From: a virus
Length of the DNA stretch: 64,000 nucleotides
Direction: 5' to 3' (one strand)
IMG/VR virus record: IMGVR_UViG_3300029914_000011
Location: 32,305-96,304 of that record
In this document: piece after piece, positions 1-64,000 of the stretch
How positions within the stretch are numbered: the first letter of the stretch is position 1
Layout: every line of letters starts with the position of its first letter
Made by a program: the position numbers and the translations under genes
Notes under the pieces: generated by a model
The model's database searches: none
What the model saw: only the letters and a program-made list of their open reading frames with translations
What the model was told of the DNA's origin: nothing

Positions 1-299
1 TCATAATTCACATCAGTAATTACCAATGTGGCCGACATAGAGGGTGTAAGTACGGATTTTGAATCAGAAACAGTCAATTGAAGGCAATCGTTTTCAACAA
101 CCAATGGCTGAGAAGCAATAGTTGAATAGTTTTGAGTATTTGTAGGTGTAGTTCTTAAAGTATCTCTAACTTTCCATCTTAAAAAAGTTAATACCCAAGC
201 AGGACTTGTTTGGTGAACAAAAATGTCATTTGCAAGATCATTGGCATTAGATCCATTAGGTAGAATATCATAAGTGTAGGCTGTATGGTTGGCTGCCAT
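1..299 (-). CDS. Hypothetical structural protein, C-terminus outside window
   Basis: An open frame starts at ATG 299 and runs off the left edge, giving 99 visible codons. It begins 2 nt after the stop of the tape-measure-like gene, so it probably belongs to the same tail operon. The visible part is hydrophilic and beta-rich, with a stretch resembling baseplate or tail proteins (TVSDSKSVLTPSMSATLVIT). No family was recognised; the virion role is inferred from position only. Confidence 0.7.
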   Translation of the reverse strand, partial: MAANHTAYTYDILPNGSNANDLANDIFVHQTSPAWVLTFLRWKVRDTLRTTPTNTQNYSTIASQPLVVENDCLQLTVSDSKSVLTPSMSATLVITDVNY

Positions 300-301
300 G
301 A

Positions 302-2665
302 TTAATGACTACCCCCAGAAGGACTAGGAGGACCCGCACTTTGCTGATTAGGTGCTTGGGCGGGTATTCCTAAGAAATTGTTTAATTGAGTTACTGCTTT
401 CGCTCTTTCTACCGCATCGGCGGAAGTATTCATTATTTTTACTAGATTTGCAATATTTTGTCCAAATTTATCAAGTGCATCTTTTGTTGGAGCAATCTGA
501 GATTGTAAACTGGAAAATAAATTATTGAAAAGTTTATCTCCCTGAGCTTGAATTGCATTCGTAGCATCTCCAGCCCTTCCACCAACGCCTGCTTCTAATT
601 GGGCTTTCTTTGCATCTTCTAGAGCTTTATTTTGCTGTTTTGCATCTCCAGACGCCTGTGCGTCAACATAGGCTCCAGCAAAACGGAAGTCTTTTCCTAA
701 ATCTGGATTCTCAACCGTTGCATTTATCTCTGCTTGACCCAAAGCAGAACTAACTTCTTTTTGTTGATCTTTGGTTAAAGAGGAAGTATCCAAAACAGAC
801 TGAAGACCGTATTTTTTCTTAAGATCTTTAAGTTTTTGAATCGATGTGTCACTGCTTTTAAATTTATTTTGAGACGCAGCAGTTACTTTATTTGCTTCCT
901 GAATAATTTGCTCAGGACTTATTGGATTTCCAGCCCTAGAAGCATTCTCTGCCAATTTCTGGACCATAGGGTTATCAACTGTTAATTGATCAATTGGAAT
1001 ATTAAAAAGTGCTGCCCTAGAAAAAGTATCTAACTTATTGAGGACTGGATTTTTAATGATTCCGGCAGCACGCATTGTTCCGGTTGGACCAGTTTGTTCT
1101 ACGGATTTTTGTCTATATAGTTCATATGCATTCTGACCAGCCTCGATACCTCTTGTAGTCTTATCTCCACCAAAGAATTTACCGACTGTACTCAAAATCT
1201 GATCTAGGCCCTCAGAACTTGAAGCACCGGATCTATTTACAATGGTTGCAGCAGATTCAATAAATTTTCTGTTTTCTTCTCTGTATTGGCTACCGTCTAA
1301 TCCAGTTCTAGTTCCTTCAGCCAATATTTTTATAAATGCGTCTTTTGAGCCAGTGTCAGATCCAATAGACCCAGAAAGTTTTCCTAATACCTGACTGGCA
1401 TTCGTAACATCTAAATTTCTTTCGGCTTGAAGTGCCGTAATTGAATTTCCTCTAGCAGATCTTGTTGATCCACCAGCACCAATGATATTGGATGCCGCCG
1501 TTCTTCCCTGTTGATCTGTAAAACCGGCGTCTTCTACTTTACCGTAAAAGCCTTTACCGCCAAGTCCATATCCATTGCCCCTTAATTCTTCATCGTTTAA
1601 CCCCAACTGTCTCTGTGTCCCTAAATCGGTCTGATATGTTTGTAGGTACCTGTTAGCTGCTGCGGTTCTGATCCCTCTTTCTGGACCATTTTTAATGGCA
1701 TTAAACTGTTCTTCTTGGGCTTGAGCTTGTTCATTTTTCTTTGTTTCTTCAAATTCTCTTTGTTGATCTTTAGAACCAAATCGTCCTGCTATTGATCTAA
1801 AGGCCTGCATGAAGTTACCATGTTGGAGGGCTCCTGAGCCTTCCTCACCAAATATTAAACTTCCAAGCATTCCTTGTGGCGTTTTTGTATTAGCCTTATA
1901 CCTACCTGCAATTTTATCTTGGGCGTACTGAGCCGCCTGTAATCGATCGGAATTGAATGTCAAATCTTCTGCGGCACCACCATTTAAAAGGGAATTAAGT
2001 CTTTGACCGCCTTGTCCTTGGGTTTGAAAGGTCTGAGCCTCTATTTCCCTGGTTCGAAATTGGGATTCCGCAAATACCCTTCTTGTAGCTTCTATTCCTT
2101 TAATCCCAGCAACGGCTGTACCGATACCAGCCATTATCATTCCAGGAACGCCCAAGGCTCCAATGAGACCGGAAAGACTGGTAATACCGCCTTTAGGCAT
2201 ATTGAATGCGCTTCCACCTGCACCGCCAGCGCCGCCTGGGGAAGGCGTCTTGCCGCCTTTAGGATTTAAGGACTGCTGAAGGCGATCTCTAGTCTTTAGA
2301 ATGGAATTGTAGTCTTCTTCTGCCTTATTGCGCTCCCTTGTCCAATAAGCCTTTTCTTTTTCGTTCTTAACGGATTCAACTTCTTTTCTTGAAATCTCTT
2401 CTAGTTTTCTTTTTTTGTCGTCTAATGCCCTATTAGCGATCTGAACAGCTTGCTGATCAAGCCTAGTAGATTTCTCTTTAGATCTTGTAGACTCTAGATT
2501 CTCCCTAAATACATCTGAAGAGGTCTTTTCGGCAGCGTTTTTGGATGAAGTCGAGCCAAGTTTTAACTTATCTGCATCCCCTTGAATCTTTTTGATTAAT
2601 GTCGAAAATGCCTTCTCAAGTTCTGAGGTATCCGCACCAATTTTAAGTTTTGTTTCTAATGACAT
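302..2665 (-). CDS. Tape-measure-like tail protein
   Basis: 787 residues. Residues 1-130 are charged, Lys/Glu-rich and predicted coiled coil. A Gly/Pro-rich linker (about 135-160) follows, then a hydrophobic segment (GLIGALGVPGMIMAGIGTAV, about 168-187), then a long Gln/Ala/Asn-rich helical part. This charged-helix, membrane-segment, helix layout is typical of tail tape measure proteins, which set tail length and travel through the tube at DNA ejection. At 787 residues it would specify a fairly short tail. It lies with structural genes and opposite in strand to the dUTPase operon. A Gly/Ser/Pro-rich C-terminal tail ends the protein. Function is by architecture, not by catalytic motif. Confidence 0.7.
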   Translation of the reverse strand: MSLETKLKIGADTSELEKAFSTLIKKIQGDADKLKLGSTSSKNAAEKTSSDVFRENLESTRSKEKSTRLDQQAVQIANRALDDKKRKLEEISRKEVESVKNEKEKAYWTRERNKAEEDYNSILKTRDRLQQSLNPKGGKTPSPGGAGGAGGSAFNMPKGGITSLSGLIGALGVPGMIMAGIGTAVAGIKGIEATRRVFAESQFRTREIEAQTFQTQGQGGQRLNSLLNGGAAEDLTFNSDRLQAAQYAQDKIAGRYKANTKTPQGMLGSLIFGEEGSGALQHGNFMQAFRSIAGRFGSKDQQREFEETKKNEQAQAQEEQFNAIKNGPERGIRTAAANRYLQTYQTDLGTQRQLGLNDEELRGNGYGLGGKGFYGKVEDAGFTDQQGRTAASNIIGAGGSTRSARGNSITALQAERNLDVTNASQVLGKLSGSIGSDTGSKDAFIKILAEGTRTGLDGSQYREENRKFIESAATIVNRSGASSSEGLDQILSTVGKFFGGDKTTRGIEAGQNAYELYRQKSVEQTGPTGTMRAAGIIKNPVLNKLDTFSRAALFNIPIDQLTVDNPMVQKLAENASRAGNPISPEQIIQEANKVTAASQNKFKSSDTSIQKLKDLKKKYGLQSVLDTSSLTKDQQKEVSSALGQAEINATVENPDLGKDFRFAGAYVDAQASGDAKQQNKALEDAKKAQLEAGVGGRAGDATNAIQAQGDKLFNNLFSSLQSQIAPTKDALDKFGQNIANLVKIMNTSADAVERAKAVTQLNNFLGIPAQAPNQQSAGPPSPSGGSH

Positions 2666-2739
2666 TGTGAAGACCCCAGATTAAAATTAGACCCTTATAA
2701 GATAAGATTGACGGTTTAACCTTTACTTACTTATATCAC

Positions 2740-2768
2740 TTGACCTCAACCTTTAAATAGGGTATAAA
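2740..2768 (+). promoter_or_regulatory. Sigma-70-type promoter, dUTPase operon
   Basis: TTGACC at 2740-2745, 17 nt spacer, TATAAA at 2763-2768. The ATG of the next gene is at 2775, so the expected transcription start falls at or next to the start codon: a probable leaderless mRNA. Confidence 0.7.
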
Positions 2769-2774
2769 TATAGT

Positions 2775-3008
2775 ATGGCTAAAAAGACCAAAAAACCCAA
2801 AAAGGTCGTAAAAAAGACAAAAGAAAACAAAAATACTAAGGAAATTAAGTACTTAGAAAGATTAATTGAGTTAAGTTTGAGGAATGTTACTGGCAAATCA
2901 GAAGAATTAGATAAGTTATTCACGAATCAGGCCAATAGGATGAAGGAGCAGATTATTAAATTAGAAGCAAATATCTATTTTAATAAGTGTTTTCTTGAAA
3001 TTAAGTGA
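2775..3008 (+). CDS. Small lysine-rich protein
   Basis: 77 residues. The N-terminal 22 residues are almost all Lys, Thr and Pro; the rest is an amphipathic helix. The basic N-terminus would suit nucleic-acid binding, but no family was recognised. It has no Shine-Dalgarno sequence and begins where transcription is expected to start. It is the first gene of the dUTPase operon. Confidence 0.7.
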   Translation: MAKKTKKPKKVVKKTKENKNTKEIKYLERLIELSLRNVTGKSEELDKLFTNQANRMKEQIIKLEANIYFNKCFLEIK

Positions 3009-3020
3009 TATATTAATTTT

Positions 3021-3308
3021 ATGCATGACGACGATTACGATGATGATTGTTTTGACGCTTTTAGGTATCTCTTGGGAAGTCTTAATGATGATATTAAAGA
3101 TGATTCAGAAGAATACCCTCGAATGGTTGGTATGAGTAAGTGGCTACAATTAGAAGCTGAAGCCGCTACTGCCAATATTTTTCCAGATGTTGGGGTAGAT
3201 TGGGCTCGCATGGAACCAGAAGCCAGGACCTGTTCCCACGAATGGGCGATCTATCAGGGACTAAATGAAAAATATGAATTTTGTAAGAAGTGCGATGAGA
3301 AAAAATGA
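3021..3308 (+). CDS. Small acidic protein with C-terminal zinc-ribbon-like motif
   Basis: 95 residues, strongly acidic at the N-terminus (HDDDYDDDCFD). The C-terminus has Cys-x-His followed by FCKKC, a Cys/His then CxxC pattern suggesting one bound zinc. It overlaps the dUTPase start by ATGA, so the two are translationally coupled. Function unknown. Confidence 0.75.
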   Translation: MHDDDYDDDCFDAFRYLLGSLNDDIKDDSEEYPRMVGMSKWLQLEAEAATANIFPDVGVDWARMEPEARTCSHEWAIYQGLNEKYEFCKKCDEKK

Positions 3309-3769
3309 GAGTTAAAATTAAAAAATTGCATCCAGATGCCATCATACCAAAATACGCAACTCCAGGCGCTGCCGGTTTTGACTTGGTTGCCATTGAAGAT
3401 GTAGCTATCGAACCTAGCACTACGGTTCTGATTAAAACAGGACTATCTTTTGAAATACCGGAAGGCTACGAACTTCAAATTCGCCCACGATCTGGGACGT
3501 CTTTAAGAACACCTCTTAGAGTAGCAAATAGTCCAGGAACTGTTGACGCCGATTATCGCGGAGAAGTTTGTGTGATTATGTCTAACATTCAAGTACATCC
3601 ATCATACAGTGCTGGGCTATATGGTGTAAGTTTAGCGCAATACATTAACAAGGGTGATCGTATTGCTCAAGGCGTTATCTGTCCAATTATTCAAGGTTCG
3701 TTTGTTGAAGTCGAAGAGTTAAACAATACCCAGCGTGGTGCGGGTGGATTTGGGAGTACTGGGGTATGA
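3305..3769 (+). CDS. dut: dUTP diphosphatase (dUTPase)
   Basis: 154 residues, normal length for a trimeric dUTPase, which hydrolyses dUTP to dUMP and pyrophosphate, keeping uracil out of phage DNA and supplying dUMP for dTTP synthesis. All five family motifs are present: AGFDL (23-27), PRSGTS (61-66), GTVDADYRGE (78-87, with the catalytic-site Asp and Tyr), GDRIAQ (117-122) and the C-terminal Gly-rich arm RGAGGFGSTG (144-153). Start ATG overlaps the upstream stop (ATGA) and its own stop overlaps the next start, so it is the centre of a coupled operon. It works with the class II ribonucleotide reductase at 8.2-9.8 kb. Confidence 0.97.
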   Translation: MRVKIKKLHPDAIIPKYATPGAAGFDLVAIEDVAIEPSTTVLIKTGLSFEIPEGYELQIRPRSGTSLRTPLRVANSPGTVDADYRGEVCVIMSNIQVHPSYSAGLYGVSLAQYINKGDRIAQGVICPIIQGSFVEVEELNNTQRGAGGFGSTGV

Positions 3770-4023
3770 CATCTAGAGATTTTGCATATTGGCTCCAGGG
3801 TTTCCTTGAGGTTTCTAATCCTACACATATAGGAGAAAATGAAACCACTATTATTAAAAATCATCTAAATATGGTTTTTAAGCACGAGATCGATCCTTCT
3901 CATGGCGATAAAAAGCATCAAGAAGAATTGAGTAAAATTCATCAGGGATCCTCATTGCCAATTTCTGACGAAATGCGTCGCGTGCTGCAATCTGGGATTA
4001 TCGAAGCTAAATTTAACTGTTAA
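3766..4023 (+). CDS. Conserved phage hypothetical protein
   Basis: 85 residues, ATGA-coupled to dUTPase. It begins DFAYWLQGFLEV followed by an IIKNHLNMVFKH helix, a pattern I recall from small proteins of many tailed phages with no assigned function. Cytosolic, helical. Confidence 0.75.
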   Translation: MTSRDFAYWLQGFLEVSNPTHIGENETTIIKNHLNMVFKHEIDPSHGDKKHQEELSKIHQGSSLPISDEMRRVLQSGIIEAKFNC

Positions 4024-4032
4024 GGAAATCAT

Positions 4033-4257
4033 ATGCCCAAAGCAATACTGGAATTTAATTTACCAGAAGAAAAGGAAGAGTTTGAGTCAGCCAAAAATGG
4101 TGGGTGTTATAAACTTGCTCTTTGGGATCTAGACCAATACCTAAGAGGTATCTTAAAATACAATAGTGATGCTCATGACCAAAAAACAATCGACGAATTA
4201 CAAAATACAAGAAATAAACTTCATGAGTTTCTTCACGATTACGATTTGAGTTTATAA
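4033..4257 (+). CDS. Hypothetical protein
   Basis: 74 residues, preceded by AAGGAAATCAT. Acidic and helical. The pattern LWDLDQYLRGILKY followed by ELQNTRNKLHEFL is seen in several small phage proteins of unknown function. Last gene of the dUTPase operon; a structured RNA follows within 6 nt. Confidence 0.7.
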   Translation: MPKAILEFNLPEEKEEFESAKNGGCYKLALWDLDQYLRGILKYNSDAHDQKTIDELQNTRNKLHEFLHDYDLSL

Positions 4258-4262
4258 AAAAT

Positions 4263-4463
4263 TTGCGGCTGCGTGGAAAGCTAGTTAGGTACTGGAAGAG
4301 TCGTGCGCTCCAGTTTAAGATAGAAATACGCCTACGAGAGACACGCCTAATATATCTAAGGCTGGAGCCTTATTGTGCGTTGGACGATAATCTGAACGCA
4401 TCGAGTGCAGGGTAGATACTGCATAGGTAAACATCCAGAGTGGGATTTGCGCCCCACCCGCAA
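4263..4463 (+). ncRNA. Structured RNA, copy 1 of a two-member family
   Basis: 201 nt closed by TTGCGG (4263-4268) and CCGCAA (4458-4463). Inside: GCGTG (4271-4275) pairs with CACGC (4342-4346) around a hairpin CTGGA/TCCAG (4292-4296, 4309-4313). Then come TAAGGC/GCCTTA (4357-4372, loop TGGA), TGCGTT/AACGCA (4376-4400), TGCAG/CTGCA (4406-4423) and GTGGG/CCCAC (4440-4457, 8-nt loop). The last hairpin abuts the closing strand directly. The minus-strand RNA at 11867-12028 has the same order of helices, the same GCGTGGAAAGC and GAGACACGC motifs, but different paired bases in the closing and last helices. A TATAAA at 4253-4258 could drive it, with a poor -35. I do not recognise the family; it is not tRNA, tmRNA, RNase P or group I intron by the motifs I can check. 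Confidence 0.75.
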
Positions 4464-4465
4464 TA

Positions 4466-4639
4466 TTAATTCTTGTTTTTTTCGTAGATCTTAACTTCTT
4501 CTTTTATTATCTGACGACCTTTTTGTCGTTCTTTTCTATTAGCTTTACGCACATCTTTTAGGGTACTATAGCCGTCTGTAGCCATTTCTATGGCTTGCTT
4601 ACACCGTTTAGCGGTCTTTAGGGTATCTATCTTTGCCAT
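4466..4639 (-). CDS. Small basic helical protein
   Basis: 57 residues from ATG 4639, with ATCCTTT-type spacing on the opposite strand giving an AAAGGATAG leader. Lys/Arg-rich helix throughout, CysX only once. It converges on the structured RNA, which ends 2 nt from its stop. No family recognised. Confidence 0.65.
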   Translation of the reverse strand: MAKIDTLKTAKRCKQAIEMATDGYSTLKDVRKANRKERQKGRQIIKEEVKIYEKNKN

Positions 4640-4676
4640 AACTATCCTTTAAACGATACATAAAGAGGCTTTTGTG

Positions 4677-4943
4677 TCATTTAATCGCTTCATAATAAGA
4701 TTCTGGCGCACCAATAAATTCAGTGTATCTGTAAAATTTTATAAGTCTATCGATTATCACGATCAATTCTGGCGTAAAACCAATATCTTCACCTAAATAG
4801 AAAGCTACCACCACGCAGGGGCACCCAGTACTTGTGGCGCAAACCGAAATTGCACTCCCAAGATCGTAACTCACCTTATGTGTTTTGTAAAATTTTTGTA
4901 CAAAATTCTTATTTACGATGTACCTATTTAGGTCTATCTTCAT
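4677..4943 (-). CDS. Hypothetical protein
   Basis: 88 residues. Two Cys flank STGCPC near the middle, followed by a hydrophobic strand (VVVAFYLG) and helix. No signal peptide. Starts 10 nt after the upstream membrane protein gene. No family recognised. Confidence 0.65.
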   Translation of the reverse strand: MKIDLNRYIVNKNFVQKFYKTHKVSYDLGSAISVCATSTGCPCVVVAFYLGEDIGFTPELIVIIDRLIKFYRYTEFIGAPESYYEAIK

Positions 4944-4953
4944 TTACGAAACC

Positions 4954-5118
4954 TTACATGTTATTTTCTAGACCAAATTTTTTTATTATAGGGTTTGGAG
5001 TATCAAGATTTTTCTGTATCTCAGTCATGTTCTTGATTATTGCTTTAATTGTAAAAAATCCCAATAATATCCATACCAAACATAATACTAGCCTAGGAGT
5101 ATTCCCACTTCTATTCAT
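4954..5118 (-). CDS. Small single-pass membrane protein
   Basis: 54 residues from ATG 5118 (MNRSGN). One transmembrane helix (LVLCLVWILLGFFTIKAII) is followed by a charged tail. A longer TTG start is possible but overlaps the previous gene more. Overlaps the upstream gene by 8 nt. Function unknown. Confidence 0.6.
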   Translation of the reverse strand: MNRSGNTPRLVLCLVWILLGFFTIKAIIKNMTEIQKNLDTPNPIIKKFGLENNM

Positions 5119-5446
5119 ATTCAAAACCCAAACCAATCATTGCCTTTAGTGCAAATGGATTTTCTTTAAGATCGGAAATCAAATGCGTAAATATAGGATC
5201 CTTTTCCATTTCACAAAGTACGGGGGCCATAAAATATCCTGGGCTGTGGTCGGCAGCAAATTTTAGATATTTTTCACCTTCTTCTTCCATATCCATGGCA
5301 AAATAATCATGGGCAACTGAAGTCATACATTTAGAGTATGCAAGATGTGGCAAAGCATCTTTGTTGAGAATGAGATAGTCCAATAGAACACCTAGTTCTT
5401 TTATGAGATCCTCATGGTCTTGTGGGATATCGCCGTATGTTTTCAT
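5111..5446 (-). CDS. Hypothetical alpha-helical protein
   Basis: 111 residues, acidic, all helical; the middle (EEEGEKYLKFAADHSPGYF) resembles a tetratricopeptide-like helix pair. Start is 1 nt into the upstream gene stop (overlap), part of a coupled run with the HAD-like and RlaP-like genes. Confidence 0.75.
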   Translation of the reverse strand: MKTYGDIPQDHEDLIKELGVLLDYLILNKDALPHLAYSKCMTSVAHDYFAMDMEEEGEKYLKFAADHSPGYFMAPVLCEMEKDPIFTHLISDLKENPFALKAMIGLGFEYE

Positions 5447-5664
5447 TAAAGAAATTTAATTTCCCCAGAAATGTTAGTAATACAAAAATCTAAATAGGTT
5501 CCAGTGTATCTGCCTTCTTTATCGTATTGAGCATTGAATTCCCTAAAAAAGGTTTCCATATCTTCCAATGAATAGAATTTCCTCATAGCGGGAGTGGCAT
5601 CCTCGACATAATATACGACATGATAAGGTTTACTTTTGGTTTTTTTAGTGGCCTTCTTTTTCAT
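5446..5664 (-). CDS. Hypothetical protein, basic N-terminus
   Basis: 72 residues from ATG 5664, chosen over an upstream TTG because GGAGAG lies at the right distance. KKKATKKTKSK at the N-terminus, then a mixed alpha/beta part. Start lies inside the 3' end of the HAD-like gene. No family recognised. Confidence 0.65.
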   Translation of the reverse strand: MKKKATKKTKSKPYHVVYYVEDATPAMRKFYSLEDMETFFREFNAQYDKEGRYTGTYLDFCITNISGEIKFL

Positions 5665-6133
5665 TGTTCTCTCCAAATTTTTGAATTACTTTTTCTGCAT
5701 CGGAAAATGTAAGTCCGTTCTTGCTATCTATTTGTACTAACCTGTCTATAAAGGGCGCTAAGTCTGTTCCGTCATCAATAATTACAAAATTTGTAATTTC
5801 TGGATGGTACTTTAAATAAAGAGCGATCTCGTGGCCTCTATATCCATTTTCCAAAACTGGGGTTACGCCAACAATAAAGGATCCTGAAATATGGTACTGG
5901 TCAAACATTTCTTGCAGAGCTTCTATGGTGTAGTGTTTTCTCCAACTAGAAGTGATAACTATTTCGACTTTGGGGACTTCTTCTAAAATATATTGAAGAT
6001 TTGACATCGCAACTGGATCAAGAACTTTAGAACTAACGGTATTCGTTAAACCCAACAAATTCAAACGATTATTACAAATCATCGAACTAACTGAAACTAG
6101 GACCCCATCGATATCGACAAAGAGGGCTTTCAT
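5645..6133 (-). CDS. HAD-superfamily phosphatase-like protein (HAD_SAK type)
   Basis: 162 residues. HAD motif I is FVDIDGVL (nucleophile Asp7, acid Asp9), motif II is ITSSWR (60-65), and the acidic motif is VIIDDGTDL (about 117-125). The SSWR signature and short alpha/beta fold match HAD proteins that accompany RNA repair (the HAD_SAK families of Swiss Army Knife RNA repair proteins), which can remove phosphates from RNA ends. It is coupled by ATGA to a small zinc protein and then to an RlaP-like nucleotidyltransferase, and an RNA ligase lies 5 kb away. The substrate is not shown by sequence; a general nucleotidase or phosphatase role is the alternative. Confidence 0.85.
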   Translation of the reverse strand: MKALFVDIDGVLVSVSSMICNNRLNLLGLTNTVSSKVLDPVAMSNLQYILEEVPKVEIVITSSWRKHYTIEALQEMFDQYHISGSFIVGVTPVLENGYRGHEIALYLKYHPEITNFVIIDDGTDLAPFIDRLVQIDSKNGLTFSDAEKVIQKFGENNEKEGH

Positions 6134-6297
6134 ACTCTAAATACCTTAATGGTTCCACAATATCTACATTTACTGACCAACTTACGAGCCACGGGACGTT
6201 TCGTGCTTATCTCTTGATCAAATATGTCTATGGAATCCATAGTATGGAATCTATGTGGACAGAAAAACAGTCTTAAAATTTTGTATAGATACTTCAT
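6130..6297 (-). CDS. Small zinc-ribbon protein
   Basis: 55 residues from ATG 6297. CPH near residue 13 and CRYC near residue 44 form a Cys/His plus CxxC zinc site, a common small phage-protein pattern. ATGA overlaps join it to the RlaP-like gene upstream and the HAD-like gene downstream, so it may serve the same pathway. Function unknown. Confidence 0.75.
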   Translation of the reverse strand: MKYLYKILRLFFCPHRFHTMDSIDIFDQEISTKRPVARKLVSKCRYCGTIKVFRV

Positions 6298-7304
6298 TTG
6301 ATCTCTCTTTTTACTTCATCAGAATAAACATGGTAAACGAAATCCTTGATCCATTCAAGATCTGGTTTTGCTCGAAGAGTAGAAGTCTTTTCTACCTCGA
6401 CCAATTCTTCTAGGCCAGAAGTAATCATTTCAGATACTTGTTCGAATGGCAGTTGTTCGGTCTTGATCTTAATTAGCAATTCCGCATCTGGACGAGGGAA
6501 TGTGATATTTCCAGTACGAAGAAGTTCTAGGCCTTCACTGTTTACTCGAACAGCATGGGAAAGAGCCTTAAAACATACTCCACCGGCAATATTTGCCTTG
6601 CGTGAACGAGATCCGTACTCTGCATAGATTCGACTAACAATGTCTAAAGCGTCTTTTGCTCTAATTGCCATGGGAATAAAGCGACCACAAATTTTTAGGT
6701 GAGGTTGATTCATTTCGCCTTTAGGGTCTGGTTTCATTACCATTTCTATAAGCGGCGTTTTTTCGAGATTAACCAACGATTGCGTATGGTAAATTAAATC
6801 AAGAATTCCTTTTTCGTGATCTCTTAATCTGTCATATGGAGGAAAGGTTTCTAAGGAACCGATAGCCATTTTAAGGGCATCCATGCGAGTACCTTTTACG
6901 CCATACTTTGCAGCTTGTTTACGAGCATATCCAATGAAGGCATTAACATTCTTAGAAATAATTTTCTCTTTATTATCCCGAATTGTTTTGAAGATGTACC
7001 AGTTAGCGGGGTTCTTTGCCGTAAACATTTCGTCTGGGGAGAAGATCATATCAAGGGCCATGGTCTGGCCTTCTGCGAATAATTTTAAAAATTGATCAAC
7101 CGAGAAAATCTCAATATCTACATCGTCCTTACTATTGCGCTCTCCATGGGCCTTCTTTCGACTCATGTTTACCGTTTTGTGGTAGTCGTTTAATACGATT
7201 TGACGGCCCGTAGGCAAATAAATGGACTTAAAATCGAGATCAGACTTTGGAGTAGTTGTTCCGTAAAGAGCCGACCCAAATTTCAACTCAAAAAGCTTAT
7301 TCAT
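6294..7304 (-). CDS. RlaP-like nucleotidyltransferase (DNA polymerase beta superfamily)
   Basis: 336 residues. The N-terminus has the nucleotidyltransferase signature GSALYG followed by SDLDFK (Gly10-Ser11, Asp22 and Asp24 as metal ligands); a further acidic cluster (DVDIEIFS, about 62-69) supplies the third carboxylate. The size and layout match the predicted nucleotidyltransferase family known as RlaP, found beside RNA ligases in RNA repair operons. In this phage it sits with a HAD_SAK-like gene and a separate RNA ligase. The expected reaction is nucleotide addition to an RNA end, but this is family-based. It is translated just before the small zinc protein (ATGA). Confidence 0.88.
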   Translation of the reverse strand: MNKLFELKFGSALYGTTTPKSDLDFKSIYLPTGRQIVLNDYHKTVNMSRKKAHGERNSKDDVDIEIFSVDQFLKLFAEGQTMALDMIFSPDEMFTAKNPANWYIFKTIRDNKEKIISKNVNAFIGYARKQAAKYGVKGTRMDALKMAIGSLETFPPYDRLRDHEKGILDLIYHTQSLVNLEKTPLIEMVMKPDPKGEMNQPHLKICGRFIPMAIRAKDALDIVSRIYAEYGSRSRKANIAGGVCFKALSHAVRVNSEGLELLRTGNITFPRPDAELLIKIKTEQLPFEQVSEMITSGLEELVEVEKTSTLRAKPDLEWIKDFVYHVYSDEVKREIK

Positions 7305-7931
7305 TTATCCTCTTCCTGGAGTATCCGATGGTAGACCAAGATATTCCCGCCAATCAACCCATCTACGAGTATTTGGCTTAACGATATTTCCATTAATAGC
7401 AACACCATCATTTAGGGTTTTAATAAAACCCCAATCTCGCTTAGTACGACCAGTAAAACAAAAAGTTAATGGAGCAAATTCTTTTTCGTTTAATCTATAA
7501 GAATGATCGGTTAGAACCTGATGCTGATCTGTTGCTTTTCTCCAAACAAATCTATTTTTTGCTACTGGATATGTTTTGATATCATCCATCAACCTTGTAG
7601 AGTTTCCAGAAGTTCTTGTAAAAATTAAAGAATTTGCTCCAGACTGTCTGCGTGTTAATTCTACTTCTTTTGTCTGAGGATTAAATTTCTTTTCTGTATA
7701 AGCACCACGAACCAAGTAGGTACAGAAATCCCAAGGATGATCGTGTAGATCGTCCCGATCAGAACGTAAAAATTGATGGATAAAGAAATTAAAATACTTT
7801 GATTTGATTACATAGTATCGGATTAGATAAACGTCCTGCGGGCCTCCAGTACCAGTAATACGAAGTGTCTTACTTCTTTTTTCACAATAGGACATTAACT
7901 TGTTGGCAACAAAAAGAGTTAAATTATTCAT
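7305..7931 (-). CDS. Cupin-like conserved phage protein
   Basis: 208 residues from ATG 7931, chosen because it overlaps the upstream stop as ATGA. The centre has RDDLHDHPWDFCTYLVRGAY, a His-x-His-Pro-Trp motif of small cupin-like proteins, with a second His (DQHQVLTDH) further on, so a metal-binding beta-barrel is likely. Stop abuts the RlaP-like start. Substrate unknown. Confidence 0.75.
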   Translation of the reverse strand: MNNLTLFVANKLMSYCEKRSKTLRITGTGGPQDVYLIRYYVIKSKYFNFFIHQFLRSDRDDLHDHPWDFCTYLVRGAYTEKKFNPQTKEVELTRRQSGANSLIFTRTSGNSTRLMDDIKTYPVAKNRFVWRKATDQHQVLTDHSYRLNEKEFAPLTFCFTGRTKRDWGFIKTLNDGVAINGNIVKPNTRRWVDWREYLGLPSDTPGRG

Positions 7932-8152
7932 TTTGTACACTTCTTTAGCTCATCGCCTTTAAAAGATTCTGGAACAATTGAACCCTTACAATCCAAATCT
8001 ACATCGTATACCGGTGGATCTACTTGGATCTGATGTTCTACTGTGCCTTTACATCCTTCATAAAAACCTTTGGTTACAACTACACAATCCTTGAAATGGA
8101 ATGGTGTCGATAACATAGTGGCCAACATAAGAACGAAATTAGTATTCATCAT
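7928..8152 (-). CDS. Small SH3-like protein with possible signal peptide
   Basis: 74 residues, start ATG 8152 with AGGAG upstream. A short hydrophobic N-terminus (FVLMLATMLSTPF) is followed by a KOW/SH3-like strand pattern (CVVVTKGFYEGCKGTVEH). First gene after promoter 8170-8198. It may be exported; function unknown. Confidence 0.65.
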   Translation of the reverse strand: MMNTNFVLMLATMLSTPFHFKDCVVVTKGFYEGCKGTVEHQIQVDPPVYDVDLDCKGSIVPESFKGDELKKCTK

Positions 8153-8169
8153 ATAGAACTCCTATCTAA

Positions 8170-8198
8170 AATATATCAAAAAAATATTGTTAAGTCAA
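8170..8198 (-). promoter_or_regulatory. Sigma-70-type promoter
   Basis: On the minus strand TTGACT (8193-8198), 17 nt spacer, TATATT (8170-8175). It drives the 8152 gene and then the cupin, RlaP, zinc protein and HAD genes. It lies in the 46-nt gap after the reductase gene. Confidence 0.75.
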
Positions 8199-9824
8199 TT
8201 ACAAACCACATACGCCATTAAGACAACCATTTTCAGTTTCTTCAAAAACTTTTCCTTCGTCAGCCAAAGCTTCTTCCAGAGAGCATCTGGTTAATGGCTG
8301 TCCACCGCGAGCACCATCTGGGTATACCGTAAACCCACGTAACCGCTTGGCATACTTGAGTAATGTCGCCGCATTCTTTTCATAATTGTCTTTGTTATTA
8401 GTAGAAGATCCCCAACTTTCCATGTTGCAAGTACTAGAAATGGACATATCAACATAATTTTGGACATCGGCTTGAAACTTAACTCGTTGTTTGAAAGTAA
8501 GATCTCCGGCATCTTTGATATTTTCAACCTTAATACCCTGTTCTAGAAGTCTTTTGACCGATCCATCAACAACATATTGGTACATCCATTTACCTTCTTT
8601 GAAGTAACGGCGTTTATAGGCCTTACAGAATAGTGGTTCAATACCAGTAGTGGTCTCTGCAATGATGCCAATCGTGCCTGTTGGAGCGATTGCGCGAACG
8701 CCCTTAGGAACAGATACCCCTAATTGTTTAGCTCCCATAAAAGCCGCTGAATCGCTTTCTTGCTCGTATACGGATAGAAGTTTATGAAGTTCTGGTGTTA
8801 CCTCATATTCCTGACCCTTGGCCATAAGCCATTCATGGATTCCACCTAATCCCAAACCGATTCGATTGTTTTTCAGTCCAATTTCTCTGATCTTATCGGT
8901 TGGAACATCACTGTACATACCCCCACAAAGGAGAAAGAGAGTGGAAAGTTTGGTGCTTTCTGCTAGATCCCTCTTATCTTTCATGCGATTAAGCCAAAGA
9001 GTTCCTAGATTACACTTGTCAGAATCATCTTCGCTGACTACTTCAGTACAGGCATTACGAAGAGATTCGTTATCTTTCCTGAAATTGAAACTCATTCCTG
9101 GTTCTGCAGTAGAGAAAGCTTGAAAGCAATTATCAAGCCATACTTTCTTGGTTAATTCGTGTTTTGGGTGTTCTGGATTCTCAATAGCAATAAAAAATTC
9201 TGTATTATAGACTACAGAAATGTTGGTTAGCTCCATAGGAAGCGGAAAATTAAGGTCTGCTAACTTAGCCGCCTTAAGAGCGTCGGAATAATCCTTAAGG
9301 TGCATAAATTTAAAGACATCTGGGTGAGACCATTCTAGGCCTGCCCAAATAGCAGATCTACGTTGTCCGCCTTGCATAATGTAACGGCCACCCTCATTTA
9401 CCATATTCATTAAAGCTATAGGACCCGTAGAGCGACCCCCAGTACGTCTGATAATTTCCCCTTCAGATCTAAGTTTTGAATATTCTACTCCAATTCCTCC
9501 ACCGGTCATAAGGGAGGAAGTGACTTTATGTTGTATCTCTGCCCAAGATTCTCGACTATCTTCTGCCCTAAATAAAAAACAATTGTTTACCTGATGGAAT
9601 TCTCTTCCAGCAGAATAAAGATAGCGACCTCCAGGAATAAATTTCCTTTCGAGGATCATATTGTAAATCTTTTCTTTGGTTTTACTGTCTAGAAGTTGAG
9701 AACACACAGCTTCCGTAACTCGTTTGGAGGTATCAGCCCATGTCTCTACTCCATCTTTAGAGTATTTCTGTAAATAAATATCTTGTGCCCATTTAGCGGA
9801 AAAAACATCGAACGCATTCTTCAT
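8199..9824 (-). CDS. nrdJ: Adenosylcobalamin-dependent (class II) ribonucleotide reductase
   Basis: 541 residues, single-chain class II enzyme that reduces ribonucleotides to deoxyribonucleotides using a radical from vitamin B12 coenzyme. Visible residues: substrate-site Cys82 (NNCF), the finger-loop NACTE (Cys259, Glu261), the Cys271 CNLG that closes the substrate disulfide region, the PTGTIG phosphate-binding turn (381-386) and the C-terminal redox pair CLNGVCGL (Cys534, Cys539). It is shorter than cellular NrdJ and lacks an obvious N-terminal ATP cone. No separate small subunit is needed, so the phage depends on host cobalamin. Together with dUTPase it supplies DNA precursors. Confidence 0.95.
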   Translation of the reverse strand: MKNAFDVFSAKWAQDIYLQKYSKDGVETWADTSKRVTEAVCSQLLDSKTKEKIYNMILERKFIPGGRYLYSAGREFHQVNNCFLFRAEDSRESWAEIQHKVTSSLMTGGGIGVEYSKLRSEGEIIRRTGGRSTGPIALMNMVNEGGRYIMQGGQRRSAIWAGLEWSHPDVFKFMHLKDYSDALKAAKLADLNFPLPMELTNISVVYNTEFFIAIENPEHPKHELTKKVWLDNCFQAFSTAEPGMSFNFRKDNESLRNACTEVVSEDDSDKCNLGTLWLNRMKDKRDLAESTKLSTLFLLCGGMYSDVPTDKIREIGLKNNRIGLGLGGIHEWLMAKGQEYEVTPELHKLLSVYEQESDSAAFMGAKQLGVSVPKGVRAIAPTGTIGIIAETTTGIEPLFCKAYKRRYFKEGKWMYQYVVDGSVKRLLEQGIKVENIKDAGDLTFKQRVKFQADVQNYVDMSISSTCNMESWGSSTNNKDNYEKNAATLLKYAKRLRGFTVYPDGARGGQPLTRCSLEEALADEGKVFEETENGCLNGVCGL

Positions 9825-9868
9825 CTTGTTGTACCTATATTATTGTTTTGAAACTAAACTGTTATTTG

Positions 9869-10024
9869 TTATCTGTGGTAAGTGTATAAGTTGCCCTTTT
9901 TATCGTTTACGGTTCTGCAATCGTCACATCCAACAAAAGTATTATCGCTTAACCATATGGTGGTCGGACAATGAAATCTAAATAAGCAATGAAAGTGCCA
10001 TTTAATTCGATATAAAAACAACAT
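9869..10024 (-). CDS. Small zinc-ribbon protein
   Basis: 51 residues from ATG 10024. His/Cys-rich start (HFHCLFRFHCP) and GCDDCR form a Cys/His plus CxxC site. Lies between the membrane protein gene and the reductase. Similar in style to the 55-residue zinc protein at 6130-6297. Confidence 0.65.
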   Translation of the reverse strand: MLFLYRIKWHFHCLFRFHCPTTIWLSDNTFVGCDDCRTVNDKKGNLYTYHR

Positions 10025-10030
10025 CTTATA

Positions 10031-10312
10031 TTACTCTTTATTTTGAAGAATTTTAAGCGTATCCGCTTTTAAATTATCTCCTAAAATACGCAAATTTTCA
10101 AGAAGTAATCGAGAAAAACAAAATCCAGCAGAAAAACTCATAACAAATGTGAATACTTTAGAGTGTACATAAAATGCGTCCACAAATACAACCAAGAAAT
10201 TGGCAAAAAGCAATAACAGGAAGATCTTGAGTGTCAATGCTCCTACTTTAAAATAAAATTTCTTATTTATTACTTTTAAGTTTTTCTTCTGCTCTTCTGT
10301 AAAACCGTTCAT
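10031..10312 (-). CDS. Two-pass membrane protein
   Basis: 93 residues. Two hydrophobic helices (LKIFLLLLFANFLVVFV and FTFVMSFSAGFCFSRLLL) separated by a short loop. ATGA overlap with the upstream gene. Inner-membrane location is likely; function unknown. Confidence 0.75.
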   Translation of the reverse strand: MNGFTEEQKKNLKVINKKFYFKVGALTLKIFLLLLFANFLVVFVDAFYVHSKVFTFVMSFSAGFCFSRLLLENLRILGDNLKADTLKILQNKE

Positions 10313-10563
10313 GATACGGCCTCAAAAATGGTTTTGTATGTGTCTATAGACAAAATATCTATGGGCAGTGTGGAATGCGATGAATGTAATGTGACTACGC
10401 GATACTCTTTAATTGCCTCTACTCCAGCAATTCTTTCTTTGGCAACCGCCCTTTTGTTAAATTGATCATACGAATCTTTGTCTAACAAAATGTATTTTGG
10501 AGATCGACCGTTTTTAATCATGTATTGGTAAACTAACTCTTCAACATCTTCCATACTTATCAT
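10309..10563 (-). CDS. Hypothetical protein
   Basis: 84 residues from ATG 10563, which follows the upstream stop by 1 nt with AAGGG as ribosome binding site. A helical N-terminus precedes KYILLDKDSYDQFNK and a beta-rich C-terminus. No family recognised. Confidence 0.65.
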   Translation of the reverse strand: MISMEDVEELVYQYMIKNGRSPKYILLDKDSYDQFNKRAVAKERIAGVEAIKEYRVVTLHSSHSTLPIDILSIDTYKTIFEAVS

Positions 10564-10564
10564 A

Positions 10565-10756
10565 CTACTTACCCTTCTTCTTGTTATGCGCTTCAAGAAT
10601 TTTTTTAATATACTTATCTACTTTTTGTGGATCACATCGTTCTTCTACTAAGATCTCTGTAAATCTATCGAAAGCTTCCTGTACATCAGAAAGTTCAAGC
10701 ATTTCCACTAAAAAATACTGCTCTTCCTTTGATAAGAAGAACCTATCTGAACTCAT
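10565..10756 (-). CDS. Hypothetical helical protein
   Basis: 63 residues, acidic then Lys-rich at the C-terminus. ATGA overlap with the small membrane protein upstream. No family recognised. Confidence 0.7.
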   Translation of the reverse strand: MSSDRFFLSKEEQYFLVEMLELSDVQEAFDRFTEILVEERCDPQKVDKYIKKILEAHNKKKGK

Positions 10757-10881
10757 TTTTTACCGCCATGGTGTAAGATCAATTTCGGTTTTCTCTTTTT
10801 CTTCTTAAAAATAAAACTAAGTCCAATTAACGTAAAGGAAAAAAGAGGAATCAATAAAAAGCAAAAGATTACTATGTTCAT
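10753..10881 (-). CDS. Small membrane protein
   Basis: 42 residues from ATG 10881: one long transmembrane helix then a KKKKRKPK tail. ATGA overlap with the next gene, and an AGAGGG leader after the RNA ligase stop. A positive-inside anchor; function unknown. Confidence 0.65.
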   Translation of the reverse strand: MNIVIFCFLLIPLFSFTLIGLSFIFKKKKRKPKLILHHGGKK

Positions 10882-10899
10882 TGAACCCTCTAAAATTGC

Positions 10900-11763
10900 T
10901 TATTTGATATTCATTGCGTGCTTAGTTTCAATTTCACTTTGGATGAATCTGAACAGTTGTCCGCCCATAGTTTTAGTCATTCCCTTTACTTCTGCATCTG
11001 TTCCTGTGATCTGACCTTCTTTGATCAAATCCGCAATGTAGTCTTTAGTAATCTGTGGAAGGGATTTAGGGTAACCAGTTAAATAGCGCTCATCTTTTGA
11101 AAGAAGTTTTTCGAGACGAATAGGTTGTAAGAGATGAGATACGTCGATTTTAGGCTTAGTATTTTCTCCAGAATTCCCCTTCTTGGGTTTTCCAGTCCAT
11201 TGGGTTTCTTCTTCCTCAAATACAACTTTATATCGCTCGTCTTTAATACGAACGACAACGCCTTCTGGGTGCATGAATCCAGAACTAAGTTTAGAGCCAT
11301 TTGTTTTGAGTTCATCCATTGCAATTTGGACTTGATTGAGATCAATTGGACCCTCATAAAGAACTGGCACAAGAACGGTTCGTGGTGGAAGCGGCTTATC
11401 TTTATAACGATAATAGTCAAAAAGAACGAAAACTTTTTGTTCTAAACCTTCTCCTGAGTTAATGCCCTTGCCAGCCCATTCGCCATCATGACGACCTTCT
11501 CCAAGAAGGTCGATGAAAGCCTGCTTGTTTGCGTAAACATGTGTGGCGAAATTGTAGTTATCATCGCCAGGAACTATGAATCGTGTGCGTGATCCACATG
11601 CAAGATCGAATCCATCTTCTACCTGCATAGAACCAACGCCATCGTGGACATCTTTAAATTTACGGTAAACAAGAATGTGAGCATTTGTACCATGAATCTT
11701 TTGCGTGATTGACATGACTACCGAACCTAATTTTTTAATTTCTGGGAAAGCTTTAAATTCCAT
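10900..11763 (-). CDS. RNA ligase (Rnl2-like nucleotidyltransferase fold)
   Basis: 287 residues from ATG 11763, preceded by AGGAG; a longer frame upstream runs through structured leader RNA and is rejected. Ligase motif I is KIHGTN with Lys22 as AMP acceptor; motif III-like FVLFDYYRY, motif IV PEGVVVRIK and motif V YKVVF follow in order. The C-terminal part is helical. It would join a 5'-phosphate to a 3'-hydroxyl RNA end with ATP. T4 Rnl2-type enzymes repair nicked RNA. The mRNA leader contains the structured RNA at 11867-12028, and the genome also carries RlaP-like and HAD_SAK-like genes plus an interrupted tRNA, so repair or splicing of phage stable RNAs is a reasonable inference. Confidence 0.92.
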   Translation of the reverse strand: MEFKAFPEIKKLGSVVMSITQKIHGTNAHILVYRKFKDVHDGVGSMQVEDGFDLACGSRTRFIVPGDDNYNFATHVYANKQAFIDLLGEGRHDGEWAGKGINSGEGLEQKVFVLFDYYRYKDKPLPPRTVLVPVLYEGPIDLNQVQIAMDELKTNGSKLSSGFMHPEGVVVRIKDERYKVVFEEEETQWTGKPKKGNSGENTKPKIDVSHLLQPIRLEKLLSKDERYLTGYPKSLPQITKDYIADLIKEGQITGTDAEVKGMTKTMGGQLFRFIQSEIETKHAMNIK

Positions 11764-11767
11764 AATT

Positions 11768-11866
11768 CTCCTAAATATAAACCCGTCACCACATGAAACC
11801 CATTTTAAGGCGCGTGACGGGCGCTCATGGAAAAGGTTAATGGTCAATCCCATGAACAAAAATTTC
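11768..11866 (-). promoter_or_regulatory. Leader hairpins of the RNA ligase mRNA
   Basis: Between the structured RNA and the ligase start two further hairpins form on the minus strand: TCATGG/CCATGA and the strong CCCGTCAC/GTGACGGG, the latter ending about 15 nt before the AGGAG. They could act as a processing site, attenuator or translation control. No U-tract follows, so read-through into the ligase gene is expected. Confidence 0.5.
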
Positions 11867-12028
11867 GTGACAGGTCAGTCGCTACTCTGACAAGGATACT
11901 ACTAGGGCTACCCAATGTATTGTCTGCTCCCGTTCATTCCTAAATCCTACATTTAGATCTGCGTGTCTCTTAGTTTCTGGGGCGTCACGTCCAGTAAAGA
12001 CTCAAACTGCTTTCCACGCCGCTGTCAC
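11867..12028 (-). ncRNA. Structured RNA, copy 2, upstream of the RNA ligase gene
   Basis: 162 nt closed by GTGACAG (12022-12028) and CTGTCAC (11867-11873). GCGTG (12015-12019) pairs with CACGC (11961-11965) around a CTGG/CCAG hairpin; a CTAAAT/ATTTAG hairpin, weaker helices and finally GTCAG/CTGAC with an 8-nt loop (11874-11891) follow, the last helix abutting the closing strand exactly as in copy 1 at 4263-4463. Shared strings are GCGTGGAAAGC, GAGACACGC and ATCTAA. Closing and last helices have different bases but keep pairing, which is covariation. Its own promoter puts the RNA start at about 12029, one base before the closing helix. It could be a free RNA or a riboswitch-like leader. Confidence 0.78.
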
Positions 12029-12035
12029 TTCATAG

Positions 12036-12064
12036 AATATATCGTTAATTAGTACGCAAGTCAA
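12036..12064 (-). promoter_or_regulatory. Promoter of structured RNA copy 2 and RNA ligase
   Basis: Minus strand TTGACT (12059-12064), 17 nt, TATATT (12036-12041). The predicted start, about 12029, is immediately before the first helix strand of the structured RNA. Confidence 0.8.
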
Positions 12065-12066
12065 TA

Positions 12067-12101
12067 CTAAAAAGCCCCCTAAAAATTAATTTAGGAGGCT
12101 T
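12067..12101 (-). terminator. Intrinsic terminator after the ice-binding-domain gene
   Basis: Minus strand hairpin AAGCCTCCTAAA/TTTAGGGGGCTT (one mismatch) followed by TTTT. It ends transcription of the 12131-13978 gene just before the next promoter. Confidence 0.8.
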
Positions 12102-12130
12102 GGATACGGAGGAATTTGGAGGTCTAAGGA

Positions 12131-13978
12131 TTATGAACTAACTGCAACATCGTCGAGAGTAACTGCGGTCTGAGCATAAATACCTGTTCCGTGATATGTA
12201 GAAGTAGTCTGCATTGCCACGTTTGTACTGGCCAATATTGTTCCTCTGAATACGCTTGATACCCCAGCGGTTACGGATCCAGCAACAGCCCACATTACAT
12301 TTGAAGCTTGTGCTCCGCCAGTCATTACGATCTGAGCAGAACTAGCTAAATTCAAGGTAGAAGAACATTGGAATACCCAAGTGTCGTTCACGCCACCGTT
12401 TAAGGTTAACGTTCCGGTAATAGAAGTTGGTACGGTTAATTTGTATAATCCTGGAGCGAGAGTTAAACCACCAAGAGCACCTGCGCCTGGATTGGTTTGT
12501 GTAGGAGTAGTAAGTCCTTGAGCATTTGTGTAAGCAGTAGTCATATTAGCAACTGCAGTGGTAAGGTTAGCAGGTGTTGGAGCACTGTAATCTGCTGCGA
12601 AGATATGTCCAGTTACATTTGGAGCAGTAGAGAATTGACCAGAACCATCTAAGGTGAGTGTGAAGCCAGTAATTGCTGTGTGAGCGATTGGGGAAACACC
12701 CATTTCGCCAGTAACTGCAGATCCTGAAGTATCACTGATACCACTTTCTGACAAAATTCTATATGCAGAAGCTGCTCCAAGACTTGGAAGAGCTGGTCCT
12801 AATGCACTAATGGTATAAGCAGCACTTCCAACGGCAGAGTTGCTCAATCCAGCCTTTACAGCTAAAACCTTAAGAGTTTCAGATGCATTGATCAGAATTG
12901 GACCTGCATATGCAGTACTTCCAGTAGTTGGGGTTGATCCATCAAGAGTGTAGTAAAATAATGCGCTAGAAGTAAGGGAAGAAACGGTAACCATTTGGCT
13001 ACCAGCATAAGTTCCGGCTACAGGAGAGAAAGTTGGAGTTGCAACTTGACTTCCACCGATAATGTAGGCTGCTCCATTTACGATAGAGTTAGCAAATCCG
13101 TTTTTGATAGCAATAGCATTAACTTGTTCACTTGCACTAACAGTAATAGGAGTGCTGTAAAGTGAACTATTGATAGAAGGTTGGCTTCCGTCAGTAGTAT
13201 AATAAATTGAAGCACCAGCAGTTGCTGAACTTAAACTAACAGTTTGTGAAGATCCATAAGTACCAGCATTTGGAGAAAATGTAGGAAGAGCAGCCGCTTG
13301 ACTAACAACCGTTGGAATTACAGTAACTTTGTTGCTAGAGACTGAAGAGGTCGCAGCAGCTACATCCAAAGCAATTGCGGCCTGGGTTTTAGTGGCAATC
13401 GCAGCAGCCGAGTCAGAACTGAGGATGGTAGCTTCGATACCGGTAAAACCGATAGGAGCTGGATTAACGTTAGTTCCGCCCGATACATTGTACCAAATAT
13501 CGTACTGATTTGTATTACCAGCGGTAAATAGAGTGAAATATGCTCCGGCTCCAAAACTAGGGAAAGCGCTTCCGGCTGGCATTGAGAGAGAAATAACAGG
13601 TTGTTGTGCAGGTCCTTGAGTAACAGTGCTAGCACTGAAACCAGATGGCATAGAGATATTTTGAGGACCAGTATTAGGAATGGGCACTCCGATACCTACA
13701 CCACCAGCCAAATTAGATAAAACGTCTGCTAAAGATGCGATAGGTAATTCGAAACCGTCTGTAACGAATTCGATGTCACGAGCACTCAAGGCATAATTTC
13801 CTAAGATACAGTTTTGAAAATTTTGTGCAACTTGATTTTCCCCAAAACAACTCTCAAGTCGGGTAAAAGAGGACGGTGAAAGTAGGGCTTGAGTTTGGAT
13901 TGCGTTAATAAGCTCGGCACCAGCAGTATTGTCGCCCATGCCCGAGATTAGAAAGGGAAGAGATGAAGATTGTAACAT
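12131..13978 (-). CDS. Phage surface protein with two CHB_HEX_C repeats and a DUF3494 ice-binding-like domain
   Basis: 615 residues. Residues 1-230 are a unique N-terminal part (possibly virion attachment). Two tandem repeats of about 80 residues follow, each with FSPxAGTY, then YYTxDGSxP and a closing AAY; these match the chitobiase/beta-hexosaminidase C-terminal type module. The last 215 residues (LGAASAYRILSESGISDTSG to the end) have the Ala/Ser/Thr/Gly-rich pattern of DUF3494, a right-handed beta-helix that in many bacteria and algae binds ice or acts as an adhesin. There is no signal peptide, so a virion fibre or decoration protein is likely. Strong ribosome binding site AAGGAG and its own terminator indicate a single-gene, highly expressed unit. 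Ice binding itself is not proven. Confidence 0.85.
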   Translation of the reverse strand: MLQSSSLPFLISGMGDNTAGAELINAIQTQALLSPSSFTRLESCFGENQVAQNFQNCILGNYALSARDIEFVTDGFELPIASLADVLSNLAGGVGIGVPIPNTGPQNISMPSGFSASTVTQGPAQQPVISLSMPAGSAFPSFGAGAYFTLFTAGNTNQYDIWYNVSGGTNVNPAPIGFTGIEATILSSDSAAAIATKTQAAIALDVAAATSSVSSNKVTVIPTVVSQAAALPTFSPNAGTYGSSQTVSLSSATAGASIYYTTDGSQPSINSSLYSTPITVSASEQVNAIAIKNGFANSIVNGAAYIIGGSQVATPTFSPVAGTYAGSQMVTVSSLTSSALFYYTLDGSTPTTGSTAYAGPILINASETLKVLAVKAGLSNSAVGSAAYTISALGPALPSLGAASAYRILSESGISDTSGSAVTGEMGVSPIAHTAITGFTLTLDGSGQFSTAPNVTGHIFAADYSAPTPANLTTAVANMTTAYTNAQGLTTPTQTNPGAGALGGLTLAPGLYKLTVPTSITGTLTLNGGVNDTWVFQCSSTLNLASSAQIVMTGGAQASNVMWAVAGSVTAGVSSVFRGTILASTNVAMQTTSTYHGTGIYAQTAVTLDDVAVSS

Positions 13979-14089
13979 GGTTTTTTCTCCTTAAATTTTA
14001 GTCATATACTCTTACAGACTTACCTAAAAGATTGGATTACTATCGGTCATATGGTATAAACCGTTGATTTTATTCAGTTATAGATAAAA

Positions 14090-14515
14090 TCACTCCCCAT
14101 ATTTACCAAAATACCGTATAGCACTTCTTAATAGTTTCTTGCTGTCCAATTTACCTATGGCCGTATTACACTTTGTACAGAGTAATCCTCTTATTTTACC
14201 GGTTTTATGGTTGTGATCTACGCCGAACTTATATTTAAAATCTTTAGGGATTTTCTTGCAAATAGCACATTTGTTTTTCTGTTCTCGTAACATATTTTCG
14301 TAATCGTCTATTGTGATACCGTACTTCTTTTTTAAATTTCTACTTCTATACCATTGGGATGATTTCTCATGATGATCTTTCCTCCACTGAATAGCATGCG
14401 CGTTCTTACACTTCTTACAAATTGAACGAGGACAAGTCTTCTTGTTTGGTCCAAAAGTTCTTGTATTGAATAAGTCTAATGATTTCCATTCTTTACATTT
14501 AATGCACTGTTTCAT
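14090..14515 (-). CDS. Endonuclease VII-like HNH endonuclease
   Basis: 141 residues. The N-terminal CIKCKEWK and CKKCK form a zinc knuckle; a YGITIDDYENMLREQKNKC helix leads to CAIC, then DHNHKTGKIRGLLCTKCN, the recombination endonuclease VII-type active site. Such short proteins occur as free-standing homing nucleases in large phages. It overlaps the next upstream gene by ATGA. Confidence 0.88.
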   Translation of the reverse strand: MKQCIKCKEWKSLDLFNTRTFGPNKKTCPRSICKKCKNAHAIQWRKDHHEKSSQWYRSRNLKKKYGITIDDYENMLREQKNKCAICKKIPKDFKYKFGVDHNHKTGKIRGLLCTKCNTAIGKLDSKKLLRSAIRYFGKYGE

Positions 14516-15204
14516 TTTCTTCTACTTCTTTTGGTACCAGGCATTGTTCTAAAGGAATAAGGGGAATCATGACCATGGTTTGCAGCTTTTATCTCATCAC
14601 TGATAGGTCTAGGTTCTTTTGGTGGAGTACCCAGTACGCCGCTAATGAACATATATATACTTTGGAAGAGTGTATATGGATCTTTTTGTGTTTGATAACT
14701 AAGCAATTTAAGGTTAGGATTCAAGGTAATTGCCTTATCTTCCTTGTCTGGACGTTCGCATAGGATCACCGGACAGTTGTAAATTTCGTGTAATCTTGTG
14801 AGTCCAGAAAATGCCTTGTCATTAAAGAAATGTTCGATTCCTTTTGGATTGCCAACATAGTGAGTTCGCCAGAAGCTCCAGTAACTAGAAAAGGGAATTC
14901 CTTTGGCTAGAGCGAAATCAACCGCTTTATGGGCAGAGTAAAAATTGAACTTGCCATGGAGATAATGGTCGAATTGGACAAAAGGAATTGCTTCCCCACA
15001 AATCAAAAGTATTCCGCCTTTAGTCCACCAAGAATCGTGGTGTCTGTTTGGTGGGAGTTTTTCTATAAGATCATGGAGTGGGGTTTGTCTGGTCTTATTA
15101 GGCTTAAGAATCTTAGATGTTTTTCGGTTATAGACCACGGTCTTGTCTATACCAAGTCCCATGGCAGAATCGTAATAATCATGAAAGTTAGAAGCAATTA
15201 ACAT
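14512..15204 (-). CDS. Conserved hypothetical protein of large phages
   Basis: 230 residues. Begins SNFHDYYDSAMGLGIDKTVVY, a start I recognise from conserved proteins of unknown function in large phages. The C-terminus is basic (KRSRRK). No catalytic motif is evident. It overlaps the deformylase gene end by 7 nt, so they are cotranscribed. Confidence 0.8.
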   Translation of the reverse strand: MLIASNFHDYYDSAMGLGIDKTVVYNRKTSKILKPNKTRQTPLHDLIEKLPPNRHHDSWWTKGGILLICGEAIPFVQFDHYLHGKFNFYSAHKAVDFALAKGIPFSSYWSFWRTHYVGNPKGIEHFFNDKAFSGLTRLHEIYNCPVILCERPDKEDKAITLNPNLKLLSYQTQKDPYTLFQSIYMFISGVLGTPPKEPRPISDEIKAANHGHDSPYSFRTMPGTKRSRRK

Positions 15205-15698
15205 TTAGACTTACCGAAATTAATCCTACTGTATTGTTTAAGAACTCTACCCTTCTTAATCATATCTAAATTGTCAACATAAAGCATTCCCTGAAGATGC
15301 TGAACCTCGTGTTGGGCGCACTGAGACACAACGCCTTCTGGCAATGTTTCCATATGCAGAGTACCATTTTTATCATTATAGGCTATGGCAACCTGATTAT
15401 ATCTAAGAATTTCATGTCCAACATTTGGTAAGCTTAGACATCCTTCTTGCATCTTAATCGGTTCGCCTAAACGACGAGTGATCACACAATTGAGATAAGC
15501 TCTAGGCGCAAACCCTTTGTCTGGATACATAATAAACAGATTCATGTCCAGACCAACCTGATTGGCTGCCAAACCATAACCCTTCTTTTCTTCCATTATC
15601 TTAATCATTTGATCAATGGTTTCATCCCAGATACCAAATTGGTCAACATCTTTGGCTTTCTTATGAAGAATGGGGCTTGGATATGTGACTAATTTCAT
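15198..15698 (-). CDS. def: Peptide deformylase
   Basis: 166 residues, normal length. The three family motifs are intact: GLAANQ (42-47), EGCLSLP (85-91, metal ligand Cys87) and HEVQH (130-134, ligands His130 and His134, catalytic Glu131). It removes the N-formyl group from new proteins in the host cytosol. Phage deformylases usually lack the C-terminal extension of host enzymes, as here. It lies between the tRNA-Ser-like gene and the conserved 230-residue protein, in a translation-related neighbourhood. Confidence 0.97.
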   Translation of the reverse strand: MKLVTYPSPILHKKAKDVDQFGIWDETIDQMIKIMEEKKGYGLAANQVGLDMNLFIMYPDKGFAPRAYLNCVITRRLGEPIKMQEGCLSLPNVGHEILRYNQVAIAYNDKNGTLHMETLPEGVVSQCAQHEVQHLQGMLYVDNLDMIKKGRVLKQYSRINFGKSKC

Positions 15699-15716
15699 AG
15701 TATACCTTTATGAATT

Positions 15717-15813
15717 GCGGTAGGCGACGGAATCGAACCGTACTTATACCTGCCTTAGCGAAGGTGGAATCGAACCACCGTGAGGAGTTACCCCAGACCA
15801 ACTCACCTACCGC
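15717..15813 (-). tRNA. tRNA-Ser(CGA)-like gene, atypical
   Basis: 97 nt. An 8-bp acceptor GCGGTAGG/CCTACCGC, a D-arm TGAG/CTCA with an enlarged 17-nt loop, an anticodon arm GGTGG-TTCGATT-CCACC (anticodon CGA, serine), a 20-nt variable region, and a T-arm ACGG-TTCGATT-CCGT. The 8-bp acceptor with 4-bp T-stem and long variable region recalls allo-tRNAs of the serine type. Position 37 is T, unusual. The anticodon arm is itself a perfect T-arm-like sequence (GGTTCGATTCC occurs twice), so a chimera or a relic of two tRNAs is the alternative. CCA is not encoded. Confidence 0.55.
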
Positions 15814-15822
15814 AAACTTTAA

Positions 15823-15999
15823 TTATCCTTTTAGTTTAGCTTCAAGAATTGCAATTTGTTCTTTTACGTATTGAACTTTATTGTTAAGGCCGGAATCCGT
15901 GGTGTCTGTGTTCTTGGATCCACTTAGTTGTTTCTTGAGGTTCTCAAGAGCTACGGTACGTTTTTTCTTTACATTGCCTGGAAAATTAGTTGGGTTCAT
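15823..15999 (-). CDS. Hypothetical coiled-coil protein
   Basis: 58 residues from ATG 15999, just downstream of promoter 16022-16050 and an AAGAAGGA site. Basic N-terminus, Gly/Ser/Thr linker and a C-terminal helix. Longer upstream starts lie beyond the promoter. Stop is 9 nt from the tRNA-Ser-like gene. Confidence 0.7.
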   Translation of the reverse strand: MNPTNFPGNVKKKRTVALENLKKQLSGSKNTDTTDSGLNNKVQYVKEQIAILEAKLKG

Positions 16000-16021
16000 A
16001 TTGATCCTTCTTTCTTTTAAT

Positions 16022-16050
16022 AGTATATCATTATACTTTGGTAAAGTCAA
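16022..16050 (-). promoter_or_regulatory. Sigma-70-type promoter
   Basis: Minus strand TTGACT (16045-16050), 17 nt, TATACT (16022-16027). Drives the 15999 gene, the tRNA-Ser-like gene and probably deformylase and following genes. Confidence 0.8.
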
Positions 16051-16333
16051 TTTTATTTTTAATAACTCTTCGGTACATTCCAGTACATCCAACAGCGCCC
16101 CTATCTTCTGGATCAATCATAAGACCCCTAGATGCAAGGACTTTTTCTGCTTCCTTGATATGTTCTTGATACTGTGAACCGGTTTGGCGATGAATGTCCA
16201 TGCCTCCGTTTGTATACACCAAGAGTTTTACCTGGAAAATAGTTCCGTTCCACCCATCGTCTGGTCCTTCAAATATGGCTTCCTGAGTACCACCTACATC
16301 CTTACAAACTTCAAATAGCGGTAATCGTTCCAT
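16031..16333 (-). CDS. Hypothetical protein
   Basis: 100 residues from ATG 16333; a GTG 9 nt upstream is the alternative. Beta-rich N-terminus (GGTQEAIFEGPDDGWNGTIFQ) and a helical middle with HRQTGSQYQEHIKEA. Starts about at the upstream stop. Its 3' end lies within the -35 region of the next promoter. No family recognised. Confidence 0.7.
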   Translation of the reverse strand: MERLPLFEVCKDVGGTQEAIFEGPDDGWNGTIFQVKLLVYTNGGMDIHRQTGSQYQEHIKEAEKVLASRGLMIDPEDRGAVGCTGMYRRVIKNKIDFTKV

Positions 16334-16334
16334 A

Positions 16335-16601
16335 CTATTCACCTAAAATAGCTTTCTTCAAATTTTTCATTTGATATTCATGACAGGACTTGTTTTTCCA
16401 GTTATCGGTACAATAAGAATCTACATAATTAACCATACAATATGCTCTGGCGGAATCGCTATCTGGCATACCCTCACATTTGTTCTCTGCCATCTCAACA
16501 ATCTCTTTCATGGTAGGATCTTTAAGTCCAAAATAAAAGCATAGGGCCGCAACCGGTAATAGGATAAAACAAAGGGTGATCTTAAATTGAGTATGTTCCA
16601 T
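16335..16601 (-). CDS. Membrane-anchored Cys-rich protein
   Basis: 88 residues from ATG 16601 (an upstream GTG is less likely). One N-terminal hydrophobic helix (ITLCFILLPVAALCFYFG), then a soluble part with five Cys, suggesting disulfides in the periplasm. Function unknown. Confidence 0.65.
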   Translation of the reverse strand: MEHTQFKITLCFILLPVAALCFYFGLKDPTMKEIVEMAENKCEGMPDSDSARAYCMVNYVDSYCTDNWKNKSCHEYQMKNLKKAILGE

Positions 16602-16602
16602 A

Positions 16603-16881
16603 TTATTGAAGAGATGCGAAGAAATCCTCACATTTAGATCCTGTGCGTGGATTCTTAAGTTTGCGTTTCAGGGGTTTTTTAGACTTACCTTTTTTAATAA
16701 GTTTTCTACATTGCTTTGGATGCATGTGATGTCTTTCTTCTGGCCAATCAGTTGGCTTGCAAATTAATCGATCCCATTTATCATATCCAACAACGGTAGC
16801 TTTGTCGCCATCCCAAAAAGTAGAATTTCCGTCTCCACACCCGTACATCTTAATTTTTGTACCTATCTTAAATTTTTCCAT
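16603..16881 (-). CDS. Small basic SH3-like protein
   Basis: 92 residues from ATG 16881, which follows the upstream TAA directly (TAATATG). The first half (FKIGTKIKMYGCGDG, then DKATVVGYDKWDRLIC) looks like a small beta-barrel; the second half is Lys/Arg-rich. Possibly nucleic-acid-binding; unknown. Confidence 0.65.
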   Translation of the reverse strand: MEKFKIGTKIKMYGCGDGNSTFWDGDKATVVGYDKWDRLICKPTDWPEERHHMHPKQCRKLIKKGKSKKPLKRKLKNPRTGSKCEDFFASLQ

Positions 16882-16882
16882 A

Positions 16883-17194
16883 TTAATCATCATCTTCCCA
16901 ACCACAACCCTTTTTCGGTCTTGTGGTATCAATATCAATACCTTTCTTGGTACGATCTTGGGCAAACCACTCTTTATCAAACTGAGCGTCTTTTGCTTCA
17001 ACTAAACCATCGATTGGATCTGGTTTGAATTCTATGCCTAATTTCTGTGCAAATTTAATGGCGTCATTATAAGTACTCACAGCGTATGTAGCTCTACCAT
17101 GTGCGTACCTACGCGCCATCCATTGGATTTCTTTGATTATGAACTCTCTTTGTGTACATCCGTGACAAGGCTCTTGTTTCTTTTCTTTTTTCAT
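16883..17194 (-). CDS. Hypothetical protein with CxxC
   Basis: 103 residues. N-terminal KKEKKQEPCHGC, helical middle, and an acidic end (GWEDDD). Coupled to the following gene. No family recognised. Confidence 0.7.
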   Translation of the reverse strand: MKKEKKQEPCHGCTQREFIIKEIQWMARRYAHGRATYAVSTYNDAIKFAQKLGIEFKPDPIDGLVEAKDAQFDKEWFAQDRTKKGIDIDTTRPKKGCGWEDDD

Positions 17195-17195
17195 A

Positions 17196-17573
17196 TTAAT
17201 CGGCCTGAACTACTTTTATGGTTTCTACATCACATATTGGGACGTAGGTATCTGTTTCATTATGAAAATATCGGGAAGCCTTAAAAGACTGTTCGATCTT
17301 TGTCTCGGCCAATTCTTTAGACGTGTGCGTAAGATAAGTCCAATGGAAAAAATGTTCAATATCGTAGTTAGGCTTAAAAAATTTAGACTCATAAGCCGTA
17401 CCGTTCTTAGCGGTTACCACAATTTTAAATGGTGGCTTCTGTAATTCTTTATAAAGCCATTCTTTGGCGTCGGATTCAACTTTGGCGCGTTCTTTTTTTT
17501 TAGACTTACAATCTAACCAAATAGATAGTGGGATACATGCAAGGAACATACAGATAAAAAATAAACCAATCAT
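17196..17573 (-). CDS. Membrane-anchored hypothetical protein
   Basis: 125 residues. N-terminal transmembrane helix (MIGLFFICMFLACIPLSIWL), then a Lys-rich helix and an alpha/beta domain. ATGA overlap with the upstream gene. Function unknown. Confidence 0.7.
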   Translation of the reverse strand: MIGLFFICMFLACIPLSIWLDCKSKKKERAKVESDAKEWLYKELQKPPFKIVVTAKNGTAYESKFFKPNYDIEHFFHWTYLTHTSKELAETKIEQSFKASRYFHNETDTYVPICDVETIKVVQAD

Positions 17574-17758
17574 TTTGCGTAAATCTCCTTAAAAGTTTCT
17601 TTGTCCAAATCGCCCTCTTCAACCCGCGTAATAGCACAAATTAAGGTAAGAATCGCAATTGCATGCTTGGGCTCGAACATTCCGCTTAATGTGCGAATTG
17701 TACGAATTGCAGTCTGATGACCATCGATATATTCATCTAAAAGAGATTTGATTGTCAT
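17570..17758 (-). CDS. Hypothetical helical protein
   Basis: 62 residues, all helical, neutral. Begins 1 nt after the upstream stop and overlaps the next gene by 4 nt. No family recognised. Confidence 0.65.
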   Translation of the reverse strand: MTIKSLLDEYIDGHQTAIRTIRTLSGMFEPKHAIAILTLICAITRVEEGDLDKETFKEIYAK

Positions 17759-17759
17759 T

Positions 17760-18248
17760 TTAAAACCTACTCTTTACTAATACGCCATCGGCAAAAATAA
17801 AATCTGACAATTCATAGGCTTGTATTGGAATTCCTTTTTTGGGAAACCGCTCAAAATGTTTTTTCTGAACAAAAAAACTTAACCGTTCTGGTTTTTGGCT
17901 TCCTTTTGGAAGAAATGTAAGGTACAGATTGTCTGGTACTTTTCGTGATACTAAAATATATTCATTCATTTGAAGCGAGAACCCTTTTTCTTCGGCTTCC
18001 TTCTTAGAAAGAGTCCCTGCACGTTCGCCCTCTTTGGCCTTACGGACATAATCAAGATCACGGTAGTAGGTAAATATCCCTTTTGGTTTAACGATCTTGT
18101 AGACCAACTTTGTTTCTTGGTCTTGAGCATAAATATCAGTGCCGAGTTCGGCCATAATAACATTTAGTTTTTCGTAAGCTTGCTCTAGCTCTTCTTTAAC
18201 TCGCTCTACATTTTTTGCAGCTTCGATGAATTGATTTTCTTGTGACAT
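17760..18248 (-). CDS. Conserved phage hypothetical protein
   Basis: 162 residues. N-terminal coiled coil (about 1-40), then a beta-rich domain ending with a hydrophobic C-terminus. The start ATG 18248 follows TAGGAG. No family recognised. Confidence 0.75.
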   Translation of the reverse strand: MSQENQFIEAAKNVERVKEELEQAYEKLNVIMAELGTDIYAQDQETKLVYKIVKPKGIFTYYRDLDYVRKAKEGERAGTLSKKEAEEKGFSLQMNEYILVSRKVPDNLYLTFLPKGSQKPERLSFFVQKKHFERFPKKGIPIQAYELSDFIFADGVLVKSRF

Positions 18249-18256
18249 ATTTTCTC

Positions 18257-18502
18257 CTAGTATTTTAATTTAATTACCATTTCAGAATCTGTGTCCTGAT
18301 TTGTAATACCTACGGTTGCTGTTGAAGAGCCGCTATTGCCCCTTCCAGATCCACCGCCTCCGCCGCATTTAACAGAAACACTAACCCACTTTACTCCTTT
18401 TGGTACCACGAAGACACCTTCACCGGTTTTAAGTGGTTTCTTTTTTAAAAAACGGAACAGAGATGCGGTTAATAAGGACCCAATTAATACTCCTAAAATC
18501 AC
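18257..18502 (-). CDS. Membrane-anchored Gly-rich protein
   Basis: 81 residues: an N-terminal membrane helix, KKKP stop-transfer, then a beta stretch and a CGGGGGSGRGNSGSS linker. ATGA overlap with the upstream gene. Function unknown. Confidence 0.65.
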   Translation of the reverse strand: MILGVLIGSLLTASLFRFLKKKPLKTGEGVFVVPKGVKWVSVSVKCGGGGGSGRGNSGSSTATVGITNQDTDSEMVIKLKY

Positions 18503-18741
18503 TTTACTTCTCCTGTATCTGCGAACCGTAAGAGCTTCTTTGCAATCTGTCTAGCCTGTACGCGGTTAAGGTGCATTCTGTTATTTACATCCTTGTTGTC
18601 CATATGAGGTCCGGTATTGCTTAGACCAAGCCAAATACACTCTCTTTCGGCATTACTGCTATGTTGTAAGGTGCAAACTTGGGCATAGTCATCTGCAAAT
18701 TCTAGGTATCCAAACCCACGACCTGTTGTTTTGAATTTCAT
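18499..18741 (-). CDS. Hypothetical protein
   Basis: 80 residues. Beta-rich N-terminus and a helical C-terminus (MHLNRVQARQIAKKLLRFA). Overlaps both neighbours by ATGA. No family recognised. Confidence 0.7.
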   Translation of the reverse strand: MKFKTTGRGFGYLEFADDYAQVCTLQHSSNAERECIWLGLSNTGPHMDNKDVNNRMHLNRVQARQIAKKLLRFADTGEVK

Positions 18742-18974
18742 GGTTGCTCCAATCTCATTTTGACTGTTTTTGGTTGCTCTTCATCTAATACGATCCTGTA
18801 TGAGGTCTCACAACCTTCGCAGTAAGTTTGATCTCCATCTACAGAAATCGCTATTCCTACAGGAACTTCATCTAAACAATACGTTCTTAAAAGACAGTCT
18901 CCGGCCTTACTTTGGTATTCTAAGGATGAACCGCAATTAGGACAGCTTGCCATTACACTATCAAACATTCCCAT
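18738..18974 (-). CDS. Zinc-ribbon phage protein
   Basis: 78 residues. CPNC near the N-terminus and CEGC near residue 53 form a zinc ribbon; the remainder is beta-rich. Such MGMFDS-type zinc proteins recur in tailed phages, with no known role. Coupled at both ends. Confidence 0.8.
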   Translation of the reverse strand: MGMFDSVMASCPNCGSSLEYQSKAGDCLLRTYCLDEVPVGIAISVDGDQTYCEGCETSYRIVLDEEQPKTVKMRLEQP

Positions 18975-18975
18975 A

Positions 18976-19176
18976 TTATGACCCCTGGGAAGTAACTACT
19001 TCCATATCGCTGTGTTTTATTTGATATTTTTCCCATGCAGCAACTAGATCGTCTAAAGCGCCCTTCCAATCAACTTGGCCTTTACGTCTAGACTGTTTGT
19101 TGACTTCATAGGCCCATACAGCTGTATCGACCGCTTTAAGAAGTTCTATTAATGATTCTGGTGTTGGGTGTTTCAC
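18976..19176 (-). CDS. Hypothetical helical protein, probable leaderless GTG start
   Basis: 66 residues from GTG 19176. A TTG start 36 nt upstream lies within the promoter -35 box, so it is rejected. Promoter 19184-19212 places the RNA start next to this GTG with no ribosome binding site. The protein is helical (TPESLIELLKAVDTAVWAYE). Confidence 0.6.
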   Translation of the reverse strand: MKHPTPESLIELLKAVDTAVWAYEVNKQSRRKGQVDWKGALDDLVAAWEKYQIKHSDMEVVTSQGS

Positions 19177-19183
19177 TGTAATT

Positions 19184-19212
19184 AGTGTACCAAATAAGGT
19201 AGGATTAGTCAA
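19184..19212 (-). promoter_or_regulatory. Sigma-70-type promoter
   Basis: Minus strand TTGACT (19207-19212), 17 nt, TACACT (19184-19189). Drives the minus-strand operon from 19176 down to about 16.0 kb. The start codon is 7 nt from the -10 box. Confidence 0.75.
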
Positions 19213-19260
19213 TAATAAAAATACGTGAATTTTTAAAAAAGATATGATATATTCTTATTA

Positions 19261-19405
19261 GTACCCTTAATCGGGTATAGTCTTACTGATCATTTTAGTA
19301 GCCTAAGACCATGCCTAGCATGGAACGTCGGTGCAAGTCCGGCTCAGTAAGCGTTCAGGTTGCCTGATCAGCGTAAAACCCTTAAAAAAGGTTCCCTGTT
19401 TTTAA
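19261..19405 (+). ncRNA. tRNA-like cloverleaf RNA
   Basis: A hairpin TACCC/GGGTA (19262-19277) precedes a 70-nt cloverleaf at 19282-19351: acceptor CTTACTGA/TCAGTAAG, a TTTTAG/CTAAGA hairpin, a CCATGC/GCATGG hairpin, and a T-arm GTCGG-TGCAAGT-CCGGC that joins the acceptor without a gap, as in tRNA. The first two arms have 3-4-nt loops, there is no D-loop GG and no normal anticodon loop, so it is a mimic rather than a working tRNA. A TCAGG/CCTGA hairpin and an AACC/GGTT hairpin with CTGTTTTT follow, a possible terminator. The only -10 candidates (TATGAT, TATATT at 19243-19253) lack a good -35. Lies on the strand opposite to its neighbours. Confidence 0.6.
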
Positions 19406-19579
19406 TTTTTCGAGTTCTTTTTCGAGTTCTTCGATACGACTATTTAAATGGAATACTTCTTTTAATAGAAAACCATTTTCTTTTGCAAGAAATACATTGA
19501 AATTACCAAAATCAAGTGGGCTCTCGATCTCTGGTTTCTTGGTAAATGGTGCTATTAATACGGCTAATAGTTTCTTCAT
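19382..19579 (-). CDS. Small coiled-coil protein
   Basis: 65 residues from ATG 19579 with AAAGGAAG; a longer start would lie in the tRNA. A hydrophobic N-terminus (KKLLAVLIAPF) and a C-terminal Glu/Lys coiled coil. Its 3' end overlaps the end of the tRNA-like RNA on the other strand. Confidence 0.65.
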   Translation of the reverse strand: MKKLLAVLIAPFTKKPEIESPLDFGNFNVFLAKENGFLLKEVFHLNSRIEELEKELEKLKTGNLF

Positions 19580-19597
19580 ACTTCCTTTAAAAATGGG

Positions 19598-19734
19598 TCC
19601 AAGGGGCATGACTCGAACATGCGACACCCAGTTTATCATTCTGGTACTCTACCTTTAAGGTTACAATCATTCGGTCTGCGTTTCCCTTAAGACTACTCCG
19701 CAAACTTCCTTTTCACCATCTGAGTTACCCTTGG
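19598..19734 (-). tRNA. tRNA-Ile(GAU) interrupted by 64 nt in the D-loop
   Basis: Without the insert this is a normal 73-nt tRNA: acceptor CCAAGGG/CCCTTGG, TA at 8-9, D-stem ACTC/GAGT with loop AGATGGTA, anticodon arm CCAGA-ATGATAA-ACTGG (anticodon GAT, T33 and A37 present, one A-A mismatch at 31-39), variable loop GTGTC, T-arm GCATG-TTCGAGT-CATGC, discriminator A, no encoded CCA. After GGT of the D-loop there is a 64-nt insert at 19651-19714 that ends in a second GGT, so the exact ends are ambiguous by 3 nt. The insert folds as AAGG/CCTT around GTTTGCG/CGCAGAC. It is too short for a group I or II intron. It lies downstream of the tmRNA, in the same direction. Confidence 0.82.
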
Positions 19735-19827
19735 AAAATTGTAACCTACCGGTATGGTGAGTTACTTGCAGTTATGCTGTCTGTGGCAGCACCGCACTTC
19801 AATCCACAGAATCCTTCAAGTCTAATA
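19735..19827 (-). other. Spacer between tmRNA and tRNA-Ile with two hairpins
   Basis: No gene. Minus strand TCTGTGG/CCACAGA and GTAAC/GTTAC hairpins lie between the tmRNA 3' end and the tRNA 5' end. They may be RNase processing signals of a joint precursor. Confidence 0.5.
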
Positions 19828-20228
19828 TGGTGGACCTGAGAGCATCGAAGCCCTGTCCGTCGATCATTTCAAAATCAATCTACGAGCGTAGGCCGTTTAA
19901 AGTCCGGCTCAGACTTAGGACCATCACGATTAAATGACGGGCTCCACCATCTTTGTGTGGCAACCCCAAAGCGGGTATAGAAGCAAGCCAAACTCACCAC
20001 TTGGATCGGCAGGTGACGCCGTTGTTTCCAGAATTATTTTACACAGTCACTGGATACTGCGACAAACTTCTTATTTCTAAGCTGCTTGTAACTCTTCGTA
20101 CTCTTCGTACAAAGAATCTTGAGAGTCTAACTCTGCATTTGTTTTTGATCAATTTTTAAGGTAGCCGTTGATCAACTACCGCTCGCATAATAATGTCCTA
20201 AACCTCCGTCGAAAACCTTTACAGGCCC
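19828..20228 (-). ncRNA. ssrA: Transfer-messenger RNA (tmRNA)
   Basis: 401 nt. The 5' end GGGCCTG pairs with CAGGTCC near the 3' end (one G-U), followed by discriminator A and encoded CCA. The conserved 5' block GTAAAGGTTTTCGACGG and ATGCGAGC are present. The first pseudoknot is visible: GGTAG/CTACC interleaved with GATCAA/TTGATC. The tag frame runs from GCA at 20136 to TAG at 20077 and reads AELDSQDSLYEEYEELQAA, ending in AA like proteolysis tags but with Gln instead of the usual Leu-Ala context and unusually acidic. The T-arm is AGGGC-TTCGAT-GCTCT. Further helices (CCGTC/GACGG, CTACG/CGTAG, AAGTC/GACTT) form the later pseudoknot region. tmRNA rescues stalled ribosomes with SmpB; no SmpB gene is seen here, so host SmpB would be used. 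Confidence 0.93.
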
Positions 20229-20235
20229 AGATTTA

Positions 20236-20264
20236 AGATTGCCACTGATTTGAGTGGATGTCAA
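20236..20264 (-). promoter_or_regulatory. tmRNA promoter
   Basis: Minus strand TTGACA (20259-20264), 17 nt, CAATCT (20236-20241). Seven nt later is the first G of the tmRNA, so the mature 5' end may be the transcription start. The -10 box is poor. Confidence 0.65.
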
Positions 20265-20268
20265 TGAC

Positions 20269-21030
20269 TTATTTGATTAAATTTAGGACGCTCAATACAA
20301 TCGGATCAATAGCCATATTTGATCGAACTTTGATCCTAAATATTTTCCACCCATTTTCTATGGCCCATTGATCTTTTTCGTCTTCGTATTCTTTAACACA
20401 TTGATATCCGTGACCTAATCCATCGAATTCGATTAGGATTTTAGTATCAAATAAGGCAAGATCGTAAATAAAATTCCCCATTCCGAATTCAAACTCGTGC
20501 CGTATTTCCTTTATATCTAAAATATTTTTTATTTCCTGATATTTCCAGGCCTCTCTGAGTTTAAGAGCTTCTTTCGGAGAAATGAGATTGCTTAATGCTT
20601 TCTGTTTAAATATTGGATCTACCCTTATTTTTTCTTTCATCGTATCTGACAGCTTTTTACGACTCTCTTCTGTGTGATCTCTAGAATGGCGCACGTAGAG
20701 GCAGTTTTTGGCGCTACAAAATTTATTGTCTCTTTCTTTAAACGATAAGGGATTTTTACAGTTTACACAGAATTTAGGATTAGCACAATATATGCGTATT
20801 GTTTCAAAAAGCTCTTTTCCTCTACGTTCTTTCATGTATTTGGATATACTACTGTACCCATTTGCGGCTCGTTTGTTGGCCGCTGCTTGTTTTTGATTTT
20901 TTGTTTCTTCGGAAAGTAAGGGATTATCTGGATATTTAACAGCGAACTGTTCTAGAGACATATCGTGCATTTTTAAATGAGAATTTGTCAATTGTTTAAA
21001 ATTTCTACTACAAATGGGACAACTGATCAT
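20269..21030 (-). CDS. Free-standing endonuclease, zinc finger plus PD-(D/E)xK-type domain
   Basis: 253 residues. The N-terminus (CPICSRNFKQL, then HLKMHDMSLEQF) resembles the MucR/Ros type zinc finger; a second zinc knuckle (CVNCKNPLSF, then FCSAKNC) lies near residue 90. The C-terminal YDLALFDTKILIEFDG with following GWKIFRIKV matches the Vsr/DUF559-like fold of PD-(D/E)xK nucleases (Asp, Glu-x-Asp core). Proteins of this layout act as homing endonucleases in phages. Its stop lies just upstream of the tmRNA promoter, so it may have homed into the tmRNA locus. Confidence 0.82.
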   Translation of the reverse strand: MISCPICSRNFKQLTNSHLKMHDMSLEQFAVKYPDNPLLSEETKNQKQAAANKRAANGYSSISKYMKERRGKELFETIRIYCANPKFCVNCKNPLSFKERDNKFCSAKNCLYVRHSRDHTEESRKKLSDTMKEKIRVDPIFKQKALSNLISPKEALKLREAWKYQEIKNILDIKEIRHEFEFGMGNFIYDLALFDTKILIEFDGLGHGYQCVKEYEDEKDQWAIENGWKIFRIKVRSNMAIDPIVLSVLNLIK

Positions 21031-21038
21031 TTACAAAA

Positions 21039-21380
21039 CTATCCAAGACCCACAAAATACATGTGGCACCGGTTTGAACAGAAAGCGTAATTTGACTCAA
21101 AAGAAAAATCAGCTTCTTTCCCTTCTTTACCACATTCTGAACAAGAAACGTTACCATCAAACTCCACGTATACACCCGAACCATTGGAAGGAAACTGTTT
21201 TGCTGTAGGATCTACGATAGTACCGTCTGGTTTGGTACACCACCAATGAGGCTGCTCTCCCCAAACATGGCAATAATAATGACCACGAACTAAGGTTAAA
21301 GTTGGATCTTGGGCACAAAGTTCTTCGGACATTTCTTTACATTTACCACGATATTGTAAGTAATCTGATTCTTCGCTCAT
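21039..21380 (-). CDS. Conserved zinc-binding phage protein
   Basis: 113 residues. YLQYRGKCKEMSEEL, then LVRGHYYCHVWGEQPHWWC and DGTIVDPTAKQFPS, ending with CSECGKE and FCSNRCH. I recall this conserved family from many tailed phages; function unknown. The Cys pairs suggest a zinc site. Confidence 0.85.
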   Translation of the reverse strand: MSEESDYLQYRGKCKEMSEELCAQDPTLTLVRGHYYCHVWGEQPHWWCTKPDGTIVDPTAKQFPSNGSGVYVEFDGNVSCSECGKEGKEADFSFESNYAFCSNRCHMYFVGLG

Positions 21381-21655
21381 ACTAAACTCCCCTTAAATAA
21401 TTTACCTTGTTTAAATCTACGATTAATTCTGCGCTTACGTCTTTTGTCTGGTCTTGCTACTTTACCAGAATCAAGGCACTTCAAAGAACACCAAACCTCG
21501 CCATAACCCCAAGGTAAAGAATGATGGCCCCAAGCCTTTGAATATTTGGGCTTTTTACCGCAGGCCACACATCTATGATACTCTATGAAACTCCCAATAT
21601 AATTAGGATCGCCAAAAGGAAACCATTTATTTAGGGGTACTGGATATATGCTCAT
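21377..21655 (-). CDS. Small zinc-finger protein
   Basis: 92 residues. CVACGKK and WCSLKC form a treble-clef-like zinc site; the C-terminus is very basic (KRRKRRINRRFK). ATGA overlap with the following gene. Possible nucleic-acid binder. Confidence 0.75.
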   Translation of the reverse strand: MSIYPVPLNKWFPFGDPNYIGSFIEYHRCVACGKKPKYSKAWGHHSLPWGYGEVWCSLKCLDSGKVARPDKRRKRRINRRFKQGKLFKGSLV

Positions 21656-21694
21656 AATATAATTCCCGGCTTAAGTACAAAATATGTTGTCATT

Positions 21695-21937
21695 TTATTT
21701 CCTTTTATTCTCTAGCCAATCACGGAAACGGTTGGCAGCATCTGGACAAAGGCCATTCATTTCTTCATAACAAGAAAACTTTTCTGGAGCCTTTACGTAT
21801 TTTTCACATACATGGATTGACGCCTGATAGCAACCACTTGCGTAACTCATTTCTGACATCTTCATGCGCCTTGTACGATCTGGATCTGCAGTAGAGCAAG
21901 AAGTAATAATTATAAAAAGTAAAAATATCCTAGTCAT
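21695..21937 (-). CDS. Small lipoprotein
   Basis: 80 residues. Signal peptide with lipobox ITSC at residues 11-14, giving a lipid-anchored protein of about 66 residues with four more Cys. Supports a Gram-negative or other lipoprotein-making host. Function unknown. Confidence 0.75.
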   Translation of the reverse strand: MTRIFLLFIIITSCSTADPDRTRRMKMSEMSYASGCYQASIHVCEKYVKAPEKFSCYEEMNGLCPDAANRFRDWLENKRK

Positions 21938-22163
21938 AATATTGAAAAATCTTAAATTGAGTCTGTTCGTTCTCTATAGAAGTCTCTAGTATTTTTGCAT
22001 GAGAAATTAAAACAGCACCATTAATATCAACTATAGCGACAGTTCTACCGACAACGTTCATTGCGTTAATAACTTCAGGTAATACAAACCAATCCTTGAC
22101 TAGGGCTGTTACTGGGCCAATTGACTCACGCGTGTCATGAAAATATATGCCGTACTTATTCAT
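21930..22163 (-). CDS. Hypothetical protein
   Basis: 77 residues, alpha/beta (TVAIVDINGAVLISH). Overlaps the lipoprotein start by 8 nt and the upstream gene by ATGA. No family recognised. Confidence 0.7.
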   Translation of the reverse strand: MNKYGIYFHDTRESIGPVTALVKDWFVLPEVINAMNVVGRTVAIVDINGAVLISHAKILETSIENEQTQFKIFQYYD

Positions 22164-22333
22164 TTCAATTTCCTTGCAAGACCCAAAAGTCTGTCGCGAT
22201 AATCCACGTCTGTTTCGAGTTGCGTATGTTCAGCCCTGGCAAAATCAGATTGCAGCCACATGCCCAATATGTACCCTAACCAATCAAGTTGGGGTCCGTA
22301 GGCGAGTTGAATGGCATATTCCAGAGCGCTCAT
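22160..22333 (-). CDS. Hypothetical helical protein
   Basis: 57 residues from ATG 22333. Amphipathic helix rich in Trp and Leu, then a charged helix. ATGA overlap with the following gene. No family recognised. Confidence 0.65.
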   Translation of the reverse strand: MSALEYAIQLAYGPQLDWLGYILGMWLQSDFARAEHTQLETDVDYRDRLLGLARKLK

Positions 22334-22334
22334 G

Positions 22335-22715
22335 TTATTCCTTAGTAAGTTTTATGACTAAACGACGAAGATGCTTGACCTGTTTTTCCAAAGAATCAAT
22401 ACGCTCATCAATAGTTTTTGGTCTAGGATATACTACGGGTTCACATAAAGGCCCAGATAATGCAGGGGTCGATTGACCTTCTCCAGCGCCTCCTGGCAGA
22501 TAAGTATATCCATTGGATTTACCATACATAAAATCTTTGAAATCGCTTTCAAGCATCATCTTTTTGCCTTGAACATCTGAGCAAAGTACATACGTGTGCT
22601 TTCTGTCTTTTAGTCTATAGGCATTATATTTAGGCGGATAACTGGTCAAAGTAAGGCTCGTGTCCGCAACATATTCTTCGTCATCTTTTTCAAAGACTGG
22701 ATATTTATTAAACAT
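22335..22715 (-). CDS. Hypothetical protein with C-terminal coiled coil
   Basis: 126 residues from ATG 22715 with GAGGAG. A beta-rich domain, a Gly/Pro linker and a final coiled coil (IDERIDSLEKQVKHLRRLV), which suggests oligomerisation. Confidence 0.7.
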   Translation of the reverse strand: MFNKYPVFEKDDEEYVADTSLTLTSYPPKYNAYRLKDRKHTYVLCSDVQGKKMMLESDFKDFMYGKSNGYTYLPGGAGEGQSTPALSGPLCEPVVYPRPKTIDERIDSLEKQVKHLRRLVIKLTKE

Positions 22716-22980
22716 CTTGTTTCTCCTCTGGCCAATACTTATGAGCCACAAAGTCCGCTTGATCAATAGCTCTAGTCGCAAGATAAGACCCAATACTAAC
22801 TTGGAGTGTTCCTGGACCTTTTAATCTCTGAATAAGTTCAATACTATCTCTAAATTCTTCTACCATAACAGATACGCGATTTAAAAATTCTACGTCCATA
22901 TAAATAAAGCCGGTACCTGCAGCATAATCAGGTTTATTTGCCATACAAATAATATCGCGTAATTCTTGATAGGTTGACAT
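22708..22980 (-). CDS. Hypothetical helical protein
   Basis: 90 residues. Overlaps its neighbours; helical with a conserved-looking IELIQRLKGPGTL. No family recognised. Confidence 0.7.
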   Translation of the reverse strand: MSTYQELRDIICMANKPDYAAGTGFIYMDVEFLNRVSVMVEEFRDSIELIQRLKGPGTLQVSIGSYLATRAIDQADFVAHKYWPEEKQDV

Positions 22981-23183
22981 TAAATTTTCCCTTGGCGCAC
23001 CATTTCGTAAACATGTACAAGTTCTCGAAGTAAGGGACTAAGTTGTAAATCATCACTGTAATTCAAAAGCATGAGTCTTAGATTTCCTTCTGGAATAGAT
23101 AAAAATACTTTCTGTTCGTCACACACGTTTGATTCATAAAAATCATGTCCTAAAATACCTTCTTCAGTGTCTAAACTTTTCAT
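22980..23183 (-). CDS. Hypothetical protein
   Basis: 67 residues, acidic. Overlaps the next start by 1 nt and the upstream gene by 4 nt. No family recognised. Confidence 0.65.
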   Translation of the reverse strand: MKSLDTEEGILGHDFYESNVCDEQKVFLSIPEGNLRLMLLNYSDDLQLSPLLRELVHVYEMVRQGKI

Positions 23184-23485
23184 GCTTTGTCCTCTTTCAA
23201 TTTTTCTAGTTGATAAACGCCACCTTCTGTTTGGAAGGTAACGCCTGTGGTGGAACTATCTAAAATAGCAACAACTGGACTAGTACGAATATATGTAGGG
23301 TCAGAAAATCCAGGCCTATCTCTAGCGCTATTGTCTACGAGTACCATTACAGCGTAATCGTCTCTTTCAAGTGTAGTAAAGGATCCCTTAACGGACTCTC
23401 CAACGCCAACCATTGATGCCCGGAGACTTTTAATCTTGGTAAGTTGATACTTATCTTTTGGGGATAATTGCTTAAATACTTTCAC
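23180..23485 (-). CDS. Hypothetical beta-rich protein
   Basis: 101 residues. Basic N-terminus, then beta strands (SFTTLERDDYAVMVLVDN). Coupled to the downstream gene by ATGA. No family recognised. Confidence 0.7.
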   Translation of the reverse strand: MKVFKQLSPKDKYQLTKIKSLRASMVGVGESVKGSFTTLERDDYAVMVLVDNSARDRPGFSDPTYIRTSPVVAILDSSTTGVTFQTEGGVYQLEKLKEDKA

Positions 23486-23494
23486 GATCGTCCA

Positions 23495-23704
23495 TTATGG
23501 CTTCTGAGCAATATGATTTTGTAATTCATGCATTGTATCTACATATACAGCCGCATATCCGCGAGCCAACATAGACTCAGCCCATTTTTGAATCGCTGCA
23601 TGGTTCTCTTCTTTTGAAAATTCAAGCACAATGCATTTACCAACAGCTTTACCGTTGGCTTTTTCTACTGTATATTTTTGCTTAAGACCGTCTTGCTTAT
23701 TCAT
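23495..23704 (-). CDS. Hypothetical protein
   Basis: 69 residues, alpha/beta; AIQKWAESMLARGYAAVYVD pattern. Starts 8 nt after the Rrf2-like gene. No family recognised. Confidence 0.65.
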   Translation of the reverse strand: MNKQDGLKQKYTVEKANGKAVGKCIVLEFSKEENHAAIQKWAESMLARGYAAVYVDTMHELQNHIAQKP

Positions 23705-23712
23705 TTGTCTCC

Positions 23713-24048
23713 TTAAAGAACCGTATTTTGATATGCTTGGGTTACAGCGCGGCTAAGACGGCTTGTAGTCGTATTATCAGTTTTTTCGTTACCGAATGTG
23801 CGGCCTACCGCTTGGGCAACCTGAAGAGCTGTTACTGGAGTTTTGTTGGTAAGCAGGTATCCGCCACCCGGACCACGAACAGAGGTGACAATCCCGGCTG
23901 TACGGAGATTGCGCATTACTTGTTCGAGAAAATTGGTTGTTGTTCCAACTTTAACCGCCAAGTCTTGTGTACGAACAGGTTCTGTTCCAAGAGTTTTAAG
24001 TGATTCTACTGCTTTGATTCCTAGTTCTAGTTTCTTATTCAATTTCAT
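23713..24048 (-). CDS. Rrf2-family winged-helix regulator
   Basis: 111 residues. The helix-turn-helix and wing are clear: TNFLEQVMRNLRTAGIVTSV followed by RGPGGGYLLT, the Rrf2 signature. The Cys ligands that hold an iron-sulfur cluster in IscR or NsrR are absent (no Cys at all), so it is not a typical Fe-S sensor. It may repress phage or host promoters. AGAAGGAAG precedes the start. Confidence 0.88.
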   Translation of the reverse strand: MKLNKKLELGIKAVESLKTLGTEPVRTQDLAVKVGTTTNFLEQVMRNLRTAGIVTSVRGPGGGYLLTNKTPVTALQVAQAVGRTFGNEKTDNTTTSRLSRAVTQAYQNTVL

Positions 24049-24079
24049 ATTTCTTCCTTCTTTGTTTAGCGAACCTTAT

Positions 24080-24337
24080 TTATGATACTGGTTGGTCGTT
24101 TGGTTCAAAACGATCCATTTCATCTTTAATTGTTTGTAGAGCAAATATTAACTGCTCAACAGATTTTTTGTCATGAAAACGTAAATTAAATTTGTTGTGA
24201 AATTCAACATCTATCGGTGATTTAACTTCAAGAATCTCAATACAAGGTATTCCGTAATAATCAGGATTTACAGAAATATTAGTCCTAATTTCACTACAGT
24301 TAATTGTGTAAGTTGTACTTGTGGATTTAAACATCAT
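24080..24337 (-). CDS. Hypothetical beta-rich protein, possibly leaderless
   Basis: 85 residues. An upstream TTGTAT, 17 nt, TAAAAT ends 6 nt before the ATG, so the mRNA may begin at or near the start codon. Beta-rich, no Shine-Dalgarno. No family recognised. Confidence 0.65.
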   Translation of the reverse strand: MMFKSTSTTYTINCSEIRTNISVNPDYYGIPCIEILEVKSPIDVEFHNKFNLRFHDKKSVEQLIFALQTIKDEMDRFEPNDQPVS

Positions 24338-24379
24338 ATTATTATTTTACACCATTTTTGTCAGGAATACAACAATTAT

Positions 24380-24613
24380 TTATTGTTTGTCCGATTCTTG
24401 CATACGACCTAAATCTTGAAGTAGGAGATAGTGATTTGTCTCTAAGGCCCCATCAATTAGGTCCTGTACGGGTTTATCGGACATAAGCCTAATTGCATCC
24501 AAGAAATCTACAAGTCTCTTTTCGCGTTCAAAAGTCCTAATAGCTCTATATTCCATACCCTTAATAAGTTCCAATACAGCATCATCTGAAAAATTTTTAC
24601 CGCGAATATTCAT
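24380..24613 (-). CDS. Hypothetical helical protein
   Basis: 77 residues, helical, with several Arg/Glu pairs. ATGA overlap with the upstream gene. No family recognised. Confidence 0.7.
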   Translation of the reverse strand: MNIRGKNFSDDAVLELIKGMEYRAIRTFEREKRLVDFLDAIRLMSDKPVQDLIDGALETNHYLLLQDLGRMQESDKQ

Positions 24614-24792
24614 TTTGTGTCCTTTTCCTTATTCCATACTAACTTTAGGCTTTCTACTGGAAGCCTCGTTCCTTGTTTAAGGCCTGTTTCTTTCGCATCT
24701 TTCGCCAATTCACTTAGACATTGTTGGATAGTCTTCCTTGGTCCCAGAATATAAATAAAGAAAGTCTTTATGCGACTAAATAGAGTCTTCAT
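24610..24792 (-). CDS. Hypothetical basic protein
   Basis: 60 residues with an amphipathic N-terminus (FSRIKTFFIYILG) that could lie on the membrane. Overlaps the upstream gene by 1 nt. No family recognised. Confidence 0.65.
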   Translation of the reverse strand: MKTLFSRIKTFFIYILGPRKTIQQCLSELAKDAKETGLKQGTRLPVESLKLVWNKEKDTK

Positions 24793-25397
24793 TAGGCCTT
24801 TTTCTTGGGTAATGAATAGCGATATGGATCTCCGCTCTTACCACTACCGGTTCTAGATATCTTATTGTTTTTTACGAGTTTTTTAAGAAGAGGAAGAAAT
24901 CGATCTCGCCTAACTTGACTTGCTTTTTGGAATCTATACGCTGTAAGACCCGAAGGAACCCATTTAAGGATCTCAAGCATTGATTTGGCATTTTCAGTAG
25001 CTATTTTTTTCTTGGTCTTCTTCTTTTTAGACTTACCCCATTTAAAGCCTTTTTGGGGATACGCAAGAAGGCTGCCATCTGATCCAATTTCAAGGCGAGG
25101 TGTTACATTAGGAAATTCATATATAAGGTCGCCCATACCGCCGCATCCATACCCACCTCTAGGATCTCCGGGGTGTGTACTATTAGAGGAGTCGGTATTT
25201 GAATTTCCAGCAACTCCTACAGAATCTGGGCCACTAATTGAATCTCCAGATCCTCCGTTACCAACGGAATAGCAATATGGCTTTTCGGGAATATCTAGGC
25301 ATTCCGTAATAATAAGACCGTGTTGTGGCGATATATATCTAGGTTTAGGCCTAAAAAAACCAAGTAAACTATCAACTAACTTCAATAAACTTTTCAT
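24792..25397 (-). CDS. Hypothetical protein with C-terminal winged-helix-like part
   Basis: 201 residues. The N-terminus is followed by a long Gly/Ser/Asp-rich linker (about 46-90). A KSKKKKTKKK run separates it from a helical C-terminus in which ILKWVPSGLTAYRF, then RDRFLPLLKKLVKNNKI and YRYSL look like a small winged helix. Possible DNA-binding protein; not recognised at family level. Confidence 0.65.
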   Translation of the reverse strand: MKSLLKLVDSLLGFFRPKPRYISPQHGLIITECLDIPEKPYCYSVGNGGSGDSISGPDSVGVAGNSNTDSSNSTHPGDPRGGYGCGGMGDLIYEFPNVTPRLEIGSDGSLLAYPQKGFKWGKSKKKKTKKKIATENAKSMLEILKWVPSGLTAYRFQKASQVRRDRFLPLLKKLVKNNKISRTGSGKSGDPYRYSLPKKKA

Positions 25398-25421
25398 TCG
25401 TATTCCCTTTCAAAGAAATCA

Positions 25422-26108
25422 TTAGAGCTTTTTACTAAATCTATCCATTTTCATTTCTTTCCACAGGGCAAGAAAATCGCGTCTCGCTTTGGCTCGATAC
25501 GCTCTCCACATTCTCTGCTTCATGTGGGCGGAAGGAAGGGTAAGAGCGTTAGAGGGCAAAAGGGAAGTCCTCACCAGGCGGAAGCCGATGTAGAAGTAGC
25601 GAAGGCCAGCGTCGCCGTTGCTGCGCTGGGCGGAACGCAAGAACAGCGGATCGCCGTACCAACTGCCCCCGCGAAGCACGCGGTACGAACTATCCTTGAA
25701 CCATAAATCTTGGCACCATTCCCAAACATTTCCATGCATATCGTAAAGGCCGAATTTATTAGGCTTCTTTAAGCCTACCGAATGGACTTTATTGCCTGAA
25801 TTTGTGTAGAACCATGCATAATCTTCTAATTCTTTTTCGTCATTGCCGAAGCAGAAATCGGTTGTACTGCCTGCTCTGCAGGCATATTCCCATTCTTCTT
25901 CAGTAGGGAGTCGGTAGGTATATTTTCCTTTTTTGGAGTTCACTTTACTTAGGAATTCCTGAACATCGTTCCAGGAGACTTGTTCGACTGGATTTTTATT
26001 GCCTTTAAAGTAAGATGGATTATTTCCCATTACTTTTTGCCATTCAACTTGGGTGCATTGATAGACAGACATTTCAAAATCTTTACCGGGTATTTTAACG
26101 AATTTCAT
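25422..26108 (-). CDS. FGE/sulfatase-modifying-factor-like protein, probable DGR target
   Basis: 228 residues. The formylglycine-generating-enzyme-like C-type lectin fold is clear: QCTQVEWQKVMGNNPSYF, NPVEQVSWNDVQEF, YRLPTEEEWEYACRAG and GLYDMHGNVWEWC. The end of the domain (RVLRGGSW to IGFRLV) is far more GC-rich than its surroundings, and its diversified-type residues are mostly NNC or NNT codons (TAC GGC GAT, AGC AAC GGC GAC, TAC TTC TAC). This is the layout of a diversity-generating retroelement variable region, whose template would carry AAC codons there. A 50-residue basic tail follows. Such proteins are ligand-binding display proteins; enzymatic formylglycine formation is less likely. 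Confidence 0.85.
   Translation of the reverse strand: MKFVKIPGKDFEMSVYQCTQVEWQKVMGNNPSYFKGNKNPVEQVSWNDVQEFLSKVNSKKGKYTYRLPTEEEWEYACRAGSTTDFCFGNDEKELEDYAWFYTNSGNKVHSVGLKKPNKFGLYDMHGNVWEWCQDLWFKDSSYRVLRGGSWYGDPLFLRSAQRSNGDAGLRYFYIGFRLVRTSLLPSNALTLPSAHMKQRMWRAYRAKARRDFLALWKEMKMDRFSKKL
25569..25685 (-). other. Candidate DGR variable region
   Basis: GC-rich 3' segment of the FGE-like gene. Conserved blocks VLRGGSW, LRSA, AG and IGFRLV alternate with codons that fit adenine mutagenesis of AAY codons. The GC-rich stretch at 25569-25590 would be the homing-initiation end. No near-identical template copy or reverse transcriptase lies in this window. Confidence 0.6.
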
Positions 26109-26122
26109 ATAATAGAAGTTCC

Positions 26123-26317
26123 TTATTTATCGAATTTATTTTTGCAATAATTCTTAAGGCTATCTTCATCTACGGCCTTAATGTCTAGATCCTTATAAAG
26201 CTCTCGAAAGATCTGGCGACACGCTTCGCGTTTACCATCTAACCTTAACTGTTGGGCGCACAACACATTAACTCCCAAGAACATGGCCGCCGTCAAAACT
26301 AATATAACGATCCTCAT
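26123..26317 (-). CDS. Small secreted protein
   Basis: 64 residues with a signal peptide (IVILVLTAAMFLGVNVLCA), mature part helical with two Cys. Start ATG 26317 follows AAAGGAG and promoter 26337-26365. Probably periplasmic. Confidence 0.7.
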   Translation of the reverse strand: MRIVILVLTAAMFLGVNVLCAQQLRLDGKREACRQIFRELYKDLDIKAVDEDSLKNYCKNKFDK

Positions 26318-26336
26318 ATTTAATTCTCCTTTGTAC

Positions 26337-26365
26337 AGTATATAACAAATTAGGATTTATGTCAA
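26337..26365 (-). promoter_or_regulatory. Sigma-70-type promoter (minus)
   Basis: TTGACA (26360-26365), 17 nt, TATACT (26337-26342): the best consensus match of the window. It drives the 26317 gene and the FGE-like gene, and is divergent from the plus promoter at 26412. Confidence 0.85.
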
Positions 26366-26411
26366 GTATTTTTATTTGATAGTTTTAGTCTTTTTTTGTA
26401 TCAAAAAATAC

Positions 26412-26440
26412 TTGCTTTTATCATACAAATAGAGTATACT
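26412..26440 (+). promoter_or_regulatory. Sigma-70-type promoter (plus)
   Basis: TTGCTT (26412-26417), 17 nt, TATACT (26435-26440). Opens the 26.4-29.5 kb plus-strand operon; the first ATG is 8 nt after the -10 box. Confidence 0.75.
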
Positions 26441-26448
26441 TTAAGAGT

Positions 26449-26643
26449 ATGGTAAAAAGAGTTTTAAAGTCATTCGGTGTTACTTGTCTATTATTTTCGG
26501 GTGCGATTGCGCTTTTTCTTATTGGTATACTATTCCGTATTCTTGGTGAGGTTTTTGGATATCATAATGGAGAATCGATAGCGGCTTTATTTTTAGTGGT
26601 ATTTATGGTATCGTATTTGTTTGTATGGGGAAATGAACAATGA
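26449..26643 (+). CDS. Two-pass membrane protein, probably leaderless
   Basis: 64 residues, two hydrophobic helices. The transcription start is expected within 2 nt of the ATG. ATGA overlap with the next gene. Function unknown. Confidence 0.7.
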   Translation: MVKRVLKSFGVTCLLFSGAIALFLIGILFRILGEVFGYHNGESIAALFLVVFMVSYLFVWGNEQ

Positions 26644-27014
26644 ATCACGAGAAAAAAGAACAACCTAAGTATGAAATTGTTGGTAAGTGCCAAGATGGAG
26701 TTACTAGAAACATCTTTAAGGACGACAAAACATATGTTAGAAAATCAATGGCCGAAAGAATGTGTTTGGAGATGCAAGAAATTGTAGATGAAGAGCTTTT
26801 TGTACGGGAGGTTATTTGTAACGACCCAAAATTGCTTAACAACGAATTCTTCCTAAAGATCGTTCGTGACTGGAAACATTCCTGGATGAACCAACGACAA
26901 AATGATGAAGCAGATTTTCAGAATTATTACAATAGAGCTTTTGGGATTGATTCTAATATGATGCATTCATTGGCTAATAGATTGTCGGATGCAGTTAATG
27001 GAGATGACAAATGA
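26640..27014 (+). CDS. Hypothetical protein
   Basis: 124 residues, mostly helical and charged, with two Cys. Coupled to both neighbours by ATGA. No family recognised. Confidence 0.7.
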   Translation: MNHEKKEQPKYEIVGKCQDGVTRNIFKDDKTYVRKSMAERMCLEMQEIVDEELFVREVICNDPKLLNNEFFLKIVRDWKHSWMNQRQNDEADFQNYYNRAFGIDSNMMHSLANRLSDAVNGDDK

Positions 27015-27280
27015 GCATTAGAAATTTACAGAGATCAAAAAAATTAAAGAAACTCAAACTTTCCCGTCAACAAATATCGGAACGCGCTTTAGAGATTGCC
27101 AAGCAAATGATTGATCACGGCGGATACAAAAATGCCGTTGCTGGTATTGGGCGAATGAAAATTCTAGCTCAAGCCGTAAACGATGGTTATTGGGAAGAAA
27201 AAAGATCTATGGGCGAAGAATACGAAGAGTATTATTTACTTCATGGGGATCAAAACGTAAAGAGTAGGGCTGTAGAATGA
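27011..27280 (+). CDS. Hypothetical basic protein
   Basis: 89 residues, Lys/Arg-rich N-terminus (LQRSKKLKKLKLSRQQISER). ATGA-coupled to neighbours. No family recognised. Confidence 0.7.
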   Translation: MSIRNLQRSKKLKKLKLSRQQISERALEIAKQMIDHGGYKNAVAGIGRMKILAQAVNDGYWEEKRSMGEEYEEYYLLHGDQNVKSRAVE

Positions 27281-27705
27281 AGACCTACGAAGAAGAACGT
27301 GATGAGGCTGCAGAAGCAGACGATTCTGAAAACATAAATACGACTGCAGCAGCTTTTGTTCGAGGTGCAGACTGGGCTAATGATAGGGCGGCAAAAGAAC
27401 TCAAAGAATTGGATGATCGACTCAAAGGAATGGCTTTAGAGTCATTTGATTTAAACTTTAAAATTATTGGATTGGAAGAAGAACTGAAGACGGTTCGGGC
27501 AGATCGCGACTTACTCGATGAGGGCAATATTGTATTGAATCATAAGTTATTGGCTAGGGACGCAATGATTCAAAAAATTGGCACAGAATTTCAAAAATTA
27601 AGAGACACAATTGAATTTGGTCCATTTTTTGGCGATATTGCAACAAATTGTGTGGTAGAAGCCGATCTGGTACTTAAAGAATTAGAAAAATGGAAGAAAT
27701 CATAA
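27277..27705 (+). CDS. Coiled-coil protein
   Basis: 142 residues. Acidic start, a FVRGADWANDRAAKEL helix, then a long coiled coil through residue 110. The phrase AFVRGADWAN resembles other small phage proteins here (for example 46106 and 47346, with FEAGYDLA and FKAGAAYGEA). TAATG joins it to the next gene. Confidence 0.7.
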   Translation: MKTYEEERDEAAEADDSENINTTAAAFVRGADWANDRAAKELKELDDRLKGMALESFDLNFKIIGLEEELKTVRADRDLLDEGNIVLNHKLLARDAMIQKIGTEFQKLRDTIEFGPFFGDIATNCVVEADLVLKELEKWKKS

Positions 27706-27851
27706 TGAAGACCCAAACTTTCTTAACCGTTAATAAGGCTCAACATCACGATATAAGAAAAAAACTTGAATTTGCGTTAGACCAATATGGACTATTGGTA
27801 TGGAGCGCTGAAGACATAAATAATTGGTATTTTATATTCGAGAGGGGTTAA
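27705..27851 (+). CDS. Small hypothetical protein
   Basis: 48 residues, TAATG overlap with the upstream gene. Helical, then WYFIFERG. No family recognised. Confidence 0.6.
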   Translation: MKTQTFLTVNKAQHHDIRKKLEFALDQYGLLVWSAEDINNWYFIFERG

Positions 27852-27852
27852 A

Positions 27853-28233
27853 ATGAAAAAAGAATATGTAATTGATACTGATACCTGTACCGAATCAGAA
27901 GAACAACTTCGATTCCTGATGATGGAAAATGAGATTTTCATAAATAACGGCTGGTGGTACAAAGAAGACGGTAAACCGTGGCCCGAAGACCATATCACTA
28001 TTCATGTAATCTGCAATGATGTTTTTGCCTGGGGATGCTCCGACTCTGAAGACTTGCTTTATGGAGAAATTAAAGACCTATTTGATCACTATATTAAGGA
28101 TTCTAGATGGGGGACTGCCATTTGGTGTATTAAGAAGAGAAAAATACCTCCTCAGAAGCCGGTATATGACATGATTAAGAATGAAGGGGTTTGGCCTATT
28201 GACGAGATCCTAAAATCTTTTGAGGAGAATTGA
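27853..28233 (+). CDS. Conserved hypothetical protein
   Basis: 126 residues. CNDVFAWGCSDSEDLLYGEI, then GTAIWCIKKRKIPPQKPV and the ending GVWPIDEIL form a conserved pattern I recall from phage and bacterial proteins of unknown function. Several Cys could bind metal. SD GAGAGGGG. Confidence 0.8.
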   Translation: MKKEYVIDTDTCTESEEQLRFLMMENEIFINNGWWYKEDGKPWPEDHITIHVICNDVFAWGCSDSEDLLYGEIKDLFDHYIKDSRWGTAIWCIKKRKIPPQKPVYDMIKNEGVWPIDEILKSFEEN

Positions 28234-28379
28234 TGGCTACCTGGGGACAGAAAAAGGTTAATTTTGACAAGTATTACCCACACTCAAGTTTATACTACGA
28301 GTATAATACAACGTCTGATTCCTATTACCTTAAATTAGATACAGAAAACGACTACGGTATTGGACCAGAGAAGTATTGA
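28233..28379 (+). CDS. Small Tyr-rich protein
   Basis: 48 residues, TGATG overlap with the previous gene, eight Tyr. No family recognised. Confidence 0.6.
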   Translation: MATWGQKKVNFDKYYPHSSLYYEYNTTSDSYYLKLDTENDYGIGPEKY

Positions 28380-28387
28380 TGTTTTTT

Positions 28388-28421
28388 CATCGCGGGCCAA
28401 GGACTTTTAATTAGGCTATAA
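28388..28421 (+). repeat. CATCGCGG repeat, copy 1
   Basis: CATCGCGG, CCAAG, AATTAG and TATAA occur in the same order and almost the same spacing at 30096-30130. Possible phage promoter or regulatory site; it precedes the 28448 gene. Confidence 0.5.
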
Positions 28422-28447
28422 GTCTTATACGGTAATAGGAGATAGAT

Positions 28448-28750
28448 ATGAAGCACATAAAGACAGAGACTGAAACGGTTCAGCGTGAAAAGATAATTAA
28501 GACAGAGTGTGACTTCTGTGACGCTACGATCAAATATCACGAGGATGAGAACGAAATTAAGGCTCTCTATGATTTTGAGAAATGTGGTTACGATGTGGAC
28601 GCGGACACTGAGATCAAAATTAGACTAAGTAGTTCATATCCTGAATGTGGCAATTCAAAAGAGATCGAGATGGATATCTGCGCAAAGTGCTTTAAAGAGA
28701 AGGTCATGAATCAGGCTAAACAGTATCGTGAAGTCGATGCGGATTGGTGA
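28448..28750 (+). CDS. Zinc-binding hypothetical protein
   Basis: 100 residues. CDFC near residue 21 and CAKC near residue 79 suggest a zinc ribbon around an acidic middle. SD AGGAGATAG. Function unknown. Confidence 0.75.
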   Translation: MKHIKTETETVQREKIIKTECDFCDATIKYHEDENEIKALYDFEKCGYDVDADTEIKIRLSSSYPECGNSKEIEMDICAKCFKEKVMNQAKQYREVDADW

Positions 28751-28753
28751 GAT

Positions 28754-29029
28754 ATGGACAAACTTAAAGAAAAAATTACAAGAGCTGCTAAAAAATGTGC
28801 TGGACCTGACGAATACGAATCGTGTCAGGATAAGGTGTATCAAACCTTTAGTGGTCTTTACGAAATACGAAGAAGTTGTTTTAGACAGGGTGCAGATTTT
28901 GCTACTCCTTTGGCAATGAAAGAGGGCTTTATGGAAGCAATGGACTATTTTGCTCGTAAGGGCGATGGAGCTACTTTATTTGACTTGGCAGAATACGGTA
29001 AGAAGATCGGAATTTTAGATGGAAAATAA
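28754..29029 (+). CDS. Hypothetical helical protein
   Basis: 91 residues, helical; ATPLAMKEGFMEAMDYFARKG. Overlaps the next gene by 11 nt. No family recognised. Confidence 0.7.
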   Translation: MDKLKEKITRAAKKCAGPDEYESCQDKVYQTFSGLYEIRRSCFRQGADFATPLAMKEGFMEAMDYFARKGDGATLFDLAEYGKKIGILDGK

Positions 29030-29261
29030 TGCATGCGAGTGTGCTTACACTCCAACAAGACGAGATAAATTAAGACGCTTTTACGGAAGTATTAAGCATT
29101 GGGCTTATATGAAATGGCATGGGTTTTATTGGAAGGTGCTGCATTTGACAGGACTAACTAGACCTTATTCGGTAGCGATGTGTAAACTAAACTGGTACAG
29201 CAAGTTTATGGACGGGCGGTGTCAATGGTGTGGTAATGATCATAGGAAAGGAAAAGCATGA
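29019..29261 (+). CDS. Hypothetical protein with CxxC
   Basis: 80 residues, Trp/Tyr-rich middle, CQWC near the C-terminus and CEC at the start, so a zinc site is possible. ATGA overlap with the next gene. Confidence 0.65.
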   Translation: MENNACECAYTPTRRDKLRRFYGSIKHWAYMKWHGFYWKVLHLTGLTRPYSVAMCKLNWYSKFMDGRCQWCGNDHRKGKA

Positions 29262-29488
29262 AAAAGTACTTGGTCATTGCAGATTACGTTCGATCTAAAA
29301 ACGATGGTGATCGACACTACATTGGTTGTAATAAGTTAATGAACCTTTATGGCGTTCATGCGGAAGAGTGCATTTGTTTAGATAGCGGTGATAGGAGTGC
29401 TCCATCTATCGGCTGGTATCACAAGCGCTATCCTGGCATAGTTGAGCTTCGTCCAAGTTATATCGGGGATTATACGTTAGGAATTTAG
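29258..29488 (+). CDS. Conserved phage hypothetical protein
   Basis: 76 residues. GDRHYIGCNKLMNLYGV and EECICLD form a pattern I recall from phage proteins of unknown function. Last gene of this plus-strand block. Confidence 0.7.
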   Translation: MKKYLVIADYVRSKNDGDRHYIGCNKLMNLYGVHAEECICLDSGDRSAPSIGWYHKRYPGIVELRPSYIGDYTLGI

Positions 29489-29525
29489 GTGATATAAGTG
29501 GGGTAGCCTATTACATTTCTGACCC

Positions 29526-30059
29526 TCAAAATGTGTTCGGATCCACTATATTTGATTGGATAGAGTTCGATTCAATATTTTTATGGACCGAATTAATCCA
29601 ATTAATAAACTCGCTTACGGTTTTATCCATCTTTCCTTTATTGCACCATTCGCAACAAGGTACACAATTGTTAACAAAATAACCTTTCGTGTTGTCAAGT
29701 CGATCAACTCCATTGTATTTTAATAAATGCCTGTATGTTTTATTTTTGGGTTTTATGTCACAATAAAAACAATTTCGTTGAATTAAAAGAAAGAATTCTT
29801 CATTACTTAAATCCCAAGATAGCCCTCTATTCCTTGCTGCAATTTTATAACTCTTAATTACTTGATTGTAAGCAGATTTTTTGTGTTTCTCACATCCACA
29901 ACAATTATATCCGCGCTTACCTGTTAAGTATTGAGATCTTGCAACTCTAGTATTTCCACAATCGCACAAACATTTCCAAGAAGCATTCTTTTCTACGTCA
30001 ACTCTTTCAACAACCAATAATTTCCCAAACCTAGTATCTATAAGATCTTTAAATTTCAT
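29526..30059 (-). CDS. HNH homing endonuclease
   Basis: 177 residues. An N-terminal zinc domain (GKLLVVERV, WKCLCDCG, NCCGC) of the kind found in phage HNH homing enzymes is followed by the nuclease: CFYCDIKP, YNGVDRLDNTKGY and CCEWCNKGK. It cleaves DNA to spread its own gene. It is a single minus-strand gene at the end of a plus-strand operon, typical of an insertion. Confidence 0.9.
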   Translation of the reverse strand: MKFKDLIDTRFGKLLVVERVDVEKNASWKCLCDCGNTRVARSQYLTGKRGYNCCGCEKHKKSAYNQVIKSYKIAARNRGLSWDLSNEEFFLLIQRNCFYCDIKPKNKTYRHLLKYNGVDRLDNTKGYFVNNCVPCCEWCNKGKMDKTVSEFINWINSVHKNIESNSIQSNIVDPNTF

Positions 30060-30095
30060 ACACTTACTATATCACAAGACACCCTATTATTTTTC

Positions 30096-30130
30096 CATCG
30101 CGGTACCAAGAGTTCTGAATTAGCGTATAA
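30096..30130 (+). repeat. CATCGCGG repeat, copy 2
   Basis: Copy of the element at 28388-28421, sharing CATCGCGG, CCAAG, AATTAG and TATA. It lies between two minus-strand genes, upstream of the HNH gene, with no plus-strand gene after it. Confidence 0.5.
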
Positions 30131-30140
30131 AATCAATACA

Positions 30141-30887
30141 CTAAAGTATGGAATTGTGTCCTTCACGGGAAATGTACCTAATATGAACTGGCAATTTTAC
30201 GGACTTAAGCATCCCGTCGATCTCTACAAAACGATTAACATACGCAATCATAACTTCTTTAATGTCCGCTAAAAGTTCATTCTGGAAGATAGCCTCGTAT
30301 TGAGACGTAGTTGAGAAGACGGGGCAAACTCTCAGGTTTACTAGGCTTGTGTCTTTAGGCAGAAGGCGCAGGATGTCTTCCACCTGCTCGGCGGTGGCAG
30401 CCTCCATATCGAATCCCTTAACTACGGTCTGAGCCATCGAAATCCCGAAGTTACAGTAGAACTGGCCTCTAGGCAGGTCGAGATTCAAGCAGGCGGTGTC
30501 GCCAATCATGCCTTCCGGGAAGGAATAGCCAGCAGCTAATACTTCGGCATCGGCGAGGCGTGAAGCCGGGACGAGGACAAATGCGTGAGCCACAATTGCC
30601 GAGTGACGACCCGGACCATGGTAAAGATCGATGGTATTAAGCGGTGCAATAGTCGAATGGACCAAGCCGTAGGAAACCAGTGTATTGATCAGTTCGGCCA
30701 GTTCAGAGACTGCTAATTCCTTATCAGTGGTCTTAGAAATCTTGGTAAGGTAGATAGCCTGGTAGACCTTGTCGTCCTCTACTAGCGTGGAGGTAGTGGC
30801 ACGCTTACCCATGAGAGTTTGGGCTTCGGGGCTAAGATAACTTAGGTATTGACAGTCAGTGGTGGTGGCCGGGTTATCAGGATTCAT
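30141..30887 (-). CDS. Hypothetical protein of higher GC content
   Basis: 248 residues, acidic, no Lys-rich bias, no signal peptide. Codons end in G or C much more often than in neighbouring genes. Likely alpha/beta. With the following 70-residue gene it forms a small compositionally distinct unit beside the repeat-rich region. No family recognised. Confidence 0.75.
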   Translation of the reverse strand: MNPDNPATTTDCQYLSYLSPEAQTLMGKRATTSTLVEDDKVYQAIYLTKISKTTDKELAVSELAELINTLVSYGLVHSTIAPLNTIDLYHGPGRHSAIVAHAFVLVPASRLADAEVLAAGYSFPEGMIGDTACLNLDLPRGQFYCNFGISMAQTVVKGFDMEAATAEQVEDILRLLPKDTSLVNLRVCPVFSTTSQYEAIFQNELLADIKEVMIAYVNRFVEIDGMLKSVKLPVHIRYISREGHNSIL

Positions 30888-31089
30888 TCGATACCTGCCT
30901 GCCCTTCCTAACGAGCCCGTCTAGAGCTTGTTGATCCTGGACCATGTGCATAGCACATTGAACCAAGAAAAACTCCAACGCTTCCTGACCATCTTTTATA
31001 CCGGTTATAGCTGATAGTAAAGAGAATTGATTTTCAGGGTCTTTTAGGGTCACCGTAATGTCCCACGACGATTTAGGTTTAATAGTCAT
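30877..31089 (-). CDS. Hypothetical protein
   Basis: 70 residues, overlaps the 248-residue gene start by 11 nt. Beta N-terminus (WDITVTLKDP), helical C-terminus. SD GAAGGAA. Probably functions with its partner. Confidence 0.7.
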   Translation of the reverse strand: MTIKPKSSWDITVTLKDPENQFSLLSAITGIKDGQEALEFFLVQCAMHMVQDQQALDGLVRKGRQVSNES

Positions 31090-31921
31090 AAATTTGTTCC
31101 TTCTAGCGATTATGTATCACGGGTCTACTAACAGGGTTCCGTTTTAAAAACGGAAGTAGTGTAATAGAGATAAGTCATTGTAATTTTTAGGAAAAATTTT
31201 TAGAAATTATTTTGGTGTTTTTGGTCATAACACTATTTCTACTACCATGGGGGCTTGTGGGCAAGGACTATGCCAAACACCGGTTTGTGGTATGTATGTG
31301 TAAACATTTACATTTTAGTCGTAATGCATACAATGTGCCATTACTACCCACTAACTGCCGTGACCATGCCCTCATAACTCGGTCATGCCTATATGCTACC
31401 ATAAGCCATGCTAGCAAGTCAAGGGCTCTCTCTCAATTCGATTTAAGACACTTTATAGTAAAGTTTGATTAGATGCCTATCCTCATAAGGTCATGCCTGT
31501 ACGGGGCTATTAAACGAATTAAACGAAACGAACTATATAGGCTTGCATATTCCATCAAGGTTATATTATACTTATAGCATGCGCTACCCTATAACGGCCT
31601 ATAGCCTTGAGCTCTCACCTTGTATCATTAACATAGTTTTTGTTACATATTAACCCTATACTATCAAGGCCTCATATCGTGTAACTAATACAAATGTTTT
31701 TGTTACAATGATTCAATCAAAATAATTGAAAATGGACGTGGAAATGCCCTGCAATGAAAACCGTAGAATCCCTTGCAAGGCATTAGTATTCGTAGAGCTC
31801 AAAAAAAGCTCTCAATTACAGATTATTCCGTCATGTTCGAATATGCTAGACGCAATAGTCCAGTATTAAGATTAACTAATAATCACTATTAATGCCTAAT
31901 GGCGGCTATTGGTGAGTACCT

Positions 31922-31965
31922 GAAAGGGTATAAAATCATTGAATTCACTTAAACTATACCCTTTC
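31922..31965. repeat. 11-bp inverted repeat GAAAGGGTATA/TATACCCTTTC
   Basis: Perfect arms at 31922-31932 and 31955-31965 with a 22-nt AT-rich spacer containing GAATTC. Either a cruciform/operator or an RNA hairpin; no U-tract follows. Confidence 0.75.
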
Positions 31966-31981
31966 ACATACTATTTTGCAT

Positions 31982-32087
31982 AGTGTCGCAAAATGCGATT
32001 AATCTATGCAAAATGCGACACTGTAAGTAATTGTATTAATTAGGCTTATAGCAATATAGCTTAATAAAGTGTCGCATAACGCGATTA
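31982..32087. repeat. AGTGTCGCA iteron-like repeats
   Basis: AGTGTCGCAAAATGCGATTA at 31982-32001 and AGTGTCGCATAACGCGATTA at 32068-32087 (two mismatches), with an inverted copy TGCAAAATGCGACACT at 32007-32022. Looks like binding sites for a replication initiator or regulator. Confidence 0.7.
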
Positions 32088-32154
32088 GGTCAATATGCCT
32101 ATCTCATAATTACAATGACTTACCCATGGCATACCCTATGCAATACCTATAAGT

Positions 32155-32328
32155 ATGAAGACTTTAAAACTAGGCGATACAGTAACCATCTATAACAAAC
32201 TAACCAGTAGAGATGAAAATGCTACAGTAATTGACTATAATAAACATACTGTTAGCGTTATAACTCAAAATGATGAAATGATCGACGTATCAATGAAAGA
32301 CGTTGTAATTTTGGATGAGGTAGCCTAA
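32155..32328 (+). CDS. Small SH3-like hypothetical protein
   Basis: 57 residues from ATG 32155. LKLGDTVTIYN, then ATVIDYNKHTVSV, is a KOW-like strand pattern. TAATG overlap with the next gene. First gene of the accessory block. Confidence 0.6.
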   Translation: MKTLKLGDTVTIYNKLTSRDENATVIDYNKHTVSVITQNDEMIDVSMKDVVILDEVA

Positions 32329-32504
32329 TGAAATGCTTTAAAATTGACTATAGTATTCAGAATGAATCAAAAACGGCATGGGTCAAGTCTTACGGTAACA
32401 TTGATGCTATTAAACAAGTAACAAAAACCCTATCCCCTACCCTCAAGCTAACATTTAAACTAGTATCTATTTCAATCGTTTCAATTAATACGGCCAGGAG
32501 TTAA
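32328..32504 (+). CDS. Small hypothetical protein
   Basis: 58 residues, TAATG-coupled. Beta-rich; no family recognised. Confidence 0.6.
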   Translation: MKCFKIDYSIQNESKTAWVKSYGNIDAIKQVTKTLSPTLKLTFKLVSISIVSINTARS

Positions 32505-32508
32505 CCCT

Positions 32509-32790
32509 ATGACTAAACTAATAATCGTTATCTGTACCCCTGACCAATATAAATCAAAGCAGGGTATTCATTTAAATAGCCCTGACACATGGTATTTAAA
32601 AGATGCCGTTAATTCAGCTCATGCCAAGGGATTTAATGAAATCTATTGTCATTATGAGCCTGAAGGTCTTTATTATAAATTGAGTCAAGATATCTTGCAT
32701 CGTTTAATTGTATTAGGCAAGTCTCATACGGTATCTATTGCGCATCCTGCATCTATTGAAAACCATGAGCATTCTTTAGCTAACTATTGA
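32509..32790 (+). CDS. Hypothetical protein
   Basis: 93 residues; Rossmann-like first strand (KLIIVICTPDQY). Preceded by CCAGGAG. Overlaps the next gene leader. No family recognised. Confidence 0.7.
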   Translation: MTKLIIVICTPDQYKSKQGIHLNSPDTWYLKDAVNSAHAKGFNEIYCHYEPEGLYYKLSQDILHRLIVLGKSHTVSIAHPASIENHEHSLANY

Positions 32791-32798
32791 GGTATATT

Positions 32799-33131
32799 AT
32801 GGCTAAATTTACACTGTACACTTATGACTTATGGGCCGATCAATCCAATTGCAATGACTGCCATAGTCCTAGAATTGACGATATAGGGTGCCTAGAATGC
32901 AAGTCTAGGGATATCCATACAAGTTATTCAGTAAATGACGTATTTAGAGTTCAAACGATTGAGGCCGATACATTAGAGGCCGCAATGATTGAAATGGGAT
33001 TGCATTTAGATAAAATTGAAGAAGACTTAAATATAGATAATTCAATGAATATTGTTTACTTTCGATATACTGATAAGGCTGGAAAATTTGCCTATAGTCC
33101 CGCATGCGAGATTAGAATAGAGTGTAATTAA
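32799..33131 (+). CDS. Zinc-binding hypothetical protein
   Basis: 110 residues from ATG 32799, after GAGGTATATT. CNDCHSP and CLECK form a rubredoxin-like zinc knuckle in the first third. Function unknown. Confidence 0.7.
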   Translation: MAKFTLYTYDLWADQSNCNDCHSPRIDDIGCLECKSRDIHTSYSVNDVFRVQTIEADTLEAAMIEMGLHLDKIEEDLNIDNSMNIVYFRYTDKAGKFAYSPACEIRIECN

Positions 33132-33320
33132 TTTAGTTTAGACTGTCTAGTCTTTATATGTGTCATACTTTTAAGGCCTAATTGATATATCTGAATATAT
33201 TCAACTAGATACGCTATTATATCGTGATAACTGTATTTAGTTTTGACACACTATTTCAATTGATAAAACGCTAACCTATTGTTATTACATGTTGGCATAC
33301 CTGATGCATTTACTATAAGC

Positions 33321-33560
33321 ATGACACTCACTAACCATGCTATAAAACGTATCATTGAACGAAACAAGGCCGCTAGTTTTATGACGCCCAAACAATTGAC
33401 TTCATTAGCTAATAGCGCTGAAATCATTAATGACGGCCATATTAAATACCTTATAATGAAATCAATTGATATTGTACTAGTCCTCAATACCTCTAATGAT
33501 CAAGTTTTAACTACATATCGATTCAGTAATTCTAAATTTAATGAAAGGCCTACCCAATGA
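33321..33560 (+). CDS. DUF4258-like small protein
   Basis: 79 residues from ATG 33321. NHAIKRIIERN at the start followed by strands (VLVLNTSNDQVLTTYRF) resembles DUF4258/RelE-like small folds. The catalytic residues of toxins cannot be judged. ATGA overlap with the next gene. Confidence 0.55.
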   Translation: MTLTNHAIKRIIERNKAASFMTPKQLTSLANSAEIINDGHIKYLIMKSIDIVLVLNTSNDQVLTTYRFSNSKFNERPTQ

Positions 33561-33757
33561 AAACAACATATTTAATTGAAAATAATTTAAATGAAGTCTT
33601 AGGCTATTCCAGTCAATTACATGAGGCAAAACGCATACTTGAGCATAAAACCGATAGCGGTAAAATAACTAAACTTGTAGGGCACTATTTTGGTGAGGGC
33701 TACCATGCTTATTATTTAATATACGACGGTAAAAAATACACTAGGGCGAAAAAATAA
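33557..33757 (+). CDS. Hypothetical protein
   Basis: 66 residues, ATGA-coupled to the previous gene. Alpha/beta, basic C-terminus (YDGKKYTRAKK). Confidence 0.65.
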   Translation: MKTTYLIENNLNEVLGYSSQLHEAKRILEHKTDSGKITKLVGHYFGEGYHAYYLIYDGKKYTRAKK

Positions 33758-33760
33758 TGC

Positions 33761-33789
33761 TTGACTCTCTATTTCACTAATGAGATACT
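33761..33789 (+). promoter_or_regulatory. Sigma-70-type promoter
   Basis: TTGACT (33761-33766), 17 nt, GATACT (33784-33789). Drives the gene at 33829, whose start is preceded by GAAAGG. Confidence 0.7.
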
Positions 33790-33828
33790 TTAATTAACGA
33801 AACGGTTATACCCCTTGAAAGGAATAAT

Positions 33829-34434
33829 ATGAAAAAAGTCAAAACAGTAAAAACATTTAAATCCGCTAAATTAGTCCAGTATAAAGGAGGTGGACATGAC
33901 GGCTGTTTTTGGGAATGGAATTTTGCCCTGTTAGTTGACGGTGTATTCCATGACGTGCTTGGTTCGGGCCGCAATGCTATTAAGAATAAGGCCGAATTGC
34001 TAGACTATATTAAAAAAGGTGTATCGGTTTATACTTACAATTTAAATAAAAAAGCTGATATTCTTGAATTCACTAAAGAGACCAATGAAACTACTCAAGG
34101 CAATGTAATTGCTGAAGTAAATAGAATTCTTAATTGTGATATCATGTTTTTTGACTGTACTTACTGCAAAAACCATATTTTTGCTCGAAACGATAGGCCT
34201 CATGATGCGGACTATCCTCAATTTTTCCATGATGACCAAGCGTATCATGGTAATGGCGGTATTGGCATTGTTTTTACTACTATTTTATGTGAGGATTGCT
34301 ATTGTAATACATGCGAAAATTGCAATTCAATTTTTTCGCCTGATGACGAAACATTTACAATTGAGAACAAAAATGGATATGAATCAAGAGTATGCCAGTA
34401 TTGTAAAGAACAAAGTGAAAAACAAGCAAGTTAA
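33829..34434 (+). CDS. Zinc-binding hypothetical protein
   Basis: 201 residues. N-terminal KSAKLVQYKGGGHDGCFWEWNF is a recurring phage-protein start. The C-terminal third has CTYCKNH, CEDCYCNTCENC and CQYCKEQ, eight or more Cys for two zinc ions. SD GAAAGG. Function unknown. Confidence 0.75.
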   Translation: MKKVKTVKTFKSAKLVQYKGGGHDGCFWEWNFALLVDGVFHDVLGSGRNAIKNKAELLDYIKKGVSVYTYNLNKKADILEFTKETNETTQGNVIAEVNRILNCDIMFFDCTYCKNHIFARNDRPHDADYPQFFHDDQAYHGNGGIGIVFTTILCEDCYCNTCENCNSIFSPDDETFTIENKNGYESRVCQYCKEQSEKQAS

Positions 34435-34465
34435 TAAATAGGGCAATAGTTCGAAAGGGAATAAT

Positions 34466-34936
34466 ATGAATAACAAGCATTTAATAGAACAATTCGAGGG
34501 TTTATCAACTGAAATCATGTATCAGTATAAGAGTAAGGATAGTTCATGGCCTTGTTTTAAATGGCTATTAGTTATTAATGGCGTTTCATTTGAGTATAGT
34601 ACCGGATTAGGCCATGCGGTGCCGCTATTGTCTAAGGACAATAAGAGACGTACTCAACCATTAAGGTCATTCTTATTGAAAAAGAGTGAGGGTTATTTTA
34701 ATGGTGTATGGGTATCAGTGCCTAAAGTAATTGATATTTTGGATTGTTTATTCCGTGAGTCGACGTGCTCATATATGACCTTTGATGATTTTTGCGATGC
34801 AATGGGTTACTCGAATGATTCTATCAAGGCATTAGATACCTATAGGGCAATTCAAAACAATACGGCTAAACTTAAAAAGGCATTAGGCCATAGATACGAT
34901 GAAATCGAAACTAAAATAACTGAAATGGAGCTTTAA
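34466..34936 (+). CDS. Conserved phage hypothetical protein
   Basis: 156 residues. WPCFKWLLVINGVSFEYSTG and FDDFCDAMGYSNDSIKALDT form a pattern I recall from phage proteins of unknown function. Leader GGGCAATAGTTCGAAAGG is shared with the 35241 gene. Confidence 0.75.
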   Translation: MNNKHLIEQFEGLSTEIMYQYKSKDSSWPCFKWLLVINGVSFEYSTGLGHAVPLLSKDNKRRTQPLRSFLLKKSEGYFNGVWVSVPKVIDILDCLFRESTCSYMTFDDFCDAMGYSNDSIKALDTYRAIQNNTAKLKKALGHRYDEIETKITEMEL

Positions 34937-34951
34937 ATGAAAGGAATTGAT

Positions 34952-35152
34952 ATGGCTCAATTAAAATGCGCATCAATGTTAGGTAAGGAATGCAATGACT
35001 TAGTTACCCATATTGACAATAGGGGTTATGTATACTGTAAGGCATGCGGGACTATTCGCCGCTTGTATAGCCTATACGGTATGAAAGTCAGGCAATTAAA
35101 ACCGAGTGAATTAAAATCATTGGAAAATGGCGAGCTACTAACAGAATATTGA
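34952..35152 (+). CDS. Small zinc-ribbon protein
   Basis: 66 residues from ATG 34952; an in-frame ATG 15 nt upstream is part of the ATGAAAGG ribosome-binding leader and is rejected. Cys residues near 6 and 14 and YCKACGT form a ribbon. Confidence 0.7.
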   Translation: MAQLKCASMLGKECNDLVTHIDNRGYVYCKACGTIRRLYSLYGMKVRQLKPSELKSLENGELLTEY

Positions 35153-35176
35153 AAGGAAAATAATAAAAATTAATAC

Positions 35177-35205
35177 TTGACGGACTATATCAATTGTGAG
35201 ATACT
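35177..35205 (+). promoter_or_regulatory. Sigma-70-type promoter
   Basis: TTGACG (35177-35182), 17 nt, GATACT (35200-35205). Drives the DUF932-like gene. Confidence 0.7.
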
Positions 35206-35240
35206 TTTTATAACAAAGGGCAATAGCCCGAAAGGATACT

Positions 35241-36065
35241 ATGTTTAATCAAAATGATTCAATCGAAAATACTATCGTCAATCCGGTCGAACAAACTAGG
35301 GCACTAACTGACCGTGACTCATATGGCTTTGTTAACACTACTGAAGTATTAAACGCTTTTAGTAGCGCTGGGTGGCTTCCTATAGATACTAAAGTAGGCC
35401 GAGTTAATAAGCCTGAAAAACAAGGATTTCAAAAACACCTAATTCGTTTAGAGAATCCACTATTTAGATCTATTGAGGGATTAAGTCAGGCTAACCATTC
35501 CGTGCCTCAATTAGTTCTATTGAATAGTCACGATTGCTCTACCTCTATGCAATTGTTTTTCGGTCTAGTCCGCATTGCATGCCTCAATGGTATCATTGCA
35601 GGTACAGCGCTAAACTCAATGAGATTAGTTCATAGTAAATCAATTACGTCGAAACTACCTCAAGCTATTGAGTATATGGTCAATAATTTTGGTAACTTTA
35701 CTAATCAAGTAGTGGCGCTTCAAAATAAGACTATGAGTCAAGCGGCGCAACATGAATTCGTAAGACGTGTTTACTCCGCTCGCCTTGAAAGTGTTAGTAA
35801 TATTCAGCGCATTGATTTTAGCCTACCTCATGCATTGCGTCACGCCGATACTGGTACTGATGCGTATAGCATCTTCAATCGAGTACAGGAAAAACTTATT
35901 CGTGGCGGTATCCAATACGTTTATACTCGCCATACTAAAAATGATCAAGGTGAGGTCATTGACTCAAGGCTTGTTAGTAGTACCACTAGAAAAATTGCAA
36001 GTGTTACGGCTCAAGTTAAATTGAATCAACTTGTTTATGATACCGCAATGGAATTAGCCGCTTAA
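35241..36065 (+). CDS. DUF932-like phage/plasmid protein
   Basis: 274 residues. RDSYGFVNTTEVLNAFSSAG, then KHLIRLENP, LVLLNSHDCSTSMQLFFGL and RIACLNGIIAG match the DUF932 family of phage and plasmid proteins, common beside plasmid or prophage replication and maintenance genes. No catalytic residues are assigned; some members have been discussed as single-strand annealing or anti-restriction factors, unproven. SD CGAAAGG. Confidence 0.9.
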   Translation: MFNQNDSIENTIVNPVEQTRALTDRDSYGFVNTTEVLNAFSSAGWLPIDTKVGRVNKPEKQGFQKHLIRLENPLFRSIEGLSQANHSVPQLVLLNSHDCSTSMQLFFGLVRIACLNGIIAGTALNSMRLVHSKSITSKLPQAIEYMVNNFGNFTNQVVALQNKTMSQAAQHEFVRRVYSARLESVSNIQRIDFSLPHALRHADTGTDAYSIFNRVQEKLIRGGIQYVYTRHTKNDQGEVIDSRLVSSTTRKIASVTAQVKLNQLVYDTAMELAA

Positions 36066-36135
36066 TTCGTTTTTTCATCAATGGTATCGGTCTATTAGAT
36101 CGGTATCATTGAATGGTTAAATGAAAGGTATTTAT

Positions 36136-36306
36136 ATGACTAAAAAACAAAAAATTGATAGCATAGTTGACCTATGGATTGATAACATTGATTTACATGA
36201 TTTAATTGCATTTTACAGAGACGAAACGGCAAAACAATTAAATTTATTAAGTAATAAGGAAATCAATGGAATATATAGACAAAATGTATTAAATGAGGAG
36301 AATTGA
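36136..36306 (+). CDS. Small helical protein
   Basis: 56 residues from ATG 36136, after the ATGAAAGG leader. Acidic and helical. No family recognised. Confidence 0.65.
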   Translation: MTKKQKIDSIVDLWIDNIDLHDLIAFYRDETAKQLNLLSNKEINGIYRQNVLNEEN

Positions 36307-36308
36307 TT

Positions 36309-36473
36309 ATGAATAAACTTAAATCATTGACTTTAAATCAAGCGGTATTATTGCGCGATGCACTAGAACTAATTGAGCCTGACTCAAGGAAATCTCAAGT
36401 AGACAAATATTATTTACTAGCTCAACTTGAAACTATTATTGAGCGCTCAAGTATCGATGAGGTAGCGTCATGA
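36309..36473 (+). CDS. Small helical protein
   Basis: 54 residues from ATG 36309. ATGA overlap with the DUF7007-like gene. LNQAVLLRDALELIEPDSRK is amphipathic. No family recognised. Confidence 0.6.
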   Translation: MNKLKSLTLNQAVLLRDALELIEPDSRKSQVDKYYLLAQLETIIERSSIDEVAS

Positions 36474-36820
36474 GTCTATTTAGTAGGTCTAGGGGTATGA
36501 GTACGCCATGGGGTGCCTGCCAAAATAAAACAGTGTTAGGGCGTGGTGTTTTTATAGTCGATACGGCAGGTCATGGCGGCATGGCAATTAGTAAAGGTCT
36601 AGCATTGCGCCTATTAAGCAAAACAGCCATTGAGCAAGCGGCTATTGACTATGGCGCTTATTATTGGTTCGAGGAGGATTGCGCTATATCAATTCCTTTA
36701 GTTGATAGTAACTATATACTTGATCTATTTTGCACTAAACTACAGAGAGATAAATCAAAAACATATGAAATTGCAAGTGAAAGTAACAAGCATTATTTTC
36801 CTAATTATAACTTATTTTAA
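36470..36820 (+). CDS. DUF7007-like protein
   Basis: 116 residues. TPWGACQ, then GVFIVDTAGHGGMAISKG and YYWFEEDCA match the conserved TPWG/TAGHGG/EED pattern of DUF7007 proteins found in phages and plasmids; function unknown. Coupled by ATGA upstream. Confidence 0.82.
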   Translation: MSLFSRSRGMSTPWGACQNKTVLGRGVFIVDTAGHGGMAISKGLALRLLSKTAIEQAAIDYGAYYWFEEDCAISIPLVDSNYILDLFCTKLQRDKSKTYEIASESNKHYFPNYNLF

Positions 36821-36835
36821 TTGAAAGGGAATAAT

Positions 36836-37519
36836 ATGACCAAACTACTAGTACAGAATTCAAAAATCAAAAAATCAGGTAACAATGAAATTGTAGTCTA
36901 TAATTTTGGTATCCCTGCCCTTAAGTCTAAACAAGGGCTATCTACTTGCCCTATGGCTAGTAAATGCGCGGTAGGATGCTACGCTAGAAGCGGCGCATAT
37001 CTGTTTAGTAATGCAGCGCTAGCATACGAAAATAGACTTAAGGCCGCGCTATCACCTCAATTCAGTGCATTGATTCAGGTAGAGCTCAATGCGGCCAAAA
37101 AACGCGCTAAAACGAAAAAGATTTATATTCGTATCCATGATTCAGGCGATTTTTTTAGTCCCGAATACTTTAAAAAATGGCTAGTAGTTATGCTAAATAA
37201 TCCTGAAGTTACCTTCTATGCTTATACGAAAATGGTGTCATTCTTTAAGGGTATTAAATTGCCTAGTAACTTCATTTTGATTTATTCATTAGGCGGACGT
37301 GAGGATAACTTGATTGACCAAAATACCGATAGACACTCAAGGGTATTCGAAACAATTGAGGCATTGACTAATTCCGGTTATGTTAATGCGTCAAGCGATG
37401 ACCTTCAGGCATTAGGAGATAGTCCCTTGATCGGCCTACACTTTCACCATGCTAAAAAATGGTCTAATACGTCATGGGGTAGCGTCGAAACGAATGAGGA
37501 TATTAAACAAGCGGCTTAA
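36836..37519 (+). CDS. GP88-like protein
   Basis: 227 residues from ATG 36836 after GAAAGGGAATAAT. CPMASKCAVGCYARSG, then IRIHDSGDFFSPEYFKKW match the Gene product 88 family of mycobacteriophages and plasmids. The three Cys could bind a metal or Fe-S cluster. Function not established. Confidence 0.88.
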   Translation: MTKLLVQNSKIKKSGNNEIVVYNFGIPALKSKQGLSTCPMASKCAVGCYARSGAYLFSNAALAYENRLKAALSPQFSALIQVELNAAKKRAKTKKIYIRIHDSGDFFSPEYFKKWLVVMLNNPEVTFYAYTKMVSFFKGIKLPSNFILIYSLGGREDNLIDQNTDRHSRVFETIEALTNSGYVNASSDDLQALGDSPLIGLHFHHAKKWSNTSWGSVETNEDIKQAA

Positions 37520-37555
37520 ACTAAAGTAATTGTTTAATTAATTTAATTAATACAT

Positions 37556-38074
37556 GTGTCAATTGGGACATGTGTAGTGTCTGCCGTGTGTCAGAAAAAA
37601 GTGTGTCTTATGGGATCTTCGCATTATTTTGAAATCAATGAAATTAAAGGAATGGCTAAAGTAAATGAAATGCGCTATAAGCGTGCAATACAGGATTGTC
37701 AACGAATTGTAAGGACATACTATAAAAAATATGGCGGCCTATCAGGGTATTCAGCGCATACCGTGATAGGGCAATACGGCGGCCTATCAGTCAATGGTAA
37801 GGGTCAGTTAGCTCATGAGGATTTTACTTTAAGAGAACATTTCAATCAAAATAAGGGATTCAACTTCTGTAAAACTGATGACAAGCCATATGACCTAGTG
37901 GTAACGGCATGTTTAGCCGTGTTAGCACATAGATTAGGGGATGCTTTTAAGGTATCAAGCGATGGTAACGCAAAACACTGGACTAAGGGCGTAGCATATG
38001 CACGTAAGGTAACGGGCCTAGCTATTAAAAATCCTATAGGGGTACCCCATGGTAAAAAATTGACTACAATCTAG
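37556..38074 (+). CDS. Hypothetical protein
   Basis: Frame of up to 172 residues; the first 30 residues are Cys-rich and lack a good ribosome site, so a start at ATG 37664 or nearby (AAAGGA upstream) is possible. KPYDLVVTACLAVLAHRLGD and HWTKGVAYARKV are the conserved-looking part. An ACATGTGT direct repeat lies at its beginning. Confidence 0.6.
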   Translation: MSIGTCVVSAVCQKKVCLMGSSHYFEINEIKGMAKVNEMRYKRAIQDCQRIVRTYYKKYGGLSGYSAHTVIGQYGGLSVNGKGQLAHEDFTLREHFNQNKGFNFCKTDDKPYDLVVTACLAVLAHRLGDAFKVSSDGNAKHWTKGVAYARKVTGLAIKNPIGVPHGKKLTTI

Positions 38075-38113
38075 TGATTTTATAAAAGTGAATTTTGAGT
38101 GAAAGGTATTGAT

Positions 38114-38344
38114 ATGACTGTTAGAAAAGTATGGAGTCTTTTAGATGAAGGTAAGGCAGTGTATTGGACTAATACCCTATATAAAGTCTACATTGAGGAC
38201 GTCAATACAGGGCATCAAAATCAGAGAGAGCATTTTACTAGGCGCGGTAATAAACTTCTATCGGTTAGGTGTACCGATAACGGTTTTGGGTCTATTATGA
38301 CTCCGAGTGACTTACCTAAACTATTTTTAAATGAGGAGAATTAA
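38114..38344 (+). CDS. Hypothetical protein
   Basis: 76 residues from ATG 38114 after GTGAAAGG. Small beta-rich fold (GKAVYWTNTLYKVYIEDV, then KLLSVRCTDNGFGSIMTPSD), like small phage beta barrels. Confidence 0.7.
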   Translation: MTVRKVWSLLDEGKAVYWTNTLYKVYIEDVNTGHQNQREHFTRRGNKLLSVRCTDNGFGSIMTPSDLPKLFLNEEN

Positions 38345-38347
38345 ACA

Positions 38348-38560
38348 ATGAAAACAATTAACTTAAATTCAATGACATCCGGTGAGCGTTTAAATTATTA
38401 TCGTATAAAGAAAGAATTAACCCAAACAAAACTTGCAGTTCTATCGGGCATTGGACAGCCTAACATTGCATCTTATGAAACTGGGAATAGAGTTCTAGGC
38501 TTGAATGCGGCCAAAAAACTAGCTCATGCATTGCAAGTTGATTACAGGGAATTGATTTAA
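38348..38560 (+). CDS. Xre-type helix-turn-helix regulator
   Basis: 70 residues, a single HTH domain: RIKKELTQTKLAVLSGIGQP then IASYETGNR and AKKLAHALQVDY. It binds DNA as a dimer, but no second domain is present. SD GAGGAG. It probably controls accessory-block promoters. Confidence 0.92.
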   Translation: MKTINLNSMTSGERLNYYRIKKELTQTKLAVLSGIGQPNIASYETGNRVLGLNAAKKLAHALQVDYRELI

Positions 38561-38574
38561 TGAAAGGGATGAAT

Positions 38575-38835
38575 ATGAAAGAAACTCAAAGCGATATCAA
38601 GATGAATGATATTCAAAAAATGATGAGATTTGCAATGGAATTACAGGCACTAGCGCATAAGCATGGCTACGAGATTTTTAGAGATGCGGCAGCGCAAGCT
38701 TGTTTCATGGCGTCGGATGACACCGAGGATTTTGAGGATAAGTCATTGACGCAAAAATACAGATACTTAGCTAACTGTTTAACTGATGCCGAGACCAATG
38801 AGCCTATTTTTAGCAGTTCATACATTGAGGATTGA
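38575..38835 (+). CDS. Hypothetical helical protein
   Basis: 86 residues from ATG 38575 after ATGAAAGGG. Acidic, helical. Overlaps the Xre gene stop only through its leader. No family recognised. Confidence 0.7.
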   Translation: MKETQSDIKMNDIQKMMRFAMELQALAHKHGYEIFRDAAAQACFMASDDTEDFEDKSLTQKYRYLANCLTDAETNEPIFSSSYIED

Positions 38836-38910
38836 AGGATACCCCCAGTGCAATTTTTGAGCCAAAATAAAGTGTTTTTCCAAAAGTGAATTTTTTGAGG
38901 AGTAAATGAT

Positions 38911-39096
38911 ATGAATCCAGTTGAATGTTTTTTGGTAGCTCTGTATGCTCTTGTTGCTGTAGGTGTATTTTTTATGAGCATAGATAGTCGATTGAACGGT
39001 AGACAAGTTGCGGCCAATGCTTTGTTTTGGCCTATCTTTGGAGTAATTCATTTGGCAATTGGAATAATTGAAAACTTCAAGGATCTTAATAGATAA
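38911..39096 (+). CDS. Two-pass membrane protein
   Basis: 61 residues. Two hydrophobic helices (FLVALYALVAVGVFFMSI; ALFWPIFGVIHLAIGII). SD GAGGAG. Same overall style as 40695-40904. Confidence 0.7.
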   Translation: MNPVECFLVALYALVAVGVFFMSIDSRLNGRQVAANALFWPIFGVIHLAIGIIENFKDLNR

Positions 39097-39110
39097 TGAA
39101 AGGAATGAAT

Positions 39111-39326
39111 ATGGATAGCCAAGATATTGAGAACTTTAAGAACATTGTATATGTTCAAAGCATGGTAGCCTGTGCGTCTATTGAGTTAGCAGCAATGCAA
39201 ACCGAAAACAAACGAATGGAATTATTAGGTTTCGCGCCTACTTATACAGAGAAAAACTTTCAAGATCTTATCCTACAATACGGTATCCATCACAATGCTG
39301 TAGTTGAGAGAATGATTAATAGATAG
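39111..39326 (+). CDS. Hypothetical helical protein
   Basis: 71 residues from ATG 39111 after ATGAAAGG. Helical; no family recognised. Confidence 0.7.
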   Translation: MDSQDIENFKNIVYVQSMVACASIELAAMQTENKRMELLGFAPTYTEKNFQDLILQYGIHHNAVVERMINR

Positions 39327-39393
39327 GGGGAGTATCGAAAATAGATATACGGGTAAGTATTTACCAAAAGTGTTTTTTGGCAGAGTATAATCC

Positions 39394-39422
39394 TTGACTT
39401 TATCTGTAGTATATTTTAAAAT
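39394..39422 (+). promoter_or_regulatory. Sigma-70-type promoter
   Basis: TTGACT (39394-39399), 17 nt, TAAAAT (39417-39422). Drives the 39440 gene. Confidence 0.75.
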
Positions 39423-39439
39423 TGAGATAGGAGATAGTT

Positions 39440-40057
39440 ATGAGTAAATTTAATTTAGGCGATCAACTTATGTTTATGGATGCTAACGGTAAATATATTA
39501 GAGTTACCGTACAGAGTATTATGAACCGAGTTAATTACAGCGCTGTCATACCTACTAGCTACTTCTATGCGGTCACCGATACTAGCACGGGCCTGACATT
39601 GAGAAGCATTGAGGAATATGAACTAATGACTGTTAACGAATACCTCAATAAAATAAATGGGACTTGTAGTCCTGGTATAAATGGATTAGGAATCACGCCT
39701 ACTATGCCTAAATTTAACATAGGTGATGATGCAGTGTATATAGATACGTGGTCGGGAATTGCGTATCAAGTAACAGTAGCAAATATCGTACCATCAGGAG
39801 GTGTCCTTATTTATGAGTGTACCGTTACTGCTATGCCTATGACGAGCGTTCAAGTAGAAGAAAGAGATTTGATGACTCCTGCCGAATACGTTGCAGGTGT
39901 AAGTTCAATGTATAACTATAGTCCTAGCCAGGTCAATGAATACGAACCTGCTACTAAAACTATTGACCATAATGAATCAACGTCAAATCAAAAGCATCAA
40001 TGTAAATGCGAGTTTAGAGCTCTACTTATGGATGGCTGTAAATGTGGTGGAGTTTAA
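39440..40057 (+). CDS. Tandem beta-domain protein of a phage paralogue family
   Basis: 205 residues: two copies of a domain beginning KFN-LGD/IGD (residues 3 and about 90), each ending in an L-M-T-x-x-EY segment, then a linker and a C-terminal CKCEF...CKCGG zinc-like tail. Related to the single-domain proteins at 41260 and 43650. SD AGGAG. Function unknown. Confidence 0.75.
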   Translation: MSKFNLGDQLMFMDANGKYIRVTVQSIMNRVNYSAVIPTSYFYAVTDTSTGLTLRSIEEYELMTVNEYLNKINGTCSPGINGLGITPTMPKFNIGDDAVYIDTWSGIAYQVTVANIVPSGGVLIYECTVTAMPMTSVQVEERDLMTPAEYVAGVSSMYNYSPSQVNEYEPATKTIDHNESTSNQKHQCKCEFRALLMDGCKCGGV

Positions 40058-40069
40058 TTAAAATATTGC

Positions 40070-40098
40070 TTGACTTAACTTGTATTGTATTGTAAACT
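40070..40098 (+). promoter_or_regulatory. Sigma-70-type promoter
   Basis: TTGACT (40070-40075), 17 nt, TAAACT (40093-40098). Drives the collagen-like lipoprotein. Confidence 0.75.
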
Positions 40099-40114
40099 AA
40101 ATAAAGAGGTAACT

Positions 40115-40687
40115 ATGAAATCACTAATGATTGTTCTAATTGTAATCGGTTTGTCAGCTTGTGGCCAATTTAAAGGAGCGCAAGGAAATGCTGGAGTAGC
40201 TGGCACTAGCGGTCCTTCTGGGGCGACTGGCTCTCAAGGCTCTCCTGGAGTTTCTGGGGCAGTCGGAGCGACCGGGGCGGCAGGTTCTAATGGTAGTAGT
40301 TGTAGCGTAGCAACGCTAGCAGTAGGCTCTGTAGTGGCTCCTAATGGCGGCTCTCTCATCACTTGTTCGGATGGTAGTTCATCGGTAGTATTAAATGGAA
40401 GTGTAGGAGCTACCGGCTCCGTTGGGGCTACCGGACAGACGGGCAGTTCTGGGGCGGCTGGTACTCCCGGCACAGTAATCACTCCAATACAGTTTTGTGC
40501 AGGATTTACACAGAGTTATCCAAATACTTTTGCAGAATCGGGAATTTGTTTGGGTGGTGTAATGTATGGCGTTTACAGTTTAAATGGAGGCTTCCTTGCA
40601 GAGTTACCGCCAGGTGAATATAGTTCGGATGGTGTAAATGCAAGTTGCACATTCACAATTGGCGCTAATTGTAGCGTAACTCAATAG
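40115..40687 (+). CDS. Collagen-like lipoprotein
   Basis: 190 residues from ATG 40115 after AGAGG. Lipobox LSAC at about residue 15-18, then about 100 residues of Gly-X-Y repeats in two blocks separated by a Cys-containing segment, then a short globular tail with three Cys. A surface-exposed trimeric stalk anchored in the host envelope is likely, possibly excluding other phages or altering the infected cell surface (inferred). Confidence 0.85.
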   Translation: MKSLMIVLIVIGLSACGQFKGAQGNAGVAGTSGPSGATGSQGSPGVSGAVGATGAAGSNGSSCSVATLAVGSVVAPNGGSLITCSDGSSSVVLNGSVGATGSVGATGQTGSSGAAGTPGTVITPIQFCAGFTQSYPNTFAESGICLGGVMYGVYSLNGGFLAELPPGEYSSDGVNASCTFTIGANCSVTQ

Positions 40688-40694
40688 GAATAAT

Positions 40695-40904
40695 ATGGTT
40701 ACTTATATAATCGTTTTCTTTTGTTACTTTCTTGTTAGTTCTATCTCCATGTTTTCTTTAATGATGTGTAATCCTTACGACTCTGAAACATGTAATGGAT
40801 GTCATATAACTGTGTTTGGGGTTTTGTGGCCTGTTTTGGTGCCGATTATACTCTTCAAAAATCGCGGTAAACTTCTTAAAATAATTAAAGATATTGTAAA
40901 ATGA
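40695..40904 (+). CDS. Two-pass membrane protein
   Basis: 69 residues, two hydrophobic helices separated by NPYDSETCNGCH, basic C-terminus. SD AGGAATA. ATGA overlap with the next small gene. Confidence 0.7.
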   Translation: MVTYIIVFFCYFLVSSISMFSLMMCNPYDSETCNGCHITVFGVLWPVLVPIILFKNRGKLLKIIKDIVK

Positions 40905-40990
40905 GTGACTCAACTTTACGTAACTTATTCTGTTTTTTTAGCGGTCTGTTAATCGGGTTACTAATTGCCAAGGATGTTTTGTTCAAATAA
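40901..40990 (+). CDS. Very small membrane protein
   Basis: 29 residues from ATG 40901, one hydrophobic helix. ATGA-coupled to the previous membrane protein. Confidence 0.55.
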   Translation: MSDSTLRNLFCFFSGLLIGLLIAKDVLFK

Positions 40991-40993
40991 TAC

Positions 40994-41022
40994 TTGACTT
41001 AATTTATATATCTTGTTATCCT
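40994..41022 (+). promoter_or_regulatory. Sigma-70-type promoter
   Basis: TTGACT (40994-40999), 17 nt, TATCCT (41017-41022). Drives 41040 and following genes. Confidence 0.7.
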
Positions 41023-41039
41023 ATTTATGAGGACTTAAT

Positions 41040-41258
41040 ATGAATACTAATGCACCTAAAAAATATGTCCGCATGAATACATTGGTAAGATATGGGCTTG
41101 CCTACCAAATGAACTACGGTAATGGATACACTCCTGAGCAATCGAGTCAGTTAGCCTTAAAACAAATAGGCTTACCCTCAGACTTTAAACGCGATGATTA
41201 CCAATTGATATGTGATGGTCAAAGCCCTGCCGATTACGGGTTAGTGGAAGGATTTTAA
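41040..41258 (+). CDS. Hypothetical protein
   Basis: 72 residues, SD GAGG. Mixed; NGYTPEQSSQLALKQIGL helix. No family recognised. Confidence 0.7.
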   Translation: MNTNAPKKYVRMNTLVRYGLAYQMNYGNGYTPEQSSQLALKQIGLPSDFKRDDYQLICDGQSPADYGLVEGF

Positions 41259-41259
41259 T

Positions 41260-41592
41260 ATGACACTTAAATTTAACCTAAATGATTCTGTTTATTACGG
41301 CGATAAAGAAGGTATGGTTTACGCACTCTATCCCTTGAATGGTGGACATACCCCATTTGTTTATAAAATTGGCTGGGGTAATGGTATCTATGAAATTATG
41401 GGCGAGAATGAGTTATTGAGTGAAAACGAACACTTTATTAATAAAATACGGGGCCAATTTCAGGCAACGATACAGGCCTATGGATTCAAAACTCCCATTA
41501 TTGGTGCCTCAAACTATGGCCCTAAATGCGTATGCGGAGCTCATGCTGTAAAAGATGCTAGGCATAGTTCGTGGTATGAGATTAAACAATGA
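41260..41592 (+). CDS. Beta-domain protein with C-terminal Cys/His motif (paralogue family)
   Basis: 110 residues. N-terminal KFNLNDSVYYGDKEG beta domain, then a helix, then CVCGAHAVKDARHSSWYEIK. The last 20 residues are almost identical to those of the 43650 gene, which marks a paralogue family with 39440. The Cys-x-Cys-Gly-x-His-type motif may bind zinc. Confidence 0.78.
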   Translation: MTLKFNLNDSVYYGDKEGMVYALYPLNGGHTPFVYKIGWGNGIYEIMGENELLSENEHFINKIRGQFQATIQAYGFKTPIIGASNYGPKCVCGAHAVKDARHSSWYEIKQ

Positions 41593-41705
41593 AATTACTT
41601 GAATATATAGTCTTAAGGATTTTACTTGGTATATTCCTATTGTTGCTCTGCTATGCACTTGATCACAGCGGAATAGAGAAATCATTTATTTTCGCATTTG
41701 ATTAA
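41589..41705 (+). CDS. Very small membrane protein
   Basis: 38 residues from ATG 41589, one helix rich in Leu. ATGA-coupled to the previous gene. Confidence 0.55.
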   Translation: MKLLEYIVLRILLGIFLLLLCYALDHSGIEKSFIFAFD

Positions 41706-41713
41706 AATAATGA

Positions 41714-41742
41714 TTGACTCTTTTAATAGGATATGAGATAAT
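41714..41742 (+). promoter_or_regulatory. Sigma-70-type promoter
   Basis: TTGACT (41714-41719), 17 nt, GATAAT (41737-41742). Drives 41762 and following genes. Confidence 0.75.
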
Positions 41743-41761
41743 AAATACAAGGGAGAACGAT

Positions 41762-42031
41762 ATGAATAAAGTATTTTGTGAAGCATTAAAGTTAGCGGCC
41801 TATGTTTATGTAAATGGCACTCAAGATAGTGGTCATGGGGATGAATACCTAACTGAACAAGCCAAGGGCGTTTTAAAAGCGGCTACTGAGCATGGTTTAG
41901 TAAGATGGGTTAATAACATGCCATTAGTTAATATTGAGAAAATGACAGGCGAAGTCCCTGCCAATGGAGACTCCGATGAAGTCAATGAACTTCTGATTAA
42001 TGGCTATTACTCACGCAAAAAGGATAAATAG
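41762..42031 (+). CDS. Hypothetical helical protein
   Basis: 89 residues from ATG 41762 after GGGAG. Helical; no family recognised. A longer frame upstream would cover the promoter and is rejected. Confidence 0.7.
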   Translation: MNKVFCEALKLAAYVYVNGTQDSGHGDEYLTEQAKGVLKAATEHGLVRWVNNMPLVNIEKMTGEVPANGDSDEVNELLINGYYSRKKDK

Positions 42032-42032
42032 A

Positions 42033-42224
42033 ATGAATAAGAAAGAGAAATTAGCAAGACTTAAAGAAGCAGAAGCAGCAATCAGATTGGTTGAATTCTC
42101 CTATCCTATTGGACATCCTATAAGGCACGCATTGTTTCGTTTTGTTGCTAATAATTTCTCTTTTATCGGAGAGATGCCCAACATTATAAAATCGATCGCT
42201 GAGGAGGACGAAACAAATGAATAA
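42033..42224 (+). CDS. Hypothetical helical protein
   Basis: 63 residues from ATG 42033; an upstream start inside the previous gene is less likely. Basic N-terminal helix, then hydrophobic middle. Overlaps the next gene by 8 nt. Confidence 0.65.
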   Translation: MNKKEKLARLKEAEAAIRLVEFSYPIGHPIRHALFRFVANNFSFIGEMPNIIKSIAEEDETNE

Positions 42225-42408
42225 TAACTTAGACGACAGGCACTATCGTGAAGAGCTCATTAAGGTATTAAGTGAATACGACTTAACTATTAATGAAATC
42301 AATGGACCAAAGCACGATCAATTTTATTGGGATCAATTTGAAACAAGTTTTTTGGAAGCTTGTTATAAGGTTGCAATGAATAAATTACACGGCGTTAAGA
42401 TCGTTTAG
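42217..42408 (+). CDS. Hypothetical helical protein
   Basis: 63 residues, SD GAGGAGG inside the previous gene. Helical with aromatic residues (FYWDQFETSFLE). No family recognised. Confidence 0.7.
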   Translation: MNNNLDDRHYREELIKVLSEYDLTINEINGPKHDQFYWDQFETSFLEACYKVAMNKLHGVKIV

Positions 42409-42420
42409 CGAAAGGGCAAT

Positions 42421-42801
42421 ATGTATAATTTAATCAATGGATATACTAAAAAAGCAATGATTGCAAAGATTTTAGAAGGTAACAAGGGCTGGAAAAGCAC
42501 TCGATCTTCTGAGAAAAATGGAACATGTGTTTATAGAGCAAGTGACGGAAACAAATGTGCGGTAGGGTGCTTTATTCCAGATGAGCTATATGAGCCTGAA
42601 ATGGACGAGGGTCAGAGTGAATATGATGGAATCGATGCCAAAACATTACTTAAGACATACCCAAAACTCAATAATTTCATGCCTTTGGAAGTAGAAGGAT
42701 TATTGGAATTGCAATCCGTTCATGATGCTTTTATTGATGGTATAGGTGTAAGTTTAAAACAAGCCATTGCACATTGGATTGAGAATAATGTTCGGGATTG
42801 A
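42421..42801 (+). CDS. Conserved phage hypothetical protein
   Basis: 126 residues. NGTCVYRASDGNKCAVGCFI then PDELYEPEMDEG is a pattern seen in small phage proteins; three Cys could bind metal. SD GAAAGGG. Function unknown. Confidence 0.75.
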   Translation: MYNLINGYTKKAMIAKILEGNKGWKSTRSSEKNGTCVYRASDGNKCAVGCFIPDELYEPEMDEGQSEYDGIDAKTLLKTYPKLNNFMPLEVEGLLELQSVHDAFIDGIGVSLKQAIAHWIENNVRD

Positions 42802-42849
42802 TAAGTAAATCAGTCGATAAACTTATCACTTTTTAAAATAAGGAACAAT

Positions 42850-42984
42850 ATGAAAGATTGTAAATGTCTAACATGCGAAAGAGTAATTGTAACTAGCTAC
42901 CCCTCCGATCGATTTATTTGCCAAGAGTGTGTCTCGTTACTAGAATTGATTTTTAGGGCACATCCACACTGGAAGCCAACTTAG
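42850..42984 (+). CDS. Small zinc-ribbon protein
   Basis: 44 residues from ATG 42850. CKCLTC and CQEC form a compact ribbon. SD AAGGAA. Confidence 0.65.
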   Translation: MKDCKCLTCERVIVTSYPSDRFICQECVSLLELIFRAHPHWKPT

Positions 42985-42991
42985 ATCATAG

Positions 42992-43020
42992 TTGACAAAA
43001 TAAGTATTGCTATTTTAAAT
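42992..43020 (+). promoter_or_regulatory. Sigma-70-type promoter
   Basis: TTGACA (42992-42997), 17 nt, TTAAAT (43015-43020). Drives 43068 and following genes. Confidence 0.65.
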
Positions 43021-43067
43021 TGTTTAAGATACAATAAGAAGAGTTCGATAAACCAAAAGGAAGAAAT

Positions 43068-43298
43068 ATGAAAAAGAAGAAAAAAGAACCTAAATTTAAA
43101 GTTAACCCACATAATGTCGCAAAGAGCATGAAGAAGCAACTAGGCGAATTCCATGCCCAGCGCGTAGTAAGGGAAATAGTTAATTCTAATAAGAACTTTA
43201 GCGTCGCCGATATTAATACTAAAGATATTTTTAACCTTGATGAAGTAAAACGCAATCATCGTATCTGGGAACAAGTCTACCATATCCTCCATAAGTAA
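43068..43298 (+). CDS. Lysine-rich hypothetical protein
   Basis: 76 residues, N-terminal KKKKKEPKFKV, then helical. SD GGAAG. Possible nucleic-acid binder; no family recognised. Confidence 0.7.
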   Translation: MKKKKKEPKFKVNPHNVAKSMKKQLGEFHAQRVVREIVNSNKNFSVADINTKDIFNLDEVKRNHRIWEQVYHILHK

Positions 43299-43314
43299 TG
43301 GGGGTAGGGTTAAA

Positions 43315-43653
43315 ATGGAAACTTGCAAGACATTAATCTCAAAAGTGGATTTTAGCAAGGATTCACTAGAAGTAAAAATAAATATTAAGTACCAACACAA
43401 TGATTGGAAGAGACTTGAAGATTTCTTCGAAGGTGACGAAGAGAGGATTACTGAAGCATACGATAGGATAGCAAATGGAAAATCTAAATTTTTAACCATT
43501 TTGGTGGAAGTTGAGTTTGAAAATATGCGCGGAACAGATTGTATGGGTTCGGTATGGATTGATTCTACATATACTATTCAGGATTGTGTTGAAGAAAATA
43601 AAATGATTTCTAGGGCTACGAGCGATCTATTTAATCGAATGGAGTTAAAATGA
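43315..43653 (+). CDS. Hypothetical alpha/beta protein
   Basis: 112 residues with alternating strands and a WKRLEDFFEGDEERITEAYD helix. ATGA overlap with the next gene. No family recognised. Confidence 0.7.
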   Translation: METCKTLISKVDFSKDSLEVKINIKYQHNDWKRLEDFFEGDEERITEAYDRIANGKSKFLTILVEVEFENMRGTDCMGSVWIDSTYTIQDCVEENKMISRATSDLFNRMELK

Positions 43654-43967
43654 ATCCTAAATTTAATAAGGGAAATATGGTATACTACCGCAATAATCCT
43701 TGGCTCATTACTCAATTATACCAATATGTCAACCAACAATTTTATGTAATAGAAGACAGTAATCGCATTATGGTTAAGGTTTACGAAGCAGAACTTCTAA
43801 GTAAAGAAGATTGGGAATCCAGCCATAAGGCTAGTCAAGCCTTTATTGGAAGAATGGCTTTTGAAAGAGGCTTATCAGGGAAGGTCGATCAGTATAACGG
43901 TTGCTCTTGTGGAGCTCATGCTGTAAAAGATGCTAGGCACTCTACATGGTGCGATATTAAAAATTAG
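43650..43967 (+). CDS. Beta-domain protein with C-terminal Cys/His motif (paralogue family)
   Basis: 105 residues. KFNKGNMVYYRNNPWLI beta domain, then CSCGAHAVKDARHSTWCDIK, matching the end of the 41260 protein at 16 of 20 positions. Third member of the family with 39440 and 41260; the near-identical tails suggest recent duplication or gene conversion. Confidence 0.78.
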   Translation: MNPKFNKGNMVYYRNNPWLITQLYQYVNQQFYVIEDSNRIMVKVYEAELLSKEDWESSHKASQAFIGRMAFERGLSGKVDQYNGCSCGAHAVKDARHSTWCDIKN

Positions 43968-43984
43968 ATACTTAAAAATAATAC

Positions 43985-44013
43985 TTGACTAATAGTATAA
44001 TATTTGGTAAAAT
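43985..44013 (+). promoter_or_regulatory. Cold-shock gene promoter
   Basis: TTGACT (43985-43990), 17 nt, TAAAAT (44008-44013). Transcribes a leader with two hairpins and then the cold-shock gene. Confidence 0.75.
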
Positions 44014-44022
44014 AAAGTAAGA

Positions 44023-44099
44023 CAGTCGGCAATCTCTCCCCCGAAAATGCTGACTCCCTAACCCAGTATATTGATCCCCCTCAGTATACTGGGGTTTTT
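44023..44099 (+). promoter_or_regulatory. Two-hairpin leader with intrinsic terminator (attenuator or small RNA)
   Basis: Hairpin AGTCGGCA/TGCTGACT (44023-44054 approximately) is followed by CCCAGTATA (44062-44070) pairing with TATACTGGG (44085-44093) and TTTTT. A terminator before the gene means that transcription into the cold-shock gene must be read-through or regulated; alternatively it is a short independent RNA. Confidence 0.72.
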
Positions 44100-44122
44100 A
44101 AAAGTTAACAATGAAAGGCAGT

Positions 44123-44326
44123 ATGACAAAGGCGAATGTGAAGTGGTTTAACGACAAAAAAGGTTTTGGATTCTTAACAGTTGAAGGTGGACAGGATGTA
44201 TTTGTCCATCACTCTGAAATCCAAGGCGAAGGATTTAAAACTTTAAAAGAAGGTGAGCCAGTAACTTTCGATCTATATGAAACCCCTAAGGGCCTAATTG
44301 GAAAGAATGTTAAGAGGGATGTATGA
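44123..44326 (+). CDS. Cold-shock-domain protein (CspA-like)
   Basis: 67 residues from ATG 44123; the ATG 12 nt upstream belongs to the ATGAAAGG leader. RNA-binding motifs [12 protein letters not shown] (RNP1) and DVFVHHSEI (RNP2) are intact, and length is normal. It binds single-stranded RNA or DNA and melts RNA structure. It is preceded by an attenuator-like leader, as many cold-shock genes have regulatory leaders. ATGA overlap with the next gene. Confidence 0.95.
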
Positions 44327-44529
44327 ATACGGTAGTTTATCAGGGTGAAGTTGATGTCCTAATCGCCATTGACAATGTTCGCAAAGAACTTGCAGAGGCT
44401 TCTAGACGAGACGCTGATCTAACAGAGATGCGCGAGATTCATGGGCGTCTAGTATCTCTGTACGCCGTACTAAATATTGACAATATTCTTGTTATTATTG
44501 ACCAAATTGATTATAAGAGGAGCGCTTAG
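44323..44529 (+). CDS. Hypothetical helical protein
   Basis: 68 residues, ATGA-coupled to the cold-shock gene. Long amphipathic helix ([19 protein letters not shown]). No family recognised. Confidence 0.7.
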
Positions 44530-44530
44530 A

Positions 44531-44752
44531 ATGAAAAGATATGATGCTGTCCTAATTATTGCTCAGTGCTTGGTAGAGCCACAAGAAGATAGTGTGATGA
44601 AAGAAGCTTCTAGGATTCTATACAAATTACAAAAAGCAGGATTGATGCCTCCTTCTATAACTAAACATTATCCAAAAGGAAGTTCTGAAAATAAACACTA
44701 TCCTTCAGGTATGCTATCCAATACATGGGAAACTGATGAAGAGGAAACATAA
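44531..44752 (+). CDS. Hypothetical protein
   Basis: 73 residues from ATG 44531. Helical N-terminus, then a low-complexity tail with KHYPKGSSENKHYPSG, an internal duplication. SD AGAGG-type. Confidence 0.65.
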   Translation: MKRYDAVLIIAQCLVEPQEDSVMKEASRILYKLQKAGLMPPSITKHYPKGSSENKHYPSGMLSNTWETDEEET

Positions 44753-44754
44753 AA

Positions 44755-44952
44755 GTGAATTTTACATCGACCAATACAGAAGTGTTTTTGAAATCTAGTA
44801 GCAATAATTACAAAAGTGTTTTTTATAAGTGTAATGCCTGTAAGAAGAAAGTAGATATCACAGAACTTCAAAAGCATGCAGAGATTCACAATCCTGTATT
44901 TAGGTTTCTCGAATGGAATAAAATTCTTAACCTTTATACTTTAAATTTTTGA
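44755..44952 (+). CDS. Small zinc-finger-like protein, GTG start
   Basis: 65 residues from GTG 44755 with GAGGAAAC upstream. CNACKKK, then HAEIH, gives a C2H2-type arrangement. Its first 80 nt contain AAAAGTGAATTTT and two AGTGTTTTT copies, repeats also present near 38.1 and 38.9 kb. Confidence 0.6.
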   Translation: MNFTSTNTEVFLKSSSNNYKSVFYKCNACKKKVDITELQKHAEIHNPVFRFLEWNKILNLYTLNF

Positions 44953-44962
44953 GGAGATAGTG

Positions 44963-45244
44963 ATGAGTACCGTACATGAATCAGTGGATACCATTAGAAT
45001 TACTGGAACCGGCATAGAGTCTTGTGGGTCCACAATAAAGGTAGAATATCCACGAAAGATATTCGAGCTTTATGATCCCAATGGAGACACTATCTCGTAC
45101 CATAGTACACTAAAGGGCGCTCTACTAGCAATGCGGGATAAGATTGAACTTGAAACCCCAGGATTGTGCCATGCATTTGAAGATGATACTGAAATCAAAA
45201 TAGATTTAAGGTATTGTATTGACTCAATTGAATTAAAAGATTAG
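44963..45244 (+). CDS. Hypothetical protein
   Basis: 93 residues from ATG 44963 with GAGGAGAT (a GTG precedes directly). Beta-rich N-terminus, helical middle (TLKGALLAMRDKIEL). Its stop overlaps the start of the T-arm-like RNA. Confidence 0.7.
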   Translation: MSTVHESVDTIRITGTGIESCGSTIKVEYPRKIFELYDPNGDTISYHSTLKGALLAMRDKIELETPGLCHAFEDDTEIKIDLRYCIDSIELKD

Positions 45245-45325
45245 TCGTGCTAAGGGGTTCGAATCCCCATGCTGGCTTGCAACCACGGCTAGAGGCCCAT
45301 TCCTTTATAGGGAGTGGGCTTTTTT
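45242..45325 (+). ncRNA. Small RNA with a tRNA T-arm-like hairpin and terminator
   Basis: TAGTCGTG (45242-45249) pairs with CACGGCTA (45284-45291). Inside is a T-arm-like hairpin GGGG-TTCGAAT-CCCC (45254-45268). A strong terminator GCCCATTCC/GGAGTGGGC with TTTTTT follows (45295-45325). No D-arm, anticodon or matching acceptor was found. It may be a 3'-UTR-derived RNA, a relic of a tRNA 3' end, or an attachment site of tRNA origin; the serine recombinase gene is 1.2 kb away. Confidence 0.55.
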
Positions 45326-45464
45326 ATTTTTCCAGAAGTATTTTCTGTGACCAAACATTTTACATACGCATAAATTATATACATAGGTTTGAAAGACACA
45401 TCTTGATTTCATTAGTATTTTAGTTGGCACATCTCATGCATTATATAGTAGTAAGAGGTATGGT

Positions 45465-45689
45465 ATGAAACATAAAGTTTGTATTTTTAATGACAGAACA
45501 AGGAATATGCATTTGCAGGTTCAAAATGGTGACGGTGCATCTTATGATGTAACAGTTTTGCCTAAGACCCATTTCATAGCAGCACTTGAACTTGGAGAAG
45601 GTCAGATTCCATATTTAAAAATATGGGAGACAGGACAGGCACTGATTTCATATATTAATCCCACTTGGCTAGAAGGAGAAACAAAATGA
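45465..45689 (+). CDS. Hypothetical beta-rich protein
   Basis: 74 residues, all strands (NMHLQVQNGDGASYDVTVLP). SD AGAGG. ATGA overlap with the next gene. No family recognised. Confidence 0.7.
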   Translation: MKHKVCIFNDRTRNMHLQVQNGDGASYDVTVLPKTHFIAALELGEGQIPYLKIWETGQALISYINPTWLEGETK

Positions 45690-45904
45690 AGAAGTTTAAT
45701 GAGTTAGATTTAGGACAGCAATCAAAGGCTTTGAAATTTATTGAAGACGAATTGAAAGTATTAATGCAAGACGCAACATATCAGAATTTCTTTAAGAAAA
45801 AAGAAAATTGTAAGGAAATCAGAAAGCATATCAAGAAGATTGCAAATGAGACCGTGTATGACAATAACGGAGACATAATGGTTGAAGAGAGTTTGAGGAA
45901 TTAA
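45686..45904 (+). CDS. Hypothetical helical protein
   Basis: 72 residues from ATG 45686 with AGAAGGAG. Lys-rich helices; LDLGQQSKALKFIEDEL. Overlaps the next start by 1 nt. Confidence 0.7.
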   Translation: MKKFNELDLGQQSKALKFIEDELKVLMQDATYQNFFKKKENCKEIRKHIKKIANETVYDNNGDIMVEESLRN

Positions 45905-46113
45905 TGATTAATCAATACAATGACTTCTTAGGGTTCTCTGAACTATCCTTGGCAGCACTATCTAATGATGATATGTTAGCATTTTTCAGGGAGAATAGGT
46001 TTATCTTTAAGAACCAGAAAGGTAAGAGGGAAGAAGAATCCCTATATACCATTGAAGAGTATGTAGTAATTAGAGAAGGTTTTTTGAAATGGGTAAAGGA
46101 TAAAAATGAATAA
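45904..46113 (+). CDS. Hypothetical protein
   Basis: 69 residues, coupled at both ends. Helical with aromatic residues. No family recognised. Confidence 0.65.
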   Translation: MINQYNDFLGFSELSLAALSNDDMLAFFRENRFIFKNQKGKREEESLYTIEEYVVIREGFLKWVKDKNE

Positions 46114-46312
46114 GGTTAAGAAATCTAAAAACGTCATTCGGTACAATGACAAGGATTGTACCATAACTGTAAATGGAAAAGTTGTGGCTACATGGAACGA
46201 CGAAGCTAATTGTGATTATCCAGAGGATTTAATCTGGGGCAGGGATATTGGGGCACTATTTACTAAAGCTTTTGAGGCTGGTTACGATTTAGCAAAAGAA
46301 GAAAAAGAGTAG
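46106..46312 (+). CDS. Hypothetical protein
   Basis: 68 residues. Beta N-terminus (CTITVNGKVVATW) and a helical end (GALFTKAFEAGYDLAKEE) of the type shared with the 47346 protein. No family recognised. Confidence 0.65.
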   Translation: MNKVKKSKNVIRYNDKDCTITVNGKVVATWNDEANCDYPEDLIWGRDIGALFTKAFEAGYDLAKEEKE

Positions 46313-46341
46313 TTGACAAGAATGATAATTCATGGGAGAAT
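46313..46341 (+). promoter_or_regulatory. Promoter of the recombinase operon
   Basis: TTGACA (46313-46318), 17 nt, GAGAAT (46336-46341). The next ATG is 6 nt further, so the mRNA is probably leaderless. Confidence 0.65.
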
Positions 46342-46347
46342 AGATAT

Positions 46348-46515
46348 ATGGACAAGTATACAAGAACCTATGACGGATATTATATTGTAGAATACTATAC
46401 CGATACTGAAACACCCACTTCTAATTCAGGAGTAGTTATCAACATTAAGTCATGGTATCCAGCATGGTTAGTAAGATTGGTTGTTCGTTATAAGCTATCA
46501 AGGAGTAAGTCATGA
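46348..46515 (+). CDS. Small hypothetical protein
   Basis: 55 residues from ATG 46348, no Shine-Dalgarno. Beta-rich, then a basic amphipathic C-terminus. ATGA-coupled to the recombinase, so it may control its translation. Confidence 0.6.
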   Translation: MDKYTRTYDGYYIVEYYTDTETPTSNSGVVINIKSWYPAWLVRLVVRYKLSRSKS

Positions 46516-47117
46516 AACACGTAGCAGTTTATTTGCGAGTAAGTACAGAAGGATTAAAAGGTGGTAAAGAGCAGACCACTGGTTCTCAACGTTTAGAGAT
46601 TGAGATTTATCTTAAATCCAAAGGTATTACCGATTTTGTAGCGTATGAGGATTTAGGAATAAGCGGCACCAAGAAAGATCGCCCATCGCTAAAAAAATTG
46701 ATGACTGACTGTCGCCAAGGAAAAGTTTCTATGGTGGTATGCTACAAGATGGACCGCCTCTTCCGAAGTCTCCCCGATTTGCTAGAAACTTTAGCGGAAT
46801 TCACGAAACTAAGTATAGAGTTCGTAGCCTTGAAAGATGGGATCGATTTGTCCAATGCTACCGGTCGCCTTATGATGCAGATTCTTGGGGCATTCGCAGA
46901 ATTCGAGGCAAGCGTAACGAAGGAAAGGGTATTGTCAGGTCTGGCCAACGCCAAGGCTAAGGGCGTGAAACTGGGGCGTCCTATGAAGACTGGCCATGCG
47001 GTTGTGGATAAACTTAAGGGTGAAGGACATAGTGTTATAGAGATTTCAAATATTACGGGACTAAGTCGGCAGAGCATTTATAGGACTTTGAATAAGGAGA
47101 ATCGAAATGAAAACTAA
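46512..47117 (+). CDS. Serine recombinase (resolvase/invertase type)
   Basis: 201 residues, typical of small resolvases and DNA invertases, not large integrases. Catalytic Ser11 in YLRVST, the arginine motif KMDRLFRS (Asp81-Arg82, Arg85), the long E-helix (RLMMQILGAFAEFEASVTKE) and a C-terminal helix-turn-helix (VIEISNITGLSRQSIYRTL) are all present, so it looks active. It would recombine two short sites by double-strand exchange. The sequence is more GC-rich than its neighbours, suggesting transfer. No paired inverted sites were found around it. Confidence 0.95.
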   Translation: MKHVAVYLRVSTEGLKGGKEQTTGSQRLEIEIYLKSKGITDFVAYEDLGISGTKKDRPSLKKLMTDCRQGKVSMVVCYKMDRLFRSLPDLLETLAEFTKLSIEFVALKDGIDLSNATGRLMMQILGAFAEFEASVTKERVLSGLANAKAKGVKLGRPMKTGHAVVDKLKGEGHSVIEISNITGLSRQSIYRTLNKENRNEN

Positions 47118-47349
47118 ATCTGATGATCCAATAACAGGATTTGCATCCCCTAATCCACATGTAGGTGGTGGTAGCATTGGGTTAACCAAAAGAGAATATT
47201 TTGCAGTCATGGCCATGCAAGGTTTGGCGACGAGAGAACAGATCGACGCAAACAGAAATTGGAATGAGGGTCGCAAGGAAGAGTTATCCTTATATGCCGT
47301 AAAGATGGCCGATGCTCTTATTGCAGAACTTAATAAGGAGAAATTATGA
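47107..47349 (+). CDS. Conserved phage hypothetical protein
   Basis: 80 residues. GLTKREYFAVMAMQGLATRE and AVKMADALIAELNK are widely seen in small phage proteins of unknown function. Overlaps the recombinase end by 11 nt and the next gene by ATGA. Confidence 0.8.
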   Translation: MKTKSDDPITGFASPNPHVGGGSIGLTKREYFAVMAMQGLATREQIDANRNWNEGRKEELSLYAVKMADALIAELNKEKL

Positions 47350-47579
47350 AACTCACAAACGAAACCGATAAAGAACTGGAAGTTAAAGCAGATGAATATG
47401 CTGAAAATACTGAGTTAAACTATACTGATGAATTGTCGGAGGCCTTCAAAGCTGGAGCAGCTTACGGTGAAGCCAGGGCGTGGGAGAGTTTTTATTGGTT
47501 GATCGCAAGAGACTTCGGAAGCGGACCAATTAACCCGAATCATTTGCTAGAAGAAATTAAACGCCGAGGCATCCTATGA
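47346..47579 (+). CDS. Hypothetical protein
   Basis: 77 residues, acidic, helical; LSEAFKAGAAYGEARAWESF is a motif shared in style with other small proteins of this genome. Coupled by ATGA at both ends. Confidence 0.7.
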   Translation: MKLTNETDKELEVKADEYAENTELNYTDELSEAFKAGAAYGEARAWESFYWLIARDFGSGPINPNHLLEEIKRRGIL

Positions 47580-48481
47580 AAATCACAAACGAAAAGATTG
47601 AAGAGATACTAAGATTAATTAACGAGCTTAAGGGTGTCACGGATTTAGATTCAAATTATTACGATGTTTATTTTGGGCCAGATACGTACAAGCCATCTTT
47701 TAAAGATTTTGAAATGCTCTGCTTGGAAATTCTAGAACACCGCCGCCTCGCAACTCCGGGCGAGGATTTGGATAAGAGGATTGATGACGCTGCCATTCTT
47801 CACGGCATAGACGACATGGGAATTGTTGGCAAGGAAGATGTGCTCACACCATCGGGATTTAAAGTGGGAACAAGAGATGTGATTTACCCGCATGTGGAAT
47901 GCCGGACATCATTTAAAATTGGCGCTCATTTCGTAATCCCAATCATCAGGGCTGAGTCGAAGTCAGCTATAAACGCGCTGATGCAGGATTATGAATATAA
48001 AGTGGAAAACATTATATCGCTTCAACACGCGGCTGAAGAAATGGAAAAAACGTATAAAATCTCGGTTGATAAAAGAATAGAGCTTCAGCGCAGGATTGAT
48101 TCTTTATTGCGCACGCTCAGGAATATTTACACCTCTTACTGTCCATCAAATCCTTCAATGCTTATTGCAGAACAAAATAAATGGATATGTGGTCTAGCAA
48201 AAGATGCGGTACTTGATTATGAAGCAAGATCTTTAGTTGACGGTCAACCAGACCAATCTGAAATCGCAAGCTTGCAGGAGCAGGTGAAAATTTGCGAAGA
48301 TGCGCTTGAAAAGAATGTCGATTTAGTTCCTTTAGGCGAGCGCCGCGATTGTACAGGATGTGACTATGATGGTTATATTAACCAAAATCATCATCGGGAA
48401 TGCATTCATGTATCCTTATCTGAAGGCCTATCCAAACTCCACGCCCTCCGCGTTCAGGGTAAAGAGGGACGGAAGGAATGA
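47576..48481 (+). CDS. Hypothetical multi-domain protein
   Basis: 301 residues. Acidic N-terminal helical part, a beta-containing middle, a coiled coil (about 155-190) and a C-terminal CTGCDYDGYINQNHHREC motif that may bind zinc. Base composition is closer to that of the recombinase than to the 31-45 kb genes. No family recognised. Confidence 0.7.
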   Translation: MKITNEKIEEILRLINELKGVTDLDSNYYDVYFGPDTYKPSFKDFEMLCLEILEHRRLATPGEDLDKRIDDAAILHGIDDMGIVGKEDVLTPSGFKVGTRDVIYPHVECRTSFKIGAHFVIPIIRAESKSAINALMQDYEYKVENIISLQHAAEEMEKTYKISVDKRIELQRRIDSLLRTLRNIYTSYCPSNPSMLIAEQNKWICGLAKDAVLDYEARSLVDGQPDQSEIASLQEQVKICEDALEKNVDLVPLGERRDCTGCDYDGYINQNHHRECIHVSLSEGLSKLHALRVQGKEGRKE

Positions 48482-48834
48482 GTTTAGTTAAGGGAAGAAA
48501 TAATAAATTGAATTTAGGCGATAAAATAGAATTCACGGAAGAAATGGTTAAATTCTATGTGGAACATGTTAACGATTTCTTTTTAGCGCCAGGTGAGAAA
48601 GAGGTCGATAAGGAACATTATACCTTGATTGCTGGATTCTATCATGCTTTTCTTACAGGTAATCTCCCAAAAGGAAAAGTGACTGGATATGGCTCCAACG
48701 ATTCAGGACCTAAGCCCTGGAATGGCAAGAAGTGGGTTGATCTCAAAGACAAAAAGGTAGTCAGGGTAAAAGTAAAATTAAAGTATTCTGAATATGAGAC
48801 TTATGTTTCAGAAAGACATACAAGAAAGATTTAA
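48478..48834 (+). CDS. Hypothetical beta-rich protein
   Basis: 118 residues, ATGA-coupled. NNKLNLGDKIEFTEEMVKFY and basic C-terminal strands. Converges with the next minus-strand gene, overlapping by 4 nt at the stops. Confidence 0.7.
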   Translation: MSLVKGRNNKLNLGDKIEFTEEMVKFYVEHVNDFFLAPGEKEVDKEHYTLIAGFYHAFLTGNLPKGKVTGYGSNDSGPKPWNGKKWVDLKDKKVVRVKVKLKYSEYETYVSERHTRKI

Positions 48835-48998
48835 TAGTCCTCGTCGTCGTCTTCCTCTTCGTCATCTATTTTCCATAAAAGTGTTTCTGCCTCGATCATG
48901 GCTGACAGTTTTTCATAGATGTCTTGCTGAAGAGTTTCTTGATCGTCTTCATCGCCCTTTACTTTGATCGGGTTCAATATAATCTTTAGATATTTCAT
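48831..48998 (-). CDS. Small acidic protein
   Basis: 55 residues from ATG 48998 with GGAGAACTCT. Strongly acidic C-terminus (DDEEEDDDEDY). First minus-strand gene of the virion region; could be a DNA mimic or a charged partner, unproven. Confidence 0.65.
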   Translation of the reverse strand: MKYLKIILNPIKVKGDEDDQETLQQDIYEKLSAMIEAETLLWKIDDEEEDDDEDY

Positions 48999-49028
48999 AG
49001 AGTTCTCCTAAGTGCAAAACAAACATTA

Positions 49029-49529
49029 TCATTTATTTGGTTCTTTGTCAAACCCTGATTTACCAGATTCTAGGTTTTCTTCGAGTTTCTCCAATTCACC
49101 AAAACTCATCGAGCCGCTCTTAGGCTTCTGTATCTCTTTTTTCTTTATCTCGGCCTGAATAGTTTCTTGGGTAGGTCTTTTCTTCTTAGACAACCGTTGG
49201 ATTTCTTTATTGAGGACTGCATCTACCAAGTCTTCCATCTCTTCTTTGCTTATTGGAGAGTAACTTGGATCTTTTATCCTGTAAAGTTGTTCTAGGATCT
49301 CATTTAGTTCTTCATCAATGATTTTTGGGGAATACTGGATCTCGTAAAGATGCTGTAATACGAAAAGGGGATCGAGTTCTCTTTCTACAATGTGAAGTGG
49401 CGTATGGAATTTCTCGGAGTACTCCCTACAACGCATCCGATAAATAGATTCAGTTGTTGGATCTATAGCACGGGCAATAGCTTTCAACCTGCATATTTCA
49501 AATAGATCGTAGAAGGAATTCATTTTCAT
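49029..49529 (-). CDS. Conserved large-phage protein, possible tail assembly factor
   Basis: 166 residues. SFYDLFEICRLKAIARAI then REYSEKFHTPLHIVERELDP is a conserved start known to me from large phages, near structural genes. Helical, with a charged C-terminal tail. Its position would fit an assembly chaperone; no frameshift signal was seen. Confidence 0.65.
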   Translation of the reverse strand: MKMNSFYDLFEICRLKAIARAIDPTTESIYRMRCREYSEKFHTPLHIVERELDPLFVLQHLYEIQYSPKIIDEELNEILEQLYRIKDPSYSPISKEEMEDLVDAVLNKEIQRLSKKKRPTQETIQAEIKKKEIQKPKSGSMSFGELEKLEENLESGKSGFDKEPNK

Positions 49530-49931
49530 TTAAAAAGACAACGGTGGGGTAGTAATTTTAGGAATTGGCACAACTTCCCCAATTCCAAACACTGCAGAGT
49601 TTGTAGGGACTCCAGTTCCACCCACTCCAACCACAGGATTATAGGTGGGGACACTAGAGGCCGAAATATATCCGTCAGGATGTCCAATGGTTGAAACAGA
49701 TGCGCCATTAGATGGGTTACATCCAGAAGTAATAATCCATGGATTTATTCCTGGACCGGGATAGGGAGGTTGTTGAGTAGGATTATATGGTTCCTGAAAA
49801 GGATTTACCGGAGGATAGTAAACAGGAGCAACTTTAAGTCGTTCAACTTCACCCTTCAAAAAATTGATTAATTCATTTTGCAACTTGATAATTTGATTAA
49901 GATATTCAGTTTCTTTATTTTCAGTACTCAC
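49530..49931 (-). CDS. Proline-rich hypothetical protein
   Basis: 133 residues. N-terminal coiled coil (about 8-32), then a Pro/Tyr/Gly-rich tail. Abuts both neighbours. Possibly a virion linker or assembly protein. Confidence 0.65.
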   Translation of the reverse strand: MSTENKETEYLNQIIKLQNELINFLKGEVERLKVAPVYYPPVNPFQEPYNPTQQPPYPGPGINPWIITSGCNPSNGASVSTIGHPDGYISASSVPTYNPVVGVGGTGVPTNSAVFGIGEVVPIPKITTPPLSF

Positions 49932-49932
49932 A

Positions 49933-50385
49933 TTATTCCTCTCCCCTATTTTTCTTGTCGGCTAAGGCTTCGGCGCTTCTAATTGTGCTATCCAAAAGAG
50001 ATTCTTTCTCTTTCTGAAGTCTTTCTTGGAACATGGATTCAGCTATCATGGCTTTCTCAAGCACCATTACTATAATATTTAGGTCGGGAATATTTCCAGC
50101 ATAGCCAGAGTCTTGTAGGGTAGCAGTCCAGAATGGTGGAGATTTAATAATACGGTACTTTAATTCAACGAGAGCAAACGAAATATTCTTTTCTTTTTCA
50201 CTGGCGTATTCTGGAAGGTTACCAAGCAAGCTACGATACTCTCTACCGGCCTCCAACATCTGGGTAGGGGTTAGGTAGCATTTAAATTCAAACGCTCCAG
50301 AATAGGATCCTAGGACTTCTCCTTGGCTTAAGGGAAGAACCCATTTGGCGGTATTTCCAGTGATGAGAATTTCGTTGTTATCCAT
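49933..50385 (-). CDS. Hypothetical protein of the structural region
   Basis: 150 residues. Beta N-terminus (TAKWVLPLSQGEVLGSYSGA), then a helical C-terminus that is charged. In position and style it resembles tail assembly chaperone-like genes, but this is inference. Confidence 0.65.
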   Translation of the reverse strand: MDNNEILITGNTAKWVLPLSQGEVLGSYSGAFEFKCYLTPTQMLEAGREYRSLLGNLPEYASEKEKNISFALVELKYRIIKSPPFWTATLQDSGYAGNIPDLNIIVMVLEKAMIAESMFQERLQKEKESLLDSTIRSAEALADKKNRGEE

Positions 50386-50681
50386 ATTGAGCCTCTATCG
50401 TATTTATTGAAGACGGATTTGTGCTTTTTTTAGAAATGATTTCAATTTAATTTTTCCTCTATTAAATAACCATATAATTAACCAAGAAATAAACCTTCTA
50501 ATTCTCTAATTGTCGATCAGTCTTACTAGCCATATATCATATAAAATATTAGATATTTAATATATTATAATAAATAGTGAAAATAAATTATTATTACCAG
50601 GTTAAATAATTATAAAAATAAGAGATAGAAAAATTTTAAAAAAAATTGCTTTTAAATTTGCAATATGTTACCATACTAGGT
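50386..50681. other. Very AT-rich gene-free region
   Basis: About 300 nt, the most AT-rich stretch of the window, with runs such as TATTATAATAAATAG. It holds the plus promoter at 50646 and separates minus virion genes from the plus lysis-type cassette. A DNA-unwinding or bent promoter region is possible. No repeats as clear as at 31.9 kb. Confidence 0.6.
50646..50674 (+). promoter_or_regulatory. Sigma-70-type promoter
   Basis: TTGCTT (50646-50651), 17 nt, TACCAT (50669-50674). The ATG at 50682 is 7 nt further, so a leaderless mRNA is expected. Confidence 0.65.
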
Positions 50682-50957
50682 ATGTCAGATAAGTTGCCTG
50701 CAGGCTGTAATTGTTTTATCGTTCATTGTTGTGAACCCAATGTATTTAAGGGTGGCCACATGATTCGCCATAGGGATACCCTAGACATAGACTTAGCTAT
50801 CCTCAATGTTCATTGTGAGACCGACAGTTATATAAAATTAAAAGTGTTGTATTTCAATAGAAACTACCAACAGGTAGTGGATCTTAAATCTACAGTGGTT
50901 AAGATCAAGGCTTCAGATAAGCATAAGTGGAGCTTTGTTAAGAAACATCACTACTGA
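50682..50957 (+). CDS. Hypothetical protein, probably leaderless
   Basis: 91 residues from ATG 50682; a TTG start upstream falls in the promoter. Cys/His-rich N-terminus (GCNCFIVHCCEPN), then basic strands. No family recognised. Confidence 0.65.
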   Translation: MSDKLPAGCNCFIVHCCEPNVFKGGHMIRHRDTLDIDLAILNVHCETDSYIKLKVLYFNRNYQQVVDLKSTVVKIKASDKHKWSFVKKHHY

Positions 50958-50992
50958 TTTTAATAGTCGGTTATTAGATATAATAATGAGAA

Positions 50993-51364
50993 TTATTTTC
51001 CATCGATCAATTTTGTCAAAAGGCTCAAAATCCCCGTATGTTGAGTTTTAAGTTCATCTCTAAGATTGTCGATTTTTTCAGTTAAATTCTTGATTTCATT
51101 AGAATAAGATTCTTTTAAAAATCCAATATCTTTATAAATACTCTGCTTTTGAGTCTCTATTTCGGTTTCTAGTTTTTCAATTTTTTCTTCAAGTTCTACC
51201 TTAAACTTCTCAGTTTCACTACGGGCTTGAGAGAGAATGTCCTGTTTGTACTTCTCTTTTTTGTCGGCGGAATGCTTTATCCATTTTTTAACAGCGGTAT
51301 AGACACCACCGATGGCCGTGATGGCTCCTGCAGCGGCTTCAAGTGCTATATTAGGGTCAATCAT
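50993..51364 (-). CDS. Membrane-anchored coiled-coil protein
   Basis: 123 residues. A hydrophobic N-terminal segment (ALEAAAGAITAIGGVYTAV) followed by a long coiled coil to the C-terminus. Lies antisense between plus-strand lysis-type genes. Could be a lysis regulator or envelope protein; unknown. Confidence 0.7.
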   Translation of the reverse strand: MIDPNIALEAAAGAITAIGGVYTAVKKWIKHSADKKEKYKQDILSQARSETEKFKVELEEKIEKLETEIETQKQSIYKDIGFLKESYSNEIKNLTEKIDNLRDELKTQHTGILSLLTKLIDGK

Positions 51365-51435
51365 GGCAATTCCTCTCAGAATATAAGATTGGGACTAATT
51401 TTCCTATGATATATAGGGGTGAACAGGAGATTATT

Positions 51436-51708
51436 ATGCCACAGTGGCTTGCAGATTTTTTAGAAGTGTTTCAGGATGTCAACAAAACGAGCCTAATGAT
51501 AGGTTTGTTGATTTTAGCGTCTATTTTTCGCGTCAAAGGCTTTATTGATGGAGGCCAATTCGTTGAATTGATTAAAACTACCACCGTATCTTATTTTGGG
51601 ACCAATACAGTAATTCATTTTACTAGTATGGTTAAAGAAGCTATTGCTAGTAAGTCAGTCCCTAAAACTCCATCAGAAGTCGTAAAAGACATTGTGGAGG
51701 CTCAATGA
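51436..51708 (+). CDS. Holin-like membrane protein
   Basis: 90 residues from ATG 51436 after AGGAGATT. One clear membrane helix (SLMIGLLILASIFRVKGF) and a second weaker hydrophobic stretch. Size and place at the head of a cassette with a spanin-like pair suggest a holin, by inference. Confidence 0.55.
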   Translation: MPQWLADFLEVFQDVNKTSLMIGLLILASIFRVKGFIDGGQFVELIKTTTVSYFGTNTVIHFTSMVKEAIASKSVPKTPSEVVKDIVEAQ

Positions 51709-51935
51709 AACTAGTGATCGATAAACTTACCGAACACTTACGGAAAGACGAAGGATACTATTATGCTTGGCAAGCAAATATTGCTATGGCATTTTACGAT
51801 GAGTTTCGTCGCTCTAAGCCTAAGAATCTAACCCAGGTTCATAAAACTGCAAATGAGGCCGCTAAAAACTTTTTAGATATGCTAATCAATTTAAACGAAA
51901 ATTACGAGAAGTCAAAATATGTGGTTAAAGATTAA
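51705..51935 (+). CDS. Hypothetical helical protein of the lysis-type cassette
   Basis: 76 residues, ATGA overlap with the holin-like gene. Helical, no membrane segment. No family recognised; overlaps the next gene by 17 nt. Confidence 0.65.
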   Translation: MKLVIDKLTEHLRKDEGYYYAWQANIAMAFYDEFRRSKPKNLTQVHKTANEAAKNFLDMLINLNENYEKSKYVVKD

Positions 51936-52230
51936 AGCGTTCTTTGTTGCTGTTGGAAGTGATTTCGCGGATACCTGGAAAAGGATCAAAGTCCTCGTAT
52001 TTGCTATTGCTGGACTTATTGTTTACCTAGAATTCAGTAGGATCAAGGACGCTATCATTGCTTATAATGGGAAGAAAGAAATCGATTCTACCCAAAAACA
52101 AGATGACAAAACACAAGTTCAGGAGGATGCTAATAATAAACAGGCTGATGCCTTAGTCACTCAAGCGAACGCTCTACCCTCTCAAGAACAGCCGGTCACT
52201 GAAGACTGGAACACAAAGGAAAAACCATGA
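51919..52230 (+). CDS. Membrane protein with periplasmic tail, spanin-like
   Basis: 103 residues. One membrane helix (VLVFAIAGLIVYLEFS) and a long Gln/Asp/Lys-rich tail. With the exported partner next door it resembles an inner-membrane spanin, but this is architecture only. Confidence 0.55.
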   Translation: MWLKIKAFFVAVGSDFADTWKRIKVLVFAIAGLIVYLEFSRIKDAIIAYNGKKEIDSTQKQDDKTQVQEDANNKQADALVTQANALPSQEQPVTEDWNTKEKP

Positions 52231-52613
52231 AAAAATTAATTGCTTGTATTTTATTGTTTGTAAGTTCAGCAAATGCTTTTGCAGATTGTGACTGGTCAAC
52301 CATTAAGAAACTACCTGATGGTGGGTACGAATATACCCCAGCATTACATTTATGCGTAGGAAATTTAGTCCAAGACAATAAGACTAAAGATCTACAAATT
52401 GCAGATTTGAATCAGGCCATCACACTAAAAGACCTAGCCCTTAAAGAGTCAGACGATCGCGTGGTTTTATGGGAAAAAACTGCTGGGGATGAACTAGATC
52501 GATTGAATAAAATTTCTAATGACCAAAAACATAACGACTGGCTGTATTTTGGTTTAGGAGTAGCAACTACATTCTTAGCTGGATATGCAGCAGCTAAGTT
52601 GGCTGGGCGCTAA
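52227..52613 (+). CDS. Exported protein with C-terminal membrane helix
   Basis: 128 residues. Signal peptide (KKLIACILLFVSSANAFA), a periplasmic part with two Cys and a coiled coil, then a C-terminal hydrophobic helix (LYFGLGVATTFLAGYAAAKL). ATGA-coupled to the previous gene. Likely envelope or lysis factor. Confidence 0.7.
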   Translation: MKKLIACILLFVSSANAFADCDWSTIKKLPDGGYEYTPALHLCVGNLVQDNKTKDLQIADLNQAITLKDLALKESDDRVVLWEKTAGDELDRLNKISNDQKHNDWLYFGLGVATTFLAGYAAAKLAGR

Positions 52614-53115
52614 CAGGTTTGAATCCTTTACTAACGACAAAGTTGTAAACGTCCTTAGGTGTCATCGTAGATGGATCGAAAGTACCATCATTTATCTCTA
52701 CAAGAACATCCCCCACTAATTCCGAACATACAAAAGAACTCGCACTATAAAAAGGGTTCTTTACATTCTTACCGAAAAGCCTCATAAATAAAACCCAGGC
52801 AAATCCCACTACTTGGCCTACACCATAAGGTGAACCGCATTTATCGATAGCTCCCTGAACAACAGATTGTTTTGTTGAATCTGAAATTGGCACGACGAAC
52901 TCCGCATATATGTCTTCTAAGCCATCAAACATTGTATCGCCAATAAAGTTCACTTTTAAACCACTAGCCTGAAATACAATCCAGCGATCTGTATAGGTAT
53001 CGTAATATCTGACATAGGCATGCGAATAAGGCGACCAAGTAACTAGCCTGATTAACCAAGAAAACGGTTGGAATCCACCTTTAGGTCTAGAGAAACCAAT
53101 CGTAATAGAGTCCAT
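52594..53115 (-). CDS. Permuted NlpC/P60-like peptidase or amidase
   Basis: 173 residues from ATG 53115; a GTG 15 nt upstream is less likely. WSPYSHAYVRY supplies the His and SSFVCSELVGD the Cys of the circularly permuted papain-like fold (YiiX type). A virion or lysis enzyme cleaving peptidoglycan peptide or amide bonds is plausible. Its 3' end overlaps the convergent plus gene by 20 nt. Confidence 0.8.
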   Translation of the reverse strand: MDSITIGFSRPKGGFQPFSWLIRLVTWSPYSHAYVRYYDTYTDRWIVFQASGLKVNFIGDTMFDGLEDIYAEFVVPISDSTKQSVVQGAIDKCGSPYGVGQVVGFAWVLFMRLFGKNVKNPFYSASSFVCSELVGDVLVEINDGTFDPSTMTPKDVYNFVVSKGFKPVSAQPT

Positions 53116-53116
53116 A

Positions 53117-53617
53117 TTATGTTTCCCCACTTAAGTAGTTTTGCATTTGCGTAATATAAGAATTTAAAGTTTCTTGGGTTAACAATGCACTTGGTTGTAT
53201 AGATTGAATTACTGTTAATGCGGTTGTTATAGAACCAGACATTAATAAAGACTGAATTGAAGCTAATTGCTGAGAAATTTGAATTACTTGGGAAACATTT
53301 AGTCCAGCCGCTCTATTGGCAGCACCAAATTGAGCAATAATGCTTATACCGAAACTCATATCTTTTAAAATTTGGTTTATGTTTTGTTGCGTTTGTGGTA
53401 ATTCATTAACGTAAGAAGACATCAATGAATTTAATGTTGTTTGATCGTTAGATGAAAGGGCATCACTAAACCAAACCAATACAGACATAGATGGCCCACT
53501 ACCTTCTCTTTCTAAATAAGAAAGAGGTGTCGAAATAGAACTAGATTGTATACTTGCAACTAACAAGTCTGGGTAGTCTATTTGTTGAGTGAATGGGTAA
53601 CTAGTCATTGTAGGCAT
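53117..53617 (-). CDS. Hypothetical structural protein
   Basis: 166 residues, Gln/Ser/Leu-rich helices (VSQVIQISQQLASIQSLLMS). Overlaps the upstream structural gene by 1 nt. No family recognised; a tail-fibre accessory is possible. Confidence 0.65.
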   Translation of the reverse strand: MPTMTSYPFTQQIDYPDLLVASIQSSSISTPLSYLEREGSGPSMSVLVWFSDALSSNDQTTLNSLMSSYVNELPQTQQNINQILKDMSFGISIIAQFGAANRAAGLNVSQVIQISQQLASIQSLLMSGSITTALTVIQSIQPSALLTQETLNSYITQMQNYLSGET

Positions 53618-54093
53618 TATGCTAACCTCACTACATCAAAATTCAATCCTGTTACTGTAATAGTACCAGCGCTTGTAACGGCCTCGAGCGCAATTGCTTG
53701 ACTACCGTTTACAGTTACTAATTTGTTGGTAGAAATTGTCATATTTTGAAAAGCATTTAAAGCTCCAGTACCAGTAGGCATCGCTGTTCTCTTTGTGTCT
53801 GCCTGAGCAGTTCCACCTACATATATCTGAAAAGTTAAGATATTGCCGGCAGCACTTGAGGCAGTGATGTTACCGCTGGCGATAACCAAATAAGTGCCCG
53901 CTACAGGAGTTACTGTGGCACTTCCTATGACTCCGACCGTAGTTGTAACTGTTATTGCAGCAGAGCTGTTTACTTCGTTGTTGTAAAGGCCAAATGCAAG
54001 GTTACCACCGTTGTCAACCAACGGCGCACCAGAGTTAACCCCAGGAGCGTTGATGTACTGGCCTTGAAATAATATAGAACCGTTAACCGGCAT
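53617..54093 (-). CDS. Beta-rich virion protein
   Basis: 158 residues from ATG 54093, overlapping the upstream stop as TAATG. Thr/Val/Gly-rich strands with TVTPVAGTYLVIASGNITAS, resembling C1q/TNF-like jelly-roll fibre tips. Likely part of the host-binding appendage. Confidence 0.7.
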   Translation of the reverse strand: MPVNGSILFQGQYINAPGVNSGAPLVDNGGNLAFGLYNNEVNSSAAITVTTTVGVIGSATVTPVAGTYLVIASGNITASSAAGNILTFQIYVGGTAQADTKRTAMPTGTGALNAFQNMTISTNKLVTVNGSQAIALEAVTSAGTITVTGLNFDVVRLA

Positions 54094-56804
54094 TAGGTTA
54101 TCTCCTGAATACCAATATATGTAGTAGAGCCAGAAGTAATAGCGTACACAGCCCCGGTGCTGAACGAATACTCGTCCATCCAAAACTTCTCTCCAGGAAA
54201 TAGAGTGAGTCCGTTTTGATAAGCAGCGGCGTTCCCGTTAAATCCCAAAGATATCTGCTGAGTAGCCGTCGTATTGCTTAAGTAAAGACCCTTTCTGTTT
54301 GCGTTTGCAGCGAGAATCAAAGTTGAGGTCGTATTAACCAAAGCAGTAGTAGGGGCAGAATAAGTTCTTGGAACTTTTGTGGAAACGAACTGCGCACCGT
54401 TTGCGTCTGATTGGTTATCAGCTCTTTGTCCGTTTGTGAAAGTCGGTAAGGTAGAGTTGTAAACCGCTGAGGTTTTTACTCCGTTACCAGAATCTGCCGT
54501 TCCGGAAGCAACGTTGCCGACAATCTGCTGGTTACCGTTGGCATCAACGGCCAGCGTTTGAGCGCTTCCAGAAGAAGCGTCCATGGTCACGTTAACGGTT
54601 CCAGAAGTATATGTAGATGCCCTGATCCTAACTTGGGTAAATCCGCCTGAACCTACGGTGTAAAGGTTGTTTGTCGTAAAAGAAGAAATATTTAATCCAC
54701 CGTTTGGGTTTCCAACGGCAAGCGTGTACCAAATTCCGTCTCCAGATTGGCCTTCCATGACCAAAGTAGCAACCCAAGTACCAGATATCGAAGCGTTTAC
54801 AGAACTAGTTCCGTTTGCTGCGATGACAACGGTTCCGTTCAAGGCTGTAATGGTTCCGGTGATGTTTTTGTCTGAATTAGTCGCTATCACCTTGACGTTT
54901 GTAAGAAGGTTTGCGGCGTTATCTAGTTGTAAAGGGGAGCTGTTACCGGATGAAATGGTAGTAGGCGTTGTATTAAACTGACCAAGAACAGCGATAGCAG
55001 ATGCGGGCGTCGTAACGTTTTGGGTAGTTAAGGCATCGATGATCCCGGTAACACCAGAAACGCGTAAACCACCAGAGGTATTTAAAGACAACGGCTGGTT
55101 AGTTGCGGTAGAGTACGTGGGCACCGCGGTGGTTACGGCACCATAACCCAGCGTGTTTAAGTTTGCTGGGTTAAACTGAACGGCCTCTACGTTTGCCACG
55201 GCAGCCGACGTGTTTATGACCACGGTCGCTGTTCCTGACGTATATGCTGTCATCACAGCTTGGATGCTGGTGAAGCCAGCGGACAGCGCAATTCTGACGC
55301 CGCCGTTGGTCGTAAAGCCGGCTGCTGTATAAGCGTTTGTCTGACCGCCTTGAACCGCTGTTAACGGAACAAACGTTACCCCGTCAACACTTCCTTGGAA
55401 CTGGATGGTTCCTACCCACGTGCCGCTTATTCTTGCATAAGCAGATGAAACGTCGTTTATAGGTAGGTTTACTAACGTGTTTAACGCTGTCAGCGTACCA
55501 GTTATAGAAGAGTCTGGCTTTATAGTATATAAGGAGGTTCCCGCGGTGTAAAGCGGCGACCCTAGCGCGTTTCCGTTACCGTCCGTGTTGTAGGCGGTGA
55601 CCAAAACGTTTGCTGCACCGCTCGGGTTATAGATCTGAAGTTGATGAGGATAAGCTGCAGAGTTCCAGCTTACGGTAGCTGTACCAGAGGTCCATGCCGT
55701 CGCGATGACTCGAACCTGAGCATAGCCGGCGCAGTTAAGCTGAGCGGTCGTGTTTACGGTTGTCGTGCTGGTCGTGTATGAGCCAGTGGTCCCTAAGTAA
55801 ACATAGACAGTGCTCCAGTTACCGTCGCCGTTCTGTGCTTGGAACGTAAGTGTCCCCACCCAGGTTCCAGTAACGTTAATAAAAACGCTGCCGTATCCGC
55901 CGGTCGTTGCGACGACCTGCTGGTTGACAGCGGCTATAGTTCCGTTGCCTTGCAGAGACCCGGCCTGAGACGTAGATGAGAGCGTTTCAGACGCGCTTAG
56001 GATGCAGCTTGCGGTTCCGCTCGTGTAGGACGTGACGATGACTCGGACGTTGGTAGAGCCACCGACCGGAACAATACCTAGTATGGTTAAGACGTTGGCA
56101 GAAGAAAAGGAGTATGAGTTGGTGATGTTTCCGGTAGTGGGGTTTAAGAAGTTACATGTCACCCAGCTTACACCGCCGTCTACGGAGCACTGAGGTGTTA
56201 TGGTTCCGATAAAAGTACCAGCAGCCATCTGAAAACCTACTGTCTGTAGGCCTGTCATTGCTATAGAAATGCTGGCGCTCAAAGCACCAAGCGCTACTGG
56301 CGCTATCGTCGTGTTTGGTACTTGTACGCTTAAGAGCTGCTGCCCTGCGTAACCGTTGCTGGCTGACGATATCGCGTTTCCAGAGCCGTCGTATAAGTTC
56401 GACGCGGTTCTTAAGGTCTGTGCTGATGTGGCACCCGCACCGAATGTTGCTGCACCGGTGGCGTTGCCTATCTGTGAAGCGGTTCTAAGAGTGTTGGCAC
56501 CTACGGTGCCATAATTGTGGTCTTCAGCTAATGTCCCTTGTGTGGTTGGAGCAATGATGATGCGACCGCTAGAATCCAATTGAATTGCGGATTGCTGAGT
56601 ATTGGTAAGAGTCGGTAAAGTTGAGTTGTATTGGCCGCCTATTAAATCGGAATAGGTCGCAGCAGTACCGGCAGTTACCGATCCTGCGGTAATTTGATGG
56701 ACGAGCATATTCCCATTAGAATCCGCATTTACTGGATAAGTGGGAACGCTAGATAGATTTAGTCCAGTAAGACCTACTGGTAGGTTTGAACTAAAATCGC
56801 CCAT
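54093..56804 (-). CDS. Large repetitive appendage (tail fibre/spike) protein
   Basis: 903 residues, Thr/Ser/Gly/Ala-rich beta protein. The N-terminus shares the GQYNSTLPTLTNTQQSAIQL module with the 413-residue gene upstream. Then several repeats of about 100 residues follow, each with a GTWVGTIxFQ strand, RVIxTxYTSGTATV and a closing turn. GC content is much higher than the rest of the window. A trimeric fibre built of repeated sandwich domains is likely. The C-terminal 80 residues (GLYLSNTTATQQISLGFNGN) form a separate tip domain. Confidence 0.82.
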   Translation of the reverse strand: MGDFSSNLPVGLTGLNLSSVPTYPVNADSNGNMLVHQITAGSVTAGTAATYSDLIGGQYNSTLPTLTNTQQSAIQLDSSGRIIIAPTTQGTLAEDHNYGTVGANTLRTASQIGNATGAATFGAGATSAQTLRTASNLYDGSGNAISSASNGYAGQQLLSVQVPNTTIAPVALGALSASISIAMTGLQTVGFQMAAGTFIGTITPQCSVDGGVSWVTCNFLNPTTGNITNSYSFSSANVLTILGIVPVGGSTNVRVIVTSYTSGTASCILSASETLSSTSQAGSLQGNGTIAAVNQQVVATTGGYGSVFINVTGTWVGTLTFQAQNGDGNWSTVYVYLGTTGSYTTSTTTVNTTAQLNCAGYAQVRVIATAWTSGTATVSWNSAAYPHQLQIYNPSGAANVLVTAYNTDGNGNALGSPLYTAGTSLYTIKPDSSITGTLTALNTLVNLPINDVSSAYARISGTWVGTIQFQGSVDGVTFVPLTAVQGGQTNAYTAAGFTTNGGVRIALSAGFTSIQAVMTAYTSGTATVVINTSAAVANVEAVQFNPANLNTLGYGAVTTAVPTYSTATNQPLSLNTSGGLRVSGVTGIIDALTTQNVTTPASAIAVLGQFNTTPTTISSGNSSPLQLDNAANLLTNVKVIATNSDKNITGTITALNGTVVIAANGTSSVNASISGTWVATLVMEGQSGDGIWYTLAVGNPNGGLNISSFTTNNLYTVGSGGFTQVRIRASTYTSGTVNVTMDASSGSAQTLAVDANGNQQIVGNVASGTADSGNGVKTSAVYNSTLPTFTNGQRADNQSDANGAQFVSTKVPRTYSAPTTALVNTTSTLILAANANRKGLYLSNTTATQQISLGFNGNAAAYQNGLTLFPGEKFWMDEYSFSTGAVYAITSGSTTYIGIQEIT

Positions 56805-56817
56805 ATTTTTTTAACCA

Positions 56818-58059
56818 TTAGGTAATTTGGTTACCTTCGATAGTGACGTATGCATTAGATGCGCCAACGTCAATATTGAAGACTTGTACTGTTACAGTGT
56901 TTCCTGCAACAATAGTTGGAGGAGCAGTAACCGTGAGATCAATATTTGGATTTGAAGAACTATTGAAAGCCGTAAATATTGCTGTTCCGTTATTAGATAC
57001 AATGATTTTAATTCTAACTTCAGCACTTACAAATACACGCTCTAAGCTGAATGTATGGGTAGCCGGAACAGTATATGTTGCGGTAGCATTTCCAAGAACT
57101 GCAATGCTAGTCAGGACTGTAAAGTTCTGAATCGGAGTACCAGAAGAAGCAGAAGTGATAGTTACTGGTACTGGATTAGATAAGGTAGCGGGAGAACCTG
57201 AAACATAGATATTTGCATTAGTAGCACCAATGTTATTGGTACCTGCAGGGAGTGGGGTCGCTAAATCGACTTTTAAATTACCATTAACATCTAATTGAAG
57301 AGCCGCTTGTTGTCCTGTAGTAAGAGTCGGTGCAGAACTATTATATTGACCACCGGCAAGAGATGAATATGTACCAGCAGTACCACCAGTTACAGAACCA
57401 TCCGATTCATCCTGAGTAACCCACGGAGATGTGGATTGGGTAACAGCTACAGTACCAGATACAACCCAAGGAGAAGTTGATTGGGTAACAGGAATTGCAC
57501 TTTGATTAGAAGCAATTGTAACCGGAATAGATGCAGACATTGTAGTCTGACCTAAAGCAATTGCGGATCCACCAACTTCAGTTAGATTCGTAGTCCAAGG
57601 ACCACCAGCTTGAGTAACAGCACCGATCGTGTTACTACCAGCAGGAATTGGAGTTTCTAAATTTACTTTTAAATTACCAGAAGCGTCACCTTGCAATGCT
57701 GCTTGCTGACCATTGGTAAGAGTGATACCGCTTGATTCATATACTAAGCCACCCAACATTGATTTGGTACCGGCTGTTCCAGGAGCAACAGAACCGTCTG
57801 CTAAATCAGAAGTAATCCATGGAGAAGTTCCTTGGTTTACAGAACCGATAGTTGCAGATCCTGCAGGTAATGGAGAATTTGGTGAGAAGGCCACAACAAG
57901 TGCGGTATTGGTTGCAATTGCTGATGTTGAAGCAGGAAGGACCGTAGCCAATTGAGTTGTTGGATTGGTACCGTCTCCAATTTTAATAATAACATCATCT
58001 GGAAGCGATTGTCCTGGATACTGCGACCGAATTGGAAGTTCACTACTGTAATCTGACAT
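56818..58059 (-). CDS. Appendage (tail fibre-like) protein
   Basis: 413 residues. Repeats of PAGSxTIGxVxQxxSPW and GQQAALQxDxxGNLKV; C-terminal jelly-roll-like domain (VPATHTFSLERVFVSAEVRI to the end) that is related to the C-terminus of the 58298 protein. Forms a fibre with the 903-residue protein, with which it shares N-terminal modules. SD AGGAG. Confidence 0.82.
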   Translation of the reverse strand: MSDYSSELPIRSQYPGQSLPDDVIIKIGDGTNPTTQLATVLPASTSAIATNTALVVAFSPNSPLPAGSATIGSVNQGTSPWITSDLADGSVAPGTAGTKSMLGGLVYESSGITLTNGQQAALQGDASGNLKVNLETPIPAGSNTIGAVTQAGGPWTTNLTEVGGSAIALGQTTMSASIPVTIASNQSAIPVTQSTSPWVVSGTVAVTQSTSPWVTQDESDGSVTGGTAGTYSSLAGGQYNSSAPTLTTGQQAALQLDVNGNLKVDLATPLPAGTNNIGATNANIYVSGSPATLSNPVPVTITSASSGTPIQNFTVLTSIAVLGNATATYTVPATHTFSLERVFVSAEVRIKIIVSNNGTAIFTAFNSSSNPNIDLTVTAPPTIVAGNTVTVQVFNIDVGASNAYVTIEGNQIT

Positions 58060-58071
58060 AAAGATCTCCTA

Positions 58072-58260
58072 TTATTCTGCTGCTAAAGCGGCCTTTAATT
58101 TTTCTTCTAATTCTTTTTCTGATGCAATAGACACATCTATACTTTTTTGAATTCTAGCAATAGTATCTTGAAGTTCAAGTACACGTAATTCTTGATCTTC
58201 TTTACCCAAAATTACTCTTTTTAAGTCAACTTGTAATTTTTTAATTTCATATGGAGTCAT
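58072..58260 (-). CDS. Small coiled-coil protein
   Basis: 62 residues, coiled coil throughout with heptads of Leu/Ile/Val. Sits between two fibre genes; possibly a fibre linker or chaperone. Confidence 0.7.
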   Translation of the reverse strand: MTPYEIKKLQVDLKRVILGKEDQELRVLELQDTIARIQKSIDVSIASEKELEEKLKAALAAE

Positions 58261-58297
58261 AGCATCGCCTTTTCATAAAGATTGCAGTTGTTTGTTT

Positions 58298-59164
58298 TTA
58301 AGCTGGAAGAACTAGAACTTGAATCCGACCCTCAAACGAGGCCGATGAAGCTCTAAAATTATAAACCTGAACCTGTATAGTTTGACCAGCAGGGATAATT
58401 AAACCTGAGTCATTTCCAGTAGTAAAATTAAATTCCCCTGTATAATCACCAGCATAGTTAGTTCTGGCAGTAGCCTGTACAGCCCCATTAATGAATAAAT
58501 CGTATCTGGCAATGTTTTCTCCAGAAAACGCAGCTCTTTGGAATACTGCTTGCATGCCTGCTGGGACAGTGTAACTCACTATAAAGGAGGTAATTCCTCC
58601 TGCTAAAGTTACCTCGCTATAAGTATTGACAACAGTTGAGTTTGGGCTAGGGACCGCTTCTACAATTACATTAATTGACCCGTCAGGGTTGACGGTCATT
58701 GTATTGCCACCCTCGATAATAGAGACGGCCCCTATACTTATGCTTCCTTCGAGGGCTACAGGAAGAGGGTTTGAGTTATTGTAGTGATTCCCGTACTCAT
58801 CTACCGGAATCGTTCTCCAGGCGTCTACAGGATCGTTTTCATAGGTTGCTAGGAGTCTAGCTTCCATGGGAACTGTTTGTTTAGGCTGTTCCGCAGCGGA
58901 AATGGTGGATAGTGTAGCAGTCGTAAACATGCTCACGTCTACATTGTGGTCCATCCCACCTTTTGTAGCGCCAACCCACAAGGTTGTAGAATCCACAACT
59001 CTCTTGATATAAACTGTTAATTTGGTAGGAGTATTATTTGCAAGCGTGGCTTGCATCTGGACATAAAAGCCTGAACTATCAACGACTTGTACGACACCCT
59101 CTGTGCTACCATTTGCGGTAAGCGATACAGGTGGAACCGCATTATAATTGCGTTCTGTAGCCAT
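58298..59164 (-). CDS. Appendage protein with C-terminal jelly-roll domain
   Basis: 288 residues. Beta-rich N-terminal domain (LTANGSTEGVVQVVDSSGFY), a linker and a C-terminal VPAGMQAVFQRAAFSGENIA domain ending GQTIQVQVYNF, homologous in pattern to the end of the 56818 protein. Likely a virion fibre or baseplate component. Confidence 0.75.
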   Translation of the reverse strand: MATERNYNAVPPVSLTANGSTEGVVQVVDSSGFYVQMQATLANNTPTKLTVYIKRVVDSTTLWVGATKGGMDHNVDVSMFTTATLSTISAAEQPKQTVPMEARLLATYENDPVDAWRTIPVDEYGNHYNNSNPLPVALEGSISIGAVSIIEGGNTMTVNPDGSINVIVEAVPSPNSTVVNTYSEVTLAGGITSFIVSYTVPAGMQAVFQRAAFSGENIARYDLFINGAVQATARTNYAGDYTGEFNFTTGNDSGLIIPAGQTIQVQVYNFRASSASFEGRIQVLVLPA

Positions 59165-59239
59165 TTTCCATTTTCCTTAACCTAGAATCATGACCCATGC
59201 CATGAAGCTGATGTAGTTAAGATTGCTTGTAATTAATTG

Positions 59240-59599
59240 TTAAGAGGTCCAGGAAATCTGAATTCTTGGTGGGCCTGGATAAGCGTGATCGAAGAAGGGG
59301 TTTATGTATCCTGGAGGGAGCACTTCTGGAAATCCCGGCACAAATGATGGATTGTAGCCATATACAGGATAAATTGGGAAAAGTACGGCATATCCCAAGT
59401 TAGTAAAATAAGTCTTAACGTAGGCCGAAGTCACCAAAGGCGGTAATACTGGCTGTACAAGGAATAGACCGTTAGATATAGCCTGATTGATTAAAACGGT
59501 CGTAGCAGCTATGAATTCGCTTTGGGCAGCAGCCACATCAGCTGTATTGGTTGCTGTAGATTCTGTATTTGCAGTTGATGCGTTCGGTAAATTAACCAT
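59240..59599 (-). CDS. Hypothetical virion-region protein
   Basis: 119 residues. Ala/Thr-rich helical N-terminus, then a Pro/Tyr/Phe-rich tail. Start ATG 59599 lies just after the HNH gene. No family recognised. Confidence 0.65.
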   Translation of the reverse strand: MVNLPNASTANTESTATNTADVAAAQSEFIAATTVLINQAISNGLFLVQPVLPPLVTSAYVKTYFTNLGYAVLFPIYPVYGYNPSFVPGFPEVLPPGYINPFFDHAYPGPPRIQISWTS

Positions 59600-59614
59600 A
59601 TTTATAAGATTGGA

Positions 59615-60280
59615 CTAAGAGATAAGCTTATTTCCTTTAGAGACATTCTCGTGTCCCGTTAAGATCTGCAGATTCCAAGGAACATGAAGACCTCTTATAT
59701 TCTTACCCTGAATAGGAACAATATGGTCTACATGATAAGAAATTCCGGTAGTTTTACTTAAGTCGTTTGCTTTTATGTAAAAATTCTCTATTTCCATTAA
59801 TTGATCTGCCGTTAACCATTTAGGAGTGGCTTCAACCTTTAAAGCTCGACGTTTAGCGATCCTAGCGTTTTTTCTGCCCTGATTAAGCCTATCATATGTG
59901 GCGTTTCTATTATCTATTAATTTCTTGTTTTTAGCGTAATATACTGACATATATTCAGCTTTTTTTATAGCAATTTTTTCTTTATTTTTTAGGCGATACT
60001 CTAGATGCTGTAGGGCAATTTTTTCCTTGTTTTTTAAGCGATATTCTGCCCTTTGGGAATTTATTCTTTTCTTATTTTCGTGTTGATAAATAGCATTTTT
60101 ATTTAAGATTCCATCTTTGTTTTTCTTATAATGTATTGATTTATAAATCCTACAACATTCTTTACACCAAGAATTCAATCCATCTTTCGTAGTCTTTAGC
60201 TTATCGAATTCCGATAGTGGCTTTACTAAATTACATTTTTTGTTAGAACAAGTCTTTAAATTAGGGTGAGCAATTGACAT
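59615..60280 (-). CDS. HNH homing endonuclease
   Basis: 221 residues. N-terminal zinc domain (CSNKKCNLVKP, then WCKECCR); a Lys-rich helical middle with a repeated AEYRLKNKEKIA unit; then the HNH core HVDHIVPIQG, GLHVPWNLQIL and NVSKGNK. It cuts DNA to spread its gene. It interrupts the virion operon just after a terminator. A TATAAT ends 9 nt before its ATG, so it probably has its own short- or no-leader mRNA. Confidence 0.92.
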   Translation of the reverse strand: MSIAHPNLKTCSNKKCNLVKPLSEFDKLKTTKDGLNSWCKECCRIYKSIHYKKNKDGILNKNAIYQHENKKRINSQRAEYRLKNKEKIALQHLEYRLKNKEKIAIKKAEYMSVYYAKNKKLIDNRNATYDRLNQGRKNARIAKRRALKVEATPKWLTADQLMEIENFYIKANDLSKTTGISYHVDHIVPIQGKNIRGLHVPWNLQILTGHENVSKGNKLIS

Positions 60281-60315
60281 ATATCTAAGATTATATCATA
60301 TTACAATGACTTACA

Positions 60316-60352
60316 ACAAAAAAGCCCCATATAATTAAATATATGGAGCTTA
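60316..60352 (-). terminator. Intrinsic terminator after the tail tube gene
   Basis: Minus strand AAGCTCCATATA/TATATGGGGCTT (one mismatch) followed by TTTTTTG. Ends the sheath-tube transcript. Confidence 0.85.
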
Positions 60353-60376
60353 AATATTAAATATTTTAATATCCGA

Positions 60377-60889
60377 TTAAGGAAGAGAAACTGCGCCTGC
60401 TTCAGAATCGTTAGGAGCAGATTCATCAGTAACAGCGATACCTTTATAGGTAAGGTTGATCTTGCTGGTTGCACGAGATTGAAAATTATTCGAATTGGTA
60501 TCAGGAAGACATCCAATAATTGTAGCCATAGAAGCTCCAGTTGGGTTTTCACGGTCAGCAACGGTAATTGTAACTGGTCCCAAACCAAGTAATTGATTCA
60601 AGGTAGGGAATTGTCCAAGAGCTTTCACTCCGTATCCATAAACCCTAAAACCTGTACAAGCAACGTTAACTGCATTGTAGCTTACCAAAGTAATTTCATC
60701 TGGTGAATAACGTCCAAGAAGATGGATATCTTCAGAAGAAATACTTTCACTGATTTGACAAGAATCAAAAATACCAATTACGACTGGTCCAGATCCATTG
60801 TCAATCGATACAACTGATCGACCACCGGTAATAACTTTTGATGCTGCAGCGGAAATTCCGCCCCGTCCACTGTCATCTATAATTGCCAT
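60377..60889 (-). CDS. Tail tube protein
   Basis: 170 residues, placed directly after the tail sheath gene with an own terminator, the usual arrangement of contractile tails. Gly/Ser-rich N-terminus, then beta-rich (GPVVIGIFDSCQISESISSE, then RYSPDEITLVSYNAVNVACT) as expected for the tube beta-barrel. SD AGGAG. Assigned by context and fold, not by a diagnostic motif. Confidence 0.75.
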   Translation of the reverse strand: MAIIDDSGRGGISAAASKVITGGRSVVSIDNGSGPVVIGIFDSCQISESISSEDIHLLGRYSPDEITLVSYNAVNVACTGFRVYGYGVKALGQFPTLNQLLGLGPVTITVADRENPTGASMATIIGCLPDTNSNNFQSRATSKINLTYKGIAVTDESAPNDSEAGAVSLP

Positions 60890-60910
60890 AAACTATCTCC
60901 TTAAAATCTA

Positions 60911-63061
60911 TTATGAAGCAGATTGTGTAACTGCACTAAGAGCAAGATTGATTGCTACGAAGTAAATGCTGGTTGTTAATTTTGCTTCCACATTCACATA
61001 CATTGAGGGAGCCGTAATTTGGATACTTGCATTCTTGTATCCAAGTGGCGCATCACTTGAAGTGGTAGTCATTTTCAGTTTTTTGTAATAATCAAAACGT
61101 TGTTGCAGGAAACTTAAAGCTGAAGCAGCAGAAACGTCCGCTACAGACTTACCAACGATCGCAGTTTGGAAACTTTGTGCCAAGTCAAGAGATAAAATAT
61201 CAGAAAGATAAACTGATTGAATTGAATTGTATACAAAGTTTTGGTCGAGTCCGTAAGTAGTTTGATCTGATACCCAAAGAATGCCTGAAGTGTTTTGAGC
61301 AAGAACTAAAAGTCCTGCAGTCAAAGCATCAGAAACATCATCTGGATCACCAGAGTTATAACCAGCAGGATCTTGGAACGAAATTGCGTTCGTCAAATGA
61401 TTGCAAATTGATTTGTAGAAACCTGCAGTCTGCATCCCAGCAGCCAAACAAGCAGCATACCAAGGCAAGAACAAGGTACTATTACCCAAAGAGTTAATTT
61501 GTGTAACTTGCTGACAAGTCAAATCACAACGATAACTTGCAAGTTCTTGAGCTTGAACTTTGCAATTTGCATAAGTATCGTTGATCGATAAAATTGCAGT
61601 ACGATTGCGTTTCAAAGTAGGAGTTGAATATTGAATACAATGAGATTTTAGCAATTCATTGATCGCATTAATCGTATAGGTAGAAGATGGAGAAGTATTG
61701 CCAGCAGCGATGTCAGCAGTTGCATCTTGAGAAAATAAAGGAACAATAATGTTCACTTGAATTCCAGCAAATTGGGCAATTGCATTCACGATATCAGCAG
61801 CGAGAGTCGGTCCGAGCAATCCACCTGAAAGATAAGCAAGAGCAGCAGGATCTGGAAGACCAGCAACTGCCGTTGAAGTAAAGTTAACCGCAGTAGAGGT
61901 TGAGAGAGCGGCTTCGAAAGCAGCAACAGAGTTTTTGATACGACCTGGCTGAACATCTGCGGTAGAAGCGATCCCAAGAGCAGTTACTTGATCTAAAGCA
62001 GAAGTAGGATTTGAATTTACTGAAGAATTGTAACTAGCCGAATAACCTGGTTGAGAATTAATGTAGGCCGCAAGTTGACCAATAGTGGTGAATTGATTTA
62101 ATTCTATAGATAAATTTGCTCCAATTCCACCAGTTACAGTAGTAGTTAATGTAGTAGCATTAATGGTAACAGTTGCAGTTGTTCCTTCATAGCCCATAGA
62201 AAGAGCGATTACTGGAGAAATATTAAGAGTCTCATTAAGACCAGTGCTAGAATTAACGATTTGAACTTCAACCGCTGGTTCATCCGAAGAAGTATAGAGA
62301 CCTGAAGAAAATCCTAATGCAGCCAAATCACCTGGAGTCGAATCGATTAACTCAAACGATTTTCCGAATCCTTCGCTATAAGCAGCAGCATCGGCTGGAA
62401 GACTGATAGAAACAGTATTTGGAGCAGTTCCAGGAGCAGCAACTAAAGTTGTAGCCATTGCTGTGAAAGTAGCATTTAATGAAGTTACCAATGTCGCAAC
62501 GTTAGTAATTGTTCCTGTAGGAGTAATTACTATGGAAGGACCACCATTTACCCGAACAGTAAAAGTAGCACCAGAAAGACCACTGTATGAAGTGATAGTA
62601 TTTCCGGTAATGGTTGGAGCAACTTCAGCTTGAAGTGCGGTAGTGGTGTAACTATATTGATTTCCACCGGATCCATAGTTTGAAGCAACTAATGTCCCAT
62701 AAGTAGAAGCAGAATGGGTCAACATGAAAGCAGATGCTTCACGACCTCTATTTGTTTTACAGATATAAATTGAAGATGGAGCACCGGTAATATCTGGATC
62801 ATTGCTTGAAGCACATAAAGCTGCGAAACCATCAACGATTGGACCTGAACCATAAATACTTCTAACGGTATTTAAGGCAGAAGGACCAAAAAAGTTATTG
62901 GCTAATGTTGTAACGGTATAATCAGGACCCGCACTAGCTTCGCCCATGATGAGGACGACACCTGAGGTAGCCAAGCCAGATGCATTTGAAATCACCTGAG
63001 TGTTGGTATAGGCACCTGGGACATTTGTGTTTAACCACGGAGTAACAATTCTTTGTGACAT
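60911..63061 (-). CDS. Contractile tail sheath protein
   Basis: 716 residues. The N-terminus WLNTNVPGAYTNTQVISNAS, then GVVLIMGEASAGP and a Ser/Thr-rich insertion domain, and the C-terminal DISQ-type region with RCDLTCQQV, FQTAIVGKSVADV and MYVNVEAKLTTSIYF, follow the layout of sheath proteins: N- and C-terminal arms mediate the mesh, with a variable middle. The middle contains two inserted beta domains (about 140-250 and 260-340). SD AGGAG. Confidence 0.9.
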   Translation of the reverse strand: MSQRIVTPWLNTNVPGAYTNTQVISNASGLATSGVVLIMGEASAGPDYTVTTLANNFFGPSALNTVRSIYGSGPIVDGFAALCASSNDPDITGAPSSIYICKTNRGREASAFMLTHSASTYGTLVASNYGSGGNQYSYTTTALQAEVAPTITGNTITSYSGLSGATFTVRVNGGPSIVITPTGTITNVATLVTSLNATFTAMATTLVAAPGTAPNTVSISLPADAAAYSEGFGKSFELIDSTPGDLAALGFSSGLYTSSDEPAVEVQIVNSSTGLNETLNISPVIALSMGYEGTTATVTINATTLTTTVTGGIGANLSIELNQFTTIGQLAAYINSQPGYSASYNSSVNSNPTSALDQVTALGIASTADVQPGRIKNSVAAFEAALSTSTAVNFTSTAVAGLPDPAALAYLSGGLLGPTLAADIVNAIAQFAGIQVNIIVPLFSQDATADIAAGNTSPSSTYTINAINELLKSHCIQYSTPTLKRNRTAILSINDTYANCKVQAQELASYRCDLTCQQVTQINSLGNSTLFLPWYAACLAAGMQTAGFYKSICNHLTNAISFQDPAGYNSGDPDDVSDALTAGLLVLAQNTSGILWVSDQTTYGLDQNFVYNSIQSVYLSDILSLDLAQSFQTAIVGKSVADVSAASALSFLQQRFDYYKKLKMTTTSSDAPLGYKNASIQITAPSMYVNVEAKLTTSIYFVAINLALSAVTQSAS

Positions 63062-63076
63062 TTTTAATATCTCCTA

Positions 63077-63358
63077 TTACTTAATCTTTTTAAGCCCGAA
63101 GTGAGCTAAGCCATTAGCAAAACTTTCTGGCGTATCCATATTGATTGCTTTTAAATGTAGCCAAAGCGCTTTTTCAATAGATTTGGCTTTTTGATATTTG
63201 GATTTATTTGCGGCCCAAAAAATACGAAAAGCTTCTCTCTTTTGATCTTCATTTAAAACTTTTGGAGTTGGCTTATAAAGCGAAGTTCTCCATTGACGGG
63301 CTTCTTCTAAGCTCATTTCGTCTGATTTAAATTCTTGTTGTTTCTTTTCCTTAGCCAT
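63077..63358 (-). CDS. Hypothetical protein of the virion operon
   Basis: 93 residues, charged and helical: EEARQWRTSLYKP, then KREAFRIFWAANKSKYQKAK. Lies 15 nt upstream of the sheath gene. No family recognised. Confidence 0.7.
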   Translation of the reverse strand: MAKEKKQQEFKSDEMSLEEARQWRTSLYKPTPKVLNEDQKREAFRIFWAANKSKYQKAKSIEKALWLHLKAINMDTPESFANGLAHFGLKKIK

Positions 63359-63362
63359 CTTA

Positions 63363-64000
63363 TTATCCTGGTAACTTTGGTTTTGACATTTGATGAATTT
63401 GATTCAAAGTAGCTTCATGAATACTTTTAGCGCCTTGTTTTGCTTCTGCCGCACCTTTAGGAGTAGAAAATTGTGCATTGCGAACCATATTTCCGGCTTC
63501 GCTCATTCCGCCACTACGACCGTTATTTCCGGTTTGATTAATACCAGTTTGATTTTGATTGCTTTCAGTTGTTGCGCGAACATTACCGGTTTTTCCACTC
63601 ATTTTAGAAGCATCTTCACTGAGTACGCCTTTACGAGCTTCTTCACTTTTATCCATCTCTTTAGACTTTTGACCTTTTTTGTGCTCCATGCGTCCCATAA
63701 ACTTAGCCAGCTTAATGTGACCTCTCATTTGTGGCTCTGCATGTGCTGGATCTGAATTCTTCTCTTCATGTTCCTGAACATCTTGCTCTACTTTTTCACC
63801 AAGGTCCGCATCTGCTTTTGCATCAGGATTTTGCCCTTGTTCATCGGATTTATTCATTTTTGCTTTAATAGCGCCATCGATTTTGTCGGCACTCTCTTCA
63901 GAATAGCCTTCACGTTTCAATTTGGAATGAATTTTAGCCCAATCCCCTTTAGCTAGGCTAGAGGATTTATAGAGTTCTTCGGCTTTTTTAAGAACTAAAA
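63363..64000 (-). CDS. Charged Gln/Asn/Gly-rich protein, N-terminus outside window
   Basis: The frame is open to the right edge, with at least 212 codons visible; an internal TTG at 63920 is not needed as start. The visible beginning contains LAKGDWAKIHSKLKREGYSE and SADKIDG, then highly charged and Gln/Asn/Gly-rich low-complexity sequence. Probably unstructured; structural operon member. Confidence 0.7.
   Translation of the reverse strand, partial: LVLKKAEELYKSSSLAKGDWAKIHSKLKREGYSEESADKIDGAIKAKMNKSDEQGQNPDAKADADLGEKVEQDVQEHEEKNSDPAHAEPQMRGHIKLAKFMGRMEHKKGQKSKEMDKSEEARKGVLSEDASKMSGKTGNVRATTESNQNQTGINQTGNNGRSGGMSEAGNMVRNAQFSTPKGAAEAKQGAKSIHEATLNQIHQMSKPKLPG

Follow-up and report, generated by a model that had tools for sequence, protein, structure and literature searches.

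A phage tRNA-Ile(GAU) gene with a 64-nt insert in the D-loop: comparison with other tRNA inserts and possible fates of the insert

Inserts described in tRNA genes

Passages of a 2014 review describe bacterial tRNA genes as uniform, with group I and group II introns at position 37/38 as the only significant exception, and put the catalytic core of these introns at roughly 100 nt or more (PMC4033280). An earlier, sequence-only reading of the locus reported here had held that tRNA introns of bacteria and phages normally belong to group I and sit in the anticodon loop; the review bears this out for bacteria, but the Lak megaphages have been reported to carry short 'enigmatic' tRNA introns (PMC6784885), and other phages carry the anticodon-stem inserts described below. 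The Lak introns, which are also mentioned in parts of PMC8346664, resemble our case in being enigmatic inserts in phage tRNA genes, and differ from it in having been predicted with tRNAscan-SE in eukaryotic mode, as stated in sections of the original account (PMC6784885). Three cyanobacterial tRNAs carry introns of 22-49 nt, called group I by the authors, which likewise are short inserts in bacterial tRNA genes but lie in the anticodon loop, and excerpts of that work report none elsewhere in the tRNA (PMC5733544).

Closer in position are archaeal tRNA introns, known at 20/21, and the nucleomorph of Guillardia theta, where non-canonical tRNA inserts, some of them in the D-arm, were reported as introns and their excision was observed by RT-PCR, the route being then unknown (PMC4090602, in excerpt). 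Both share with our locus an insert in the D-arm; however, archaeal splice sites form a BHB or relaxed BHB, whereas the present insert has no strict BHB, and the G. theta inserts cited there measure 3-24 nt against 64 nt here. According to the same excerpts, eukaryotic nuclear tRNA genes with D- or T-arm insertions have mostly been taken for pseudogenes. Among the matches listed in the open PubMed Central literature, as far as their accessible text goes, no D-loop insert was described in a phage or bacterial tRNA, and the accessible part of PMC12619734 added nothing on introns. Judged from sequence, the D-loop would be a place where phages had not been seen to carry this previously noticed kind of oddity, and there is a fair chance that a new splicing route lies behind it.

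An interrupted tRNA-Ile(GAU) gene

The window, that is, the whole stretch of DNA analysed, comprises 64 kb of a 96-kb viral record. Four relatives of this phage were recognised by an RNR protein 76-83% identical to its own, a fifth contig belonging to the same phage, and a search of phage records with the tail sheath yielded a single match, to Myxococcus phage Mx1 (41%). The tRNA-Ile gene has the coordinates given in the earlier reading and lies on the minus strand (Table 1), where the order is tmRNA (20228-19828), a 93-nt leader and tRNA-Ile (19734-19598). The tag of the tmRNA is AELDSQDSLYEEYEELQAA.

Table 1. Features of the interrupted tRNA-Ile locus, RNA-repair genes of the phage and members of the anticodon-stem insert family
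Feature	Position in window (or records)	Strand	Basis
tRNA-Ile(GAU) gene with D-loop insert, 137 nt	19598-19734	minus	
Exon 1, nt 1-20 (acceptor 5' strand, U8A9, D-stem 5' strand, D-loop AGATGGT)	19715-19734	minus	pairing with exon 2 (7/7 in acceptor, 4/4 in D-stem); ARAGORN on joined exons
Insert in D-loop, 64 nt	19651-19714	minus	single gap against CcrSC tRNA-Ile(GAT); ends ambiguous by 3 nt
Exon 2 (D-stem 3' strand, anticodon arm, variable loop, T-arm, acceptor 3' strand, A73)	19598-19650	minus	ARAGORN on joined exons; CcrSC alignment
Anticodon GAT	19635-19637	minus	ARAGORN on joined exons
Hairpin in insert, 7-bp stem GUUUGCG/CGCAGAC	19674-19705	minus	
Insert segment GATTGTAACCT, complementary to leader segment over 11 bp (1 G-U)	19658-19668	minus	
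Leader segment AGGTTACAATT, directly 5' of tRNA-Ile, pairs with insert segment	19737-19747	minus	
Phage tmRNA, upstream of tRNA-Ile, same strand	19828-20228	minus	ARAGORN; Rfam RF00023, 65.5 bits
Rnl2-like RNA ligase, contains KIHGTN	10900-11859	minus	Pfam PF09414, 39.7 bits; phrog_548
RlaP-type nucleotidyltransferase	6294-7304	minus	phrog_388, E 3.9e-70; PF10127, 42.6 bits
HAD domain protein, RNA-repair 'Swiss army knife' family	5645-6133	minus	PF18143, 83.9 bits
Anticodon-stem insert family (alignment A2)	L038, L044, L075, L107, L111, L139, L254, L265, L275, L289, L301, L327, L342, L350, L353		

When the exons were joined without 19714-19651, so that CCAAGGGTAACTCAGATGGT meets AGAGTACC, ARAGORN recognised the 73-nt product as tRNA-Ile(GAT), whereas the intact gene gave no call in default mode. 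BLAST aligned nt 4-69 of the joined exons in one piece with tRNA-Ile(GAT) of Caulobacter phage CcrSC (80.3%, E 5e-8), an annotated, uninterrupted tRNA gene (MH588547.2, 88564-88636), and global alignment of the intact gene with this homologue covered the full length of both, needing one gap only, of 64 nt, and leaving 56/73 positions identical. Both results confirm that removal of the insert restores a 73-nt tRNA-Ile(GAU). The CcrSC gene shares the anticodon and an identical D-loop, CTCAGATGGTAGAG, and differs in having no insert; 17 of the 73 positions have changed between the two, yet 20 of the 21 stem pairs are kept. The restored tRNA had been called near-perfect, which is accurate for the acceptor (7/7 Watson-Crick, or 8/8 if T-1 with A73 is counted), the D-stem, which pairs 4/4 across the insert, the T-stem (5/5) and the conserved bases (U8, A14, G15 with C48, G18G19, U33, A37, A73 and the T-loop TTCGAGT), but not for the anticodon stem (4/5), where A31.A39 is the sole mismatch. 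A cloverleaf with four arms and the conserved tertiary bases is found after joining, with that one exception, and no uninterrupted cloverleaf of ordinary length was found in the gene by ARAGORN in default mode or by Rfam; on the intact locus the latter matched a truncated tRNA at 27.3 bits, under the cut-off of 29, and its eight other matches there (up to E 10) all fell far under their own cut-offs. As for signs of a pseudogene in the form of lost conserved bases or pairs, we saw the stem mismatch and CCC instead of CCA after A73, the exons being otherwise intact. These comparisons give good support to a real tRNA-Ile gene into which 64 nt have been inserted. No second tRNA was detected by ARAGORN in the 64-kb window, and AUU plus AUC account for 320 of 370 isoleucine codons in the 14 ORFs counted.

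Contig IMGVR_UViG_3300029922_001797 is identical across the locus, which argues against an assembly slip; being the same phage, perhaps from the same sample, it does not inform about conservation. The phage is present in samples 3300029922, 3300030004, 3300030020 and 3300029953. The same insert was sought in relatives and found in nothing beyond this sibling contig, and phage and plasmid records contained no DNA match to the locus. Two relatives, G001 and G003, were scanned whole with a descriptor and showed no tRNA with a D-loop insert: four acceptor-plus-T-arm candidates appeared in G001 and none in G003, and inspection by eye revealed no cloverleaf among them; their stretches also contributed nothing to the insert-bearing candidates listed in the viral descriptor scan below. 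Two of the 44 further records reached via the tail sheath, most of which are short fragments, had an Rfam tRNA at E 1. In G003, next to its homologue of window 30141-30887, the region 46500-46850 (1900-2350 of L016) shows seemingly degenerate tRNA-like elements, weak tmRNA matches and one tRNA match that exceeds the Rfam cut-off. A tRNA-like fold was also seen on the plus strand of the window at 19282-19351, with an 8-bp acceptor and two hairpins that resemble a T-arm (loop TGCAAGT) and an anticodon arm (around CUA), lacking the D-loop GG, U33 and T55 (z -1.62; no Rfam match above the cut-off).

The trinucleotide GGT occurs at both insert junctions, as had been noticed, so that four cut placements are equivalent and position 20/21 is one of them; a 3-nt repeat may be due to chance. 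The insert was rightly judged too short for a group I intron: at 64 nt it falls below the group I and II core of about 100 nt or more, and it matched no Rfam intron model. Nor did any Rfam ribozyme match, and no Rfam family reads the insert except as tRNA. A strict archaeal-type BHB (a 4-bp central helix between two 3-nt bulges) was not found, with at most 2/4 central pairs in the 8 placements scored. The insert folds no better than shuffled sequences (z -0.22), and neither does the leader together with the gene (z -0.24); the 11-bp leader-insert helix is a weak hint, 13 of 300 shuffles yielding a best helix as good or better. The insert's 3' end might hold a degenerate duplicate of the D-stem half (TAACCTTAAAGG versus TAACTCAGATGG); with 7/12 and p 0.064 in 20,000 shuffles, this reading was dropped.

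Inserts in tRNA genes of other viral contigs

Five pattern scans aimed at the D-loop were run on public collections (four viral, one of genomes), followed by a descriptor scan, which detects intact tRNAs only; all counts are lower bounds. A strict descriptor, demanding a 7/7 acceptor, a 4/4 D-stem, a T-arm, an anticodon arm and an insert in the D-loop, found at least 5 distinct matches in 369 viral loci totalling 3.25 Mb, overlaps included, and none in ten shuffles (32.5 Mb) or in the reversed sequence. In the descriptor scan the same loci held at least 33 insert-bearing candidates, beside at least 1790 T-arms of normal tRNAs, and a script assigned at least 25 of the candidates to the anticodon arm and at least 8 to a D-type; among the latter, L093 and L276 (1663) are better read as anticodon-stem inserts. 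The candidate L071 is doubtful. Besides the window, D-loop inserts were found at least in L294 (anticodon AAT), L355 (TAT) and L348 (ACT), with less certainty in L101 (TGT, acceptor with two extra bases) and L320 (TCA, acceptor 6/7). All five were recognised by ARAGORN as tRNA when joined and not when intact, and their 39-59 extra nt lie between the D-loop GG and the 3' strand of the D-stem. They differ from the window gene in anticodon, and by inspection the insert sequences show no likeness to one another. Genes of phage families stand beside two of them, a terminase gene in L294 and a DNA polymerase gene in L355; the DNA methylases in the neighbourhood of L348 are a less telling sign of a phage. 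ARAGORN saw no further tRNAs in the examined stretches of these three records.

Of the comparators, L101 clearly repeats the D-stem half where its insert ends on the 3' side (10/12, p 0.0001); L294 (p 0.14), L348 (p 0.39) and L320 (p 0.74) do not. In 118 stretches of genome contigs there was no D-type candidate, and the one candidate of another type, L463, looks like a repeated tRNA. Thirty stretches with pattern matches turned out to be neighbouring or truncated tRNAs; one of them had a 7/7 acceptor, and L101 was picked by eye. Genes with D-loop inserts are poorly visible to standard tools: ARAGORN in default mode misses 6/6, and Rfam at its cut-off misses 5/6 (window, L294, L355, L348 and L320), L101 being found as a fragment.

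The scans also revealed conserved inserts, about 48-72 nt long, that interrupt the anticodon stem in tRNA genes of phages and terminate in AGAG(U/A)UACUUC at the 3' exon. From 22 candidates, L053 and L142 proved false and L262 (77 nt) was omitted, leaving 19 for alignment, in which all five pairs of the RNAalifold hairpin had sequences changed on both sides. A covariance model built on this family, R1, gave 38 matches in 45 sources (some being the same contig twice), with scores of 22-58 bits. At seven loci, six of them with family members, Rfam 15 showed only tRNA, tRNA-Sec and tmRNA. The family resembles the window insert in length and in the intact state of the exons; however, it sits in the anticodon stem and contains a covarying hairpin, whereas the window insert lies in the D-loop and has no R1 match, the four matches in the window scoring 4.3-8.6 bits and none being on the tRNA-Ile strand. 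From its alignment, the anticodon-stem family looks like a compact, structured tRNA intron and is perhaps a better finding than the D-loop insert. A possible second kind of anticodon-arm insert, without the UACUUC end and in several cases with CAGCA, was seen in L296, L297, L316, L317 and L322.

RNA-repair genes and the fate of the insert

The phage encodes the RNA ligase that the sequence-only reading had assumed, together with a repair-type HAD protein and an RlaP-type nucleotidyltransferase, all on the same strand as tRNA-Ile and 7.7-14 kb distant from it. The ligase, which showed no match to PDB sequences at E 0.01, contains KIHGTN, which we take to be the nucleotidyl-lysine motif; the HAD protein may act as a 3'-phosphatase. 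The Pfam scan covered 29 proteins of the window, out of 120 listed ORFs of at least 80 aa, and showed no 5' kinase. The phage thus has sealing tools, though with another known use, since RlaP together with RNA ligase in large phages is read, in parts of PMC7824862, as a means of mending tRNAs that host defence has cleaved. The ligase showed no useful association with inserts that would make it a marker for phages carrying them: PF09414 was present in 7/20 records at E 0.001 and in 5/20 over the cut-off, RtcB in 2/23, and the records are fragments. Elsewhere in the window are a phage protein with an ice-binding-like domain and chitobiase C-terminal-type repeats (12131-13978; homologue in G003), an FGE-sulfatase-like protein (25422-26108) and a serine resolvase (46512-47117).

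Excision of the insert with ligation of the exons ranks first among the explanations considered, ahead of a decaying gene and of a retained, oversized D-arm, although we hold it only tentatively. Its rank reflects the precedents and the state of the exons, and is a prior rather than a result. A real phage tRNA-Ile(GAU) gene has gained 64 nt at the length-variable point of the D-loop; on this reading a candidate nuclease would cut the 137-nt precursor at or near the two GGU sequences, after which the HAD protein and the Rnl2-like ligase of the phage itself could plausibly heal and seal the ends, to give a 73-nt tRNA that could be charged and used to read AUU and AUC. In favour are the recognition of the joined exons and not of the intact gene, the identical, uninterrupted D-loop of CcrSC, the retention of stems in diverged exons with the D-stem pairing across the insert, the repair genes on the same strand, the predominance of AUU and AUC among the isoleucine codons counted, and the precedents of the archaeal 20/21 introns and nucleomorph excision (PMC4090602, in excerpt). 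Against it stand the lack of a strict BHB, of an Rfam ribozyme or intron and of an R1 match, a fold like that of shuffles and no motif common to the inserts. The usual explanation of ligase and RlaP sets by tRNA repair (PMC7824862, in part) also weighs against it, as do the failure to find a 5' kinase in the 29 proteins, the presence of a ligase in G003, where scans found no D-loop-insert tRNA, the absence of PF09414 from the three strict comparator records L294, L355 and L348, all fragments, the A31.A39 mismatch and CCC in place of CCA. Finally, with the insert found in one phage only, nothing shows conservation.

Phage tRNAs are accessory, and the insert could be a recent accident in a dispensable gene whose 137-nt RNA is inert. 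The mismatch, the missing CCA, a fold no better than shuffles and the failure to find the insert outside one phage agree with such decay, as does the pseudogene reading of most eukaryotic nuclear D- and T-arm insertions (PMC4090602, in excerpt). We nevertheless consider it unlikely: the checked tertiary-contact bases and all acceptor, D- and T-stem pairs are kept, and D-loop inserts recur in otherwise intact tRNAs of unrelated viral contigs, a recurrence seen with a descriptor blind to non-intact ones. The 64 nt might instead stay in place as one or two extra hairpins, the 137-nt RNA working in translation or as a decoy. No unknown splicing enzyme is then needed, and the insert is at a site of natural D-loop length variation. 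A cloverleaf in which the insert folds separately costs 1.6 kcal/mol relative to the MFE, and in L294 such a cloverleaf is itself the MFE. Cloverleaves formed with the L294 and L355 inserts are unusually stable, with 17/400 and 12/400 shuffled inserts as good (101/400 for L348). In the window, however, the penalty is ordinary, 128/400 shuffled inserts doing as well and 237/400 giving equal or lower cloverleaf energy, and with the insert in place the D-stem pairing probability is 0.01; we know of no mature tRNA with a comparably long D-loop, and retention is placed third, as rather improbable. Intervening sequences of some bacterial 23S rRNAs are excised without ligation, and a nicked tRNA held by base pairs could arise likewise, the insert hairpin offering a nuclease target in a D-loop exposed to nicking; with a stem of 7 bp, which is short, and no precedent in tRNA to our knowledge, we regard this as very improbable. 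Lastly, ARAGORN with -i read the intact gene as tRNA-Leu(TAA) with a 40-nt anticodon-loop intron. This call looks spurious and is hardly credible: when the insert is shuffled, the same mode still calls some tRNA in 23/300 genes, its leucine model has a poor D-arm and a poor variable arm, and the isoleucine reading has a homologue.

It is conceivable, though doubtful, that phages carry a class of D-loop tRNA introns, diverse in sequence and lacking both a strict BHB and the hallmarks of group I, that would be removed via phage RNA-repair enzymes (nuclease, HAD, RlaP and Rnl2-like ligase); such a class would represent, as far as we know, the first case of tRNA splicing that depends on proteins in bacterial cells. 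The misses of ARAGORN and Rfam imply that the tRNA sets of phages may be undercounted. If D-loop inserts are spliced, they would point to an unknown RNA-processing route in bacteria, and if they are retained, tRNA would tolerate more than is believed.
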